Source: Planctomycetales bacterium 10988 (GTDB taxonomy: Bacteria > Planctomycetota > Planctomycetia > Pirellulales > Pb10988). From it: 64,000 nt of DNA. Below the pieces are notes generated by a model. That model was not told the DNA's origin. It made no database searches and saw nothing but the letters and a program-made list of their open reading frames with translations. Positions 1 through 64,000 of this stretch are shown in pieces (the stretch's first letter is position 1; each line of letters begins with the position of its first letter). Location of the stretch: contig CP043547.1 in the NCBI GenBank assembly GCA_009664345.1, positions 2,880,709 to 2,944,708 of the forward strand. The letters are read 5' to 3'. Both the position numbers and the translations under genes were made by a program.

Positions 1-159
1 GCCGGGAGCCGGGTCAAGATTATTGATGGAACCTTCCAAAATTTCGAAGGCGATGTGGAAAGTATTGATGAAACGACCGGCCGCGTGACCGTGGTCATTA
101 CGATTTTCAATCGGTCAACCCCGGTCGAGTTGGAACATTGGCAACTAGAAACGCTCTAA
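1..159 (+). CDS. nusG: Transcription termination/antitermination factor NusG, C-terminal end (partial)
   Basis: The window opens inside a reading frame that ends with TAA at 157-159. The 52 visible residues are a KOW domain, with the signature GSRVKIIDG followed by F-x-G-D-V and a TVVITIFNRSTPVEL strand. NusG binds RNA polymerase through its N-terminal domain, which lies outside the window. The KOW domain contacts Rho or ribosomal protein S10 and so couples transcription to translation. Placement directly upstream of rplK is the usual secE-nusG-rplK order of bacteria, which supports the call. Only the last quarter or so of the protein is present, because of the window edge and not a real truncation. 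Confidence 0.9.
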   Translation, partial: AGSRVKIIDGTFQNFEGDVESIDETTGRVTVVITIFNRSTPVELEHWQLETL

Positions 160-287
160 GCATCTTCACTCTATTAGATAAGTGCAATCCGCTGGAGTCC
201 TTCTCGCTTCCCTGCCTGACCTTGTTCCCGCTTCGGTTTGGTTCACTGCCTCAACCCCTTCATTGTGCAACTTGAGATTAAGTAACG

Positions 288-713
288 ATGGCTAAACAAT
301 TTGTCGCTTCTGTAAAATTTGAAATCCCCGGTGGGCAGGCCACTCCGGCTCCTCCGGTGGGTACCAACTTAGGTAAGCACGGGATTAACCTTGCTGGATT
401 CGTACAACAATTCAACGATCGTACCCGAGAAGCCAATGGAATGCCGATTCCGGTGGTTGTCTCGATCTTCAACGATCGTAGCTTTGAATTTGTCACCAAA
501 AGCCCCCCGGCCGCGGCCCTCTTGAAGAAGGCTGCCAAAATCGCCAAAGGCTCCGGCGTGCCCAACCGTGACAAAGTCGGAAAAGTCACGCAAGCGGACC
601 TCGAAGAGATTGTCAAAATGAAAATGGACGATCTCAACGCCCGCGACGTCGAACATGCCAAGCGCATGATTGCCGGCACCGCCCGCAGTATGGGGCTGGT
701 TGTCGAAGGATAG
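288..713 (+). CDS. rplK: 50S ribosomal protein L11
   Basis: This 141-residue protein has the usual length of L11. It carries the N-terminal signature [16 protein letters not shown], where the proline-rich loop contacts 23S rRNA and the thiostrepton region. The C-terminal RNA-binding domain includes [15 protein letters not shown]11 forms the stalk base with L10 and L7/L12 and takes part in factor-dependent GTP hydrolysis. The ATG start follows a 128-base spacer after nusG that contains no strong Shine-Dalgarno sequence. It is the first complete gene of the rplKAJL-rpoBC cluster. Overlapping antisense open frames are coding shadows. Confidence 0.97.
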
Positions 714-726
714 TTCGCTATCCAAC

Positions 727-795
727 CGAGGAAGCTTTTCAAAACTTCCTCGCTACGGAAAACAGTTGTGGACTTGTCTTCAACTGTTTTTGCCG
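727..795 (+). promoter_or_regulatory. rplK-rplA intergenic tandem hairpins, attenuator-like
   Basis: Two perfect stems follow rplK. CGAGGAAG at 727-734 pairs with 745-752. AAAACAGTTG at 759-768 pairs with CAACTGTTTT at 781-790 and continues into a T run, which is the form of an intrinsic terminator. As it sits between two co-directional operon genes, it may attenuate rplA or mark a processing site. An autogenous L1 site could also lie here. The function is inferred from position and base pairing only. Confidence 0.5.
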
Positions 796-861
796 TTGGG
801 AGAGTACCCGTCGGAGGGACTCGTTCGCACCAAGGTATCGATTAAGAAAGTATGTTTGTCC

Positions 862-1545
862 ATGCCAAAAAGATCAAAACGTTTTCGGAAGATGGAGGAG
901 ATGCTCCAAGAAAAAGAGCTCCCTCTTGCTGTTCCGGAAGCTGTCAGTCTGCTCAAAGCTTGGGATACCACCAAGTTTGATCAGACCGTGGAACTCAGCT
1001 TCCGTTTGGGGATTGATCCCCGCCAAGCCGATCAGATGGTCCGTGGTTCGGTAGTCTTGCCGAATGGGATTGGAAAGAGTCTTCGCGTGGTTGTCTTCGC
1101 CAAAGGCGACAAAGCTACCGAAGCCCAAGAAGCCGGAGCCGATGAAGTTGGCGCTGAAGAATTGCAACAAAAAATCAAGGACGGCTGGCTCGACTTTGAT
1201 GTCTGTATTGCAACACCGGATATGATGGCCCTCGTCAGTCCGCTCGGTCGAACGCTTGGTCCGCGGGGCTTGATGCCGAATCCGCGTGCCGGGACGCTCA
1301 CCATGGAAGTCGCCAAAGTCGTCGGGGAATACAAATCCGGGAAGGTAGAATTTCGGAATAACAAAGAAGGCGTCCTGCATGGGATCGTCGGCAAGATGAG
1401 CTTTGATGAACAAAAGCTGGTTGAAAATGTCGAAGCCTTCATCAAGCACATTCAAAGCTTGAAGCCAAACAGTTTGAAAGGCCACTATTTCCGTAGCGTC
1501 TACCTGACAGCCACGATGGCCCCCGGGATTCAAATCTCGGCCTAA
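862..1545 (+). CDS. rplA: 50S ribosomal protein L1
   Basis: L1 is a primary rRNA-binding protein that forms the L1 stalk and helps release deacylated tRNA from the E site. It is also a translational repressor of the rplKA mRNA in many bacteria. The frame is open well upstream, but homology begins at [10 protein letters not shown], so the ATG at 862 is chosen. This gives 227 residues, close to the family norm. Visible signatures are [19 protein letters not shown] near the N terminus, then the [13 protein letters not shown] motif and the [17 protein letters not shown] strand. It lies between rplK and rplJ, as is usual. Confidence 0.95.
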
Positions 1546-1666
1546 TTCCAGGTCGTTGAAAACATCCCGTACAAATTCAATTAGAAAATTCTTATCCCTC
1601 CTTTGTTTTAGGGAAATTGGTCTCTAAGACATTTGGCCCGCCTCTGAGGAGCGGTTGGTTAGCGTT

Positions 1667-2206
1667 ATGAGTAAATATGTAAAAGGTCTCATCATTGACC
1701 ACTTCCGGGACCGTCTCCAAGACGTGGAAAACGCCCTGGTGGTGAATGTGTCTGGGATCGATGCCAATGTCAATAACGAATTGCGGCATCGGTTACGCGA
1801 AAAACAGATCGAACTGTTGGTCATTAAAAATAGTCTGGCACGTAAGGCATTCAAAGAAACGCCTCTTTTCCCCTCCGTCGATGGCCTGACCGGCCCTTCG
1901 GCACTAGTCTGGGGTGGTGAAGATATCGTTTCGGTTGCCAAAGAAATCACGAAGATTGCCGAAGACGACCATTTCAAACCGTTTGAAATTCGTGGTGGTG
2001 CGATGGATGGTGCCGCCCTCTCTGCGGAGATGGTGGTCGCGGTCAGCAAATGGCCTAGTCGCCAAGAAGTGCTCAGCACCATTGTTGGGCAATTGCTCAG
2101 CCCGGGCATGAATCTTTCCGGAGCCTTGCTCGGTCCTGGAAAGCTCTTGGCCAGTCAGATCAAAAAGATTTCCGAAGGCGAAGATGGAGAGCCGGTCGCC
2201 GAATAG
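1667..2206 (+). CDS. rplJ: 50S ribosomal protein L10
   Basis: L10 anchors L7/L12 dimers to the stalk base and, with L7/L12, represses its own operon in many bacteria. The 179-residue reading begins MSKYVKGLIIDHFRDRL at ATG 1667; a TTG at 1655 in the same frame is the alternative. The N-terminal domain shows VIKNSLARKAF and LTGPSALVWG, typical of L10. The C-terminal helix that binds L7/L12 follows LSGALLGPGKLLASQI. A GAGGAG run lies 15 bases upstream of the chosen ATG and 3 bases upstream of the TTG, so the start is not fully settled. Confidence 0.92.
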   Translation: MSKYVKGLIIDHFRDRLQDVENALVVNVSGIDANVNNELRHRLREKQIELLVIKNSLARKAFKETPLFPSVDGLTGPSALVWGGEDIVSVAKEITKIAEDDHFKPFEIRGGAMDGAALSAEMVVAVSKWPSRQEVLSTIVGQLLSPGMNLSGALLGPGKLLASQIKKISEGEDGEPVAE

Positions 2207-2337
2207 GCCCTGCTTTTCACCTTTCGCACTTGATAAACCAAGTTTTCATTCACGATTTTTACATTCCACAACGAGACAAGCGACCCTCGAAACTTTTCCT
2301 TCGAATCATCGCTTAGCTACGAGAAAGGACAACGACC

Positions 2338-2751
2338 ATGGCCACGGATACCGAAACAACTTTTTCCGAAGAAACCAAAACCCTCGGCGACAAACTCGTC
2401 GAACTCACCCTCAAGCAAGCTAAAGAACTCAGCGATTACCTCAAAGAGACTCACGGCATCGAACCCGCTGCTGGCGGTGGCGTCATGATGGCTGCTCCGT
2501 CTTCTGAAGGCGGTCCTGCAGATGCCACTGTAGAGCAGACCGAATTTGATGTTGTCTTGGAAGAATTTGACACCGCCAAGAAAATCAGCATCATTAAGGT
2601 TGTGCGTTCGGCCACTTCGCTCGGCCTGAAAGAAGCCAAAGCCCTCGTCGAAGGGGCTCCCAAACCTGTTAAGGAAGGGGTCTCCAAAGAAGACGCTGAA
2701 AAGCTCAAAGGCGAACTTGAAGAAGCCGGCGCTAAAGTTGCCATTAAATAA
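2338..2751 (+). CDS. rplL: 50S ribosomal protein L7/L12
   Basis: This 137-residue acidic protein is the multicopy stalk protein that recruits EF-Tu, EF-G, IF2 and release factors. An N-terminal dimerisation helix ([20 protein letters not shown]) is followed by a short hinge containing Gly/Ala/Met residues. The conserved C-terminal domain has [20 protein letters not shown] and [20 protein letters not shown]. The ATG at 2338 follows GAAAGGACAACGACC. The slightly long N terminus ([10 protein letters not shown]) is the only deviation from the standard form of about 120-130 residues. The gene is followed by a strong hairpin before rpoB. Confidence 0.96.
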
Positions 2752-2778
2752 GAGGTTATCCACCTTGAATTTAAAACA

Positions 2779-2812
2779 CCCCGAGGGAACGGTTTCGTTC
2801 CTTCGGGGATAT
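2779..2812 (+). terminator. rplL-rpoB intergenic hairpin (attenuator-like)
   Basis: A 13-base stem (2779-2791 with 2796-2808, one G-T wobble) closes a GTTT loop and is followed by ATATTTG, which is only weakly T-rich. Partial terminators at this place are known in other bacteria, where they lower rpoBC transcription relative to the ribosomal genes. The same role is inferred here. The spacer to rpoB is 213 bases and holds no gene. Confidence 0.6.
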
Positions 2813-2964
2813 TTGACTTGGTACGACGACAAGTTCCGACTGGTTTCAGTCGGCTAGGGGAAGGTACGCGCTGAGCGAACTTTCGCTCATTCTTCCCTGA
2901 CTCACCTTTTGTTTCTGCCTGCGGGCAGAGTTCCGATCGCGAATACTGTAGGAGTATCCACTCG

Positions 2965-5900
2965 ATGGCCACCCTGGCACAAAAGCGTCTACAGTACAAT
3001 GAAATCCGAAACTTTGGCAAAGTAAAGAGCCACTTTCCTGTCCCTCCTCTCGCGGAAATTCAAACCGCCAGCTACGACAAGTTCTTGCAACTTGACGTGC
3101 CGAGTGATGAACGGGAAGACTTCGGGTTACAATCTGTCCTCAATGAGATTTTCCCCATTGAAAGCTTTGATAAGGCGTACAAACTTGAATTTGTCCGCTA
3201 TGAGCTGGGAAAACCTCGCTTCACCCCACAAGAATGCCGACAACTGCGGCTGACCTATGGGCGTCCTTTCCGTGTTTGGCTCCGCTTGAACAAAGAAGAG
3301 CCGATCGAAGAGGAGGTCTTCCTGGGCGATATTCCGATTATGCTCGGGGGCGGCGAATTCATTATCAATGGAGCCGAACGGGTCGTCGTCAGCCAGTTGC
3401 ACCGTAGTCCCGGCGTTGACTTCGTGCATGAAACCGACGGGGCCGATACCCGACGGAATTTCAGTTGCCGAATCATTCCGGAACGTGGTAGCTGGATCGA
3501 GCTGAACACCACGAAAAAAGATACCTTCAGCGTCCGGATCGATCAAAGCGGGAAGTTCTCCGCGATGACGCTTCTCCGGGCGATGAGTGAAGAAAATACT
3601 TCCGACGAAGCCCTTATTCGACTCTTCCACGATACCAAAACCGTGAAGGTTGATGGCGAAAAGAGTGTCGAAGAACTCGAAGGCTCGATCGCCGTTCATG
3701 ACCTGGTTTACCCTGCCGAAAGCGAACGTGCCGGGGAAATCTTGGTCGAAAGCGGGCAAGTCATTACCCATAATACGGCCGAACTGATTTCCACCAGCGG
3801 AGTGGATGAAGTCGAGGTCGTCGGCAAGATCTTGGATCAAGTCATCTTCAAGAGTTTGCAAGAAGATGGCACTTCCAGCCACGAAGAGGCCTTGCTGAAG
3901 ATTTACCAACGGCTGCGTCCCGGCAACCCGCCGAACTTGGAAAAGGCCAAAAATCTCTTCCAAGAAAAGTTCTTTGACGAAAGCCGTTATCGTCTCGGTC
4001 GCGTCGGCCGCTTCCGTATCAATCGCAAATTCAATCAAGATATCGACGAAGACTTGATGACCTTGCGGGCGGAAGATTTTGTCAACGCCATCCGTTATCT
4101 CTTGAATTTACGTTCCAGCGAAGGCGGCGCTCACGTCGATGATATCGACCACTTGGGCAACCGTCGTTTGCGTACGATCGACGAACTCGGCTGCGAGGAA
4201 CTCCGCAAAGGTTTCCTCAAGCTGCGTCGGACCGTGCAAGAAAAGATGAACATTCGCGATGCCGAAGATGTCACCCCGCGTTCACTCATCAATCCGAAGA
4301 GTGTTTCCGCGGCGATTGAGTATTTCTTTGGACGCGGCGAACTTTCGCAGGTGGTGGATCAAACGAATCCGCTTTCGATGCTCACCCACGAACGGCGTCT
4401 TTCGGCGCTCGGTCCTGGTGGTTTGAATCGAAAACGTGCCGGCTTCGAAGTCCGCGACGTGCATATTTCTCACTATGGCCGTATCTGCCCGATTGAAACG
4501 CCGGAAGGTACGAACATCGGGTTGATCAGTAGCTTGGGCCTTTATTCTACTGTCGATGAATATGGCTTCCTTGTCACCGCTTATCGTACGGTCGATGAAG
4601 GGAAAGTCTCCGACGATGTGGTCTGGCTGCGAGCCGATGAAGAAACCGACAAATTCCTCGCTCCGGCGGATGCCCCGATTGTCGATGGGGTCATTCAAGG
4701 GGATCGAATCGTAGCCCGCCACGGACCGGAATTCGAATTGGCTCCGGTCATGAAGATTAACTATCTCGACGTTTCCACGGCCCAGATGGTTGGGGTCTCG
4801 GCGAGCTTGATTCCGTTCCTGGAGCATGACGATGCCAACCGGGCCTTGATGGGTTCGAACATGCAACGTCAAGCCGTGCCGCTACTCGTGGCCGAGCCGC
4901 CGATTGTGGGAACCGGGATGGAGCGAGATGTCGGTCGCAACTCCGGCATGGTCATCAAAGCGAAGAATGCGGGGACTGTCGATTATGTCGATGCCAACCG
5001 CATTGTGATTGGTGATGATGTCTATGAAATGCGGAAGTTTGTCGGGCTGAATGAGCGAACTTGCCAAAACCAAAAGCCGATTGTCAGTCTCGGGCAAGAG
5101 GTGGAAAAAGGCGACGTCATTGCTGATGGGGCCGCAACTTTCCAAGGAGATTTGGCACTCGGCCGCAATGTGCTCGTCGGGTTCATGTCCTGGCAAGGGT
5201 ATAACTTCGAAGATGCGATTATCATCAGCGAAGAACTCGTCCACGAAAGCGTCTATACCTCGATTCATATTGAGGACTTCGACGTGGAAGTGCGGGAAAC
5301 CAAACTCGGACGTGAGGAATTCACCCGAGATATTCCCAATGTCAGCGATAAAGCCTTGCGGAATCTCGACACCAGCGGGATTGTCCGCATCGGAACGTAT
5401 GTCCGACCGGGCGATATCCTCGTCGGGAAAGTCGCTCCGAAGAGCAAAAGCGAACTGACTCCGGAAGAAAAACTCTTGCACGCCATTTTCGGGCGAGCGG
5501 GCGAAGATGTCAAAAACGATTCTCTCGAAGTCCCCTCGGGCGTCGAAGGGATCGTGATTGACACCCAAAAGTTCTCCCGACGCATGAGCCTTTCGGAAGA
5601 AGAACGCCGACAGTTTGAAGAGGAACTCGCCGCGACCGAAAAAGAAGGCAACGAAAAAATTACTGAAGCCTTCTCGAAATTGGTCTCCGCCCTCGAAGAA
5701 ACCACCAGCATGGTGTTGCAAGATGCCGATGGTCACGAACTGGGCCGCGGCGAACCGAAGCATGCTGCCGAACAAGCCGAACGCTTCCGCTTGGATCAAT
5801 TGAACCTGACCGATGAAGCCCTCGATGCCGCCAAGGCGGATTACCGTCGTTATTGGCCTTCGGTGGAAGCCGCCATCGAACTGCGTGACCGCAAGGTCAA

Positions 5901-6672
5901 CTCGATGAAACGGGGCGATGAACTCCGCAGCGGTGTCTTGCAAATGGTCAAGGTTTATGTTGCCGCCAAACGGGTGATCTCCGTCGGGGATAAAATGGCT
6001 GGCCGCCACGGAAACAAAGGGGTGGTCTCCAAAATCCTGCCGAAGGAAGACATGCCTTATCTGGAAGACGGAACTCCACTGCAAATCTTGCTCAACCCGT
6101 TGGGCGTGCCGAGCCGGATGAACGTGGGACAGATTCTCGAAACCCACTTGGGTTGGGCTGGTTCGAAACTCGGATTCCGCTCGATTACGCCTGTCTTCGA
6201 CGGAGCCAAAATCGAGGAAATCTCCGACTTGCTCGATCAGGCCGGATTGCCTCCTTCGGGGAAAGCCCGACTCTTTGATGGTCGCACTGGCGAACGCATG
6301 GAGCAAGGCACGACCGTGGGTTACATCTATATGTTGAAACTTCACCACTTGGTCGATGAAAAAGTTCACGCCCGTTCGACGGGTCCTTACTCCTTGATTA
6401 CCCAACAACCTCTCGGCGGGAAAGCCCGTTTCGGGGGTCAACGCTTTGGGGAAATGGAAGTCTGGGCACTCGAAGCCTACGGGGCAGCTTATATCCTGCA
6501 AGAACTGTTGACCGTCAAGAGTGATGATGTCGAAGGCCGTACCAAGATTTACGAATCGATGGTCAAAGGGGAAAACACCCTGGAAGCCGGTACGCCTGCT
6601 AGTTTCGATGTATTGTGCAACGAAATTCGCGGCCTCGCCTTGAATATCCAACTTGAAAAACACCGAATCTAA
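2965..6672 (+). CDS. rpoB: DNA-directed RNA polymerase beta subunit
   Basis: This 1235-residue protein is the RNA polymerase beta subunit, forming one pincer and much of the active-site channel. The rifampicin-pocket region near residue 461 reads [18 protein letters not shown] followed by [17 protein letters not shown]. Relative to E. coli, positions 513, 516, 526, 529 and 531 are conserved, while F514, M515, N518 and K527 are replaced by V, V, T and E. The MKRGDEL and [15 protein letters not shown] motifs of the catalytic core and the C-terminal [28 protein letters not shown] are present. It is shorter than the E. coli protein, as in lineages that lack some lineage-specific insertions. ATG 2965 follows TAGGAG. 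It is co-transcribed with rpoC across a 325-base spacer. Confidence 0.97.
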
Positions 6673-6819
6673 CGCCTTCGTTTCGAAGACCGGGTTGATT
6701 CAGGTTGACCATAAAGCATTGAGTGTGAACGAACTTCCTCGAACTTTCGTAAGAAACGATTCTGAAGTTCCCGCTCTCAAGCAAACTATCAGTTGATAAG
6801 GACGTCTGTTTGGAACACG

Positions 6820-6855
6820 CCGGAGAAATCAAAAAGCACTTTTCGATTTCTCCGG
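6820..6855 (+). promoter_or_regulatory. Hairpin in the rpoB-rpoC spacer
   Basis: CCGGAGAAATC at 6820-6830 pairs perfectly with GATTTCTCCGG at 6845-6855 around a 14-base loop. The 325-base spacer between rpoB and rpoC is unusually long for this gene pair. The hairpin has no T run, so it is more likely an mRNA processing or stability element than a terminator. Function is not established. Confidence 0.4.
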
Positions 6856-6997
6856 TTCTTCCTTGCATTGGGCCAGCTTCCCGAAGCGAGCCAGCCCACG
6901 ATTCTTTCCTGCACCGAGAATCGGATGTCGTTATCTTTCCGCTTCGCGATCACTGTATCCTCTGCCAGCCGGAAATCCGGACGAAGGAGAGCATCAC

Positions 6998-11392
<4,395 letters not shown>

Positions 11393-11421
11393 TGGCCTTG
11401 TTCAATAGTTGAGAAAACTAG

Positions 11422-11472
11422 ACAGTAGACGCAGATCAGCCTCGCAGCGGTTTGCGTCTACTGTTTTATTGT
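11422..11472 (+). terminator. Rho-independent terminator after rpoC
   Basis: ACAGTAGACGCA at 11422-11433 pairs perfectly with TGCGTCTACTGT at 11453-11464, followed by TTTATTGTTAC. This 12-base stem plus T-rich tail most likely ends the rplKAJL-rpoBC transcript. Confidence 0.8.
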
Positions 11473-11521
11473 TACTTTTGTTAGAATCGAAAATTCTCCG
11501 GAGAAAGCGAAGGCGATCCGG

Positions 11522-11550
11522 TTGACAAAGCGGTGGAATTGCTTAAACTG
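11522..11550 (+). promoter_or_regulatory. Predicted sigma-70-type promoter for rpsL-rpsG
   Basis: TTGACA at 11522-11527 is a perfect -35 box. TAAACT at 11545-11550 matches four of six -10 positions with a 17-base spacer. It lies just past the rpoBC terminator and faces rpsL, so the str genes probably have their own promoter. Transcription would begin near 11557. Confidence 0.5.
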
Positions 11551-11556
11551 AGTGAC

Positions 11557-11640
11557 TTCCCCGAAGGATGACCTTGCGGCAACCCTGATGGTGTGGAGAC
11601 CTAACGATTACGTGAATAGGAGCTGCGGCTCTTTCTTTTT
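11557..11640 (+). ncRNA. Structured rpsL leader with early terminator (candidate)
   Basis: The roughly 85-base segment downstream of the predicted promoter contains a CTTC/GAAG hairpin, the run GCGGCAACCCTGATGGTG and the short stem AGGAGC-TGCG-GCTCTT. The stem is followed by TCTTTTTTC near 11632-11641. The last part has the form of a weak intrinsic terminator. This suggests a regulatory leader for rpsL-rpsG or a short free RNA. Part of it resembles the GGCAACC...GGUG segment of SAM-I/IV riboswitches, but their P1 and P2 helices are not evident. Identity is unknown. Confidence 0.35.
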
Positions 11641-11797
11641 TCACACTCTTGAAAACGTTGGTTTCTCCCCTTCGTCCTTCGCGACCTGTTTCTATCCAGG
11701 GCATTTGCCCTTTCTTGATATAAAAAGCGGTAGGAGGCCCTTGCTTCTTGCCGGATCGTATTCATTTTTGAACTCCGTATGATGTGGTGAGTCAGCA

Positions 11798-12178
11798 GTG
11801 CCTACAATCAATCAGTTGATTCGAAAACGCCGCAAGCCGGCCAAAAAACAAAGTAAATCCCCCGTGCTGCAACAATGCCCGCAACGTAAAGGCGTCTGCT
11901 TGCAAGTGCGAACGATGACCCCGAAGAAACCGAACTCCGCCCTGCGGAAGATCGCTCGGGTGCGTTTGACCAACGGAAAAGAAGTCACCGTCTACATTCC
12001 TGGTGAAGGTCACAAATTGCAAGAACACTCGATCGTTCTTGTCCGTGGCGGCCGGGTCCGGGACTTGCCGGGGGTTCGCTATCATGTCGTCCGTGGATCG
12101 CTTGACGCCACCGGGGTGGAAGGTCGTAAGCAATCCCGTAGTGTTTATGGAACCAAGAAAATGGCAGTCAAGAAGTAA
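11798..12178 (+). CDS. rpsL: 30S ribosomal protein S12
   Basis: S12 sits at the decoding centre and controls fidelity. The 126-residue protein starts at GTG 11798 (read as Met), where homology begins with [11 protein letters not shown]. The two loops that carry streptomycin-resistance mutations in other bacteria are present in wild-type form: [15 protein letters not shown], and the loop [16 protein letters not shown]. The C terminus is basic (GTKKMAVKK). It is the first gene of a two-gene str-type unit with rpsG, about 240 bases downstream of its own predicted promoter. Confidence 0.97.
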
Positions 12179-12259
12179 TCGCTTCTGCTCGCTATTTCAA
12201 AAGCTATATTTGTGTCTATTATTTGTTTTTGCCTTTTATCTTCATGAGATTGAGAAGCT

Positions 12260-12730
12260 ATGGGTCGTATTACTGCCAGTAAAAAACAGCTTCGTCCCGA
12301 CCCGAAGTTCAATTCGATTCTGGCCTCGAAGTTTGTGAACTGCATGATGTGGGACGGGAAAAAGAGCGTCGCTCAAGGCGTTTTCTATGATGCGTTGGAT
12401 GAGTTAGGAAAGAAAGTCAAAGACGTTTCTCCGATCGAAGTCTTCACGCAAGCTGTCGAAAACGTCAAGCCGGACATCGAAGTTCGTTCCCGTCGTGTCG
12501 GGGGTGCTTCCTATCAAGTCCCGATGCAAGTCAGCCGCACACGGCAACAATCTTTGGCGATCCGCTGGATTCTCAAAGCCGTCCGCGACAAAAAAGGCCG
12601 AGCCACCCACTTGAAGCTCAGTGACGAACTTTACGCCGCCTATCGTCGTGAAGGGGCCGCCATCACCACGCGGGAAAATGTCCACCGCATGGCCGATGCC
12701 AATAAAGCCTTTGCTCACTTCGCTTGGTAA
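12260..12730 (+). CDS. rpsG: 30S ribosomal protein S7
   Basis: S7 is the primary assembly protein of the 30S head and contacts E-site tRNA. Its length of 156 residues is standard. Visible motifs are the N-terminal [17 protein letters not shown], then [15 protein letters not shown] and the C-terminal [22 protein letters not shown]. It begins 81 bases after rpsL and is followed by a terminator. In most bacteria fusA and tuf follow rpsG in the str operon. Here the transcript ends and an unrelated acetyltransferase gene comes next. Confidence 0.96.
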
Positions 12731-12799
12731 AAAACACCTAAGAAAAAATCGACTGCTGCCTCTTAGTGGTTGTCATTTTTGTAAAAGACAAGTAAGAAT

Positions 12800-12836
12800 A
12801 AAAGCCCCCAGAGATTTTCTCCGCGGGGCTTTTTTC
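12800..12836 (+). terminator. Rho-independent terminator after rpsG
   Basis: AAAAGCCCC at 12800-12808 pairs with GGGGCTTTT at 12825-12833 and runs into TTTTCTTT. It closes the ribosomal protein block just before the GNAT gene. Confidence 0.8.
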
Positions 12837-12852
12837 TTTGGTTCTTTGAGAA

Positions 12853-13392
12853 ATGATCGCCATGCAATTAGGCATTCCCCACCGGACCGATCTTGTCCTT
12901 CGACCTTTTCCCGAAGCGGTAGAGGCTTCGCTGCTTTATGCCTTTGTCGAGAAAAATCGCGAACACCTTTGCACGGGGATTCCTGAATTTGAGTCCGTTC
13001 AATCGGTCGAGTTTGCCCAGCAACTCCTGCAATTTCTCGAAGAAAATATGCAAGAGCAAACCGATTGGCACTATGCGATTTATCATCAAGAGGAATTCGT
13101 CGGCTACGTCGGGCTGAACGAAATCGACTGGACGAAACGCGAGGCGGAACTCGCTTACTGGATCGCCGAAGAGGCCCAAGGAAAAGGGATCGCCACCGAT
13201 GCCGCTTCCAGATTGCTCACTTATGGGGTCGACCATCTCGATCTCCGCTCCATTCATGCGGAGTGCGAACTCAAAAACCCCCGCAGTTATCGGGTTTTGG
13301 AACGTCTTCAATTCCAATGGCTCCACACCCGACTCGTTCCCCACGGAGACGATTTTCAATCCGGAGCAATAGGATATTTTGAATGGAAATAA
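12853..13392 (+). CDS. GNAT family N-acetyltransferase (RimJ/RimL-like)
   Basis: This 179-residue protein has the Acetyltransf_3 form of the GNAT fold, which uses acetyl-CoA to acetylate a protein N terminus or a small amine. Markers are RTDLVLRPFPEA at the N terminus, then GYVGLNEIDWTKREAELAYW. The acetyl-CoA loop is AQGKGIATDAASRLLTYG, and LDLRSIHAECELKNPRSYRV near the end is cited here as its N-x-x-S-x-x-V core. Such proteins include ribosomal protein acetyltransferases. The position just behind rpsL-rpsG suggests but does not prove a ribosomal substrate. ATG 12853 is used; ATG 12862 is also possible. It probably has its own promoter, since a terminator precedes it. Confidence 0.8.
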   Translation: MIAMQLGIPHRTDLVLRPFPEAVEASLLYAFVEKNREHLCTGIPEFESVQSVEFAQQLLQFLEENMQEQTDWHYAIYHQEEFVGYVGLNEIDWTKREAELAYWIAEEAQGKGIATDAASRLLTYGVDHLDLRSIHAECELKNPRSYRVLERLQFQWLHTRLVPHGDDFQSGAIGYFEWK

Positions 13393-13423
13393 TATCTTTT
13401 GATGGGGTAACGCGAAAACCAGG

Positions 13424-13612
13424 GGAACGGATCGTGTTCGGTTTTCAGTGTTCGGTGCTCGGTACACGCGGTGAAAACTATTTGGCTCCTTTTATCATCG
13501 CCGCTTCCTGAATTCTTTTGAGGATGGATTTCCCCACAGGATGGTCGTTCACCTGCTCTCGATATTCACTCCGAGGACCGAAAACTGAAAACCGAACACC
13601 GAAAACGAATCT
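13424..13612. repeat. Intergenic inverted-arm element A
   Basis: The left arm (13424-13464) carries GTGTTCGGTTTTCAGTGTTC and ends GGTAC. The right arm (13571-13612) is its near reverse complement, beginning CCGAGGACCGAAAACTGAAA. The centre is about 105 bases. Arms are built from a degenerate 7-8 base direct repeat (TTCGGTT/TTCGGTG). It lies between two convergent genes. Element D at 49027-49235 has almost the same arms but a different centre. Confidence 0.75.
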
Positions 13613-13659
13613 TCATCCTGCCATTCGCGAAACCCCGCCAAGGCGTGCTTTCTCAAACT

Positions 13660-15054
13660 TTATTCCACACTCCCAAAGAGCGTATTAAACGATTCTGCCA
13701 AAAGCGGGTGGGCGAAGATGCCGTCACGGAGTTGCGGATAGCGGAGCTTGCCCATCATGGCGAGTTGCAAAGCGGTCATGATCTCGCCCCCTTCGATCCC
13801 GAGGATGGCGACACCAAGGATTTCTTCCGATTCCGCATCTACGATCGCTTTCATCAACCCCCGCGTTTCATCCATTTCCAAGGCCCGCGCCACCCAAGTC
13901 ATGGGAATCTTGGCGACTTTAATCCTGCGACCACTCTCGCGAGCCTCTTTCTCACTCAGGCCGATGCGTCCCAGCTGCGGATCGGTAAAGACAGTGTACG
14001 GAACCGGCCGATCTTCTGTGGAAGGTTTCTGATCCTCTAAAAAAGCACTTTTGAGGATGCGGTAGTCGTCATAAGAAATGTGCGTAAAAAACGGCGGACC
14101 CTTCACATCTCCCACCGCATAGATGCCGGCGACCTCGGTTTCCAAGAACTTGTTTACTGGGACATAGCCATGCTTATCCGGTTCGATTCCGGCAGCGGAC
14201 AGGTTGAGAGTTTCGGTATTCGGCTCACGACCGATGGCAACGAGAAGATGCGTGGCATGAAGAGTTTCCCGATGATCTTGCTGAGCAATCGTCAGCTCCA
14301 GGCCTTCCTCGGTTCGGCCCCCTTCTTCGATACTTGCATTCAGCCAAAGATCGATGCCATCCTCGCGGAGAATCTTCGCCATCTCCTTGGCAACATCTTC
14401 ATCTTCACGAGGAACAAGTTGCGAACTATGTTGAATGATGGTGACTTTGCTACCGAAACGGCGGAACATCTGGCCAAATTCAAGCCCGATATACCCGCCC
14501 CCAAGAACAACCAAGTGTCCCGGAACTTCCGTCAGTTCCATGATCTCGGTCGAGTTGAGCAGATCCTCGCGGGCGAGGCCTTTAATAGTCGGAATGCGGG
14601 GCCGTCCGCCGGTGTTGAGAATGATTTTGTCGGCGGTTAAAAGGCGGGTGTTATTGTCCGCCATCTGAATTTTGACGGTTTTGGCATCGAGAAAGCTCCC
14701 TTCTCCGGCGATCAGGGCGATATGCTCATTTGCTTCGAGCTTCGATTTGCTGCCGGAACGGAAGGACTGAACGATGTCATCCTTCCGCTTACGAACGACC
14801 TCCAGATCGACCGAAACCGGCCCGGTCTTGACGCCATAATCTTCTCCACGTCGGGCAAGATAGGCGACGCGGGCACTGGCAACCATCGTTTTCGTCGGCG
14901 TACAGCCTTCATTGATACAGGTGCCGCCGACATGCTTTCGCTCAATCAGGGCAACCTTCCATCCGGCTTTGCCCAACGCTCCCGCGAGCGGATTCCCTGC
15001 TTGACCGGAACCGATAATAATCGCATCAAAGCGTTCCGCTTCTTGATTCACCAT
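13660..15054 (-). CDS. FAD-dependent pyridine nucleotide-disulfide oxidoreductase
   Basis: This 464-residue class I flavoprotein reductase belongs to the family of lipoamide dehydrogenase and mercuric reductase. The FAD-binding GSGQAG is at residues 15-20. The redox disulfide CINEGC is at 46-51 within GGTCINEGCTPTKT. An NAD(P)-binding GGGYIGLE motif lies near residue 184, and the second FAD motif YAVGDVKG near 313. The C-terminal dimer domain has HPLLAE where lipoamide dehydrogenases have the catalytic HPxxxE. It lacks the extra N-terminal HMA domain and the C-terminal Cys pair of true mercuric reductases, so the substrate is unknown. It is monocistronic and convergent with the GNAT gene. Confidence 0.85.
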   Translation of the reverse strand: MVNQEAERFDAIIIGSGQAGNPLAGALGKAGWKVALIERKHVGGTCINEGCTPTKTMVASARVAYLARRGEDYGVKTGPVSVDLEVVRKRKDDIVQSFRSGSKSKLEANEHIALIAGEGSFLDAKTVKIQMADNNTRLLTADKIILNTGGRPRIPTIKGLAREDLLNSTEIMELTEVPGHLVVLGGGYIGLEFGQMFRRFGSKVTIIQHSSQLVPREDEDVAKEMAKILREDGIDLWLNASIEEGGRTEEGLELTIAQQDHRETLHATHLLVAIGREPNTETLNLSAAGIEPDKHGYVPVNKFLETEVAGIYAVGDVKGPPFFTHISYDDYRILKSAFLEDQKPSTEDRPVPYTVFTDPQLGRIGLSEKEARESGRRIKVAKIPMTWVARALEMDETRGLMKAIVDAESEEILGVAILGIEGGEIMTALQLAMMGKLRYPQLRDGIFAHPLLAESFNTLFGSVE

Positions 15055-15183
15055 AACATTCCCCTTTCTTGGCTAGGAATATTATAGGGAACGTTGACTC
15101 AAGTGGCTAATAAATTGCTCCGAACTCATTGCCACTCAAGCAGATCGAAACGCTTTTGCGATCTTCCCACGATTTCTTTGAAC

Positions 15184-15780
15184 CTAATCGTCGAGGCTAT
15201 CCAAGAAATCGAAGTTGATATCACTATCTTCCGGAGCGGGTTGCTGCGGCTTCTTCTTTTTCTTCGGAGGAGCCTGCTCGGCGGCTTCCGCCTCTGCTTC
15301 TTCTTCGTCCTCCATAATGTCTTCGGGATCGAGCTGAAGCATGGGAGGCTCATCGCCCTCTTCTTCGCCTTCGATTTCTAAGGGAAGCGGTTCGAGTTCT
15401 TCGACTTCTTCCTCGGCTTCCACAGGTTCAAATTCGACTTCCGGTTCCGGCGGTGGTGGCGGGGCTTTTTTCTGGGCAGGAGCCTTCTTCACCGGGGCCT
15501 TTTTCTGAGGAGGAGCTTTTTTCTGAGGCGGGGCTTTTTTCGTGGGAGCACTTGCGGCGGGTTCGTTGTCGGTGATGTTCGCGTCTCGTTCCAACAGAAC
15601 CAAAGAACAAAGCCGCTGCCCCATCCCCCCCATCGGGGTTTCACGGACAGGAATCCAGCCTCGATCCAACGCTTTGGAGAGGCTCAGACCTTTCGACTTC
15701 GGGTCGCCGGCGACGACCGCGGTTTTGGCGCTGTTGTCCGAACTAACAATCACCACGCAATAAATATAATTCTTGTTCAT
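15184..15780 (-). CDS. Planctomycete hypothetical protein with Lys/Pro/Ala-rich linker and acidic tail
   Basis: The 198 residues start at MNKNYIYCVVIV; the open frame continues 12 codons upstream but without a better start. Residues 1-80 form a compact domain (SSDNSAKTAVVAGDPKSKG, then GWIPVRETPMGG) that I do not recognise. After it comes a repeat of KKAPPQ and KKAPVKKAPAQ units, then a long Glu/Asp-rich stretch and a final DSDINFDFLDSLDD. The basic repeat resembles histone H1-like tails, but no globular DNA-binding domain is evident. It may be a regulatory or scaffold protein. No operon partner lies nearby, as neighbours on the same strand are over 120 bases away. Confidence 0.6.
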   Translation of the reverse strand: MNKNYIYCVVIVSSDNSAKTAVVAGDPKSKGLSLSKALDRGWIPVRETPMGGMGQRLCSLVLLERDANITDNEPAASAPTKKAPPQKKAPPQKKAPVKKAPAQKKAPPPPPEPEVEFEPVEAEEEVEELEPLPLEIEGEEEGDEPPMLQLDPEDIMEDEEEAEAEAAEQAPPKKKKKPQQPAPEDSDINFDFLDSLDD

Positions 15781-15949
15781 CGACCAAATAAAATGCAACA
15801 GACTAACTATGAACAATAGGCTCTGGAAACCGTTTCCAAGGGGGAAAGCACTGGTTGCTTAGCATAGATCATCTGAAAGCGAATTGCGAATCCCCCAGCC
15901 ACTTTTTCCGTTCCAGAACTGGATTTTTTTGAAGAAAGGGAGGATAATA

Positions 15950-16109
15950 GGGGGTTTCAGGGTTCGGGTTTCAGGGTTCAGGTTTCAGATGTTAGCTTGA
16001 ATGCAGAAACAGGGCTCTTAAAATAAAGAACAACTGAATATCAAAACGAATGGCAGTCATTAAATTACTTGGCCCCGAACCCTGAAACCCGAAACCTGTA
16101 ACCTGTATG
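15950..16109. repeat. Intergenic inverted-arm element B
   Basis: The left arm (15950-15988) is a degenerate tandem of GGGTTTCA and GGGTTC units. The right arm (16071-16109) is the reverse complement of a similar tandem and shares a 17-base perfect match (TTCGGGTTTCAGGGTTC) with the left. The loop is about 80 bases. The right arm ends on the ATG of the HDAC gene, so it forms that gene's 5' untranslated end. Confidence 0.7.
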
Positions 16110-17054
16110 CTCCTTTACACCCATCCCGATTATCTGGAACACAAAACGGGACAGCATCCTGAGCAGCCGAACCGTTTGCGGGCAATTTCGCAGCAGTTGC
16201 AAGAAGAGGGCTTGATCGAGAAATGCCGGCAAGTGAAGTGGCAGCCAGTGGAAAATGCTCGGATTGAACGGGTGCATACTCCCGAATTGCTGCAAGAAAT
16301 TGAGCAAATCACAGCCAGCGGCGGGGGCATGATCGATGCGGATACCGTGATCTCCCCGCATTCACTCCAGGCGGCGAAGCTGGCTTCCGGGGCAGTTTGT
16401 GATGCCATAGATCGTGTGTTGTCGGGCGAAACGAAAAGGGCATTCTGTCTGCATCGCCCTCCTGGGCACCATGCCACCTTCGATCAAGCGATGGGTTTTT
16501 GCCTGATCAATCATGTTGCGGTCGCGGCTCGTTATGCGTTGGACGAAAAGCAACTCGACCGGATTCTGATCATCGATTGGGATGTCCATCACGGCAACGG
16601 CACGCAAGACCTCTTCTATCGCGATCCCCAGGTGGGATTTTTCTCGATTCATCGTTATCCTTTCTATCCCGGCACCGGCTCGAAAGACGAAACCGGCGAA
16701 GGCCCCGGACTAGGCACGACCTTGAACAAGCCCCTTCCGTTTGGAATCTCGCGGGAGGAATTTTTCGATGCCTTTCAATCGGGCCTAGAAGAAATTACGC
16801 GAACCACCAAGCCGCAATTGATTCTCTTAAGTGCAGGGTTCGATGCCCACCGCCTTGATCCCGTCGGCTCGCTGGGGCTGGAAACGGAGGACTTTGGCCG
16901 CTTGACACAGATCGTTGACGACGTGGCTCAAAGTACCACCAAGGGAAAAATTGTCAGCCTCCTCGAAGGTGGTTATCATTTGGAAATGTTGGCTGAGTCC
17001 GTCGCCTTGCATCTTCGCACCTTGCTGGACCGCGAAGAAAAAGAATCGGCTTGA
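16107..17054 (+). CDS. Histone deacetylase family protein
   Basis: This 315-residue arginase-fold zinc hydrolase is of the HDAC/acetoin-utilisation/acetylpolyamine amidohydrolase family. It removes acetyl groups from lysine or polyamines. The N terminus begins directly on the domain (YTHPDYLEHKTGQHPEQP), which supports ATG 16107 although no Shine-Dalgarno sequence precedes it. The catalytic His pair is in RPPGHHA (residues 118-123). Zinc ligands are predicted as Asp159 and His161 in DWDVHHGNGT and Asp246 in SAGFDAH. Tyrosine in the C-terminal LLEGGYHLEM is the expected transition-state residue. It may form a unit with the lipoprotein gene 71 bases downstream. The substrate is not known. Confidence 0.9.
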   Translation: MLLYTHPDYLEHKTGQHPEQPNRLRAISQQLQEEGLIEKCRQVKWQPVENARIERVHTPELLQEIEQITASGGGMIDADTVISPHSLQAAKLASGAVCDAIDRVLSGETKRAFCLHRPPGHHATFDQAMGFCLINHVAVAARYALDEKQLDRILIIDWDVHHGNGTQDLFYRDPQVGFFSIHRYPFYPGTGSKDETGEGPGLGTTLNKPLPFGISREEFFDAFQSGLEEITRTTKPQLILLSAGFDAHRLDPVGSLGLETEDFGRLTQIVDDVAQSTTKGKIVSLLEGGYHLEMLAESVALHLRTLLDREEKESA

Positions 17055-17125
17055 AAAGCGGCCAAACCTCAACCCTTTGCCCCTGACCCAAATCAAAAAG
17101 TGTTTTTCGGAAAGGCTAAACCCGA

Positions 17126-17590
17126 ATGTATTCCCTAGTTCGCTCCCAATTGTTGATGGTGTGTGTGTTAAGTTTGCTAACATTGAGCGGTTGCGGGCCG
17201 GAGGAATATCAAGGCGAACCTTACAACCCCGAAGATTATTCCGATCAAATCGATCGAACGCAGCCAGCGGCCAGCCAACTCAAGCAAAGTGCGGTGAAAG
17301 TCGCCTTGGATGACATTTTCCAAGGGACCAGCATGGAATATATCGAGCAGTACCATCCCTCGGTAAAGTTCGAAGAAAACGCCTCCTCCTTCTATGGCCA
17401 ACACTTGGAAATGGCCCGTTGGAAGTTCAACGGCCCCCCTCAAGGAAGCGACGTCCCGGTGACGATCTTCTGGAAAGTCCAGCTCCCCCCCGGTGCTGAA
17501 CCCCAAGCGGGCCAACCAACCGAAATCCCCGAAGACCGCACCTATCACGTCTCCGGCTCCGGCCCGTATAAGATTGAGAGAAAACGGTGA
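17126..17590 (+). CDS. Small lipoprotein, unknown function
   Basis: The 154-residue product begins with a signal peptide and the lipobox LSGC, with Cys23 as the predicted lipidated residue, so it should be membrane-anchored. The mature part starts GPEEYQGEPYNPEDYSDQID and ends with a possible beta-rich section (VPVTIFWKVQLPPGAEPQAG, then TYHVSGSGPYKIERKR). I recognise no domain. It follows the HDAC gene on the same strand at a 71-base distance. The stop codon is immediately followed by the left arm of repeat element C. Confidence 0.65.
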   Translation: MYSLVRSQLLMVCVLSLLTLSGCGPEEYQGEPYNPEDYSDQIDRTQPAASQLKQSAVKVALDDIFQGTSMEYIEQYHPSVKFEENASSFYGQHLEMARWKFNGPPQGSDVPVTIFWKVQLPPGAEPQAGQPTEIPEDRTYHVSGSGPYKIERKR

Positions 17591-17591
17591 T

Positions 17592-17858
17592 GATGAAGGG
17601 GCGGGGAATGGGCTGTGGGGAGAGAGGGGTTAGGAGTTTGAGGCCAGGGATTAGAGCTTGATGTGTAAATCCTCTTTGATCAGAAACCGAAAAGTACTTT
17701 TTGCTTTTAATATTTCCCTTTATGCTCGGAAGAAACATTCACAACCTAAAAACATCCCTTCCGATGAAAATTTTCAAACATCAACACTCCTCACACCCCA
17801 CAGTCCACTCCCAACTCCCTCTCGCCCCTCATCTCTAACCCCTCGCCCCTTCTATCCG
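17592..17858. repeat. Intergenic inverted-arm element C
   Basis: The G-rich left arm (about 17592-17658) starts GATGAAGGGGCGGGG and contains GGGCTGTGGGGAGAG. The C-rich right arm (about 17786-17858) contains CACCCCACAGTCCAC and ends CCTCGCCCCTTCTATCC. The arms are imperfect reverse complements made of degenerate GGGGTTAG-like units around a loop of about 127 bases. The right arm ends directly before the ATG of the YaeQ gene. Confidence 0.6.
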
Positions 17859-18389
17859 ATGCTTTACAATCTTGAAATCGAATGTGATGGCGAAACGCGA
17901 AGGCAGATGTTAACTCTGTCTTCTAGCGAAACGGTGCGGCATGTGGCGATGAAGTTGCTGGCGTATTTGGTTTATTGGGAGCGAGAGCCGGAGATTGAAA
18001 AGCGGGTGGGGCAGCATTACAAGCCGGATTTGGTCTGCCGCGAGCCGAGCAATCATTATGTGGAAGGGGAAAAGATCACGCTTTGGATTGAGTGCGGTGA
18101 TGTGGCCGTGAAAAAGCTCGACAAGATCAGTATTCGCAATCCGGAAGCGGAATTCATCGTCGTCAAGCCGACCACGCGGCAGCGAGATCAATTTAAAACG
18201 CAGGTCGATCGCAAAGTCAAAAACCCGGAACGTTTTCGCTATCTCACGTTTGAAGACGGCTTTCTTCGCTCTTTCGTCTTAGCCCTCACCACTCGATCCC
18301 GCATCGTCCTCGACCACTCCCGCTTGCCCGATCAACTCACCTTTCAACTTGATGAAGAAGAATTTTCTACAACCCTGCTGTGGAATTAA
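17859..18389 (+). CDS. YaeQ family protein
   Basis: The 176-residue protein has the length and order of motifs of the YaeQ family, whose fold is a PD-(D/E)XK nuclease variant of uncertain function. Markers are MLYNLEIECDGETRRQ at the start, VRHVAMKLLAYLVYWE, LWIECGDVAVKKLDKI in the presumed active-site region, and NPEAEFIVVKPT. The frame is open for 67 codons upstream, but homology begins at ATG 17859, at the end of repeat element C. No Shine-Dalgarno sequence is seen. It appears to be monocistronic. Confidence 0.85.
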   Translation: MLYNLEIECDGETRRQMLTLSSSETVRHVAMKLLAYLVYWEREPEIEKRVGQHYKPDLVCREPSNHYVEGEKITLWIECGDVAVKKLDKISIRNPEAEFIVVKPTTRQRDQFKTQVDRKVKNPERFRYLTFEDGFLRSFVLALTTRSRIVLDHSRLPDQLTFQLDEEEFSTTLLWN

Positions 18390-18409
18390 ATATTGAAAAT
18401 GCAAAGATC

Positions 18410-18880
18410 CTATTGAATTAGTCTTCCGTAAAGCTTTTGTTCTTCAAGTAAAATCTTTGTCATGAAGACTTGCACTTTATCATCAATTTGATATTGGTTT
18501 AACTGAGCATCTTTCACTGCTACGCTGACCCCATCGCCAAGCTCAACCAACAAAAAATCTTTTCCTAAAAAACAAACTCGGCCTTCATAAGCATTTTCAG
18601 TTTCATATAGAAAAGGCTCGACCCAAGGATTCGCTTCAGGGTAAGCCCTTTTGAGTGAGCCTAAATAGTAAGAACCATCCCGCGAAGGTTCTTTACAAAG
18701 TTTCACTTTTACACGATCACCAATAGAGACCACTTCTTCTGTTTTACGAATACGCTTCCAACTCAATTCCCCGAAGTTGACAAACACAGAAGAGTCTTTA
18801 TTTTGATCATCAATGATGGCATAAAATCCATAACTCCCAAGTTGTGACACAATACAAGAAACAACATCCCCTTCTTTCAT
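18410..18880 (-). CDS. Protein with two S1-like OB-fold domains
   Basis: The 156 residues appear to consist of two S1/OB-like RNA-binding units. The first (about 3-75) reads GDVVSCIVSQLGSYGFYAII and later SIGDRVKVKLCKEPS. The second (about 98-156) reads AYEGRVCFLGKDFLLVELG and then QIDDKVQVFMTKILLEEQKL. A linker rich in aromatic and Pro residues joins them. A good AAGGAAG ribosome-binding sequence precedes the ATG. The gene is visibly more AT-rich than its surroundings, as is the next gene on the same strand. It may bind RNA or act as a small stress or translation-linked protein; the function is unknown. Confidence 0.5.
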   Translation of the reverse strand: MKEGDVVSCIVSQLGSYGFYAIIDDQNKDSSVFVNFGELSWKRIRKTEEVVSIGDRVKVKLCKEPSRDGSYYLGSLKRAYPEANPWVEPFLYETENAYEGRVCFLGKDFLLVELGDGVSVAVKDAQLNQYQIDDKVQVFMTKILLEEQKLYGRLIQ

Positions 18881-18911
18881 CGACTTCCTTTTCGCTATTT
18901 ATTGCAGTTTC

Positions 18912-19403
18912 TTAATAATACAATAGTTTTCCCTCTGGGAATATTCCGCTCCATCCGCAAGGAAAATGTCCCAATTCATAGACCTTTACTACTTTTAGAA
19001 GGAAAGGGTCAAAGGAATCTATATTTTGAAGAAATGACGACTCTATCCATGCATACAAAATAATCATTTGCGTCGCCTTGCCAAAGAAACCGTAAAGCTT
19101 TTTTTCTTGCCAAAACTCGTAATGTACATAGAAGAATTTTTCTGGAAGTGATTTCTTCATCTGCCGAATAAGTATCATCCATTGTTCAAAAATTGTTGGA
19201 TGATGAATCTTCAAGGTTTCAAATATCAATTCTTCTTTAAGATCAAGAATAGAAAACCAATGATCGTCAAAAAGCTTGACAACCTCTTTCCACGATTGAA
19301 CTTGCATTGTCGGTAGGCCTACTTCAATTTTCTCGTAAGTTCCACATCGACTCAGCCAATCGATTTGTTCGAGCCTCTGCTTAAATGCCTTATCAAGCTC
19401 CAT
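18912..19403 (-). CDS. Hypothetical protein, possibly immunity-like
   Basis: This 163-residue acidic/aromatic-rich protein has a GGAGG ribosome-binding site before its ATG. The body contains KFFYVHYEFWQEKKLYGFFG, and it ends YELGHFPCGWSGIFPEGKLL followed by two tyrosines. The closing GHFPCGW...G-x-P-x-G-x-L pattern recalls small cytoplasmic proteins often found among polymorphic-toxin immunity genes, but I cannot name the family. No toxin gene is next to it. It is AT-rich and lies 31 bases upstream of the S1-like gene, so the two may be co-transcribed and acquired together. Confidence 0.45.
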   Translation of the reverse strand: MELDKAFKQRLEQIDWLSRCGTYEKIEVGLPTMQVQSWKEVVKLFDDHWFSILDLKEELIFETLKIHHPTIFEQWMILIRQMKKSLPEKFFYVHYEFWQEKKLYGFFGKATQMIILYAWIESSFLQNIDSFDPFLLKVVKVYELGHFPCGWSGIFPEGKLLYY

Positions 19404-19847
19404 GTTGCTCCTCCAAGACTATCATTCTAAAGAGATCGTTAGCATATTAGCCTAAAGTCTTTAAGAAATAGAAGCTAGCTTTGGTAATGTTGTTTAGGAT
19501 TGTGCGTGCCCTCGCTGGGCGGAATACTTCCCACTTCCATGGAGATGCCAGGAGGGTGTAAGGTTCGGCAATTATCGGGGGATTTTCCGGGAGGGTCAAC
19601 TTTTTTCTTCGAGCGGATCATGAGAGTACTGGCATGGGACCGGTCGCGGCAAGTTACGAACATTTCGCAAAGAGTTTCATTTCTTCGGCGGGGGCGGATT
19701 GGTTTTAAATCCCCTGGTCGCTAAAATCAGACGAGTAGCTTTTTCGGGAAGCGTCGGCAGGTGATTGTCTTTTCACCAAGGCTCGCTTCGAATTTCCGAC
19801 GAATATTCCTTGAGCCATCGCATTTCATTTCAAAAGGTAGCCGCTGA
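19404..19847. other. Intergenic region without a recognised gene
   Basis: This stretch separates divergent genes and should contain the promoters of both. A 74-codon open frame at 19500-19724 has no convincing start context or protein-like composition and is not called. No repeat or terminator was found. Confidence 0.4.
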
Positions 19848-22800
19848 ATGGCTGTAAGCGAAGCCTCGCAACGAACTCAGGAATCGGTGCTGCGGATTCT
19901 TCAGGAGAAGGAACCCGGGACGATCTTGCTCCCTTCGCGCTTGTTGCGTCGGGTGATCAAGATAGATCGTCAGATTCCAGGGATCGGAATGTGGGTGCCG
20001 CATCGCCAAATGTATTCGCTGTCGCGCGAGACTTTTTTGGAACTCGTCGACGAAGACGAAATCCCCGCCGGGACGAATGTGGCGTCCTTGCCCGAACGGA
20101 TTTTGCTGCTGGAAGAGATCGATGCTTCGAAACTGGCGCAAGTCCCTCAGGCCGATATTCTTCTGCATTATTGGAAGCTTCTGTTCCATATGCGTGTCCA
20201 TCGCGTGTTAGAAGAACGGATCGAAAAGGGTGAATTATCCGTCTCGGGGCTACGACAGCGGTGCCATGAAATCGGCCAAGTCGTCTATGATGAAATTCGC
20301 ACCGTCTTGCGGCAGGAAGAGATGATCTTGCCCCCTGCGGATCGAGCCACTTATTATATTGAGTTCGCCGCGGTTTATTTTGAGCTTCGCCTTTTTACCC
20401 CGGCGTTGGTCTCCTATTATTTTCCCGCTGTTAAAGATCAGGCCCGGATCGAAAAAATTCTCAATCGTGATCTCGATGCCAAGTCGATTTATGAAGCGAC
20501 CCATTTGGAGGGGGCCACCGAGCCGATTAGTGAACCGGCCAGCGAGATTGAAGATACCCAAGTGGCAGAGGAATCCCGCAAGCGAATCGCTGGATGGCCG
20601 CAACTCTCGCGTTATCGCCGGGGCCGCTTGTTGAAGAAAGCCTCCAAGGCGAATCGCCTCGGGAATTCGGTTCGGGCGGCGGTGACCTATCGGCTGATTG
20701 AACTCGGTTCGCCCAGTGGAGAAGCCCGACGAGCCGAAAACCAAATGCTCCGCAAACTCGACGACTTGGTTCGGCGTTTGCAAACCGCCTTGCATTGGGA
20801 TGAATCAACCGCTGCCGCTTGGCGAGAGGGCTTACTCCCTCTTCTCCAAGTCGCTCCGCGAGGAACGTACACGGTTGAAACCCGGCTCCTGTTCGATTTG
20901 CAGAATCTTTGCATCGATCACGAACGCGAATTGTATACGGTGGATTTGGTGGAATGGGCCTTGTCTTGGGGTCGTCGCCCGATCAAGCGTCCGCTGCCGA
21001 ACTTGCGAGAAGTCCTCACTTGCCGCCATTTGCGTCGAGCATCGGGCCGTTTAGTCAATGTCGCGATTTCTGATACCGACCGAGAAACGCTTTCCGCCCT
21101 GTTGGAACAGGCAACTTCTCAAGCGGAAACGCAACTTCGAAAACGCCATCGCGTCTTGATCGCGGATGCTTTTGAAACCGTCGGCTTGCAACCGGCGAAT
21201 CTTCCCGAGCGAATCGCTTTAGGCAAAATCGTGGAGGAATTGCTCGATTCCATCGTTCGCGATGGCTTTCTCTCGATGGCTAGCGTTCGCGATGCGTTGT
21301 CTCGCAATAATTTGAAACTGCCGGATTTGTCGGGCTTCAAAGAGTTTTTCCAAGGCGATCTCTTTTTAAAGCTCGACAAGGAATTGGCTCATCAACTCGA
21401 TGGAGTTTATCGCCGGGGCGAATTTTATCTCCGCTGGCAACAAAGTATCAGTTCGGTTGCCTTTGGGACGAAGCCGGGTCGGTTCATCACTCGGTATTTG
21501 GTGCTTCCCTTCGGCGGGGCCTTTGTGATTTTGGAAGCCTTTAAACATATCGGGCATCTGATCGAAGGCGAAGCTCATCACAACCTCGACCCAACGCACG
21601 TTACAACAGAGCAGCATATTTCTACCGAGGCCGCACTTTGGGAGGTCGGGCTGACGTTTATTCTCGGGCTTTTTCTCATGGGAGTCCTTTACCAGCCTGA
21701 TTTCCGCGATTGGATTCTGACGCAGCTTCATAAAATCAGCCAAAACATTCGCGGCTTTCTGTTGAATCTTCCTCAGATCATTGCCCGATTTCCGCCCATT
21801 CGGGTGATTCTGGAGAGCGATCTTTTCCGCTGGACGATGCGGTTTTTCATTCTGCCTTTGATCGCGACGGTTACGTTCAGCGGCTTGGTACAAATTCTCT
21901 ATCTCCCGATTCCTCTGATAAATCTCTACGCGCTGACCTTTCATGTCAGTCTGTTTGTTGGATTTGCCTTGGTTTTGAATTCGCGAATTGGCCGGGATTT
22001 GGAAGAATTTTTCATCGACGGGTTGGTACAAGGTTGGTATCACGTCAGCACGATTCTGCCGGGGATGTTCCGTTTGATTATGGAAGTTTCCAAAAAGGCC
22101 CTCGAATCGATCGAGCGGGTTCTCTATGCAGTCGATGAATGGCTCCGCTTTCGCAAAGGAGAGAGCCGCTTTCAAATGGCCGCGAAGGCATTGTTGGGTT
22201 TCTTCTGGTTCTTTGTAACGTATGTCGTTCGGTTCTGTGTAAATTTGCTGATCGAACCGCAGGTCAACCCAATCAAGCACTTTCCAGTGGTGACCGTTTC
22301 CCACAAGATCATGCTCGGCTTTGCCCCGACGGTTTCCCAGGTGATTACCCCGCTAGCTGGTTCGGTGCAGTTGGCCGGTTCGATCGTCGTGACGATTTTT
22401 TTCCTGGTGCCCGGAATTTTCGGCTATCTCGTTTGGGAGCTGAAGGAAAATTGGAAGCTCTACGAAGGCAATCGCTCCCGACATCTCCAACCGGTGCATA
22501 TTGGACATCATGGCGAAACTCTGGCCAGGTTGCTCCGCCCCGGTTTTCATTCAGGAACGCTGCCCAAGATTTTTGCCCGACTACGACAAGCCGAACGTGG
22601 GGGGTATCGCAAGCGAAACTGGAGTAAAGCCCGGAAACAACTGCAAGCCCTGCATCATCTCGAAATCGCCATGCGGGACTTTATCGAGCGGGAATTTATT
22701 TCTCTGTTGGAAGCCAGCCAAGGTTTCGGCAAGCACTCGCTTACGATTGAGATGATTGAGCTGGCCTCGAATACCATTGATCTTCATCTCGGTTGCCCGG

Positions 22801-23300
22801 AACTTTCGGACCAACCGATGGTGATCAGTTTTGAAGAACAAAGCGGTTGGATCGCGGCCCAAGTGTGCGAATCCGGTTGGCTCGATCAGCTGTCCGAATC
22901 CTCCCGGCATGCCTTCCAAACGGCCTTGGCTGGGCTTTATAAAATGAGCGGAGTCGAGCTGATTCGCGAACAGATCGAAGCCCAGTTCGAGCCGGATCGT
23001 TTTCCTTACGATATCGCCCGCGAAGGTTTGATCGTGTGGCCGGAGGAAACCTTCTCGACCGAGGCCATCTATCGCATCGATCCGCGAGAAAATGAAAACA
23101 GTAATTATATCGCCCCCCGCACAACCGCGAATCCCGCCCCCTTGCTTCCTTCCTTGCAAGCCCAAGAACTCCTCTACGACCGCACTCCGCTGGAGTGGAA
23201 ATACTGGGTCGATACGTGGGAATATGATCAACGCGGCGGCCGTCCGCAAAAATCTTTCCTTCACAGCATCCGCTTGTTGCCAGACCATTCTACAATTTAG
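19848..23300 (+). CDS. Large multi-pass membrane protein, unknown function
   Basis: The product has 1150 residues. The first 540 or so are soluble and helical, with many Arg/Glu-rich segments (QTRIL-like start, then RRGRLLKKASKANRL). Hydrophobic segments follow near residues 545-565, 600-615, 665-710 (two or three passes), 781-800 and 841-864, which gives about five to seven membrane spans. The last 290 residues are again soluble. No catalytic motif or known domain was recognised. The frame is uninterrupted and coding statistics look normal, so it is a real gene. It lies alone between long spacers. A large lineage-specific integral membrane protein is the best description. Confidence 0.6.
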   Translation: MAVSEASQRTQESVLRILQEKEPGTILLPSRLLRRVIKIDRQIPGIGMWVPHRQMYSLSRETFLELVDEDEIPAGTNVASLPERILLLEEIDASKLAQVPQADILLHYWKLLFHMRVHRVLEERIEKGELSVSGLRQRCHEIGQVVYDEIRTVLRQEEMILPPADRATYYIEFAAVYFELRLFTPALVSYYFPAVKDQARIEKILNRDLDAKSIYEATHLEGATEPISEPASEIEDTQVAEESRKRIAGWPQLSRYRRGRLLKKASKANRLGNSVRAAVTYRLIELGSPSGEARRAENQMLRKLDDLVRRLQTALHWDESTAAAWREGLLPLLQVAPRGTYTVETRLLFDLQNLCIDHERELYTVDLVEWALSWGRRPIKRPLPNLREVLTCRHLRRASGRLVNVAISDTDRETLSALLEQATSQAETQLRKRHRVLIADAFETVGLQPANLPERIALGKIVEELLDSIVRDGFLSMASVRDALSRNNLKLPDLSGFKEFFQGDLFLKLDKELAHQLDGVYRRGEFYLRWQQSISSVAFGTKPGRFITRYLVLPFGGAFVILEAFKHIGHLIEGEAHHNLDPTHVTTEQHISTEAALWEVGLTFILGLFLMGVLYQPDFRDWILTQLHKISQNIRGFLLNLPQIIARFPPIRVILESDLFRWTMRFFILPLIATVTFSGLVQILYLPIPLINLYALTFHVSLFVGFALVLNSRIGRDLEEFFIDGLVQGWYHVSTILPGMFRLIMEVSKKALESIERVLYAVDEWLRFRKGESRFQMAAKALLGFFWFFVTYVVRFCVNLLIEPQVNPIKHFPVVTVSHKIMLGFAPTVSQVITPLAGSVQLAGSIVVTIFFLVPGIFGYLVWELKENWKLYEGNRSRHLQPVHIGHHGETLARLLRPGFHSGTLPKIFARLRQAERGGYRKRNWSKARKQLQALHHLEIAMRDFIEREFISLLEASQGFGKHSLTIEMIELASNTIDLHLGCPELSDQPMVISFEEQSGWIAAQVCESGWLDQLSESSRHAFQTALAGLYKMSGVELIREQIEAQFEPDRFPYDIAREGLIVWPEETFSTEAIYRIDPRENENSNYIAPRTTANPAPLLPSLQAQELLYDRTPLEWKYWVDTWEYDQRGGRPQKSFLHSIRLLPDHSTI

Positions 23301-23353
23301 CACACGATGATCTTTAACTTTTCCCCTCTACTATCAACCCTTTCAAGGATCAA

Positions 23354-23806
23354 TTATTGCCGCATAGTGTGGACAACATGCTCTGGATTTGACTCTCCCT
23401 CCAAGTTCAAGTGGTCGAAATCTCCTCGAATTGCCTTGAGAGCGTAGCGCTCATGATCGATCTCAGAGGTCGTTCGGAACCCGAATCGCCGGAGGATTGG
23501 CAATGGAGGACACCAACCTTGAATCGCATGTTGCAGAAGAAAGGCAGCGATTACACCTGGAAAGAGAAACCAAAGTTGGTGGACAAAAGCCCCTAACCCT
23601 AATCCAAGAAGCATCAATGAAGAAGCATTCGCCTCTAAAGTCCGTTCAATATCCCATTCCCGATCCAATTCAGTCAATCGTTTGTCAATGGCTCCTCGAT
23701 CTTTGGCAGCAATACGAACAACTCTTTCTTCAGTTTCAGAGCTAATTCTTTCGTTTACATGATTAGAGGTATGTTCTGGTACACGTTCCACTGTTGAGGG
23801 AATCAT
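23354..23806 (-). CDS. DUF2892-type small membrane protein
   Basis: The 150-residue protein has a charged N-terminal region (ERISSETEERVVRIAAKDR). A hydrophobic hairpin at about 62-95 (SLMLLGLGLGAFVHQLWFLF and beyond) is followed by the characteristic HAIQGWCPPLPILRRFGFR and EIDHERYALKAIRGDF. The QGWCPPLPxLRRxGFRT pattern is typical of DUF2892/YgaP-like inner-membrane proteins, which in other genes are fused to rhodanese domains. No rhodanese is present here. AAGGAG precedes the ATG. The role is unknown. Confidence 0.7.
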   Translation of the reverse strand: MIPSTVERVPEHTSNHVNERISSETEERVVRIAAKDRGAIDKRLTELDREWDIERTLEANASSLMLLGLGLGAFVHQLWFLFPGVIAAFLLQHAIQGWCPPLPILRRFGFRTTSEIDHERYALKAIRGDFDHLNLEGESNPEHVVHTMRQ

Positions 23807-24451
23807 GGCAGACTCCTTTGCTGGAAAGTTAGTTAATTACGTATAGACAATCAGCTAATCCTTTGTGCAAATAGTATGCCTACGGACTTTAGGCTAAGCC
23901 GATTTACCGAGAAGAAGCTGGGAAGGTTGGTCGTTTTCCAACCAGAATGCTTTTCAGAAAGACGCTCAACTCCGCGAACTGTACTTTAGTCACTCGTAAT
24001 GCAAAGCAACGTTATTCCTAGGGGAGGATTCGTCCGTGTTGCTTTAATTGGAATTCCAAGTAAAGTTTCTGGGTTACCGACTCTCGCTCTTTTGTCCTTC
24101 CTCAGCTTGATTTTCTAGAAATGATAAGTTTGTTAGAAAACCTTGGTAAATCAGATATGTTTTTTCTCCGCTCTGCGAGAAGTGGATGAGTTACAAGCAA
24201 TCCGTTCGAAGCGATATCCTAGCACAATTAACCCATCATATAATCTACAAAAATACATTGATACTTATAGTGAAAATAATACTGTAACTTACTTCTGCTA
24301 AGTGTTTATTTTATCGGCCTGTTTCTATCCACAGACTTGTTGATTAACTTATAGACCTTCTAAGACTCGACTATCGCAATCCATTTTCGAATGTTTTATA
24401 GTAAAGCGGTTTCTACGATTTATTCTACATCAACAATCCAAGAGGAATTCA
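23807..24451. other. AT-rich intergenic region between divergent genes
   Basis: No gene is seen in these 645 bases. GGTTGG/CCAACC forms a hairpin near 23925-23943, and AAAGCAAC/GTTGCTTT forms another near 24003-24046. A perfect TATAAT occurs at 24239-24244 without a matching -35 box. The sulfatase promoter should lie in the right half. Confidence 0.4.
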
Positions 24452-26299
24452 ATGCGTCACGTTCCCCCACAATGGTTAACACAACAAAAAAGAAAATCTT
24501 TTCCAAAGCTGAGTTGGCACCGACTAATCTTTGGCCTGGTTGCAATCTTTTGTATAGAAAGCATCTTTCTAGAAAATTTAAAAGCCGATCAACAACCGAA
24601 TGTTCTCTTGATTATGACTGATGATCAAGGTTGGGGAGATATTCAAGCTCACGGAAATGACACCTTGGAAACCCAGGTGCTTGATGAACTTCGCGCTGAT
24701 GGGGCGACATTTGAACGGTTTTATGTCAGCCCGGTTTGTGCCCCGACGCGAGCAAGTTTGTTAACAGGGCGTGATTACCCTCGCACTGGTGTTTATGGAG
24801 TGACACGAACCGCCGAAACCATGCGAAGTAAAGAAGTGACCATGGCGGAACTTTTTCAGAAAGCGGGTTATGCCACCGGGGCCTTTGGAAAATGGCACAA
24901 CGGGGCCAACTACCCTCATCATCCTAACGGCCAAGGCTTCGATGAATTCTTTGGTTTTTGTGCTGGACATTGGAATAATTATTTTGACACAGTCTTAGAA
25001 CATAATAAACAAGAAGTGAAAACCGATGGATATATCACGGATATTTTAACTGACGAAGCCATCAAGTTTATTCAACAACATAAAAGCGAACCTTTCTTCT
25101 GTTATGTACCTTACAACGCCCCGCACTCTCCTTGGCAAGTGCCGGAAAGTTACTTTCAAAAATATAAAGAGTTAGGGTTAAGCAATGAGTTAGCTTGTTG
25201 TTATGGGATGGTAGAAAATATCGATTGGAATGTTGGTCGGCTTCTGACATTGTTAGAAAAATTAAACCTAACTGAAAACACCATTGTTTTATTTCTGACA
25301 GATAACGGTCCGAATACCGATCGTTATAACGGGGACATGCGAGGCCGAAAAGGAAGTGTCCATGAAGGGGGAACCCGCGTGCCGCTTTTTATGAAATGGC
25401 CGAAAAAAATTCCAGCCGGTTTAAGTGTCAAACCGATCACCGCTCATCTTGATTTACTTCCGACTTTGACAGAGCTTTGTAAAGTTTCGATGGAAGGAAC
25501 TTTGCCACTTGATGGAAAAAGTTTAGTGCCTTTATTAACGGGAGAAACCGCCAATGGAAAAGCCGTTGATTGGCCCAAACGCATGTTGTTTACTTATCGC
25601 ACCCGACAAGATCAACCGGATGAACTTATTGGCATGGCCGCACGGACCGATCGCTGGCGAGCCGTCGTTGAACGAAACAAGTGGATGCTTTTCGATATGG
25701 TCGCCGATCCGGGGCAAGAACATGATTTAGCCGAGGAAAAACCGAAAGTGATGGAACGTTTTCGACACGCAATGGAAAAGCGTTGGAAAGATGTTTCAAA
25801 AAGTGGTTTTGATAAAGTCCCGACCGAAGTCGGGCACCCCGCCCAAGTCGCGGTCAAGCTCTCTGGGCATGAGGCCTTTTTAATGCCCAAACAAAAAGAA
25901 GGGATCGACTATTCGGGCCGAGCCGGTTGGGCCAATGATTGGATTACGAAATGGACGGATAACGGGGCCTATCCATCGTGGCCGATCCATGTTGTCGAAG
26001 AGGGAGATTATCGTGTTCTTTTACATTATCAAATGGCCGAAGCCGATGAAGGTTTGAAACTGACAATTCAAGCCGGGGACAGTACTCTTAAAACTTCAAT
26101 TCAAGAGCCATTTAAAAAGGAACACCTTCCGAGTCCCGATCGCGAACCGCGAAAAGAAGTCTATGAAAAAGAATGGGCAACCCTGGAGGCGGGAACCATT
26201 CATCTTGCCAAAGGAAAGTCAACTTTAGAAATTCATATAAATAAAGTTGCTCGCCCGGAAGAGTTTGAAATTAAAGCGATTTCACTGATTAAAGAATAG
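24452..26299 (+). CDS. Formylglycine-dependent sulfatase
   Basis: This 615-residue type I sulfatase hydrolyses sulfate esters, in planctomycetes usually of algal or other polysaccharides. A signal sequence (about residues 22-45) indicates export. The metal-binding Asp pair is in LLIMTDDQGWGD (residues 57-58). The modification motif is CAPTR at 96-100, where Cys96 would be converted to formylglycine, followed by ASLLTGR. Further active-site elements are GKWHNG and LTDNGPN. The last 170 residues after the catalytic domain (ITKWTDNGAYPSWPIHVVEE and onward) form a beta-rich module that may bind carbohydrate. AGAGGA precedes ATG 24452. It is convergent with the DUF1080 gene, which has a related role. 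Confidence 0.93.
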   Translation: MRHVPPQWLTQQKRKSFPKLSWHRLIFGLVAIFCIESIFLENLKADQQPNVLLIMTDDQGWGDIQAHGNDTLETQVLDELRADGATFERFYVSPVCAPTRASLLTGRDYPRTGVYGVTRTAETMRSKEVTMAELFQKAGYATGAFGKWHNGANYPHHPNGQGFDEFFGFCAGHWNNYFDTVLEHNKQEVKTDGYITDILTDEAIKFIQQHKSEPFFCYVPYNAPHSPWQVPESYFQKYKELGLSNELACCYGMVENIDWNVGRLLTLLEKLNLTENTIVLFLTDNGPNTDRYNGDMRGRKGSVHEGGTRVPLFMKWPKKIPAGLSVKPITAHLDLLPTLTELCKVSMEGTLPLDGKSLVPLLTGETANGKAVDWPKRMLFTYRTRQDQPDELIGMAARTDRWRAVVERNKWMLFDMVADPGQEHDLAEEKPKVMERFRHAMEKRWKDVSKSGFDKVPTEVGHPAQVAVKLSGHEAFLMPKQKEGIDYSGRAGWANDWITKWTDNGAYPSWPIHVVEEGDYRVLLHYQMAEADEGLKLTIQAGDSTLKTSIQEPFKKEHLPSPDREPRKEVYEKEWATLEAGTIHLAKGKSTLEIHINKVARPEEFEIKAISLIKE

Positions 26300-26322
26300 C
26301 CTTCAAATCTATTTACAAAACA

Positions 26323-26360
26323 AAAACTCTCGTAAAGTTTTTACTCTACGAGAGTTTTTT
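26323..26360. terminator. Bidirectional terminator between sulfatase and DUF1080 genes
   Basis: AAAACTCTCGTA at 26323-26334 pairs with TACGAGAGTTTT at 26346-26357, with T and A tracts on either side. It serves the two convergent genes. Confidence 0.8.
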
Positions 26361-26381
26361 GTTTAAGTAGTAATAAAAATA

Positions 26382-27074
26382 TTAAAGCTCTAAAAGTTCT
26401 TTCACGCGTAAGTTACGGAACGACACTTCCGAACGATGACCGAGGAGGGCAATATAACCGGTGGTTCGCGCTAACCCCGGATGATCTCTTTCATCCATCG
26501 TCTTTCCATTCGGTGCAGCTTTCTTGAGATCGGTATCTAAAATGAGCTGACCATTGACACGGACTTGAATGGTAGAACCGCGGACGATCACCTCTTGTTC
26601 ATTCCACTCTCCAACAGGTTTCAAAGCCCCACGCTTAGCAGGTGAAATTCCATAAGCGGAACCATGATATTGATAAGGTTTCAGTTGTTGATATTTTTCC
26701 GCGGTATTATCTAACACTTGAAGTTCAATGCCGGCATAGGCGGGGTTCCCAGTGATCGGGGCATGAATGCCGATTCCACTATTGGCCCCTGGTGTTAATT
26801 TAAATTCAAAACGAAAAATAAAGTCTTGATATTCTTTCTTGGTATAAATATTTCCACGTGTGTCCGGGCTGGAAACAATCGTACCAGCTGAAACCGAATA
26901 GCCTTCCGTTTCGCCATGCCAACCTGTTAAGTCTTTTCCATTAAATAGAGAAGTGAAACCATCTTCCGTAGATGGAGTCAAATCGATTACATCAATCTGT
27001 TCTTGAGCAAAGACAGACGATTGAAAGAACAATAAAAGCGAACACCCCATCAACCAAAAACTACTTTTTAACAT
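26382..27074 (-). CDS. DUF1080 protein (3-keto-disaccharide hydrolase family)
   Basis: The 230-residue exported protein has a signal peptide ending near residue 23 (LLLFFQSSVFAQ). The domain, a concanavalin-like jelly roll, is shown by FTSLFNGKDLTGWHGE near its start, YTKKEYQDFIFRFEFKL, NSGIGIHAP and IELQVLDN. It ends with TGYIALLGHRSEVSFRNLRV. Members were characterised as 3-keto-disaccharide hydrolases and are very abundant in planctomycetes. Placement against a sulfatase fits polysaccharide breakdown. AAGGTGAG precedes the ATG. Confidence 0.9.
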   Translation of the reverse strand: MLKSSFWLMGCSLLLFFQSSVFAQEQIDVIDLTPSTEDGFTSLFNGKDLTGWHGETEGYSVSAGTIVSSPDTRGNIYTKKEYQDFIFRFEFKLTPGANSGIGIHAPITGNPAYAGIELQVLDNTAEKYQQLKPYQYHGSAYGISPAKRGALKPVGEWNEQEVIVRGSTIQVRVNGQLILDTDLKKAAPNGKTMDERDHPGLARTTGYIALLGHRSEVSFRNLRVKELLEL

Positions 27075-27156
27075 TTTCTCACCTTTGTGCTGAGCGGTCG
27101 TATGATCTAACGATCCCTTGTTCTAACAGATCAACGAACGCTTATCGAGAGAAAGC

Positions 27157-28413
27157 TTATTCCGAGATAGAATTTTCAGAGGATTCGGCGACTTCTTGCA
27201 AACGGTTTTGGATTTCTTCCGCCCAGGGGCTTTCGGGACTTAGCTCCAAAAACTTCTTCCAATGTTCGACTGCTGGTGATAATTGTTGCTGATCGTCGTA
27301 GAGATTGGCCAAATGATAATGGGCGTCGGGGTAATCGGGATGAAGCGACAAGGCCCCTTCGAAGGCCGCCAGGGCTTGTTCGATTTGCCCCATTTCCGCC
27401 AAGACGCAGCCGAGGTTTGCCCTGGCTTCCACGAATTCATCATCTAGCTCGACCGCCATGAAGTAGCGTTCGCGGGCGGCAGGCAAATCGTTTTGCCGAT
27501 AAAGCGACTCGGCCAAGGCAAAATGGAGATCGGCATCTTGCCCTCTACTCGCCACGAGAGCCGCTCGATAGCAAGCGGTCGCTTCGGGAAGTTGCTCGGC
27601 TTCTTCCAGCTCTTGGGCACGTTGACGCCATTCTTCCGCTGAAGGAAGTTGCGGAGAAGTCCCCGGCGTGCTGGTGAATGAGCCTTCCGGGGATTCGTCT
27701 ATATTTTCTGTTTCCGAATCAAAATCAAAACGTAACTGCCCGCCGGATTCGAGTAGGCCGTCACCTTGGCGGAGGAGGACTTGTTTTCCTTCGACCAAAA
27801 TAGAAAGTTGAGCCAGAGGACGTTCGATGTCGGGGAGTAACTTTTTCAAGGATTGAAGGTGTTGCTCGATGGCTTGCGGCGAGGCTCCGGCTGCCATAAG
27901 TTCCGCCAAACGCCGGGCGGTTGTGACTTCTTGAAAGTCGAAATAAGGGAGCTTGCGAATGACTTTGACCGGTTTTAGCAACCCGCGGCGATGCCAACGG
28001 CGGATGACATTCACGGGGAGATCAAGCAAATCGGCTAACATCGCCGGAGTGTAGAGTCGACGAATGTGCGGCGTTTCGTCGACGAGTTCAACCCGTTGCC
28101 AGAACTGCGGCTCGGGGAGGACTTCACTTTCCTCTCGATGAATGGCAGCTTGAACCTCAGGATGAAGGAGTTCGTCTAAAGCATTCTCTTCCAACAATGG
28201 CCAATCGAGTTCGCCGACGATAATCAAATCGATCTCGGCATCATCCTTCGTCGCTAACTCGGCCCCGTAATCTTGCACAAACTTCTCCACCTCGCGGGTA
28301 TTCATGGCCGCGAGCTTGCCGACAAAGAGGACTTTTTTCCCTTGCAAAAGTGCCGGTGCCGGTGGAAGGGGAGCTTCGTCAGGAGAGGAGTCGGGGGATT
28401 GCGGTTCGTTCAT
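27157..28413 (-). CDS. BRCT-like / MerR-type HTH / TPR protein
   Basis: The 418-residue protein joins three units. Residues about 23-100 (GKKVLFVGKLAAMNTREVEK, then IDLIIVGEL) have the strand-helix pattern of a BRCT domain. Residues about 118-190 (RRLYTPAMLADLLDLPVNVI followed by RRWHRRGLLKP) form a MerR-type winged helix with a short helical extension. An acidic linker leads to four TPR-like repeats at about 260-405 (ALVASRGQDADLHFALAESL, and AFEGALSLHPDYPDAHYHLA). BRCT domains bind phosphopeptides or DNA ends, and MerR helices bind promoter DNA. A transcription or DNA-damage regulator is the inference. Its ATG overlaps the stop of the macro-domain gene by four bases, so the two are translationally coupled. 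Confidence 0.7.
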   Translation of the reverse strand: MNEPQSPDSSPDEAPLPPAPALLQGKKVLFVGKLAAMNTREVEKFVQDYGAELATKDDAEIDLIIVGELDWPLLEENALDELLHPEVQAAIHREESEVLPEPQFWQRVELVDETPHIRRLYTPAMLADLLDLPVNVIRRWHRRGLLKPVKVIRKLPYFDFQEVTTARRLAELMAAGASPQAIEQHLQSLKKLLPDIERPLAQLSILVEGKQVLLRQGDGLLESGGQLRFDFDSETENIDESPEGSFTSTPGTSPQLPSAEEWRQRAQELEEAEQLPEATACYRAALVASRGQDADLHFALAESLYRQNDLPAARERYFMAVELDDEFVEARANLGCVLAEMGQIEQALAAFEGALSLHPDYPDAHYHLANLYDDQQQLSPAVEHWKKFLELSPESPWAEEIQNRLQEVAESSENSISE

Positions 28414-29030
28414 CGAATTACTTGTTGATTTCCATCGTAGTGAATTGACTTCTGACGTCGAGCGGCCATCTCCCAGGTCTGGCGATGCGGCGGGTCTAGA
28501 TAATGTTCATAAGCAATCGCCATCTGCCGGGCGACTTCGGGGAACTCGACGCAACCGTAACCTGCTCCCATGGCCGGAAAGGCAACGGTTTTGATCGAGC
28601 CTGGGTGCTGCGCATTGTGCCGATAGATGGTCAGCAGCGAAGCCCAAGTCGCTAGGTAAACTTTGTCGGTCCCTTCAATCGAATGGGGCACCCGCATCGT
28701 CGGAGTATGGGCGACGTAAGGGATGTTAGGATGATTCGTCTCGATCAGGAAGGAGGTGCCGATCGGTTGTTCGCCGAGAAATTCGTTGAGAATATGATCC
28801 TGAGCCTTCTTCATCAGCTCGACGCCGAAGTATTCCACGACCACCGCATCAATACCCCCATCCATCAAACCATAGGAATTCGCCGCGGTGACAAAGCAAT
28901 CGTGCGGCGGCAGTTCCTCAAATTTCGTTTGAAAAAATTGGACATTCGGCAGGTTCGCGAAGCGTTCCCGAAAGGCCTCGATCGCGGCCCGCTCAGGATG
29001 GACCAGCCAAAGTTCTAAAGGGAGACTCAT
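28410..29030 (-). CDS. Macro domain protein
   Basis: This 206-residue protein is a single macro domain, a fold that binds ADP-ribose and its derivatives and in many members removes ADP-ribose from proteins or nucleic acids. The key loop reads FVTAANSYGLMDGGIDAVVV (residues about 46-65), and the second loop is AFPAMGAGYGCVEF (about 150-163). The N-terminal segment (LWLVHPERAAIEAFRERF) is an added strand-helix unit. It is upstream of, and overlaps by ATGA with, the BRCT-like/MerR/TPR gene, which suggests a shared task. The substrate is not known. Confidence 0.85.
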   Translation of the reverse strand: MSLPLELWLVHPERAAIEAFRERFANLPNVQFFQTKFEELPPHDCFVTAANSYGLMDGGIDAVVVEYFGVELMKKAQDHILNEFLGEQPIGTSFLIETNHPNIPYVAHTPTMRVPHSIEGTDKVYLATWASLLTIYRHNAQHPGSIKTVAFPAMGAGYGCVEFPEVARQMAIAYEHYLDPPHRQTWEMAARRQKSIHYDGNQQVIR

Positions 29031-29067
29031 TCATCTATCTTTATAATAAAGAGTAAAACGAGTAACG

Positions 29068-29104
29068 GAAAAAAGAAAACCTCGCACTGAGGAGCACGAG
29101 GTTT
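29068..29104 (-). terminator. Rho-independent terminator for the YTV gene
   Basis: On the minus strand AAACCTCG (29104-29097) pairs with CGAGGTTT (29084-29077) and is followed by TCTTTTTTCC. It ends the transcript of the YTV-repeat gene and lies before the macro-domain gene. Confidence 0.75.
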
Positions 29105-29157
29105 GAAAAGTCGCTATTGATTGTAACGTCTTCTTTGCTCTGGGCAAAGCAATGGGC

Positions 29158-31056
29158 TTACTTTTGCTTTTGCGAAATCAGACGGGTTTTCGGCGTCGCG
29201 GCAGGTGCTTCGGCAACCGGTTGCGGAGCAACGACCGGAACGAGTTCACCCAAGAGGGTATTCGAATCGACTTCCAGCGGGGCATCGACCTTCGGAGCAT
29301 TCACCGGAACCAAGCCGCTGAGAAGTTGCAGTTCGATTTCCGATTCCTCGGCAGAGACCGGTTTCTTGGCGACATTTTGCGAAGGAATCATCGGAGCCTT
29401 CCCCGGTCGTTTGGGGAGAACCGTCGGTTCGGCGGCAGGCTCGGAAGAGGTCGGACGCGGCGGTTGTTCCGAATCGGTATCGTTCGGCCCACGGAATTCC
29501 GGCGGAAGACTCGGGGGTTCTGCCCCATCCGTTTCTTCTTCGTAAGCTTCTTCCTCACTGGGGCTTTCAGCGGTCTCGCTATCAGCCGGTTGAGGTTCGG
29601 CAGGAGTCGGAACTTGACGCGATTCAACACGGCGGGATTCGACTTGGCTGCTCTCTTCAGGAGCGAACGTCGATTCCGGTCCCGGTGTCGTTTCGCTATC
29701 GTAGTACGAAGGCGACGATTCTTCATAAGAAGGGGCCATCGTCGTGGCCGAAGGCTCGCAAGCCGGGGCACAGGTCGGCGTGGTCTCAACCCAGCGGCAA
29801 ACGGTTCGCGGCACGCGATAGGTATATTGCACCGGAACGCGTTTGGCGACCTGCTGTGTATACGTTCGCATCTCTTGGGTTGCGACACGGCGAACGACTT
29901 GCGTCGGGATTTGCTCAACTTTCTCTTCGTAAATCATGCGGCAAGTACGAACGGGAACCTTGCGGACCACTTCTTGCTCTTCCCAGCGACAGACGCGGAC
30001 CGGAACCTTTTCCACAACTTGCTCGGTGACCGGGCGTTGCGTAGTGACTGGGACTTTTCGCACGACTTCTTCAGGGACCATGCGTTGGACTTGAACCTCA
30101 ACTTGTCGCGTCATCTCTTGCGGAACCATTTTCGTGGTTTGCACCGGAACGCGGCGGACTTCCGTTTGCGGAACGTAGGAGGTTTGCGGCACATATTGCG
30201 TGACGTAGTTCGGTTGATACACCGGAGCACAGGTCGTGCAAGCCGCCACCGCCGGAGCACCATAGCGGGCAAAAGTCGGCGTTGCCCCGTAACCAAGCAC
30301 CGGATCGCCTGCCCAAGCACGCGGCAAAAGTCGTAAACGGCGTTGGGGATAATAGGCCGCATACGGATAGTAAGTTTGATACGTTGTGACAGGCATATTG
30401 ACATAGCCGCCTTGATCGACAACCTGCGGGCGATAGGTCGTCACGGGTTTGTAAGACGTATACGATTGATTCACGTAGCACGTTTCTTGAACCGGACGCA
30501 TGACCGTGTAGCGTTGCTCTTGCAGTTGCGTTTCGGTCGTCGGTCGCATCACGGTGTAACGCTCTTCGCGTTCGCTCGTTTCAGTGACATAACGAACTCG
30601 CGTCGAGGTCCGCTCTTGCATTTGGGTTTCCCAAACAGGTTTGCGGACGGTGTAACGTTCTTCACGTTCGCTCGTCTCATAAACGGGTTTGGCCACCGTA
30701 TAGCGGCGTTCCCGCACTTGGGTTTCGCAAACGTCTTTATAAACGGTGACCGGACGCTGAACTTCGACGGTTTCGTATTCAACGCGATAGGCGGTCACTT
30801 GGCGTTCGTCGTAAACGGTATCGTATTCGAGTCGATAGGATCGTTGAGAAATCACCGGACTTTCGGTGACGACCGGACTATAGACAGCCATCGGACGTTG
30901 AACCACGATCCCGGACTGGGATTGATTACACGAATCGCACGCCGAAGCGGAATTCGCGCCGCTGCCGGAAGTCCAACCCACAGGCGGCAAAAAGGCCATC
31001 ATGCCGGCGAGTCCGAAAGACAACGCTTGTCGGTAAGTGAAAGATTTAAGATGCAT
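29158..31056 (-). CDS. YTV-repeat cell-wall-type protein
   Basis: The 632-residue protein is exported (hydrophobic N terminus QALSFGLAGMMAFLPP) and carries the planctomycete YTV repeat. YTV occurs at residues 119-121, 135-137, 167-169 and 183-185 within units such as SEREERYTVMRP. YTV proteins have been reported from planctomycete cell walls. A second repeat set follows at about 290-425, with Val-Pro-Val units (RKVPVRTCR, EKVPVRVCR) and regularly placed Cys, which could form disulfides. The last 190 residues are Pro/Glu/Ser-rich and probably disordered. No other gene shares its transcript. A structural envelope role is inferred. Confidence 0.8.
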   Translation of the reverse strand: MHLKSFTYRQALSFGLAGMMAFLPPVGWTSGSGANSASACDSCNQSQSGIVVQRPMAVYSPVVTESPVISQRSYRLEYDTVYDERQVTAYRVEYETVEVQRPVTVYKDVCETQVRERRYTVAKPVYETSEREERYTVRKPVWETQMQERTSTRVRYVTETSEREERYTVMRPTTETQLQEQRYTVMRPVQETCYVNQSYTSYKPVTTYRPQVVDQGGYVNMPVTTYQTYYPYAAYYPQRRLRLLPRAWAGDPVLGYGATPTFARYGAPAVAACTTCAPVYQPNYVTQYVPQTSYVPQTEVRRVPVQTTKMVPQEMTRQVEVQVQRMVPEEVVRKVPVTTQRPVTEQVVEKVPVRVCRWEEQEVVRKVPVRTCRMIYEEKVEQIPTQVVRRVATQEMRTYTQQVAKRVPVQYTYRVPRTVCRWVETTPTCAPACEPSATTMAPSYEESSPSYYDSETTPGPESTFAPEESSQVESRRVESRQVPTPAEPQPADSETAESPSEEEAYEEETDGAEPPSLPPEFRGPNDTDSEQPPRPTSSEPAAEPTVLPKRPGKAPMIPSQNVAKKPVSAEESEIELQLLSGLVPVNAPKVDAPLEVDSNTLLGELVPVVAPQPVAEAPAATPKTRLISQKQK

Positions 31057-31660
31057 CGAGTCGCCCCTTCAATCGAATCGGCGATAGCTTATTTATGAAT
31101 GGAACAAAACATCGGGAACCGTATCCCCATGCTTTCGATCGCAGCTCGTTTTTGCTTGGCAACTTCGTCGGGAAGTCGAAGGCACCAAAGCTTGTTAAAA
31201 CTTGCCGGACAATCACACTTTCCAGTCGCCAAGTGTACAGAGACCCTGGGCGACGTGTTTATTGTTGTAACCGTCGCGGTCAGTTTCAAACGAATTTTTC
31301 GACGCAAAGTCGCTTGATCTGCCGCAACTACTCCCTCTCATGATAGTTAGAAATTTCATTTTTTTCTCAAGATCTTTGCCCAAGAAACCGCACGCTTTCT
31401 GGTGTTTTTTTCAAGCCCCACCCCCTAAATCCTACAGCCCCTTTAACCCTTTCTTTTTCCTTGTTTTTTGTGATCCCCCTGGTCTGTTTGGGTTGACTGT
31501 TTTAATGCCTATGCCTCCTTCTAAATGGCCCCCCTTTCATCCCGAGGATTGGCAGTTCTGGCGATTTGGGTATAGTAAAGGTTTGGGTTGGCTGCCGGTT
31601 TTCTTTCCTTTTGAAAGGTGGATGTGCTTGTGAAAGGAAAGCCCCTCGAAGGACGACGAG
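31057..31660. other. Divergent intergenic region between YTV and lipoate ligase genes
   Basis: No gene is supported; short open frames here lack start signals and protein-like composition. The right third holds a predicted promoter toward the lipoate ligase gene (31549-31576). The left part should hold the YTV promoter, but no clear boxes were found. Confidence 0.4.
31549..31576 (+). promoter_or_regulatory. Predicted promoter for the lipoate ligase-like gene
   Basis: TTGGCA at 31549-31554 and TATAGT at 31571-31576 are separated by 16 bases. Each box matches five of six consensus positions. The start would lie near 31583, giving a leader of about 78 bases. Confidence 0.5.
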
Positions 31661-32398
31661 ATGGAACTGCTCGATTTAAGCTTGGCGACGCCGGAAGAGA
31701 ATCTGGCGCTCGATGAAGCCTTGCTCATGGAAGCTGAAGAGGGAGACCTGCGAGAGACGTTGCGGTTTTGGGAATCGCCGAAAGACTTGGTCGTAATCGG
31801 GCGGGCCTCCAAGATCGCCGAAGAGGCGAACCTGACGAACTGCGAAGCGGACGGCGTACCGGTCTTGCGGCGGACCAGCGGCGGGTGTGCCATCGTCGGC
31901 GGTCCGGGCTGCCTGATGTACTCCTTAATTATAGACCTGCGAAGTCGTCCGCATTTACGCGATATTCAACAGGCCCACCGGGAGGTCTTGGAGCGAATTT
32001 GCCGCGGCATTCATCGGATGGCCCCGGAATTGGCTGAAGGAGAACAGCCACTTCGCCGCGAAGGGATCAGCGATCTGGTCTGCGGAGAGACAAAGGTTTC
32101 CGGCAATAGCCTGCAAGTAAAACGGTATCACCTGCTTTATCATGGGACTTTTTTATATTCCTACCCTTTGGAAAAGATCAGTCGTTATTTAAAGACGCCG
32201 CCGCGGGAGCCGGAATATCGAGCCGGTCGGACGCATGCCTCGTTTGTGGAAAACTTGGAAGTGCCTGCCCAGATGCTCAAAACCGCGATGCGAAACGCTT
32301 GGAATGCCGAAGCGATTCGGACAGACTGGCCCGAGGCGAATGTGAAAGACTTAGTCGAAACCAAATATCAACAGGCCGAGTGGAATGCTCGCCGTTAA
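31661..32398 (+). CDS. Lipoate-protein ligase A family protein
   Basis: The 245-residue protein belongs to the biotin/lipoate ligase (BPL_LplA_LipB) family, which attaches lipoate or transfers octanoate to the lysine of E2 and H-protein domains. The marker loop is RRTSGGCAIVGGPGCLMYSL (residues 70-89). The catalytic lysine is probably Lys145 in CGETKVSGNSLQVKR. The family often has RRxSGGGAVYH, so the GGCAIVGG variant is a departure that could alter substrate or reaction. GAAGGA lies upstream of ATG 31661. It stands close to the ZIP gene on the same strand but with a 66-base spacer. Confidence 0.85.
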   Translation: MELLDLSLATPEENLALDEALLMEAEEGDLRETLRFWESPKDLVVIGRASKIAEEANLTNCEADGVPVLRRTSGGCAIVGGPGCLMYSLIIDLRSRPHLRDIQQAHREVLERICRGIHRMAPELAEGEQPLRREGISDLVCGETKVSGNSLQVKRYHLLYHGTFLYSYPLEKISRYLKTPPREPEYRAGRTHASFVENLEVPAQMLKTAMRNAWNAEAIRTDWPEANVKDLVETKYQQAEWNARR

Positions 32399-32464
32399 AC
32401 AAATCAAGGACCAAACCTAGCGCTGTGATCAACGTGTGATAGTAGCAAGGTAGAAAGGATGGGG

Positions 32465-33436
32465 ATGTTTGCGTTAGGTTTGTTGACCTTTTATTGTGCG
32501 GTCATCATCTTTGGATCGTTGCTCGGCGGGTGGCTTCCCTCGCTGGTCAAGCTCACGCATACGCGATTGCAGGCGATGGTCAGCTTTGTCGCAGGGCTGA
32601 TGCTGGGCGTTTCGCTCTTACACCTCTTGCCGCATGCCGTGGCCGAAGGACTGAGCATCAATCAAGCCGTCGGGTGGATGCTCGGCGGATTATTGGGAAT
32701 GTTCTTCCTGGTGCGAGCGTTTCACTTTCACCATCATGTCGCTCCAGAGGAACTTGACGCCTCCGCTTCGGATTCAACCCAAGCAAGCTCGGAATCAGCG
32801 GAAACTGCCGAAGAACCGATCCTTCCTACCGAGGAACATTCCCATACTCACCACCACCATCACGATCACGACCATGGTTCGCACGAACTTCCTTCACATT
32901 CGTTGAGTTGGCTGGGAGTCTTTCTGGGACTTTCCCTCCATACCGCGATTGACGGCATTGCCCTCGCAGCCGCAGTGAAAGCCGATGCCCATCAAGCGAC
33001 CGGTTGGGGATTTTTTGGGCTGGAACTTTTTTTAGCGGTCTTGTTACATAAACCGCTCGATGCCCTCTCGATCACTTCCTTGATGATCGCCGGAGGCTGG
33101 CAAAGTCAAAGTCGGCAATTGATCAATGGGGCTTTTGCCTTGATGTGTCCCCTCGGAGCGATCGTGCTTTGGCTAGGAGTCGGTCAAGCGGGCGAAATTC
33201 AGCCGATGATTCTCGGGGCAGCCTTGGCTTGTTCGGCAGGCGTTTTTCTTTGCATTTCTCTCGGCGACTTGCTGCCGGAAGTTCACTTTCATAGCCACGA
33301 CCGTTTGAAACTTTCGGCGATGCTCCTGCTCGGCGTGGCCTTGGCCTATGCCATTGGCTTCCTCGAACCCGCTCATCGGCACGACGACACCTATCCCCAT
33401 ACCCACACACAACCAACTACTACCGAAACGCCATAG
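32465..33436 (+). CDS. ZIP family metal transporter
   Basis: This 323-residue inner-membrane protein is of the ZIP family, which moves zinc, iron or other divalent metals into the cytoplasm. Transmembrane segments begin at FALGLLTFYCAVIIFGSLLG. The large cytoplasmic loop between the third and fourth segments has a His cluster (EEHSHTHHHHHDHDHGSHE, residues about 123-141). Metal-site residues are in LHTAIDGIALAAAV of segment 4 and ELFLAVLLHKPLDALSI of segment 5. The start is set at ATG 32465 because GAAAGGA would overlap the other ATG at 32459. A second His-rich run ends the protein (HRHDDTYPHTHTQ). Confidence 0.9.
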   Translation: MFALGLLTFYCAVIIFGSLLGGWLPSLVKLTHTRLQAMVSFVAGLMLGVSLLHLLPHAVAEGLSINQAVGWMLGGLLGMFFLVRAFHFHHHVAPEELDASASDSTQASSESAETAEEPILPTEEHSHTHHHHHDHDHGSHELPSHSLSWLGVFLGLSLHTAIDGIALAAAVKADAHQATGWGFFGLELFLAVLLHKPLDALSITSLMIAGGWQSQSRQLINGAFALMCPLGAIVLWLGVGQAGEIQPMILGAALACSAGVFLCISLGDLLPEVHFHSHDRLKLSAMLLLGVALAYAIGFLEPAHRHDDTYPHTHTQPTTTETP

Positions 33437-33446
33437 ACAATTTTGT

Positions 33447-34496
33447 TTAAAAAGGGCGGGCTTCGTGAAGTAAGGCAGTGACTTGCAGGGTTAGTTGCTC
33501 GGCTTGGTACTCTTCCCAAAGTAATTTCCAAGCCTGACTGAGGGCGTATTCTTCTTCGAAATAGCTCACCTCTTGGGCGGCTTCCTGCCAGGCAAAGACT
33601 TGTTGCCACGCCTGCAACGGGGCGATCGCCAGCCGGTAGGTATTCGCCCGTTCGGACAAGGTGGTGCCGGCCGCATCCAGCCCACCGGTCCATTGCACCA
33701 GTTCTCGCGGCTGACGAAACAAATCACGGACAAAATGCAAATAGAACCTCGCCAGATCCCGCCGCCCCGCTCCGGCAATGGCGGTGAAGTAATCCGTCAA
33801 TAGTTGCAACTGCTGACGACCCAGGGATTGCAAACGCTGCCAAGCGACAATCCGCACCTTGCGTTGCTCCATGGCAAGCCAATTTTGGGCAAGTCGGGAT
33901 TGATAGACTTCGAGAATCGCTTGCCCTGCTGTCGTCATCCACGAGGAAAAATCAAAGGGTGATTCATTCTCCTTGAGAAAATCATCCGCATAGGCCAGTT
34001 GACAAAACGGCTCCGCCACCAAAAAAGGAAGCCGCCGGAAGGCCTTGCCGTAGTCAGATTCTCTCACTGCTTCATAGGTCCAAATCAGCAATAGCCGGTC
34101 CCCGAGGGTTAATTGCTCAACTCGAAACGGAGGCCAATTCGCTTCATCCTCGGGATGAGAAGCCGCCAGCCAGGCCAGCCATTCCAAACTATGCCGACTG
34201 AGGGAAAGCCCCAATTCCTCCGGAGCCGTTCGCTGCCACACTCTCCCCCAAGTTAGATTCTCACCACGAAGATAGCTCGCCTGGACATATCCTCCTTCTT
34301 TGGCCAATCGCTGCACGACGCCCTTTCGCAAACGGTCCTCAATCCCGGCGATTCCCCCTCGATGAAAACAAGACGGACAAGGGCGGACATGCCGCAGCGT
34401 TTGCAGTAGCACTTGCACCGGACGTGCCTTCAGAATCACTTCCAAAGCAAGCAACATTTCCGATTCAAATCGGGTGACAACCAACCCTTGTGACAT
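33447..34496 (-). CDS. Hypothetical protein with CPSC motif, partner of radical SAM gene
   Basis: The 349-residue protein has no recognised domain. A Cys motif VRPCPSCFHRGGIAG occurs near residues 52-67 and may hold half of a metal site. The rest is mainly helical and rich in Trp, Gln and Leu (LSRHSLEWLAWLAASHPEDE, and AWQRLQSLGRQQLQLLTDYF). It is convergent with the ZIP gene (10 bases between stops). It follows the radical SAM gene on the same strand after a 92-base spacer, so the two may form a unit. It could be a substrate, chaperone or partner of that enzyme; this is inference. Confidence 0.5.
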   Translation of the reverse strand: MSQGLVVTRFESEMLLALEVILKARPVQVLLQTLRHVRPCPSCFHRGGIAGIEDRLRKGVVQRLAKEGGYVQASYLRGENLTWGRVWQRTAPEELGLSLSRHSLEWLAWLAASHPEDEANWPPFRVEQLTLGDRLLLIWTYEAVRESDYGKAFRRLPFLVAEPFCQLAYADDFLKENESPFDFSSWMTTAGQAILEVYQSRLAQNWLAMEQRKVRIVAWQRLQSLGRQQLQLLTDYFTAIAGAGRRDLARFYLHFVRDLFRQPRELVQWTGGLDAAGTTLSERANTYRLAIAPLQAWQQVFAWQEAAQEVSYFEEEYALSQAWKLLWEEYQAEQLTLQVTALLHEARPF

Positions 34497-34588
34497 GGAA
34501 ACCCAAATTTACCACGAAGAAAAGTCAAGAAAATAGGGAGAAAAAATCAATAGCATTCGATTCCGACTAAAGATTTTGAAAAAAATTT

Positions 34589-35254
34589 TTATGATTCTTC
34601 AGAAGAATTTTTCGGCCGTTGCCTTTGGGAGACTGGAATCCTGCGCCAGAATTGCTTTGCATGAGCTGCCGGAAATCCATTGATAGTAAGACTTTGCTTC
34701 TCTAGACGAATTTCCAAGGTATTGGACCGCTGCCAACGGGGATCATTTTTTTCGACCCTGTCTGTCAAAAAATGAATTTTTTGATTGCTCGACCCGATCC
34801 ATCGGCGTTGGAATTCGGGGCGATCTTTATTATAAAGACCATCGACAAGTATATCTGTTTCAGAGAATAGTTGTTTAACCCCTGAATCGACGTGACCTTC
34901 CAAGACTTCACGCGTGTACCCACTGAAAATCATCACCGTGAGGTCAATCGCATGAGCTGCTTGAGCAAGCTGGGCCAACGGTCCTGGTTGAGCAAATGGC
35001 TCCCCCCCTAGCAAAGTAATTCCATCCAGCGAATTTTTTTCAGCCGAAGTTTGCAGTTGGCTGATAATCCAAGCAATCGAGACCTTTTGCCCCCCTTGGG
35101 TTGAAAGCATCTCAGGATTACAACAACCGGCACAACGGAAAGGACATCCCTGCACCCAAAGAGCGAACCGCTTTCCGGGACCTTCTGCTTCCGTGCAGGG
35201 TAACCACTGAGCAAGTGAGATCGTCGAGGAAGAGTACTTTGCAGAAAATTGCAT
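34589..35254 (-). CDS. Radical SAM protein of the NrdG/single-cluster 4Fe-4S type
   Basis: From the chosen ATG at 35254 the protein has 221 residues; the frame is open for 19 more codons without a good start. The radical SAM cluster motif CxxxCxxC is Cys37, Cys41 and Cys44 in WVQGCPFRCAGCCNPE, and ITLLGGEPFAQPGPL is the SAM-binding segment. The FSGYTREVLEG motif is characteristic of NrdG-like activases, which generate a glycyl radical on anaerobic ribonucleotide reductase. No nrdD-like gene is in the window, so activation of another partner is possible. The C-terminal 50 residues (LEIRLEKQSLTINGFPAAHA) are extra relative to a minimal NrdG. Confidence 0.8.
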   Translation of the reverse strand: MQFSAKYSSSTISLAQWLPCTEAEGPGKRFALWVQGCPFRCAGCCNPEMLSTQGGQKVSIAWIISQLQTSAEKNSLDGITLLGGEPFAQPGPLAQLAQAAHAIDLTVMIFSGYTREVLEGHVDSGVKQLFSETDILVDGLYNKDRPEFQRRWIGSSNQKIHFLTDRVEKNDPRWQRSNTLEIRLEKQSLTINGFPAAHAKQFWRRIPVSQRQRPKNSSEES

Positions 35255-35841
35255 CGTGATTTCCGGCCTTGAGGAATTGAAAACGAACCACTTTTGTCGG
35301 CTGCGAGTCAACCAATAAAAAATTTTTTTACGTTTTTTTAGACGAAAGAATAAATTCTAACAAAAGATAAAGTCCTCTCCAAATGGTAGCAGTACTTTAC
35401 AATTTTGATAGGTCAAATTATTTTTTTGCTAAACTACTAATCCATCAATATTCGCTTACTAAGCAAGCAACTGATGCATCAAAGTTGTGCAACCATCCAT
35501 CTAGCAGGGATTTTCTTGCTTACAGAATAAGCGAACAAGCTAGAGTGATCGAGTTTAATTGGACGAAATCGTAAAGAATGAGGGAAGAACGATCAATTAA
35601 CAACTCAAAGGTATGTTTTTTGCTCTTTTTTCCACACTGAAAATCGAAGACAAAGCCTACACTTAAACGACATTTTAATATATTTTTGCTATTCCCTTTG
35701 ATAAAACCTTTGCTAATATTGGCAAGTACCCCTATTAATAGGGGGTAGCTAAAACCGAAGTTGAGTCTAGAATTCCAATAGCCTGTGTTAGTGAACGAAC
35801 TGATTTTGCACTAGGATATTCACCGACACTTTAAAAACTTT
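35255..35841. other. AT-rich gene-free region
   Basis: No protein gene is supported here. It contains the promoter side of the radical SAM gene. An imperfect hairpin lies at 35727-35747 (TACCCC...GGGGGTA). The region leads into the small RNA candidate at 35842. Confidence 0.4.
35806..35835 (+). promoter_or_regulatory. Predicted promoter of the small RNA candidate
   Basis: TTGCAC at 35806-35811 (four of six matches) and TTTAAA at 35830-35835 (four of six) are separated by 18 bases. The start would fall near 35842, directly at the foot of the first stem of the RNA. Confidence 0.4.
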
Positions 35842-35962
35842 ATGCATCGTGCCTCGGCGGCAAAAGCTGGCGAAGGGAGAGGTCGCTGTGCAATTTGCAC
35901 GTCGAGCACGATGCGCCTACAGAAACCGTGGGGAAATTTACATCCTTCCCTGCGGTTTTTTT
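35842..35962 (+). ncRNA. Candidate structured small RNA with own terminator
   Basis: A 9-base perfect stem (GCATCGTGC at 35844-35852 with GCACGATGC at 35906-35914) encloses two smaller hairpins. These are CGGC-AAAA-GCTG near 35857-35868, and GTGCA-ATT-TGCAC at 35888-35900. A separate 12-base stem with two wobble pairs (35924-35935 with 35946-35957) follows and runs into seven T residues at 35956-35962, a textbook intrinsic terminator. A promoter-like sequence lies just upstream. No protein is encoded. The fold does not match tRNA, SRP RNA or any riboswitch I recognise. Confidence 0.5.
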
Positions 35963-36003
35963 AATCCCTTTCATAATCCCGTAAATTTATTATAGGTAAA
36001 CAA

Positions 36004-36036
36004 GGGATTCCCTGTATTCATCCACCAGGGAATCCC
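36004..36036. repeat. Perfect 11-base inverted repeat upstream of rlmKL
   Basis: GGGATTCCCTG at 36004-36014 pairs with CAGGGAATCCC at 36026-36036 around an 11-base loop. There is no T run on the plus strand, while the minus strand continues into TTGTTT. It may be an operator or a terminator for antisense transcription. Confidence 0.45.
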
Positions 36037-36196
36037 CCCTCTCAGCAATCCTTTCAATTGAACACACTATCAGCCAGTCACTCCTTCCTGATAGTCGGCT
36101 CTGTTCTCTATCTTCCCAAATTCCTTTTGGTCCCCCGCTACGCAATCGTTCTTCACTTCGTTACAAAGAGACAAAAGACCTTTTCTCTCAAACGAA

Positions 36197-38458
36197 GTGA
36201 GTCGACTTTTGGAATCGTTGCAACTCATCGCTACGAGTGCTTTCGGGCTGGAAGCGGTTGTCTCTCGGGAACTGCAATCGCTAGGGTATGTCCCTCAGGA
36301 GGTCCGTAATGGCCGAATCTTCTATGAAACGGACTTGTTAGGAGTCTGCCGTTCGAACCTCTGGTTGCGGTCCGCCGATCGGGTTCTTATTTGTTTAGGA
36401 CAGTTTGAAGCCCCGGATTTTGGGGTGCTTTTTGATGAGACCAAGGCCCTTCCTTGGGAGCGTTGGATTCCCCGGAACGGTTCTTTCCCTGTCCGAGGCC
36501 GCTCGCACAAGTCCCAGCTCTCTAGCGTACCTGCTTGCCAGAGAATGGTAAAAAAGGCGATCGTCGAACGCTTACGGGCAGGTCACCAAGTCGAGGAACT
36601 CCCCGAAGATGGCCCTCTTTTCCCGATTGAAATTGCTCTCTATGAAAATCAAGCGACGTTAACCCTGGACACTTCTGGCCCAGGTCTGCACAAGCGTGGA
36701 TATCGTACCTACATTGGCCCGGCTCCTTTAAAAGAAACGCTCGCTTCCGCCTTAATTCAACTCAGTTTTTGGAAACCTGGCCGGCCTTTTTGGGACCCGT
36801 TTTGTGGTAGTGGAACGCTAGCAATCGAGGCGGCTTTGATCGGTTGTAACAAAGCCCCTGGTTTGGAACGAACCTTTGTCGCCGAGGAATGGCCCACGTT
36901 TCCTCACCAACTCTGGCAAGACGCCCGCGAAGAGGCCCAAGCCGAGATCGTTCCTTCCTTCGAAGAACCCCTGATTGCCACGGATGCCGATGAACGGATC
37001 TTGCGGATCGCCCGTCAACATGCCGAACAGGCGGGCGTTGCCCACCAAATTCATTTTCAAGCAATGCCCTTTCAAGAGATCTCCAGCAAGCGGCAATATG
37101 GATGTCTGATCGCGAACCCTCCTTACGGAAACCGACTTGGAGAAAAAACCGAAATCGAGCCGCTTTATCAACAGCATATTCCGCAAGTTCTCCGCCGTTT
37201 TCCGACTTGGAGCCATTTTCTTCTCACCGCCTATCCGGACTTCGAAAAGCTGATCGGTCAGCACGCGAGTCGCCGCCGTAAACTCTACAACGGACGGCTG
37301 GAATGTACCTACTATCAATTTCATGGCCCCAAGCCTGGCCAAAAGCTGAGTTCCGAACGAGAACTGGCACAGCAAACGCCCCCCTCTTCACCCGACGTTT
37401 CAGAAAACCCAACCAACTCTGATCAAAAACCCCCTTCCAGCGAAACTCCCTCCGCCATTGTGCGGCCAGCCTTCGGCGGAATCACGACAAAAGCCTTGGA
37501 GCAGGCAGAAATTTTTCGCTCTCGGCTCAAAAAACGAGCTAGACACTTTCGCCGATGGCCCGCCAAACAGGGGATCACCTGCTTTCGGCTCTATGATCGA
37601 GACATTCCCGAAGTCCCACTGATCGTCGATCGCTACGATCAATGCCTGCATATGGCCGAATACGACCGGCCTCACGATCGCAGCGTGGCCGAGCATGCCG
37701 ATTGGCTGGATCGGATGAAACAAACCGCCGCCGAAACCCTGGAGGTTCCGCTTGATCGCGTCTTTTTCAAACATCGTGCCCGTCAAAAGGGAACACAACA
37801 ATACGAGCGAGTCGATGAAAAATCCGCCATCTATTTGGTTCAAGAAGGTGGTTTGACCTTCGAGGTGAATCTTTCGGACTATTTGGATACGGGCCTTTTT
37901 CTCGATCATCGCACCACCCGAGCGATGGTCCGCGACGAGGCAGATGGCAAACGATTTCTCAATCTCTTCTGCTATACCGGAGCGTTCAGTGTTTATGCCG
38001 CTGCCGGCGGGGCCGCGAGTACCACTTCGGTCGATCTTTCCGGAACCTATCTGGATTGGGCCAATCGGAACCTCGCCCACAACGGGTTCACCTCTTCATC
38101 GCACCGGACCGTTTGCGAAGATGTACTGACTTTTCTTGAAGAAGATCGCTCTGAATATGACCTGGCTGTGATTGATCCCCCTACTTTTTCCAACAGTAAG
38201 CAGCTCGACGAAGATTGGGAAATCCAACACGATTATCTTCCTGTGTTGAAACTCGTCAGCCAGCGGATGCCCCCCGGCGGAGTCATCTACTTCTCAACGA
38301 ATTTTCGCCGGTTTCGGTTTGAAGAAGAAAGCCTCTTGCCCCAACTCTCAGGCAGTTGGAAGTGCGTGGAAATCTCTCGCCAAACGGTGCCGGAAGATTT
38401 TCGCAATCGACGCATTCACCGCTGCTGGCGGCTGGAAAAGGAAAGCGAACGGCTTTAA
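36197..38458 (+). CDS. rlmL: Bifunctional 23S rRNA methyltransferase RlmKL
   Basis: This 753-residue fusion methylates two guanines of 23S rRNA (m2G2445 by RlmL and m7G2069 by RlmK in E. coli). The RlmL half has a THUMP region (about 60-165), the SAM-binding PFCGSGTLAIEAAL and the catalytic LIANPPYGNRLGE near residue 305. A Pro/Ser-rich linker (about 395-440) leads to RlmK. RlmK has VDRYDQCLHMAEYDRP, a PUA-like part, FLNLFCYTGAFSVYAA and DPPTFSNSK near residue 660. The GTG at 36197 starts the domain without extra residues, and no good Shine-Dalgarno sequence is present. Both catalytic motifs are intact. Confidence 0.93.
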   Translation: MSRLLESLQLIATSAFGLEAVVSRELQSLGYVPQEVRNGRIFYETDLLGVCRSNLWLRSADRVLICLGQFEAPDFGVLFDETKALPWERWIPRNGSFPVRGRSHKSQLSSVPACQRMVKKAIVERLRAGHQVEELPEDGPLFPIEIALYENQATLTLDTSGPGLHKRGYRTYIGPAPLKETLASALIQLSFWKPGRPFWDPFCGSGTLAIEAALIGCNKAPGLERTFVAEEWPTFPHQLWQDAREEAQAEIVPSFEEPLIATDADERILRIARQHAEQAGVAHQIHFQAMPFQEISSKRQYGCLIANPPYGNRLGEKTEIEPLYQQHIPQVLRRFPTWSHFLLTAYPDFEKLIGQHASRRRKLYNGRLECTYYQFHGPKPGQKLSSERELAQQTPPSSPDVSENPTNSDQKPPSSETPSAIVRPAFGGITTKALEQAEIFRSRLKKRARHFRRWPAKQGITCFRLYDRDIPEVPLIVDRYDQCLHMAEYDRPHDRSVAEHADWLDRMKQTAAETLEVPLDRVFFKHRARQKGTQQYERVDEKSAIYLVQEGGLTFEVNLSDYLDTGLFLDHRTTRAMVRDEADGKRFLNLFCYTGAFSVYAAAGGAASTTSVDLSGTYLDWANRNLAHNGFTSSSHRTVCEDVLTFLEEDRSEYDLAVIDPPTFSNSKQLDEDWEIQHDYLPVLKLVSQRMPPGGVIYFSTNFRRFRFEEESLLPQLSGSWKCVEISRQTVPEDFRNRRIHRCWRLEKESERL

Positions 38459-38582
38459 TGCAAGGATGCTAGAGATCCCTTTTCTCCTTCGTTACGATAG
38501 AAGGATTGATCGACCTTTATTGATGGGTCCAGAAAGACATCCGTTTCCCCCTGCCCAACCTTTCCTGCCCCTAGGAGTAACC

Positions 38583-39941
38583 ATGAGCCGAGAAAATCGT
38601 CGGGATTTCATTCAAAAGTCCGCCGCGGCTGCCGCAGGTGCGAGCCTGATGGCTGCCCCCGCAATTGCCAAAAGCCGCCAAAGTGCCAATGACCGCCTTC
38701 GCGTTTGCCTCGTTGGTCTGCGAGGCCGTGGCCGCCGCCATCTGGAAGCCTTGCATGAAATGGCCAAAGAGAATGTCGAAATCGCCGCCTTTTGCGACTG
38801 CGACGAGCGGATCGCCCAAACGGCATCGGAAAACTACGAAAAACGAACCGGCAAGAAAATCCCGGTGATCGTCGATTATCAAAAGATGCTCGAAGACAAG
38901 TCGATCGATGCGGTCAGCTTGGCCACGCCGAACCACTGGCATGCCTTGCAAACAATTTGGGCCTGTCAGGCGAAGAAAGACGTCCTCGTGGAGAAACCCG
39001 CTTCCCACAATATTTGGGAAGGCAAACAGATGATCAAAGCCGCCGAAAAATACGGCATCATCGTCCAGCACGGGACGCAATGCCGGGCCAGCCCGAACAT
39101 CCGCGAAGGAATTCAAAAACTCCACGAAGGGGCCATCGGACGCATTTATATGGTTCGAGGCGTTGCTTTCAAAAGGCGAGCCAGTGGACGCGACGACTTC
39201 CAACCAGTTCCTCCAGGAATGCACTGGGACAAGTGGCTCGGCCCGGCCCCGGATGCGAAGTACAACCTGCTTGCCATTCAACGATGGCGCTTTCTCAAGC
39301 AATACGGCAATGGCGAAATCGGCGACCAAGGCGTTCATCAGCTTGATATCATGCGCTGGGGTCTGCAAATCGACACGCATCCGAACCGCGTGCAGTCGAT
39401 GGGTGGCATGTATATGTACCCGACCGGCGACCAAACCACGCCGGGCACTCAGACCTTTTCTTGCCAATATGATGACCATGACATCATGCTTCAATTTGAT
39501 GTGCGAAACGGCTATACCAACCCGGAAGCCGGCATGGGAACCGAGTATCCGTTCGTCGATCACCGGAATGTCGTCGGGGTGATATTCCTCGGAACCGAAG
39601 GCTATATGATCTTCCCGAACTATAGCTCGTACTATACGTTCCTCGGGAGCAAGCGAGAGCCTGGCCCCTCTGCTTCGACCGAAGGGGCACCAATGATGGA
39701 CCTGGATCTCTTCCAAAACTGGGCCTCGGCCATCCGTCAACGCGATCCCTCGACGCTAATGGCCCCCATTCAAGAAGGGTATCTTTCCAGCGTGTTGCCG
39801 CATTTGGCCAATATCGCCTACGAAACCCGACGCACTTTGGAATTCGATCCGAAGTCGGAAACCTTCATTGGCGACGACGAGGCGAATCAATATTTAACTC
39901 GCGATTACCGTGCGCCTTATATTGTTCCCCAAGAAGTCTAA
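38583..39941 (+). CDS. Tat-exported Gfo/Idh/MocA family oxidoreductase
   Basis: The 452-residue protein has a twin-arginine-type signal (ENRRDFIQKSAAAAAGASLM) and is predicted to act outside the cytoplasmic membrane. The NAD(P)-binding Rossmann motif is VCLVGLRGRGRR (about 41-52). The EKP motif of the family is in VLVEKPASHNIWEGKQM. Later segments are GEIGDQGVHQLDIMRWGL, with the conserved His and Asp, and TNPEAGMGTEYPFVDHRNVV. The substrate is a sugar or inositol derivative in known relatives; which one is not evident. ATG 38583 follows TAGGAG. The frame is open 88 codons upstream but only from overlap with rlmKL. Confidence 0.9.
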   Translation: MSRENRRDFIQKSAAAAAGASLMAAPAIAKSRQSANDRLRVCLVGLRGRGRRHLEALHEMAKENVEIAAFCDCDERIAQTASENYEKRTGKKIPVIVDYQKMLEDKSIDAVSLATPNHWHALQTIWACQAKKDVLVEKPASHNIWEGKQMIKAAEKYGIIVQHGTQCRASPNIREGIQKLHEGAIGRIYMVRGVAFKRRASGRDDFQPVPPGMHWDKWLGPAPDAKYNLLAIQRWRFLKQYGNGEIGDQGVHQLDIMRWGLQIDTHPNRVQSMGGMYMYPTGDQTTPGTQTFSCQYDDHDIMLQFDVRNGYTNPEAGMGTEYPFVDHRNVVGVIFLGTEGYMIFPNYSSYYTFLGSKREPGPSASTEGAPMMDLDLFQNWASAIRQRDPSTLMAPIQEGYLSSVLPHLANIAYETRRTLEFDPKSETFIGDDEANQYLTRDYRAPYIVPQEV

Positions 39942-39995
39942 AGCTTGGGCTTTTATCTAAAAACTACTTTTTACTGTCTAAACTGAGGTTCTCAC

Positions 39996-41303
39996 TTGAC
40001 GGATGCAGAGGAAACTTCGTCCCCTTCGGAAAACGCCAGCCAACAGACCTTCGATCACCGTGTCTGTTTAGCCTGGGGCGGGGGCTGCGATGATCTCACG
40101 GTCACCGTCAAGGAGAATCGGGTAGTCGCGATTTCTCCCAGTTGTGAACCTTCCAAGCGTTGGTTTCGCTTGGGGGATTATTTTCAGCCAGAAGTAGAAG
40201 GTTGTTTTTATCAAGGCACCCTGATCGAGCGGGCAGAGGCCATCGAAGTCGCTGCCCGCTTGCTCTCGGACGCCAAATCTCCGCTGATTTATGGGCTGGA
40301 GCAAGCGACTTGCGAGGCTCAACAAGCCGCCGTGGAATTAGCTGATCGCGTCCGTGGCACCATCGATTTTCCCAACACTTCGAAAAGTCTTTCTAATGTA
40401 TTAGCGTTTCAAAAGACGGGGAAAGTCTCCGCTACTTTAGGTGAAATTAAACAGCGAGCCGATTGCATCATTTATTGGAATTGCGATCCGGTCGCCACGC
40501 AACCTCACCACCTGAGCCGCTATAGTTTAGATAGCAACCCAAATTTATCGCGAAGATATTTTATTGTAGATCATGAAGAAAACAAAACTTCCAGCCGTGC
40601 GGAAAAAACTTTTAAAGTACATAAAAATAGCCATCTCGCCGCCGTGCAAACCTTGAGGGCTTTAGAGAAAAATCGTCCTCTCTCCAAGGAACTAGTTCAA
40701 CAAACGACCGGCAATTCTTTAGAAGAGTGGAAAAAATTACAACAAGCGATTCATGACTCGAACTTTGTTGCCATCTTATTCCCAGGGCATTTAAGCTCGG
40801 AAGATGAGTGTCAGATTTTTTATACAGCCCTTAGGCGGTGGATTCGTGAATTAAATAAAGTCACCAGTGTGATTGGTTTGACACTTGGCGAACCTGATAA
40901 TCCTGTCGGGGCTGAAAATATTTTAGCTTCTTCAAGTGGATATCCGCTCGCCGTTTCCTATCACTTGGGATATCCCCGCTACAATCCAATTGAATTTAAT
41001 AGCGAACAGCAAGCGGTAAATCAAGAAATCGATTGTCTCTTGATTGCTGGAACTTCACTGACACAAGAAGACTGTCAAGCAATCCAAACTCATTACAAAG
41101 GAATTCCTAAAATCGTCTTGAGTCCTTTTCCTTATCACGCTTCACAGCCGGAACTTTTTCTTTCTATTCGCGATCTTGCCACGGCGGAAACCGGCCTTGT
41201 TTACCGTTCCGATGGGGTCCCCCTTCCTCTAAGAGCGGTCTGCACTTCAAACAATCCTCCCTTGCAGGAAACACTCGAAGCAATCATCTCTCATTTAAAG
41301 TAA
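39996..41303 (+). CDS. fhcB: Formylmethanofuran dehydrogenase/formyltransferase-hydrolase subunit B
   Basis: The 435-residue protein is homologous to FwdB/FmdB, the catalytic subunit of formylmethanofuran dehydrogenase in methanogens. In bacteria with the tetrahydromethanopterin C1 pathway it is part of the Fhc complex, where it is thought not to do redox chemistry. The N-terminal cluster motif CxxCxxxC-DD is altered: Cys24, Trp27, Cys31, with a further Cys50, so one of the usual four ligands is missing. The metal-site Cys equivalent is Cys106 in YGLEQATCEAQQ. CIIYWNCDPVATQPHHLSRY is the next landmark. It starts at TTG 39996 after GAGG. fhcA, fhcC and fhcD are not in this window. Confidence 0.85.
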   Translation: MTDAEETSSPSENASQQTFDHRVCLAWGGGCDDLTVTVKENRVVAISPSCEPSKRWFRLGDYFQPEVEGCFYQGTLIERAEAIEVAARLLSDAKSPLIYGLEQATCEAQQAAVELADRVRGTIDFPNTSKSLSNVLAFQKTGKVSATLGEIKQRADCIIYWNCDPVATQPHHLSRYSLDSNPNLSRRYFIVDHEENKTSSRAEKTFKVHKNSHLAAVQTLRALEKNRPLSKELVQQTTGNSLEEWKKLQQAIHDSNFVAILFPGHLSSEDECQIFYTALRRWIRELNKVTSVIGLTLGEPDNPVGAENILASSSGYPLAVSYHLGYPRYNPIEFNSEQQAVNQEIDCLLIAGTSLTQEDCQAIQTHYKGIPKIVLSPFPYHASQPELFLSIRDLATAETGLVYRSDGVPLPLRAVCTSNNPPLQETLEAIISHLK

Positions 41304-41308
41304 AGTTT

Positions 41309-42922
41309 TTACTTTACACGTTCGTAGAGTATCCAACTACGATTATCATTCATGGGAAACTTTTTAAGAATTTTATATTCCATTCCATGAATAGTTAAAT
41401 GTTTAATCTCGGTAGATTTCGGCCAAGCTACTTTCAACATTTGCTCATCATCTTCTAGTAAATATTCCGGGCTTCGCTCTTTCCATAATTTTTCCAAGGC
41501 TTCATCACGGGGATTATCAAAACTGTGGCCCTCTTGATTGATGAGTTGAGCAACCTCCCGATCTGACAACCCGTGGGTATAATCAAAGATCGGGTTATTT
41601 GTATAGTAGGCTAAAACTCCCACTCTACGCGTCGCGATGGTTGCTTCGGCAGGAATATTTTTTTCTATCCATTGAACCGGCTCTATTAGCGGTTTGCTGA
41701 TGAGCACATAGTTGGGATATTCTTTCAATAAGGCAAAGACCTTAACCATAGAATAAAAATTCATCCCTATTAAAAAGATTAAAAACACCCCGGTGACTTT
41801 TGCCCCCCATTGTTTAAAGGGGCCTTTTCTTAACAACATCGGAAGTATACTAATCACTCCCAGCCAGAAGAGTAGCATGGCGGCCGGTAAATATGGAGCG
41901 AAATAGCGGGCAAGCTCTGTCCAGTCGAGAGGAGAATAAAGACAAAACAACCAACCCGTCGCTGTAATTGAAACTAGAGCATTTCCTAACGAGCCGACAT
42001 CCATCAATTGTGCCCCTTTCCAAGCAAAGTAGAAAATCACAAGCACAAAAATTCCCGCCAGTGGAAAAGGTAAATTGGGATGCGTTCCACGCAGCCCCTC
42101 TTGCACACTATTGAATAGACCAAAGAATGAAGTCGATTTGGAATGGAAAGTGTTCGGAACAACATCTTGAAAATATTGAAAACGATAATAGGAGATCCCT
42201 GCCAATAATATTGCCCAAAAGAAAAGATTTAAAATGAGAAAGACTTTTCGTTGCGGAGACTGAAAGAACTGCAACCCTGCATACAATGGAAAAACAAGAA
42301 GTGCTTCTGGATGAAAGGTGCTGCCGATGGCACTTAACAAAGGCAAGAGCCAAGAATTCGGGCGAACGTCGGCAATCCATAGAAATAGCAAAAGTGTGAA
42401 TGATAAAATCGAGGTTTCCATTCCGCTTAATGAAAAGTAAAGCCATTCAAAATTAAATACGGTTAATAATACCGGTGCTAACAAGATCGTTTGAAAGACA
42501 TTGCCAAGTGGAAGTTTTTTCGCCAAGCGATAGCTGAGCATCACAATCAAGCCGATATTCACACCAGTCAATAAAAAGCCTTGCACTTTCGCGGCGGTCG
42601 GGGCTCCGAGGAAAAGCGATAAAGGAATTAAACTTAACAACCAACCGATATTCGTAACGCCTTCAACAGGGGAAGTATTTAAATCAAAGCGAAAACCTTC
42701 GCCGTGAATGGCATGATAAATATATTGAAAACCTATAAAGGCATCATCCACATAATATTCGCGGACTTGATAGGAAAACATTGCCGCTGACAAGACAAGC
42801 AATCCCCAAAAGGCAAAGAGCGATCGGGTAGAAATATCTTTCGCCGCCGACGGGGGAGTTGACGGCGGATTCTTCTTTTCTGTCATGGAAGGGGCCTTTG
42901 ATTCTCGATGCTTAGCGTTCAT
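41309..42922 (-). CDS. GT-C fold glycosyltransferase, AftB-like
   Basis: The protein has about 537 residues from ATG 42922; TTG 42955 and ATG 42886 are alternatives. Ten or more membrane spans are visible, from LFAFWGLLVLSAAMFSYQV onward. The first periplasmic loop holds the diagnostic YYVDDAFIGFQYIYHAI with its Asp-Asp pair and SPVEGVTNIGWLLSLIP. This pattern is shared with lipid-linked sugar transferases such as the mycobacterial arabinofuranosyltransferase AftB. A soluble C-terminal domain begins near residue 420. It should use a polyprenyl-phosphate sugar to decorate an envelope glycan. The stop codons of this gene and fhcB are only a few bases apart in convergent orientation. Confidence 0.75.
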   Translation of the reverse strand: MNAKHRESKAPSMTEKKNPPSTPPSAAKDISTRSLFAFWGLLVLSAAMFSYQVREYYVDDAFIGFQYIYHAIHGEGFRFDLNTSPVEGVTNIGWLLSLIPLSLFLGAPTAAKVQGFLLTGVNIGLIVMLSYRLAKKLPLGNVFQTILLAPVLLTVFNFEWLYFSLSGMETSILSFTLLLFLWIADVRPNSWLLPLLSAIGSTFHPEALLVFPLYAGLQFFQSPQRKVFLILNLFFWAILLAGISYYRFQYFQDVVPNTFHSKSTSFFGLFNSVQEGLRGTHPNLPFPLAGIFVLVIFYFAWKGAQLMDVGSLGNALVSITATGWLFCLYSPLDWTELARYFAPYLPAAMLLFWLGVISILPMLLRKGPFKQWGAKVTGVFLIFLIGMNFYSMVKVFALLKEYPNYVLISKPLIEPVQWIEKNIPAEATIATRRVGVLAYYTNNPIFDYTHGLSDREVAQLINQEGHSFDNPRDEALEKLWKERSPEYLLEDDEQMLKVAWPKSTEIKHLTIHGMEYKILKKFPMNDNRSWILYERVK

Positions 42923-43219
42923 CGTCAAAAGTAAATGGAAGGTGATCTTTTCCAAGTGCCTATCTGCTTTTGATCACCGACTCTTAGCTCGAGTTCCGCG
43001 AGGGGCTTGACGATAGTTCGGGAAACTGCAAGGTTTTTAAGAGTAGGTGGTCAAAGTTTCTTGAGTGTCACGTTTTTAAGGTGGTCTCTTTGTCTGTCGC
43101 GTTTTGGCCACTGATTCTAAACAATGTGGGCCTGTTGAGGTATCTCTCTTGCCCAGCTTCCTAACCGATGCAAGCTTTGCTCACCGTAGCAAGCTTCCTT
43201 CCATTTCGCGAGAGGGATC

Positions 43220-43528
43220 ATGTTTTATTTAAATGTGTGGCTGACTATTCAACCAGAAGAAGTGGGCCGAATGGAAGAGATTTCCGCCAAGCTGAAAGAG
43301 GCGGCCGCCCTGTCGCGAGAGGAACCGGGTTGCGAACGGTTTGAAGTTTATGCTTCAGAATCGACCCCGGGGAAATGGCTGTTGACCGAGCGTTGGGCGG
43401 ACAAAGCGGCTTGGGAAACGCACCGCGAGGCGGAAGCCGTTCAGACCATTTATCTCCCGCAAGTCTTGCCTTATGTCGAGCGGGAAGCGCACTTTTGCAG
43501 CTTGTTAAGTGAGGCGGAAGCCATATAG
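43220..43528 (+). CDS. ABM-domain protein (putative quinol/antibiotic biosynthesis monooxygenase)
   Basis: This 102-residue dimeric alpha-beta barrel protein belongs to the ABM family. Pattern: YLNVWLTIQPEEVGRMEEIS, then SREEPGCERFEVYASESTPG and WLLTERWADKAAWETHREAE. Family members oxidise quinols without a cofactor or act as small sensors; there is no evidence for a particular substrate. GAGGG lies just upstream of ATG 43220. It is followed after 81 bases by the TIGR01777 gene on the same strand, with a separate ribosome-binding site. Confidence 0.8.
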   Translation: MFYLNVWLTIQPEEVGRMEEISAKLKEAAALSREEPGCERFEVYASESTPGKWLLTERWADKAAWETHREAEAVQTIYLPQVLPYVEREAHFCSLLSEAEAI

Positions 43529-43609
43529 TAGAATGGGAAATCTTGTTCTGACTTTATATTATGTTGAATTTTGACTGTCATTTACGATAGATAGCAGGAG
43601 AAAATACGA

Positions 43610-44521
43610 ATGCGTGTTTTGATCACAGGTGCCACAGGAATGATCGGTCGGGCTTTAGTCCAAGCTCTGACCGAGCGAAAAGATCGTGTTGTGGTCGTTA
43701 CACGCAATCGGGATCGGGCCGAAAAACTGCTGGGCGAAGCCGTCGAATATCAAGAGGCCGACCCGGTTTATGAAGGTCCCTGGATGGATGAAGTCGGGCG
43801 GTGCGATGCCGTCGTGCATTTGGCCGGACAGTTTTTGTTTGCCCATCGTTGGACGGCTGCCGAGAAGACCCAACTTCGCAATAGCCGAATTCTTTCCGCT
43901 TTGAATCTCGTCGAGGCCATTCATCAATCCAAAGAACCGCCGAAAGTTTTCGTTTCGACCTCCGCGATTGGCTATTATGGGGAAGATGTCCCTAGCGACC
44001 GCCAAGAGGATTCGCCGCGTGGGGAAGGTTTCTTGGCCCAACTCTGTGCCGATTGGGAAACGGTCGCCCAGAAGGCAAGTAAATCCGGCGTCCGCGTGCC
44101 GATCGTGCGGGTCGGGGTCGTGCTTTCCAAAGATGGCGGGATTATCGAAAAGCTGGCTCCGCAGTTTCGGTGGGGACTTGGCGGAAAGATCGGCAATGGC
44201 AAACAGTGGATTAGCTGGATTCACCGTGAGGATTTGGTCAAAGTTTATTTGCAATGTTTGGATGATGAAACACTCTCCGGGCCGATCAATGCCGTTGCTC
44301 CGCATCCGGTGACGAATGCCGAATTCTGCCGCCTTTTGGCTCAAACCCTTCATCGACCTTGCTGGGTGCCGATCCCTTCGTTGGCCCTCAAAGCCGCGTT
44401 GGGAGAACGAGCGACTGCCCTGCTCGGGGGACAACAGGTTTCTCCGGAAAAGCTCAAAGAGCACGAATTCAGCTTTCAATATCCCGAGTGCGAATCCGCC
44501 CTCCAAGACTTGCTCGCCTAA
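43610..44521 (+). CDS. TIGR01777 family NAD-dependent epimerase-like protein
   Basis: The 303-residue short-chain dehydrogenase-type protein resembles YfcH. The N-terminal Rossmann motif is VLITGATGMIGRALV (residues 3-17). The family-specific AIGYYGEDVPSDRQEDSPRG with its active-site Tyr is near residue 120. The LGGKIGNGKQWISWIHREDL segment and the C-terminal DUF1731 region (SPEKLKEHEFSFQYPE) are also present. The reaction is unknown; links to cell division or heme proteins have been suggested for relatives. CAGGAG precedes ATG 43610. A bidirectional terminator follows. Confidence 0.88.
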   Translation: MRVLITGATGMIGRALVQALTERKDRVVVVTRNRDRAEKLLGEAVEYQEADPVYEGPWMDEVGRCDAVVHLAGQFLFAHRWTAAEKTQLRNSRILSALNLVEAIHQSKEPPKVFVSTSAIGYYGEDVPSDRQEDSPRGEGFLAQLCADWETVAQKASKSGVRVPIVRVGVVLSKDGGIIEKLAPQFRWGLGGKIGNGKQWISWIHREDLVKVYLQCLDDETLSGPINAVAPHPVTNAEFCRLLAQTLHRPCWVPIPSLALKAALGERATALLGGQQVSPEKLKEHEFSFQYPECESALQDLLA

Positions 44522-44544
44522 TCCATTTGCAAATCATCGATAAA

Positions 44545-44582
44545 AAAAGACCCTCGACTCAAAAGAGCAGAGGGTCTTTTCC
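44545..44582. terminator. Bidirectional terminator
   Basis: AAAAGACCCTC at 44545-44555 pairs perfectly with GAGGGTCTTTT at 44570-44580. A and T tracts flank both sides, so it serves the two convergent genes. Confidence 0.85.
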
Positions 44583-44611
44583 ATTACGTCAAGCATGATT
44601 GTTTAAAGAAC

Positions 44612-45979
44612 CTAGTCCCACCACCATTGGCCGGCTTGCAAGTTCGGGGTGATCTGTTGGTGTTGGCTTTCCAACTTGCCATCTTCATCCATCATGAGGT
44701 TGCCTTCGCTCAGGGCTTTGTAGGCAGTGATCTCGACCCCACCACCGACCGGAGTCATCAAGGTGCGGCCTTTCCACAAGGAATTGACGGCGCTTTCGAC
44801 TTGGGCGGGGGTGTTGTACTTTTGCGTTTCGAAAAGTTTTTCGTGGGCAAAGACCAACGGTTCCCATTCAACTTCACCATAAAGGTCTTGTTGTTGCATG
44901 TAGGCAGCGGCCACCAGCATGTCGATCAGGTTTCGCAATTGAGCATAAACCGGGCTGCGTTCGGCGATTTGCGGGTATTTGGCGGTGAAGCCTTGCACAA
45001 AACGCCCGCTGGCGGAGTTCGTATTGCGATTGGAAACCCGTTGTCCATCCGCCGCGACGAGTTCATCTTCGCCGATGAGTTTGACGCCACGACCGACGAG
45101 TTCCGCCGCTTGGCCATTGTGAGAAACTTTGACACATTCATAATCCGGCACAAAGTACCAACGTTGCAGGGCATTGCTGGCGACTTGGGTCGGATTGACC
45201 AAGTCAACATAGCTCGACATGCGAACGGGCGGTTCTTCGAGTCCGATTCCGATCAGCTTCATGCGATAATCGGCTTCGACCATGACTTGGGCAAAATGCG
45301 TTCCGCCAGGGATTCCCCAAATGCTGACCGTTTGCAAGCCAAGGCTTTGACGCAGGCCGTTGACGATGAATTGCGTTTGGGCAGGTGTAGCGGTGTGGCC
45401 CACTCGCATGATGAATTGTTGCATGCGTTGCAGACCTTCGGTGGTCGGATCGATGGAACAACCGACGAGCGGGGTTTGTTCTCCACCCGGCGGGAAGGCT
45501 CGCATGGCGACGACCATATCTTCGAGCAACATGACCGGATCATGGGTCGAAAGGCCCAAGGCTCGGTTCGCCCCGTCGTGATACCACCCTTCGGCAGGTC
45601 CGGCGATCACGAGGTCTCCCGATTCGGGATAAGCGAAGAGATACTGAATGCGTTGCAATCCAGCTAAATGTTGCATTTCTTGAGTCGGTTCGCGACCTTC
45701 TTCGATACATTTTTCAATCGCTTGCTCCAGCCGCGTGAGGGAGATTTTGCGAAGCGAACTGAATTTGGCAATATCTTGATCGAGGGAGGCTTGGGCTGCG
45801 GACATCCGTTGATGTCGCAAACGACCGTGAGGATCAGGAATTTGATGCGTGCGGAGAACTCCATCGGCATCGACCGCTACCCCCGCAAAGCCTTGAGCTT
45901 GCACTGTTCCGGTGGACAGAAAGCAACAAATGGCCAGGCTCAGCGGAATCATCCGTAAGCTGATTGTTCGCAAGTTCAT
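44612..45979 (-). CDS. Exported DUF1598-like planctomycete protein
   Basis: From ATG 45979, preceded by AGAGG, the protein has 455 residues with a signal peptide ending near residue 29 (AICCFLSTGTVQA). It shows the features of planctomycete DUF1598 proteins: FAGVAVDADGVLRT, MQHLAGLQRIQYLFAYPESG, DLVIAGPAEGWYHD, VGCSIDPTTEGLQRMQQF and RWYFVPDYECVKVS. An all-lineage role is not known. It is probably periplasmic or surface-associated. The gene has no close neighbours on its strand and is flanked by a 486-base spacer. Confidence 0.75.
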   Translation of the reverse strand: MNLRTISLRMIPLSLAICCFLSTGTVQAQGFAGVAVDADGVLRTHQIPDPHGRLRHQRMSAAQASLDQDIAKFSSLRKISLTRLEQAIEKCIEEGREPTQEMQHLAGLQRIQYLFAYPESGDLVIAGPAEGWYHDGANRALGLSTHDPVMLLEDMVVAMRAFPPGGEQTPLVGCSIDPTTEGLQRMQQFIMRVGHTATPAQTQFIVNGLRQSLGLQTVSIWGIPGGTHFAQVMVEADYRMKLIGIGLEEPPVRMSSYVDLVNPTQVASNALQRWYFVPDYECVKVSHNGQAAELVGRGVKLIGEDELVAADGQRVSNRNTNSASGRFVQGFTAKYPQIAERSPVYAQLRNLIDMLVAAAYMQQQDLYGEVEWEPLVFAHEKLFETQKYNTPAQVESAVNSLWKGRTLMTPVGGGVEITAYKALSEGNLMMDEDGKLESQHQQITPNLQAGQWWWD

Positions 45980-46465
45980 AATTGACCTCTTTTTGGATTC
46001 GTTTCGCGGTCCGCCGGATTTTCGCACAGCCAAGTCACTTCACTTGAGCCGTTTCAGGGGAATCGCTCGTCATTTTGCTTTCAGCCGTGCGAAAGCACCC
46101 TATTATTACTGTGTGTTTTGCTTCAAGGGTAAGGAATACCACTCAATAAACCGTCGTCTAAGCAGGCTCGAAAATGAGTCTTCAGAAATCTAGGTTGTAA
46201 AAATAGTCAAAGCAAATAATTCAGAGAAACTGTGTACGGAAGATGAAGCCGATTACCAGCTTTATCCCTGGCCTTCTCTCTGGAAAATTGAGAAGATAGG
46301 CTCCTTAGGAGAACTTTCCCGATCTTCAGGTTTTGTTAGAGAGAATCCCTGAGAGAAAAATCGGATGGAGCAACCTACTTTATTGAAAAGAAACCTAGCA
46401 GGTCATAGAGAGCGGGTATCTTTCCGAAATTACCTGACTTACGGAAAGTAAACGCCGCTGAGTCA
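45980..46465. other. Intergenic region without recognised features
   Basis: Between two minus-strand genes. No gene, strong hairpin or promoter pair was found. The promoter of the DUF1598-like gene should be at the left end. Confidence 0.4.
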
Positions 46466-47152
46466 TTAACCATGATGGGAAGGATCGCCGATTTGGCGGA
46501 GGTAGGTGGCGACTTGCATTTGCAAATCAATCAAGTTTTGCCAATGTCGCTGATCGAGATTCACCCGTTCGGAGTTCTTTTCTCCTTGCACGGATTCAAT
46601 CAAGAGACGTAAACGGACATGCAAAAAGTTCATAATGTCCGAAAGTTGAGCAGCTTGACCAGGAGTGAGGCCCGCGGGAAGGTCCGGGAATTTTTCCAAC
46701 CGTTGCAAGGCTTGTTGCATGTGCGGATCGGTGGGATCGGGAACCCCGGAGGCTTGTGCTTCGCCGGCGGAGCCGACCGTCGCGCGGGCATCATGTTCGG
46801 ATTGCCCAGCATTATGGAGTTGATCACGCCGCAGATTGGCCAACCGTTCGGCAATTTGTTCGCGAGAACCAAAGAGCAACACCGAACGTCCGAGGGCAAT
46901 CATATCTCCAAAGCGGAGAATTTTGAGTTGCATGTCCTCGCCATTGACCTTGGTTCCGTTGGTACTTTGCAAATCGGTCAGTACCAGCCGACCTTGGTCT
47001 TCTTGAATCTTGAGATGAAAGCGACTGATCCGCTCATCGTTGAGCTGAATGGTGTTACCTTCCTCGCGCCCCACCGTGACAGGGGTGGACAAATTGTGGA
47101 AGACCCGACCTCGGTCGGCACCATCTAAGACTTGTAAGGTGATCAAGGCCAT
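46466..47152 (-). CDS. FHA domain protein
   Basis: The 228-residue protein starts at ATG 47152, where the domain begins; the open frame continues upstream. An N-terminal FHA phosphothreonine-binding domain is shown by PVTVGREEGNTIQLNDERIS, RFHLKI and LTDLQSTNGTKVNGE, which carry the conserved Gly-Arg, Ser-x-x-His and Asn-Gly. The rest is helical with a Gln/Glu-rich end (ALQRLEKFPDLPAGLTPGQA, DLQMQVATYLRQIG). Such proteins read Ser/Thr kinase signals, which are numerous in planctomycetes. No kinase gene lies next to it. Confidence 0.85.
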   Translation of the reverse strand: MALITLQVLDGADRGRVFHNLSTPVTVGREEGNTIQLNDERISRFHLKIQEDQGRLVLTDLQSTNGTKVNGEDMQLKILRFGDMIALGRSVLLFGSREQIAERLANLRRDQLHNAGQSEHDARATVGSAGEAQASGVPDPTDPHMQQALQRLEKFPDLPAGLTPGQAAQLSDIMNFLHVRLRLLIESVQGEKNSERVNLDQRHWQNLIDLQMQVATYLRQIGDPSHHG

Positions 47153-47856
47153 GGGATCTTCTAAAGATTCAATCGGAATACTCGAGGAGTCACACGCTCT
47201 GCCTAACAATCTATAGCGGATAGCATGCCAGATTGCTGGGGGATCAAGCGATGGAGGAACGTATTGAACTACCACCAACAAGATTTATAACGAAAAAAGC
47301 TTTAACATTCCACGGCCCAAAACAAACCGAGAAGACCTTTTTCGAGAGACGCTTACGATAGCATCCTATTATATAGATAAGGTAGTGAAAGAGAAAGCGA
47401 GTGAGGAATAATTTTCTGCCTAGTCATTCGATCCTTAGCGAGCGAACAGGTTCGCGGTCCAAAACCAGGTGTGGGTTTCGAGGTGGTTTTGAAGACATTA
47501 CTACTGAAATTGTCGCGATTACGGACAGTCATTTCAAGAAAACTCTCTAGAAAATCGAATTTTCTCGAATCAGACCGCTAGACGAATACCGCTTTTGTGG
47601 ATTATACTCAGTCGCTTGACAGAAACAACTAGGTTCCAGCATCTTTCCCAAAAACCCCACGATCGAGTGTTTTTCGGTCCCTGAAAATAAGATGCTCCAT
47701 CCAGCCAATCCGTTGAAGATTGTTTGATCATTCCTACTTCATCCGGCATTCATTGGCTGTTGATCCCAGTTACTATTCAAACGAACTCACCCAAGAGTCC
47801 GTTTTCCGTACAATATCGTTTCCCTTTGGACGTCGAGTAAGAGAAGGAAACCATCC
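47153..47856. other. Divergent intergenic region with possible rplX promoter
   Basis: No gene is supported. A weak promoter-like pair, TAGACG at 47579-47584 and TATACT at 47603-47608 with an 18-base spacer, faces rplX and would give a leader of about 240 bases. A small palindrome lies near 47549-47565 (AGAAAATCGAATTTTCT). Confidence 0.35.
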
Positions 47857-48216
47857 ATGAAATTACGTGTTGGAGATCCCGTTGAAGTTATCCGTGGAGC
47901 TGATCGCGGACTGCAAGGCCCGATCTTGGCAATTGATCGATCCAAAAACAAAGTGATCGTCGAAGGCGTGAATCAAGTTTTCAAGCACGTTCGCCCGAGC
48001 CAAAAGAATCCCCAAGGCGGTCGCTTGTCCAAAGAGATGCCGATCAGTGCTGCCAACGTGATGATTCTTTGCCCCCAAACGAACGAACCGAGCAAAATCG
48101 GCATTCGTTACTTGGAAGATGGCACCAAAGAACGTTATGCGAAAGTCTCCGGAGCCTCGCTGGGAACGATCTCCCCCGCCCGTGCTCGCTACGCTCATAC
48201 TGCCGAATCTGCTTAA
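47857..48216 (+). CDS. rplX: 50S ribosomal protein L24
   Basis: L24 is an early assembly protein of the large subunit. This 119-residue protein has the KOW motif near its start (GDPVEVIRGADRGLQGPILA), then KVIVEGVNQVFKHVRPSQKN and PQGGRLSKEMPISAANVMI, all typical of L24. GAAGGA precedes ATG 47857. In most bacteria rplX lies inside the spc operon between rplN and rplE. Here it stands alone with its own terminator, flanked by an FHA gene and an MBL hydrolase gene. It could be the only copy or a second one; the window cannot decide. Confidence 0.93.
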   Translation: MKLRVGDPVEVIRGADRGLQGPILAIDRSKNKVIVEGVNQVFKHVRPSQKNPQGGRLSKEMPISAANVMILCPQTNEPSKIGIRYLEDGTKERYAKVSGASLGTISPARARYAHTAESA

Positions 48217-48247
48217 CTTCCATTCGGTTGACTATTAACTCTGAAAG

Positions 48248-48282
48248 CCTTCACTCTTCAGGCGGAGTGAAGGTTTTCTTTT
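48248..48282 (+). terminator. Rho-independent terminator after rplX
   Basis: CCTTCACTC at 48248-48256 pairs with GAGTGAAGG at 48265-48273 and is followed by TTTTCTTTT. It shows that rplX is a single-gene transcript. Confidence 0.85.
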
Positions 48283-48316
48283 GCGCAAAGAGCTTGATTG
48301 ATCGAGAGGAAATAAA

Positions 48317-48994
48317 ATGGGCAGCTATCAGATTATTCCGCTCAAGCTCCAGTTCTCGAATGCTTTTTTGCTCAAAGGAGAGAAGATCGCTTTGGTCGAT
48401 ACCGGGGTCGCTTCCGATTTGCCAAAGTTGATCAAGCTCTTGGCCGTTCACAAAGTCACTCTCAAAGAGCTGGATTGCGTACTACTTACCCATGCCCATG
48501 GGGACCATGTCGGCAATGCCAAGCAAATCCAAGACGAATTCAAATGCCCGATCGCCATTCATCCGGCGGACGTAGATCGTTTAAAAGAGGGATATAACGG
48601 CAAACTCAAACCGGTGTATGCCGGAACGCAACTCATCACCAAGGTGGTTCCGCAACGCTTTACCCCGGTGACGGACAACTTGACCATGATCGAGGAAGGC
48701 CCGCTCGACTTCTTCGATTCCGACATTCAAGTCTTCCATACTCCGGGGCATACCCCCGGTTCGGTCTCACTCGGGATCGATTCCGAAAATGTCCTCGCTG
48801 GCGATTTGCTCATCGGCGGCTATCTAGGAGGGGTCTTCCGTTCGCACATCGCCCGCTATCCTTACTTCGCCGATTCCTTGGAAGAGGTCCGCACTTCCAC
48901 CAAAAAGCTCCTCGCCGAATCTTATCAAACCTACTATCTCGGACACGGAGGACCGGTTTCGAAAAACTCTGTGAAAGGGTTGATTCAGGGTTAA
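48317..48994 (+). CDS. Metallo-beta-lactamase fold hydrolase
   Basis: The 225-residue protein has the MBL fold with the metal motif HxHxDH at residues 59-64 (LLTHAHGDHVGNAKQ). Further metal ligands are expected in FHTPGHTPGSVSLG and in the C-terminal YYLGHGGPVS. Family members include glyoxalase II-like thioesterases and lactonases; the substrate is unknown. GAGAGGAAAT precedes ATG 48317. The stop is followed directly by repeat element D. Confidence 0.88.
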   Translation: MGSYQIIPLKLQFSNAFLLKGEKIALVDTGVASDLPKLIKLLAVHKVTLKELDCVLLTHAHGDHVGNAKQIQDEFKCPIAIHPADVDRLKEGYNGKLKPVYAGTQLITKVVPQRFTPVTDNLTMIEEGPLDFFDSDIQVFHTPGHTPGSVSLGIDSENVLAGDLLIGGYLGGVFRSHIARYPYFADSLEEVRTSTKKLLAESYQTYYLGHGGPVSKNSVKGLIQG

Positions 48995-49026
48995 CCGGGC
49001 ATCGGCAGGGCTGCCTGAAAGAAGTA

Positions 49027-49235
49027 GGAACGGATCGTGTTCGGTTTTCAGTGTTCGGTGTTCGGTACTTGTGGCGAACACGAAGGTGCTGGCGAAAGCC
49101 GAATCAGCCTGAATATAGATTGAGTTGACTTCGAGAATATCCTTTTTTTCAACCTTCAATCTCAAGAATGGAACAGTCTTCGAAGATTTTCACTCCGAGA
49201 ACCGAACACTGAAAACCGAACACCGAACACGATTC
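49027..49235. repeat. Intergenic inverted-arm element D
   Basis: The left arm (49027-49068) differs from the left arm of element A at 13424 by a single base over about 41 positions. The right arm (49193-49235) is its reverse complement and is close to the right arm of A. The centre of about 125 bases is mostly unrelated to that of A. It lies right after the MBL hydrolase gene. Confidence 0.75.
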
Positions 49236-49444
49236 ATCTCCCTGGCTTCCGTGTTCCCTTTCCAATCCATGCTCCATTTTAAACAACCTTTTCAATTATT
49301 CACTTTCTTTCAATTATATTATTTATTCAACCGATACCGTTTGATGTATGAATAGCTTGCAGGGAGGGGTTGGAATTTATTTTTGATCCTTCGCGGGGTG
49401 AGTTTCTCACTTTCAACTCACGATTCGGCATTGAGGAGAATAAA

Positions 49445-50416
49445 ATGCAGCGGTTAGGATCGGGAAGTCTTCCGCAATGGCTCATGCTCTTGGGAGTCAT
49501 GGTGCTTGCTTCCACCCAATGGGGCCAAGCTCAAATCATCGTTCCAGGACATGGCTCGCTGGTACAAGGCGTCGGGGATGACTTCGAAGACCCCAAATGG
49601 GGATGGCGACCTAACTTTCCCAAAAGTAGTAAAGACATTGACGAAAATCCTCGCAAGCCGATCGGAATTGCCTTTAACAACAAATGGTTTGAAAGTAATT
49701 ATCGTGGCCAACCCGAACAAATTGAACGCGTCCCGACTCCGGCCAACGGAATTCAAGGCAGTACCGGGGCGATGTTGATGCGTTCGCAGTTCTCCAAATT
49801 GCCCGGTCGTGCGGACAATCAACGCGGACAAGATGAGATTTTTGCCAGCATGCGGTACTGTCGCTATGGCCAGATTCTGCCGACCAGCTACTCTCCGGCG
49901 GTCGCGGTCCGTGTTTGGTTGCCTCCCTTTGATCAATGGGAACCCAAATCGGGAAGTTCTTTTGCTTTGCGGTTGGATGTCGAAACGACCGTCATGAAAG
50001 AAAGCGGCGTCTTTATTTTCCGCTCCACGAAAGAAGAACTTGAAGGCTACTGGCCAGGGATTTTCGTAAATCTCGTCAAAGGGGGAGCCCGCGGAGAAGA
50101 TACCGGTCACTTCATCATTCGAGCCAACGAACGCGGCCAAGATATCCGTGGACCGAACATCACCCAAACCGGGTGGTGGACGCTGGGCATGTCGGTCTCG
50201 CCGGACGGCAAGGTGCATTACTTCGTCAGCCCCGGCGTGGATGACCTCACCCGGGAAGATCACGTCTGCTCTCATTTTTGTTACGGCTACAAAGCGGAAC
50301 GCTATAAAACGTTCTTCTTCAATACCTTCAACCAAAATGACGGCAACTGGTCGACTCCTTGGATCGTCGACGATCCCAAGTTCTACGTCACCCCTCAACA
50401 AGCCCGCCGCCGATAA
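49445..50416 (+). CDS. Exported hypothetical protein
   Basis: ATG 49445, preceded by GAGGAG, gives 323 residues with a signal peptide (QWLMLLGVMVLASTQWGQA). The mature part is rich in aromatic residues and short strands (WGWRPNFPKSSKDIDENPRK, RVWLPPFDQWEPKSGSSFAL, ETGWW-like TQTGWWTLGMSVSPDGKVHY). This suggests a jelly-roll or lectin-like fold. I do not recognise a family. It ends in a terminator and stands alone. A surface or periplasmic role is inferred only from the signal peptide. Confidence 0.65.
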   Translation: MQRLGSGSLPQWLMLLGVMVLASTQWGQAQIIVPGHGSLVQGVGDDFEDPKWGWRPNFPKSSKDIDENPRKPIGIAFNNKWFESNYRGQPEQIERVPTPANGIQGSTGAMLMRSQFSKLPGRADNQRGQDEIFASMRYCRYGQILPTSYSPAVAVRVWLPPFDQWEPKSGSSFALRLDVETTVMKESGVFIFRSTKEELEGYWPGIFVNLVKGGARGEDTGHFIIRANERGQDIRGPNITQTGWWTLGMSVSPDGKVHYFVSPGVDDLTREDHVCSHFCYGYKAERYKTFFFNTFNQNDGNWSTPWIVDDPKFYVTPQQARRR

Positions 50417-50448
50417 GCCGAAAAGCTTGATTCAATCAATCCATCAAG

Positions 50449-50488
50449 AACCCTGTTAGAATAAACTTTCTAACAGGGTTTCTTTTTT
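50449..50488 (+). terminator. Rho-independent terminator
   Basis: AACCCTGTTAGA at 50449-50460 pairs perfectly with TCTAACAGGGTT at 50469-50480, followed by TCTTTTTTT. It ends the transcript of the exported protein gene. Confidence 0.85.
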
Positions 50489-50541
50489 TAAATTGCGAAC
50501 TCGTCTAAATTTCAATCTATTTCATCGTGTCAGAAATCAAC

Positions 50542-50811
50542 ATGAAAGTAGAAAACTTACTATTAGAAATTGACGCATTATTAAAGACATGTGGTGAAGA
50601 GAAGCTAGCCGAAGTGTTTCATTCTCTTTATCAGAGGTATCAAACAGACAAAGACGAAACACGAAGTCAAATCTTTCGGCTCTATGGTGGCATGGGCTCA
50701 TTTAACGATTTCACTCTTCACGATACCGATGGTTCACCATTGATAAAGGAAAATGAAGAACTGAATCGTCTCAGGTCTGAGCTTTACAAAGCTTGTCAGA
50801 GAGATAGTTAA
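50542..50811 (+). CDS. Small hypothetical protein
   Basis: The 89-residue product starts at ATG 50542; a GTG at 50527 would add five residues, and neither has a clear ribosome-binding sequence. It is helical and acidic, with GGMGSFNDFTLHDTDGSPLI and ENEELNRLRSELYKACQRD. The GSFNDF...ENxELxxLRxxLY pattern occurs in small uncharacterised proteins, some of them near toxin-immunity genes, but the family is not named here. It is AT-rich compared with neighbours. A small cytoplasmic protein is likely. Confidence 0.5.
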   Translation: MKVENLLLEIDALLKTCGEEKLAEVFHSLYQRYQTDKDETRSQIFRLYGGMGSFNDFTLHDTDGSPLIKENEELNRLRSELYKACQRDS

Positions 50812-50826
50812 CTATCAAAGAACACT

Positions 50827-51357
50827 TTAAACTTCTGAACCCTTCTTCTTTTCATTTTCTATTTGAAGCTTCCGTTGTTCAGAGGCAAAGGCTTGTTTAA
50901 TTTCTTTACCATTGATAATAAAGGCAGCACAGCCACCGATAATCGTTCCGATTAAATTGCAGCCGACACAAGGAATCATCGCAAGATAACAACTGACACT
51001 TGCCCAAGTGAAACTTTTCATTCTGACCATATGAATGACTCCATAGAGAATGATCAGTTGCAGAACAATGAAGAAAGCTGTCGCAAAAATCGTAAATACC
51101 ATGACTTTTAAGCTTGCCATCTCTACGTCGTTCAAGTTAGAAATCTCGAAATTGATTGAAGAGAGATATCTGATTTCCAAAATAATATCAGAAATAAAGA
51201 GCTGAAGATTGAAAAAAAGTGGTATGCCTCCAGCGAGTAGATTTCCGAAAGCTGCTAACAAAACCTTCTTTCTTATATCCCAAGGCACTCGGTTCTTATT
51301 TTCACTTTCGCCCACTTCTTTGGGAGAAGTGTACGGATTCTCAAGTTCTTCATTCAT
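50827..51357 (-). CDS. Small membrane protein, unknown function
   Basis: The 176-residue protein starts with a soluble NPYTSPKEVGE motif, a leader often seen in planctomycete membrane proteins. Four hydrophobic segments follow (VLLAAFGNLLAGGIPLFFNL, VMVFTIFATAFFIVLQLIIL, and a paired SCYLAMIPCVGCNLIGTIIG region). The C-terminal tail is charged (ASEQRKLQIENEKKKGSEV). Its ATG overlaps the stop of the TPR-AAA gene by one base (TAATG), so translation of the two is coupled. Function unknown; it may act with the ATPase. Confidence 0.6.
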   Translation of the reverse strand: MNEELENPYTSPKEVGESENKNRVPWDIRKKVLLAAFGNLLAGGIPLFFNLQLFISDIILEIRYLSSINFEISNLNDVEMASLKVMVFTIFATAFFIVLQLIILYGVIHMVRMKSFTWASVSCYLAMIPCVGCNLIGTIIGGCAAFIINGKEIKQAFASEQRKLQIENEKKKGSEV

Positions 51358-52700
51358 TATTTCATTTTCAAATAAGTTAAAATATCGTCATACAAACCCT
51401 CTTGGTTGGAATAGAGGGCGTAGTTTTTCGCGGTGGAAAACCAATCTTTGGTCGAAGGGTGAATGCGTTTTAAAGCGGCGAGTAGATCGTTGGTGGAAAG
51501 TGGAAGGAGCTTGCCCGTTTTCATCGCTTCTTGAAGTTTTAATTCTACTGCCTGATCAACGAGGGCTTTGAGATCGGCCCCGGAAAGTTCACCACATCGC
51601 TTGGCGACTTTTTTGAGATCGATGGAGCCGACGGGTTTTCCTCTTAGCAAGACCTGTAAAATCGAAGCCCGAGCTTCGAGGTCCGGCGGAGGGACAAAGA
51701 GAATCCGGTCAAAACGACCCGGACGCCGGAAAGCGGAATCAAGATGCCAAGGGGCATTCGTCGCCGCCAGGACCAAGACCCCGTCGTTGCGTTGCTCGAC
51801 TCCATCGAGTTCGGACAGGAATTGATTGATCAAATGCCGACCACTGGATTGTCGCATGTCCGAACGGCTGGCCCCGAGGGCATCGACTTCATCGAAAAAG
51901 AGAACACACGGCTTGCTCGAACGGGCCTGCTCGAAGATGGCGTGGAGATTCCGCTCGCTCTGCCCGATCCACATATCAAGCACATCGCTGATGCCGACAT
52001 TGAGGAACTTCGCTTGAATCTCACCGGCGGTTGCTCGGGCAAGATGGGTCTTTCCACAACCTGGAGGGCCATACATCAGGATCCCGCCTCCGATACTCTT
52101 TCCGTAGGCAGCGAACATTTCCGCGTGCTGCATGGGATAGATGATCTTCATGCGGATCTCTTCCTTGAGCGGCTCCATCCCGCCGACATCGGCGAAGTTA
52201 GTATCCGGCCGTTCCAAGGTGACATCCAGATCGTCATCCTCTTCATCATAGTCCGCGTGTCGCAGCCGACCTTCGACCAGTTCGTCATCTTCTTCCGGAT
52301 TCATTCCCAATTGATCGGCGAGTTCATCATCCGCGAGTTCCGGCTCCAGATCGATGGCTTCTTTATAACTATGGACGGCGGCTTGGATTTTTCCTTCGCG
52401 GAGAGAAAGCTTGGCATGAAGCAAATACGCCTTGGCCGGGGTGTCGCGGCGGGCCAAGAGTTCCTCCAAAATCACCAGGGCTTGGGTGTCTTTCCCTTGA
52501 TTCATAAAGGCGGATGCCAAAAGCAGCTTGAGCGACTCACTTCCAGGAGCAAGCGTCAGCCCTTCTTTACAGAGACTTTCCGCCTCTAAGGACAACCCTT
52601 TTCTGATAAGCGTTTCGCCTAAATGGATTCGTAAGGGAAGGTTCTCCGGCGAAACACGCAACGCCTGGCGTAACGGTTCGATTAAATCATTATGCGACAT
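51357..52700 (-). CDS. TPR-AAA+ ATPase
   Basis: The 447-residue protein has about three TPR repeats (residues 10-122), an acidic linker (about 125-165) and one classical AAA module. Walker A is GPPGCGKT (211-218), Walker B is LFFDEVD (267-273), and the sensor Asn is in ATNAPWHLD. The arginine finger is in RRPGRFD. There is no membrane anchor and no zinc protease motif, so it is an ATP-driven unfoldase or remodeler like the Cdc48/spastin clade and not FtsH. The TPR part probably selects clients. It is coupled to a small membrane protein gene by a TAATG overlap, which suggests action at the membrane. Confidence 0.85.
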   Translation of the reverse strand: MSHNDLIEPLRQALRVSPENLPLRIHLGETLIRKGLSLEAESLCKEGLTLAPGSESLKLLLASAFMNQGKDTQALVILEELLARRDTPAKAYLLHAKLSLREGKIQAAVHSYKEAIDLEPELADDELADQLGMNPEEDDELVEGRLRHADYDEEDDDLDVTLERPDTNFADVGGMEPLKEEIRMKIIYPMQHAEMFAAYGKSIGGGILMYGPPGCGKTHLARATAGEIQAKFLNVGISDVLDMWIGQSERNLHAIFEQARSSKPCVLFFDEVDALGASRSDMRQSSGRHLINQFLSELDGVEQRNDGVLVLAATNAPWHLDSAFRRPGRFDRILFVPPPDLEARASILQVLLRGKPVGSIDLKKVAKRCGELSGADLKALVDQAVELKLQEAMKTGKLLPLSTNDLLAALKRIHPSTKDWFSTAKNYALYSNQEGLYDDILTYLKMK

Positions 52701-53479
52701 CTTGAAGGATTCTCAACGACGGGAGTTGCGAACGAGAGGGAAGCCAAAATAGACAAATTAAAATAGTAATATTCTAGCGATTTCGATATCTTGGTAAATT
52801 AGAAGAAGCTCAGAAATAGAAATCTCACGACAAGAACTAGCCCAGGAAGCCCCTTTAGGGTAAACCAAGGAACCTCGGCTGTTAAGCCAGGAAATAAAAA
52901 CGGCTTATTAAAAGAAGGACCCCTGAAATGGGGCAACGTTCGCGACAATTCCCGGTTTTTCCATTGGCCTCTTCTTTCTCTCGACCGATAAACAGGGAAG
53001 AAGGACGTTTGTGCGGTCGCCGCTGTTTCCGGTTGTCTAACGAAGCAAAGCGGGCGATTGAGATAAATACCGATTTTTTTCCTCCAATTTCAAACGCACT
53101 CCCGACGCTGGGTACATACTAGTAGTCAAAGCGTCTGATCCAAACGAAGGAATCCTCCCGGTGATTCCGGCACCTTGCCGAGGCTACGACTTTCGACGAA
53201 ATCGAGGAAGAAAACAGGACTTACGACATGGGAGCCGGAGAGTTTGGATCGCTCGCACCCTCCTGTTCTGACGACATTGCAAGCTTTAGCGATTAAAAGC
53301 TTCATGTTTACCGAGGAAATTCAGAGAAGGTTTGATTGTTGGGTATTTTTAAGCCACATTATCATAGTTGACGGTCACGCCGCTTTGTGGGCGGATCTGT
53401 CTGCGGCGTACCGCGGCGGCTGCTCCGGTACACGATCTTCCAGATTCCTGGTTTGGGATCTACTGTAGGAGTTGCATTC
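52701..53479. other. Divergent intergenic region before the STN/Gly-rich protein gene
   Basis: No gene is supported; short open frames here have no start signals. The left end should hold the TPR-AAA promoter. A TAGGAG ribosome-binding sequence lies at 53466-53471 before the next gene. No clear promoter pair or terminator was seen. Confidence 0.4.
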
Positions 53480-56400
53480 ATGGCATATACAATACGATCG
53501 ATGATGAGAGGTTGCTTGCTAGCGTTGCTAGCGACAAGTCCTCTCTTGGCACAGAACGGCCCCCGCTCGCTAGTCTTTCAACAGGCTAGACAACCAGCGG
53601 CTGAGGCCCCCTTTGCGGACCCTTCCTTTGCACCGGACGGACCGGTTGCCTCGCCTGGTGGGATTTCCGCGGAGGTTCGCGAAATTCGCCTCTTGGAAAG
53701 CCGCCTCACTGGGGTCGTTCAAGAAGCGATCAATGAAGCTCGCTCGATGATGCGAACCGATCCGGAAGCCGCTCGGGAATTGCTCAAGCAAGCCCTGGAA
53801 GCGGTCATCACTACCGGAGGGATTTCCGAAGGGGTTCGTACTTCTTTGCGAAATCAACTTGATGGGGCTTTGCGACAAGTCGCTGTCGAACAAGAAGCTC
53901 TCGAACGTGCCCGCATCGAAGAAGAGGCACGTTTGGAAGAAGCCCGTCAGCGAGAAGCGTTGATCCGCGACTTGCGTTTGAAAGAACAACGCATTGATGC
54001 GATCATGCAACGCTTTGAAGCTTTGGTCGATGCTCGTGATTATGCCGGTGCCCGCGATTTGGGCCGTCTGGTACACGCCCAAGCCCCGGACCTTCCGGCC
54101 GCGCAAGTTGCCTATCAATCGACGGAATTCACTTACAACTACCTCGAACAAATGGCCATCGCTCAGGCTCGCGAAGAAGGTTTCGCGGATGCCCTGTTGA
54201 CGGTCGAACGTTCGCACATTCCTTTCCCGGATGATCCTCCGATTATCTATCCCCCGGCGGATGTCTGGCGACGGATTACCGAAGGTCGTGCGGAATACGC
54301 CTCAGTCGACTTGGCGAGCCCAGGTCGTGCCGAACAACGGATTCGTGCGGAACTCGATAAAGAAACCCGCGTGGAAGTGGTCGAAACCCCGTTGCAAGAC
54401 GTGGTCGATTATCTCCGCGATCAACACGAAATCAGCATCCAGCTCAATGCCCGAGCGATGGATGAAGAAGGGATCTTGACCGATAGCCCGGTAACGCTGC
54501 AAGTCTCCGGAATTTCGCTCCGATCCGCCTTACGCTTGATGCTCGATCCACTCAACCTGACCTACGTGATTAAAAATGAGGTCTTGTTGATTACGACGAA
54601 AACCGATGCAGAACAAGACTTGATCACCAAAGTGTATCCAGTGGCGGACCTCGTGGTGCCGATTACCAATAGCACGGGCCAAAACCTTGGCCTTTCCGGT
54701 GCCCTTGGCGGAGGCGGAAACTCCGGCTTCGGCGGTGGTGGTGGTGGCGGTGGCTTCGGCGGCGGTGGCGGCGGCTTCGGTGGTGGAGGCGGCGGCTTCG
54801 GCGGTGGCGGTGGTGGTTTCGGTGGCGGTGGTGGCGGAAACGGCTTCTTCAGCATTCCCGCTCAACGCGTCCCGGAAGCAACCCAAGCCGAACGTAAAAG
54901 CAGCGAAGAATTGATCGAACTGATCGAAGCGATCATTCAACCTGGTACTTGGGATTCCCAAGGTGGAGCAGCTGCGGTTCGCTATTATGCTCCGACGAAA
55001 AGCCTCGTGATTCGCCAAACCGGGGAAGCTCATGACCAAATGAAGCAACTGGGGGGTGCCTTGCGTGCCTTCTCGATGAAGGAAGAACTCTCCGAAGAGG
55101 AACTCAGCCAAGCCGAAGAAGCGGCGAAGGAAGAAACCTCGAAGGAAACTCCGGCTGAAGAAGAAGCCCCAGCCGAAGCGGCTCCCGAGAAAGCGGATGC
55201 CGAACAGTTGGTTCCCGATCGTGAAGAACTCTCCGCTCGCTTGCGGGAATTGCTCGACGAATGCGATAATCCCGCAACGTTCTGGCAAGAATACCTGCAA
55301 ACCAACGTCGTGCCGGAAGCTAAGCTTTCCAGCATTGTCGGCCTGTTGAGCAGCAAGGACTTTCAAGAGTTCGATCATGTGATCGCCCTGATTCAGGCCG
55401 CTTTGCGAGAAGGTCAAGCTCAACCGTGGATGTACGAAGCCCTCGGTTTGGCCATGCAAGCTGAAGGTTACCCGCAAGACGAAATCGAACGTAGTTTGAT
55501 GTCCGGCGTTGATCTGGAAAACGTCTCGGTCAACGGATTGCTCTACTTGGCCAAGTACATGGTGCAAGCCAATCTGATTGATCGTGCGTTCAAGCTTTAT
55601 CAAGAAGCCGGCTATCGCGAACCGACCCGTTCGGAACCTTACTTGAATACGTTGACTTTGTGCGAAAACAATTTCCGTTTGGATGCCGCTCGTTGGGCGG
55701 TCTTGGGGACGTTGTCTCAAGCTTGGTCGGATGATAACAACGAACGTTGGCAACTCGCCCAAGCGATGGCCCAACAGGTTTTGGAAACGCTTCGCGCCAT
55801 TAAACAGTTCAAGTTGGCCGATGAATTCGAACGACAAATTGCCGAAGCGACGCAACGCGATGTCTTGGTCGTCGTCTCTTGGACCGGCGAAGCGGATATC
55901 GACTTGATCATTAATGAGCCTTCCGGGGCCATTTGCAGTCATCGTGCCCCACGCACTACTGGGGGTGGAGTCCTGCTCGAAGATGCTTTCACCCAACTGG
56001 GAAATACCTCTTCGAAAATCGTTTCGGAAACGTACCTCTGTTCCAAAGGGTTTGCCGGCGAATATCAAGTTCGTCTGCGTCGTGCTTGGGGGGTGCCCAC
56101 CGATAACCGTGTGAATGTCGATGTCTACACGAACTGGGGTTCGCTCAAAGGTCATCATCAACGACAAACGATCAAAGTGGGTGACGAAGACCGTTTGGTC
56201 ATTTTCGACCTGGCCGAAGGTCGTCGCCAAGAAGCCCTTGATGATTATCTGGTCGCCAATGCCGTCGATCAACAAATGGCCATTCGCCGCGATGTCTTGC
56301 TCAAACAACTTCAAAGTAAAGAAGACAGCTTCTTCACCAACCGAGCCCGACAATCGCGTGAACGTCAATTTGCCCAAGCTCGTCGCAATGACTTCCGTCC

Positions 56401-56971
56401 AGGAGCCCACAATGATGATCCTGGTTTCCAACCGGTCATTATCACCCTGAGTGAAGGGGCAAACCTCTCGGCTCAAGCGGTCATTTCGGCGGATCGTCGT
56501 TACGTCCGCTTCAGTGGGGTTCCGTTCTTCTCCGGAGTCGGGGATGTGACGACCTTCAACGTCGGTACCGGGGAAACGACCACGAGCGATTTCAATTCCG
56601 GAGCCAGTGGTGTTGATAATACGGGTGGTGCTGCAAGTGGTGATGGTACCAACACGGGCGGCGGGACTAATACTGGTGGAACCGTGGCCTGCCCGATTAC
56701 AGGAACGGATATCGATTCCATTCGTGGTTCGTTCCTTGGGGTTGATATCAGTTCTGGTTCTTCGATCCTGGTCAACTGCCAGGTGATTGTCACAAACCCC
56801 ATCACTTGGGTTTATGCTCCTCCGGGAACGGCAGCGAATCCCTTCCCGAATACTGCGAATCCTCCGACCACTGGCTTTTACATTCTCAACAGTGGCGGGG
56901 TGATTTTCACCGGAACGGGAACCAATAATAGTTTCACTGTTCCAGCCGGCTCGATTATCTTCATGCGATAA
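53480..56971 (+). CDS. Large exported protein: coiled coil, STN-like domain, Gly-rich linker, DUF2135-like domain
   Basis: ATG 53480 after TAGGAG gives 1163 residues with a signal peptide (MRGCLLALLATSPLLAQ). A Glu/Arg-rich helical region spans about 50-230. An STN-like domain, as at the N terminus of secretins and TonB receptors, covers about 295-387 (TPLQDVVDYLRDQHEISIQL, then RSALRLMLDPLNLTYVI). A tract of nearly pure Gly with Phe spacers is at about 409-455. After a Glu/Ala-rich linker and helical repeats, about 794-907 resembles DUF2135 (WTGEADIDLIINEPSGAICS). The C terminus is Gly/Thr-rich and beta-like. No secretin pore domain is present. It may be an outer-membrane or surface assembly protein. 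Confidence 0.65.
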   Translation: MAYTIRSMMRGCLLALLATSPLLAQNGPRSLVFQQARQPAAEAPFADPSFAPDGPVASPGGISAEVREIRLLESRLTGVVQEAINEARSMMRTDPEAARELLKQALEAVITTGGISEGVRTSLRNQLDGALRQVAVEQEALERARIEEEARLEEARQREALIRDLRLKEQRIDAIMQRFEALVDARDYAGARDLGRLVHAQAPDLPAAQVAYQSTEFTYNYLEQMAIAQAREEGFADALLTVERSHIPFPDDPPIIYPPADVWRRITEGRAEYASVDLASPGRAEQRIRAELDKETRVEVVETPLQDVVDYLRDQHEISIQLNARAMDEEGILTDSPVTLQVSGISLRSALRLMLDPLNLTYVIKNEVLLITTKTDAEQDLITKVYPVADLVVPITNSTGQNLGLSGALGGGGNSGFGGGGGGGGFGGGGGGFGGGGGGFGGGGGGFGGGGGGNGFFSIPAQRVPEATQAERKSSEELIELIEAIIQPGTWDSQGGAAAVRYYAPTKSLVIRQTGEAHDQMKQLGGALRAFSMKEELSEEELSQAEEAAKEETSKETPAEEEAPAEAAPEKADAEQLVPDREELSARLRELLDECDNPATFWQEYLQTNVVPEAKLSSIVGLLSSKDFQEFDHVIALIQAALREGQAQPWMYEALGLAMQAEGYPQDEIERSLMSGVDLENVSVNGLLYLAKYMVQANLIDRAFKLYQEAGYREPTRSEPYLNTLTLCENNFRLDAARWAVLGTLSQAWSDDNNERWQLAQAMAQQVLETLRAIKQFKLADEFERQIAEATQRDVLVVVSWTGEADIDLIINEPSGAICSHRAPRTTGGGVLLEDAFTQLGNTSSKIVSETYLCSKGFAGEYQVRLRRAWGVPTDNRVNVDVYTNWGSLKGHHQRQTIKVGDEDRLVIFDLAEGRRQEALDDYLVANAVDQQMAIRRDVLLKQLQSKEDSFFTNRARQSRERQFAQARRNDFRPGAHNDDPGFQPVIITLSEGANLSAQAVISADRRYVRFSGVPFFSGVGDVTTFNVGTGETTTSDFNSGASGVDNTGGAASGDGTNTGGGTNTGGTVACPITGTDIDSIRGSFLGVDISSGSSILVNCQVIVTNPITWVYAPPGTAANPFPNTANPPTTGFYILNSGGVIFTGTGTNNSFTVPAGSIIFMR
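54705..54843 (+). repeat. Gly-rich coding repeat
   Basis: About 46 codons encode almost only glycine (GGT/GGC/GGA) with regularly spaced TTC for Phe, in a unit of about six or seven codons (GGGGGGF). It lies within the large exported protein. The mixed synonymous codons show that it is not a recent single-unit slippage product. Confidence 0.85.
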
Positions 56972-57002
56972 ACGGACTCGGCAAATCGACCTACAACAAA
57001 GA

Positions 57003-57032
57003 AGCCTATCCAAAACGGATGGGCTTTTTTTA
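57003..57032 (+). terminator. Rho-independent terminator of the large exported protein gene
   Basis: AGCCTATCC at 57003-57011 pairs with GGATGGGCT at 57016-57024 (one wobble) around AAAAC-type loop bases, and a run of T follows. Confidence 0.8.
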
Positions 57033-57051
57033 TTGGAGTTTACTTCTCTTC

Positions 57052-57102
57052 AAAGAAAAACGCTTCCTTCGAGGGACGGATAAACCGGCCGAAGGAAGCG
57101 TT
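57052..57102 (-). terminator. Rho-independent terminator of the parvulin gene
   Basis: On the minus strand AACGCTTCCTTCG (57102-57090) pairs perfectly with CGAAGGAAGCGTT (57071-57059), 13 bases, followed by TTTCTTTG. Confidence 0.85.
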
Positions 57103-57126
57103 CTCTTTGTTTTCGAATGGTTTCAC

Positions 57127-57408
57127 TTAGTCTTTACGCTCGGTGATTTCAATCAGGTGGTAACCAAACTGGGTTTGGACCGGGCCATGAACTTCCCCAA
57201 CGGGTTCGCTGAAGACAACTTTGTCAAACTCAGGCACCATCCGGCCGGGAGTGAATTCACCTAATTCGCCACCACGTTGTCCCGAAGGACACTTGGAATG
57301 CTGGCGAGCCATTTCCGCAAAGTCTTCTCCACCTTGAATTTGCTGCTTCAAGCTTTGGGCTTCTTGTTCACTTTCCACGAGAATATGTCGAGCACTGGCG
57401 CTGGCCAT
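57127..57408 (-). CDS. Peptidyl-prolyl cis-trans isomerase, parvulin type (PpiC-like)
   Basis: The 93-residue protein is a single parvulin domain the size of E. coli PpiC. Landmarks are ASARHILVESEQEAQSLKQQ with the active-site His, FAEMARQHSKCPSGQRGGEL, GEFTPGRMVPEFDKVVF and PVQTQFGYHLIEITER. It catalyses proline isomerisation in folding. There is no signal peptide, so it is cytoplasmic. ATG 57408 follows AAGGGA; five upstream codons of open frame are ignored. Terminators lie on both sides, so it is monocistronic. Confidence 0.93.
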   Translation of the reverse strand: MASASARHILVESEQEAQSLKQQIQGGEDFAEMARQHSKCPSGQRGGELGEFTPGRMVPEFDKVVFSEPVGEVHGPVQTQFGYHLIEITERKD

Positions 57409-57569
57409 CGGAGTCCCTTTCAAAGAGGCGGGGGCAAAAGTCGTTTCAATCCATCCTCTGCCGAGAGTCGATCAATTCCCCAAGGCGAATGAATTGCACA
57501 TCTTCCTTAAGTGTAGAAACTTCCCCGTCAGAAACAACAGGCACCCAAAAGGCGGAAGTTGCCTAGCCA

Positions 57570-57604
57570 AAAAGAAAAAGCGGACCCCCTCAGGAGCCCG
57601 CTTT
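57570..57604 (-). terminator. Rho-independent terminator of the DUF1549/1553 gene
   Basis: On the minus strand AAAGCGG (57604-57598) pairs with CCGCTTT (57583-57577), followed by TTCTTTTT. It separates this gene from the parvulin gene. Confidence 0.7.
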
Positions 57605-57649
57605 CTAGCAGTCGAAATAATTGTTTAGTGTGAACTCGTCGATGCAAAT

Positions 57650-59410
57650 TTAGTGAATGAGAATGAACTCATTACTATTCAACAAAGCCCACCAGGTATC
57701 TTGCAAGGCTTCCGCCATATTTCCACTTCGAGCGGCGAGCAATTTCGAGGCATAATCCGATTCCTTGCCCGTCGGTCGTCGTGCCAAGGCAGCCAAATAA
57801 AGTTCATTCACCATTGTTTGGAAACGATCTTCGGAACTTCCCACCGTATGCAGGAAACTCCCCGGATCGACCGAAGTAGCCTGCTTGATGAGATCACTGT
57901 TCATCAGCATCAAGGCTTGCGGAATCGTTCCGTCAAAGGTCGTCGCTTCATCATTTTCATCCGTACCGAAATTCAACACAAACTGTTGCAGCCAACGGTT
58001 TTTGGTTTGTTCGGCTTCGGCATAAGTGGAACTGGTTTGATCCGCTTTCGAAGCGATCATCAACGACTCATAAAGCTGTTCGGCTTGCATTTGCCGGAGA
58101 TAGAAATGGGTGAACATCGGAGTGGACCCTTTAAGAGGATCGTCCTTGCTATTACCCGTCGTTATGCGACTTGAAAGCGAATAAGCTTCGCTCAAGGTAA
58201 TCCATTTCATCAACCGACGCATATCGTAACCGTAGTTGGCAAATTCGGTTCCCAAAAATTCCAACAATTCAGGATGCGATGGCGGATTATGCGGCCCCAT
58301 ATCATCGACGGGCTTCGTAAATCCATAGCCAAAGAAGTAGCCCCAGGTTCGATTCACATAGGCTTCCGGTAGGAAACTCGACTGACGAATCAACTGGGCC
58401 AAAGCTTCGCGACGACGGACATCTTCGACATAACCACTGTTATTGATTCGAGTTCCGTCGACGAATCGCGGATAGGCGACTTTCAACAAGCCGTTACGGA
58501 GTTCGTAATAGATTTCCGCTTCTTCCGGATTGCCACTTTCCCCGGCAAAGTCCTGATCTTGCAGACTTGCCATGACAACGTCGTTTCCTTCAAACGTCCG
58601 CAAAGCGACGGTTTGCTTGAAGAAAGCATTGAAGCTCCAGAAGGCGTCTTGCTTCCAGGAATTGAAGGGGTGATTATGACATTGAGTACACCCAACTCGT
58701 TGTCCTAAAAAGATTTGGGACACTTTATTGGTTGCCGGAACTTGCTCATCTTGGAGGTTATCCAACAGGAAGTTAACGGCTCCGTTGTAATCTTTTTCAC
58801 CCGGGGTATTGTTTCCACGGGCTTCGACCAATTCGTAGGCCAATTCATCATAAGGCTTGTTTTGCAACAAAGAACGACGGAGATACTGTTGCAAACCAGA
58901 GCGATTCACAGGGCGATCATCGTCATTGCCCCCATTGCGGCCGATCAGCAAGTTTGTCCAAACCGTGGTCCAGTTGCGGGCAAATTCCTCTTCGTACTTT
59001 TCCGAGAAGAGAAGTTTGTCAACGAGGGCTTCTTTCTTCTCCTTCGAACGGTCAGAGAGAAAATCTTTGACTTCGGTGGTCGAAGGAATACGGCCCAAGA
59101 GGTCGAGATAAACACGGCGGACCCACTTACCTTCATCCGCTTCTTTGGAAGGACGATATTCATAATCGGCCCAACCTTGACGGATTTGTTCATTAATAAA
59201 AGCGATAATACGGCCATCATCACTCAGCGGAGTCGTGTCCGCGGTCACAGCCTCCGTGGCGTTTTCCGAGTTATCCGCCAAGAGCGTATCTTCCGCGGCC
59301 ATGAGTTGGCTGGAAAATCCACACACAAGGAAACCAGCCAATAAAAGGCTTCCTCCGAGGTTCGCTGTTGAGCGAACGGTCGCTGCCAATGACGGTATGT
59401 TCAAACGCAT
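57650..59410 (-). CDS. DUF1549/DUF1553 planctomycete protein
   Basis: The 586-residue exported protein has a signal peptide (LLLAGFLVCGFSSQLMAA). The DUF1549 part shows VRRVYLDLLGRIPSTTEVKD and a CxxCH sequence in GQRVGCTQCHNHPFNSW, which could bind a c-type heme or only a metal. The DUF1553 part has RREALAQLIRQSSFLPEAYV, NRTWGYFFGYGFTKPVDDMG and SEAYSLSSR. Such proteins are very common in planctomycetes and usually paired with a DUF1501 gene; here no DUF1501 gene is adjacent. GGAGAAATAAGG precedes the ATG. Function is unsettled, perhaps in polysaccharide use. Confidence 0.9.
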   Translation of the reverse strand: MRLNIPSLAATVRSTANLGGSLLLAGFLVCGFSSQLMAAEDTLLADNSENATEAVTADTTPLSDDGRIIAFINEQIRQGWADYEYRPSKEADEGKWVRRVYLDLLGRIPSTTEVKDFLSDRSKEKKEALVDKLLFSEKYEEEFARNWTTVWTNLLIGRNGGNDDDRPVNRSGLQQYLRRSLLQNKPYDELAYELVEARGNNTPGEKDYNGAVNFLLDNLQDEQVPATNKVSQIFLGQRVGCTQCHNHPFNSWKQDAFWSFNAFFKQTVALRTFEGNDVVMASLQDQDFAGESGNPEEAEIYYELRNGLLKVAYPRFVDGTRINNSGYVEDVRRREALAQLIRQSSFLPEAYVNRTWGYFFGYGFTKPVDDMGPHNPPSHPELLEFLGTEFANYGYDMRRLMKWITLSEAYSLSSRITTGNSKDDPLKGSTPMFTHFYLRQMQAEQLYESLMIASKADQTSSTYAEAEQTKNRWLQQFVLNFGTDENDEATTFDGTIPQALMLMNSDLIKQATSVDPGSFLHTVGSSEDRFQTMVNELYLAALARRPTGKESDYASKLLAARSGNMAEALQDTWWALLNSNEFILIH

Positions 59411-59714
59411 TCCTTATTTCTCCTGCTGGGATCTTGCGGAGCCCTCGCCTTATCCTAGCTAATCTTGACAAGAATCGTCAATAAAAAAAGCGGTCATTTT
59501 AAGAGCTAGTGGTCAAAAACGACTAGACCTTGCAAAAACACTTCGATTATAGAGAAAGATCTTTCCCATTTCGACGACAAATTTTCAAGTACTTTGATTA
59601 TCGGTCATCTTGTTTCGAAGGGATGATTCTTTTCCTCCTCGCGTGGATTGCCCGAACACGAGGAGGAAGAATCTTAAGCTTTCGCCGAATTTTTACTGGA
59701 TCAAAGTTCTTCGA
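59411..59714. other. Intergenic region with a long inverted repeat
   Basis: GATTCTTTTCCTCCTCG at 59625-59641 pairs with CGAGGAGGAAGAATC at 59659-59673 (two-base bulge). It lies just past the sulfatase stop on the minus strand but has no clear T run, so it could be a Rho-dependent or stability element. The DUF1549/1553 promoter is not the issue here because that gene starts at the left edge of the region; no promoter boxes were identified. Confidence 0.5.
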
Positions 59715-61232
59715 TTATAATCGACTTCTCCCTTGATTACGAATTTGATCTAGCTCCTGTTGCAATTTTTTGACCATTTCCGGCTGCTTGAGCCAAAGAT
59801 TGTTGGTCTCCTTAGGGTCTTCTTTTAAATTATAAAGCTGTCCGGTGGGGCCATTGGGCTTCGGTTTCTCGATGCGAGGGAGGGAAAAACCGCCTGAACC
59901 GAGTTCTTCGGCCAACTTCCAATCTCCTTGGCGAATGGCAAAGACGCCCCTTCCGGAATGATGAACAATCGAAGTTCGCTTGAAGCCTTCGGGATTTTCC
60001 TCGAAAAGTGGCATCAAGCTGAAGCTGTCTTCCATGGCATCTTGAGGCAGATCGACATGGACGATCTCCGCAGTCGTCGCGGCGATATCGGTCAAACAAA
60101 TCGTCGCATCGCAAGTCGATTGAGCAGGAATTTTTCCCGGCCATCGAGCAACAAATGGCACGCGATGCCCACCTTCCCAGATATCCGCCTTCATTCCGCG
60201 AAGCCCTTCATTGGCATCATGGCCATATTCTTTGATGTCTTCGTCTCGCCAATGCGAACCATTATCACTGGTCACGATCACCAAGGTATTGTCAGCCAGC
60301 TGATGACGATCGAGCGTATTGAGAATCTGTCCCACCGTGGCATCGACTTGATGGACGAAATCACCATACCAATTGACTTCCGTGGAACCGACAAACTTCT
60401 TCGTCGGCAGCCAAGGTGTATGCGGGGCAGAGAAAGGAACATAGAGGAAGAACGGCTCGTCTTTATTATTTTTGACATGGCGATTAATGAATTTCACCGC
60501 TTCCTTCTGCGTGTTGGGCAGGACGTCGATATGACGGAAGCTCGGAGAAATCGGACCACCTCGCCAGAATCCTTCGCCACCACTCCATCGACGCGTGCTA
60601 TCTTCAGTTGTCTCGGTCGGAGGCTCTTCAGGCCGATGATTTCGCACAAAGACATAAGGTTGCATATCGAGAGAGGCGGGGATTCCATAGAAGAAATCAA
60701 AGCCGACTTCGAGCGGACCAGGTCGCAAAGGCCGGCTGTAATCGGTTTTTAGCTCCGGCTGTTCAGGATCATATTCTTGCAGGCCGAGATGCCATTTGCC
60801 GACGGCCCCGGTTTGATAACCCGCTTGTTGCAACATCTTCGGCATTGTTAAACGATCAAGGCTAATCAAGAGACGATCTTCCCCTTGGAGAACGCCTTTC
60901 TTCAAACGAGTCCGCCAACTATATCGCCCCGTGAGCAAACCATACCGCGTCGGAGTACAGACCGAAGAGGGCGAATGGGCATCGGTGAACTTCATTCCTT
61001 CTTTGGCCAGCCGATTCATGTTGGGGGTCGGAATTTTCGACTTCGGGTTGAAGCATCCCAAATCTCCTTGGCCCAAGTCATCCGCTAGAATCACAATAAT
61101 ATTCGGCGATTGCGGGTCCTTCGCCTGTCCACTTTCTTCCGTAATCAGAACCCCGACAACGGCAACGGCCGTCACCATGACCCACCGAGATACATGGCCT
61201 ACAGCCGTTCGCATGCAAACATTCAACATCAT
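59715..61232 (-). CDS. Formylglycine-dependent sulfatase (arylsulfatase A type)
   Basis: From ATG 61232, with AGGA upstream, the protein has 505 residues; the next ATG codon is an alternative. A signal sequence (WVMVTAVAVVGVLITEESGQ) indicates export. The metal-binding Asp pair is in IIVILADDLGQGDLGC. The modification motif is CTPTR within SSVCTPTRYGLLTGRYSWR (its Cys near residue 92). Further active-site parts are GKWHLGLQEYDPEQPELK and VIVTSDNGSHW. It is a different subtype from the sulfatase at 24.5 kb and lacks its C-terminal module. It stands between the DUF1549/1553 gene and the repeat protein gene on the same strand. Confidence 0.94.
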   Translation of the reverse strand: MMLNVCMRTAVGHVSRWVMVTAVAVVGVLITEESGQAKDPQSPNIIVILADDLGQGDLGCFNPKSKIPTPNMNRLAKEGMKFTDAHSPSSVCTPTRYGLLTGRYSWRTRLKKGVLQGEDRLLISLDRLTMPKMLQQAGYQTGAVGKWHLGLQEYDPEQPELKTDYSRPLRPGPLEVGFDFFYGIPASLDMQPYVFVRNHRPEEPPTETTEDSTRRWSGGEGFWRGGPISPSFRHIDVLPNTQKEAVKFINRHVKNNKDEPFFLYVPFSAPHTPWLPTKKFVGSTEVNWYGDFVHQVDATVGQILNTLDRHQLADNTLVIVTSDNGSHWRDEDIKEYGHDANEGLRGMKADIWEGGHRVPFVARWPGKIPAQSTCDATICLTDIAATTAEIVHVDLPQDAMEDSFSLMPLFEENPEGFKRTSIVHHSGRGVFAIRQGDWKLAEELGSGGFSLPRIEKPKPNGPTGQLYNLKEDPKETNNLWLKQPEMVKKLQQELDQIRNQGRSRL

Positions 61233-61375
61233 CAAAATCCTGTGGGGGCTAGAATTATTTCAAACAGATCAACCGTCATTGATCCAAAGAGTTCCTAATA
61301 TGAACCCTCTCCCCGTCCAAGTCAATCAAGGGGTTTTCTTTTTCGCTTGATCCCGATCAACATCTATCTTTTAAA

Positions 61376-61407
61376 ACAAAAAAGGCCGCCCCAAAACGAA
61401 GCAGCCT
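61376..61407 (-). terminator. Rho-independent terminator of the repeat protein gene
   Basis: On the minus strand AGGCTGCT (61407-61400) pairs with GGCGGCCT (61390-61383, with wobbles), followed by TTTTTTGTTTT. Confidence 0.65.
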
Positions 61408-61444
61408 ATAGAAATTTTATTGATTAACTTCAATAAACATTTAT

Positions 61445-64000
61445 TTATTGAATTCCTAGTCCACTAAATAGTTTATCCACTTTTTCAGACTGAGAATAAA
61501 AAGTGTTTACTTCGTCCCACCAAGATTTTTTAGGTTTTAAATATTCAAGCTTTACATCTTCAGGTGTTTCTTGCTCTGTAGAATTTGTATCTATCGAAAA
61601 AGTGAACATGGAAGACATAGGGCCTGACAGTTCTTCAAATAAATCTCTTGATGAAAAATTATATCCCCCGGCATTAAATAAACCGTTGTAATTCGTTGGG
61701 GAACCCGCAAAGAAATTCGATAAATCGTTTAAATTTGTTCCATCAAAGACTCTTGTATGCGGACCGCCGCTCGCTCCTGGAACGGTGATGATATCGAAGA
61801 AGCCATCGTTGTTGATATCCGCTGAAGCAACACGTACGCCCCCGGTGAAAGATGGATGATACGCATAAAAGTTTTGTAGCAAGCCAGCATCGGCGGAACT
61901 AAAGACTTTAATATGCGGGCCTCCTCCAGCTCCCGGAGAAGTGATCAAGTCATCAAGCCCGTCGTGATTGATATCGCCGGCTGCAACATACACTCCGCCG
62001 GTGAAAGCGGGATCATAGGCATAAAAGTTTGTCGCTGGTCCCGATTTTTGTTGACCGGTTCTTCCATCAAAGACACGAACATGCGGACCACCTCCGGCTC
62101 CTGGCGAGGTGATGATTTCCGCAAAGCCGTCGCCATCAATATCCCCGGCGGCCACGCGAACGCCGACGGTGACATTCGGAGCATAAGCATAAAACTCCGT
62201 GATGAGTGAACCGGTTTGCCCACTAAAGACTTTAATATGCGGACCCCCTCCGGCATCGACCGAGGTGATGATGTCATCAAAGCCGTCTTTGTTTACATCC
62301 CCGACCGCGACATAGAGACCGACAACGACATTCGGAGCATAGGCATAAAAATCGTGCGGGCCATTTTGAATCATCTGCCCCGTTGTACTATCAAAAACAC
62401 GCACATGAGGACCGCCACCCAAGCCGGGAACTGTCACGATATCAAGCGTGCCATCTCCATTGATATCCCCGGTGGCAACGCGGATGCCTCCGGTAAAGTC
62501 TTCTGTATAAGGGAAGAAACTAGAAAGTTCGGTCCCGGTTTCATCAAAGATTCTCACAATGGACGGTTCCCCATAGTCGGAACCGGTAACGATAAGTGGC
62601 TCTTCCTCCCGCAAGTCAAGCGACCAAAGCTCCGACCCCAAAGACCCCCCATTCGCGGAGAACATCAAGGTCCCATTAAAATTCGTTAGGCTGAGAGGAC
62701 GATATATTTCATTGACAATAGGAGCAAATCCAACCTTCTCTTCAAACTCTTTGACAAGAATGGTACCACTTGCAGTCCCATCCGACATCCAGAGCAGGCT
62801 ACTTCTATCTCCATCAGAAGCTTGAAAAAACAAAGTGCCATTCACGTTGGTCAAACTTCGTGGAGTACTCGAATAAGGTCCTTCATTGATATCTGCGACC
62901 AGCCTCTGATTTCCGCCATTCAAATCACTCTTCCAAAGTTCCACCCCAGTCGAACCGTCGTTGGCAGTGAAAAAGAGCGTGCCATTGACTTCCGTCCAGA
63001 TACTCCTCAATAGATTTCCGAAAGTTTCAGTCACCCCGGAAGTGGTGTTATCGACTCTCCAAAATTCCGTCCCGCTGGAAGTGTTGGCATAAAAATAAAG
63101 GAAATCATCGAGCACAGTGAGTGAAACAGGATCAGAATCCCCCTCGGGATTGATATCCGCAAAGAGAGTTGTCCCCGTTGAGGTGCCATCGCTTATCCAA
63201 AGCTCTCGACCGGTAGAAGGATGGGTAGCGGCAAAGAAAAGAGTACCGTGGAAACTTGTCAATTCGTTAGGAGAGGAACTACCGGTGGGATCGATATCCG
63301 CAACCATCGCCGTCCCGGCGGAAGTTCCATCACTCTTCCACAGCTCTCGCCCATAAGTAGCGGAATTCTCCGCAAAGAATAAGGTACCATCATGGTTTGT
63401 CAAATCGGAAGGATCATTCAAAACAGTCACCATGGAGGTACCGGCTGCCGTTCCATCTGTCTTCCAAAGGACATAGTCATTTGATTGGTTTTGAGCTAGA
63501 AAATAAACCGTCCCTGCCACTTCGGTCAGTTGTGTGGGATAGGAAGAATCCGCCCCTGGAAAAATGTCGGCCAGTAATCTGGTCCCATTCGTGGAGCCAT
63601 CACTCGCCCACAACTCTCTTCCGTGACTGCCATCGTCCGCGGTAAAATACAACGTTCCCTTGATATTTTGGAGATCGCGAGGAGAGGAGTAGAGAGTATC
63701 CCCTTCCAAAATATCTTTTAGTAAGAACGTACCTGCTGAAGTTCCATCGCTTCTCCATAGCTCCACGCCGGCGGTAAAGCTATTCGCTGTAAAGAAGAGC
63801 GTGCCATTACTGTTGAAAAAATTGTCTGGATCGGAACTGAGAACGCCTGGATCAATGTCTTTCACCAAAATCGTTCCGGCAGAAGTTCCATCAGTCTTCC
63901 ACAATTCATAGCCACTTGTTCCACTATTTGCACTAAAAAAGGCAGTGCCGTTGACATTGGTCAAGGAAAGGATTTTTGTGGACTCACTTCCACTCTTTAT
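61445..64000 (-). CDS. ELWxxDGT / FG-GAP repeat surface protein (5' end beyond window)
   Basis: The frame is open through the right edge of the window, so the start and any signal peptide lie outside. About 850 residues are visible. The first 500 or so are a chain of beta-propeller-like repeats with the signature ELWKSDGTSAGT and its spacer VNGTLFFTAND. After these come six FG-GAP/VCBS-type units with calcium-binding DINxDGxxD loops and the marker GGGPHVRVFD. The last 60 residues are a charged tail with a predicted coil (SQSEKVDKLFSGLG). Such proteins are usually secreted or surface-bound and act in adhesion. No anchor motif is seen at the C terminus. Confidence 0.85.
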   Translation of the reverse strand: MKSGSESTKILSLTNVNGTAFFSANSGTSGYELWKTDGTSAGTILVKDIDPGVLSSDPDNFFNSNGTLFFTANSFTAGVELWRSDGTSAGTFLLKDILEGDTLYSSPRDLQNIKGTLYFTADDGSHGRELWASDGSTNGTRLLADIFPGADSSYPTQLTEVAGTVYFLAQNQSNDYVLWKTDGTAAGTSMVTVLNDPSDLTNHDGTLFFAENSATYGRELWKSDGTSAGTAMVADIDPTGSSSPNELTSFHGTLFFAATHPSTGRELWISDGTSTGTTLFADINPEGDSDPVSLTVLDDFLYFYANTSSGTEFWRVDNTTSGVTETFGNLLRSIWTEVNGTLFFTANDGSTGVELWKSDLNGGNQRLVADINEGPYSSTPRSLTNVNGTLFFQASDGDRSSLLWMSDGTASGTILVKEFEEKVGFAPIVNEIYRPLSLTNFNGTLMFSANGGSLGSELWSLDLREEEPLIVTGSDYGEPSIVRIFDETGTELSSFFPYTEDFTGGIRVATGDINGDGTLDIVTVPGLGGGPHVRVFDSTTGQMIQNGPHDFYAYAPNVVVGLYVAVGDVNKDGFDDIITSVDAGGGPHIKVFSGQTGSLITEFYAYAPNVTVGVRVAAGDIDGDGFAEIITSPGAGGGPHVRVFDGRTGQQKSGPATNFYAYDPAFTGGVYVAAGDINHDGLDDLITSPGAGGGPHIKVFSSADAGLLQNFYAYHPSFTGGVRVASADINNDGFFDIITVPGASGGPHTRVFDGTNLNDLSNFFAGSPTNYNGLFNAGGYNFSSRDLFEELSGPMSSMFTFSIDTNSTEQETPEDVKLEYLKPKKSWWDEVNTFYSQSEKVDKLFSGLGIQ
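61740..62560 (-). repeat. Tandem coding repeat (six FG-GAP units)
   Basis: Six imperfect direct repeats of about 160-200 bases encode the GGGPHxxVF ... AGDIxxDGFxDIIT unit. Phrases such as the codons for FYAYAPN recur almost unchanged on the minus strand, which suggests unit duplication. Confidence 0.8.

Follow-up and report, generated by a model that had tools for sequence, protein, structure and literature searches.

Two intergenic stretches of a planctomycete chromosome, elements A and D, carry long inverted arms built of repeated 7-nt units and raise a simple question: what are they, and what put them there? The first-pass annotation proposed a dispersed, non-autonomous mobile element, a REP-like structure or a family of structured RNAs. 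We suggest, with a probability of about 0.7, that A and D belong, with their relatives, to a class of heptad-armed mobile elements, as MITE-like members without a gene. The complete form of this class would be about 0.5 kb long and consist of a heptad arm, a small four-helix-bundle gene (IVP/S23, PF05635) and an inverted heptad arm.

The window is the whole stretch of 64,000 nt that we analyzed, and its features are given in Table 1. The two elements are real, but the coordinates first given to them were too short and covered the inner part, since the arm matches extend further on both sides. As had been claimed, the left arms of A and D are identical at all but 1 of 41 aligned positions, the right arms are very similar (6 of 52 positions differ), and the centers are unrelated. 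The reason for the last is that A and D belong to different subgroups, in each of which the center recurs elsewhere. Both elements indeed stand behind a gene. A fills the space from stop codon to stop codon between two convergent genes, a GNAT acetyltransferase on its left (ending at 13392, + strand) and a disulphide-oxidoreductase on its right (ending at 13660, - strand), and D comes after the stop codon of a metallo-beta-lactamase-fold gene at 48994. The 29-nt core arms are 93% complementary within each element, at spacings of 108 and 129 nt. As RNA, A is predicted to form one long hairpin (-100.3 kcal/mol, z -5.6), and the predicted fold of D reaches -101 kcal/mol (z -4.6). Both have the inverted period-7 arms of the proposed class and, being short, gene-less, dispersed and bounded by inverted repeats, the features of MITEs; no gene, and hence no IVP gene, lies between their arms. 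They are located between protein genes and not inside an rRNA gene: the window has no Rfam rRNA match, and no Rfam family of any kind reached its gathering score there.

Table 1. Heptad-armed elements of the window and their parts (window positions, with genome positions where marked).
Feature	Position	Strand	Remark
Window	genome 2880709-2944708		single 6.65 Mb contig
Element A as first described	13424-13612		inner part only
Element D as first described	49027-49235		inner part only
Element A, both arms and outer domains	13388..13654	.	arm profile matches genome 2894096-2894194, 2894252-2894362
Heptads, left arm of A	13434..13462	+	
Heptads, right arm of A	13571..13606	-	
Element D, both arms and outer domains	48993..49273	.	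arm profile matches genome 2929701-2929813, 2929886-2929981
Heptads, left arm of D	49037..49065	+	
Heptads, right arm of D	49195..49230	-	
Third heptad element, GG-type heptads, inverted arms	15953..16103	.	

Period 7 at a level of at least 21 of 28 positions is confined, within the window, to A, D and a third element, whose right end lies 3 nt upstream of the ATG (16107) of a histone-deacetylase-like gene and not behind a stop codon. In the window and control stretches together (464 kb), lag 7 was found at eight places, lag 6 at two, and lags 5 and 8 to 11 at none. The window also holds, within a called gene (61730-62521), a 144-nt repeat in five copies that are 63-73% alike.

By the first-pass annotation, finding A and D to be the only two copies would have removed the case for a family. 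They are not: an arm profile together with exact heptad runs places the A/D family at 67 sites of the 6.65 Mb chromosome, a lower bound because the stretches fetched were chosen from the searches. Arms are found on both strands in 37 of these elements and on one strand only in 30. BLAST of A against its own genome gave 119 matching pieces, and three GKKTTCR heptads in a row matched 217 times, versus 0 for the reversed-pattern control. The profile, built from 64 arms, matched 85 times in the stretches fetched, where a few arms are hit in two pieces. Each arm is about 100 nt long, and two arms oppose each other around a center. Reading inward, the arm opens with a G-rich stretch, followed by a small G+C hairpin, a spacer (about GGTTTCACGAACACCAGGGTGACGAATC), the heptads and an inner motif, about GTACTTGGGGTGAAAATCG..GGCAGGTGAAA in the arm alignment. 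Two of the tracts have grown to 23 exact copies of GGGTTCA (genome 3843628) and 17 of GGTTTCA (genome 4406994). One further pair of arms, about 1 kb apart (3997222 and 3998187; 3997222-3998207), encloses two ORFs of 129 and 131 aa. By eye the two resemble each other; neither matches Pfam or NCBIfam, and they are perhaps other passenger genes.

The centers bear on how the family spread. That of A recurs at 2.53, 2.74 and 2.83 Mb and that of D at 2.08 (two copies) and 2.69 Mb; further subgroups share a center at 4.37, 4.39, 4.40 and 4.80 Mb and at 4.20 and 4.24 Mb. Elements with a common center occupy different gene settings, which indicates that arm, center and arm were copied as a unit, and most alignments between them end within the outer domain. 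With 67 places, centers common to unrelated gene settings and a sibling that has the same arms around a gene (see below), the proposal of a dispersed, probably non-autonomous mobile element is supported. It was understated, and the first-pass annotation had no means of seeing the outer domain with its hairpin, the placement behind stop codons or the IVP gene. Many centers also contain the small palindrome AAAAAGTGCTTTTT or a variant of it, sometimes twice.

Are the arms maintained as paired RNA? The covariation that had been suggested as a check was not seen: in 26 two-armed elements, arms of the same element were not more alike than arms of different elements (outer domain,.437 versus.472; heptads,.780 versus.796; inner motif,.294 versus.312), which gives no sign of co-evolution. 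Single elements fold well, yet there is no Rfam match and no excess likeness within elements, and the reading as a family of structured RNAs is therefore neither shown nor excluded. A search of the order with the arm consensus, as also suggested, did return matches in 9 of 396 genomes, but the eight besides this genome match only within positions 40-84 of the 107-nt query, around the heptads. The contigs of named genomes, a set that may leave out this genome, had no match to the arm.

Genes were called with a simple codon-usage finder, and none of the 67 element midpoints falls inside one; 23 elements lie between convergent, 38 between tandem and 6 between divergent genes. The outer domain, with its G-rich hairpin, usually begins directly behind a stop codon. 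Among the 81 arms that could be anchored (from the 85 matches), 57 lie at most 75 nt from a stop codon pointing at the arm; the stop is 41-61 nt ahead of the first heptad in 42 of these 57, with a few anchors plainly misplaced, and 50-56 nt ahead, i.e., directly at the outer end of the arm, in 24. Of the 38 tandem elements, 25 come within 15 nt of the stop and 3 within that distance on the start side; random placement in the same gap would bring 5.3 elements to the stop, and none of 100,000 simulations reached 25. Two-armed elements between convergent genes abut stop codons at both ends in 11 of 13 cases.

This placement could also be expected of host structures at 3' ends, bidirectional terminators or mRNA stabilizers that the host has spread and retains, in the manner of REPs behind stop codons, with the IVP copy being a later insertion into one of them. 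The strong hairpins of A and D would suit such a role, as would the outer domain, whose conservation looks higher in the 43 arms used that face a stop than in the 24 others. However, gene ends without an element lack such hairpins: the mean fold energy of the first 40 nt is -4.4 at 284 control gene ends, compared with -8.7 at 74 element ends. This also rules out that the outer hairpin is the common terminator of the genome. Neither does the family look like intrinsic terminators, since the hairpin is followed by about GGTTTCACGAACACC, with no T-run by eye. Moreover, IVP genes of many phyla are framed by the same architecture of heptads, and those elements have empty sites, as described below. 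We consider a host origin unlikely. Outside the known arms, the outer domain had five matches, four of which are heptad elements by eye and one of which is in coding sequence.

What, then, could move these elements? Two arms 0.65 kb apart (5755759 and 5756412; 5755759-5756515) enclose an ORF of 120 aa that matches PF05635 (23S_rRNA_IVP, IVP/S23; 9e-32) and TIGR02436 (four helix bundle protein). These are arms of the A/D family (89.5 and 73.7 bits against its profile) that match each other over about 107 nt, and the left one begins where an aldehyde dehydrogenase gene has its stop codon. Inverted heptad tracts enclose all four PF05635 genes found in the genome. The heptad is particular to each gene; at the other three it is CCACTCC-like, TATTCCC (28 copies) and CTCGCCC-like. 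The CTCGCCC-like tracts are weak by lag score (16 and 17 of 28) but clear as an inverted match (54 versus at most 23 to other elements). Overall, the inverted flanks of the four genes score 37, 37, 54 and 127 with their own partner, versus 14-25 with the other three. GKKTTCR heptads adjoin an IVP gene in this genome and in genomes G020 and G030, and in G043 only as a broken run. Against the proposed reading, none was found at 5 of 5 IVP loci examined in G004, 6 of 6 in G022, 1 of 1 in G013 and 5 of 6 in G050, genomes that also hold many GKKTTCR heptads elsewhere. A heptad common to gene-less and gene-bearing copies was thus seen in this genome, G020 and G030, but not in those four.

The association reaches far beyond this genome. 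We compared 113 IVP loci: 33 from planctomycetes (4 from this genome, 29 from relatives) and 80 further ones, which are the best 80 of at least 588 confirmed matches and thus chosen by similarity rather than sampled at random. At the planctomycete loci, lag 7 matches on average at 20.5 of 28 positions in the best place within 500 nt, versus 13.7 farther away, and lags 4-6 and 8-12 differ in no such way. The further loci give 20.6 near and 14.2 far (one flank is a run of N); lag 14 shows up as a harmonic, and lag 8 is slightly in excess (12 of 155 near flanks versus 1 of 281). Counting as positive a locus with lag 7 at 20 of 28 or more in at least one flank within 500 nt (N excluded), 87 of the 113 loci are positive (29 of 33 and 58 of 80), compared with 0-7 at other lags, and 26 show no clear heptads by this score. 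By record titles, the 80 loci belong to 17 broad groups, 16 bacterial and 1 archaeal, and 15 of these have a positive locus. Twenty more planctomycete loci added 15 positives, and IVP loci on viral contigs were positive in 21 of 29 cases; phage records had no match to the one IVP query used.

The arms of these loci are arranged as in A and D. An inverted match is the better one in 71 of 79 two-armed loci and a direct match in 8; the inverted score is 43.4 within an element and 13.2 between elements, and the left arm is G-rich inward in 73 of the 79. The outer hairpin domain is described for the A/D family, and the other IVP elements are compared by their heptads. Like the A/D family, the IVP loci have arms at the neighboring stop codon, which often lies within the first heptads: for gene ends we counted 95 facing arm ends, of which 65 fall in the range from 30 nt inside the stop to 10 nt behind it, 13 reach deeper into the open frame and 17 stand farther away. 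At the other side, 37 of 55 arm ends facing a gene start overlap the longest possible frame or come within 10 nt of it, which suggests that IVP elements tend to fill the junction. Insertion into the loop of a terminator would leave complementary outer flanks, and these are not supported at IVP elements (11.35 versus 10.82).

Do the gene-bearing relatives actually move? One IVP query matched 27 plasmid records, of which nine were looked at, and flanks were compared at eight sites (seven records and a second insertion in one Nostoc plasmid). Cyanobacterial plasmids were found to have occupied and empty sites, at or near stop codons, in DNA that is 90-98% identical. In Trichormus variabilis plasmid C, the element interrupts a gap of 13 nt behind a stop codon, and the site is empty in plasmids of Aulosira, Nostoc linckia and Fremyella (97.3-97.7% identical). 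Here, and at this one empty site only, we see a 5-bp target duplication, GTAAT, which contains the stop TAA. At a TAATG overlap of stop and start, Nostoc ATCC 53789 carries an element and Nostoc C052 none; in C057 stop and start are a few bases apart there, and only ATG is repeated. Another junction of the same operon is occupied in Nostoc C052 pC052_D, with no clear duplication. In Picosynechococcus PCC 7003, the element lies between cas10 and cmr3, where PCC 7002 (89.8% identical) has a gap of 12 nt, and in an Aulosira plasmid it is about 30 bp upstream of the stop codon of its relatives. The plasmid pC052_D holds another element behind a TraM-like gene. C057 has none at this site, and its spacer differs in part; in Nostoc ATCC 53789, a heptad element without a gene stands at the very same stop codon. 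Two comparisons are weaker, an nrd site (85% identity) and a cas6/cas4 site with a different spacer in the relative. The elements of the Trichormus plasmid, of the second junction in the shared operon and of the Aulosira plasmid are near-identical at their starts, i.e., much the same element stands at three junctions. Occupied and empty sites in plasmid DNA of 90-98% identity thus show, by sequence comparison, that gene-bearing elements move. The insertions at cas6/cas4 and cas10/cmr3 are inside CRISPR operons, and such elements may explain the IVP matches of CRISPR neighborhood surveys. "IVP" appears in a figure legend on CRISPR (PMC10910872).

If these elements move, is the IVP gene part of the machinery or a passenger on arms that an unrelated transposase recognizes? 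The arm pair at 3997222/3998187, with two other ORFs without a Pfam match, could speak for a passenger, and IVP is to our knowledge a small protein with no known catalytic motif (a solved structure is 2gsc). Yet a passenger should vary, and the IVP link recurs with unrelated heptads in many phyla; a search of the genome for PF01797, the only transposase family searched for, found no Y1 transposase. A mere passenger therefore seems improbable to us. The same search (0 matches in this genome; the control is present in 5 of 14 genomes) gives no support to mobilization by RAYT or to a REP-like nature in the strict, RAYT-driven sense. REPs and REPINs do consist of two inverted units around a variable center, dispersed between genes and often behind stop codons, but the arms of the A/D family are longer and have heptads. 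ERIC, Correia, NEMIS and YPAL elements are short, dispersed, imperfect palindromes of MITE type without genes; the A/D family differs in its heptad arms and in a sibling with an IVP gene rather than a classical transposase. Integron attC sites were dropped because the elements are long, symmetric and not in arrays. Finally, replication slippage at gene ends, with inverted pairs as by-products, may explain the length of the tracts, whose heptad number varies (two tracts with 23 and 17 exact copies, another with 28 next to an IVP gene) and whose kind is reported to be the commonest long simple repeat in many bacteria (PMC4692102, PMC4679880, in the parts seen), but it yields no inverted partners, no non-repeat outer domain confined to elements, no common centers and no clean empty sites, is contradicted for the A/D family as a whole and is to us the least credible origin by far.

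Among the closest known counterparts of the proposed class are the intervening sequences (IVS) of 23S rRNA genes in Coxiella, Leptospira and others, where, according to the parts of the report available to us, an IVP ORF lies within terminal inverted repeats that form a stem (PMC4990558). In Coxiella, GACAGAT heptamers of varying number precede the S23p ORF. These IVS are described in rRNA genes and carry the ORF; the elements studied here occur in many copies per genome, at stop codons between protein genes, and the A/D family mostly lacks the gene. The GGGAATC heptamers of Xanthomonas form inverted pairs (70 and 75 cases) and are biased to lie over stop codons or within 50 bp of them (Rehm et al. 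2015, PMC4692102). They have no bias on the chromosome, unlike the A/D family, and were read as G-quadruplex repeats; the passages we consulted mention no IVP gene or outer domain. The TAACTGA repeats of Beggiatoaceae are intergenic heptamers at gene borders, with stops in all frames, but from what we have seen of the report they are direct and mostly ahead of start codons, with one inverted case (PMC4679880). In the parts of the open-access literature that we covered, we found nothing that connects arms of heptamers with IVP genes and with insertion at the stop codon.

How might elements of the heptad-armed IVP class move? They would insert at tight gene junctions, at or near the stop codon, so that an arm becomes the 3' end of the gene and the arms can pair into a long hairpin. 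The heptad arms would be the recognized ends, and gene-less copies, A and D among them, would be moved in trans by the IVP protein and a further enzyme. A reverse transcriptase is possible in this role because Avd, which IVP resembles, serves as the partner of one (PMC10053308, seen in part), and the genome has seven RVT_1 matches. In RNA, the paired arms could make 3' ends that are protected or processed by RNase III, and a route through RNA is conceivable. We can go further and imagine that IVP/S23 elements select sites of translation termination, with IVP, a protein that takes its name from rRNA elements, guiding their RNA to ribosomes, that RNA joining mRNA at its stops and 23S rRNA in hairpin loops, a reverse transcriptase fixing them in DNA in trans, the heptad arms as recognition ends and abundant simple heptamers as gene-less progeny. 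This extension is decidedly speculative, and we think it quite unlikely as it stands.

The proposed class would have consequences for annotation. IVP genes ("four helix bundle protein" or "S23 ribosomal protein") are widespread, with no settled function, and bacterial heptamer repeats have so far been attributed to slippage or G-quadruplexes. One mobile element at stop codons would unite the IVS of rRNA genes, the heptamer pairs of Xanthomonas and the IVP genes in CRISPR and conjugation operons, and would make the function of the IVP protein testable. An IVP gene adjoining CRISPR genes should then not be counted as part of that system without a test.

The chromosomal distribution of the A/D family is uneven (Rayleigh R 0.54), with 65 of the 67 elements within 1.9-5.8 Mb. 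In sampled stretches, GC skew did not point clearly to an origin. The better dnaA match is at 0.20 Mb (200706), and 58 of the 67 elements lie in the half of the chromosome farther from it; a second, weaker DnaA-domain gene is present at genome position 4206630.
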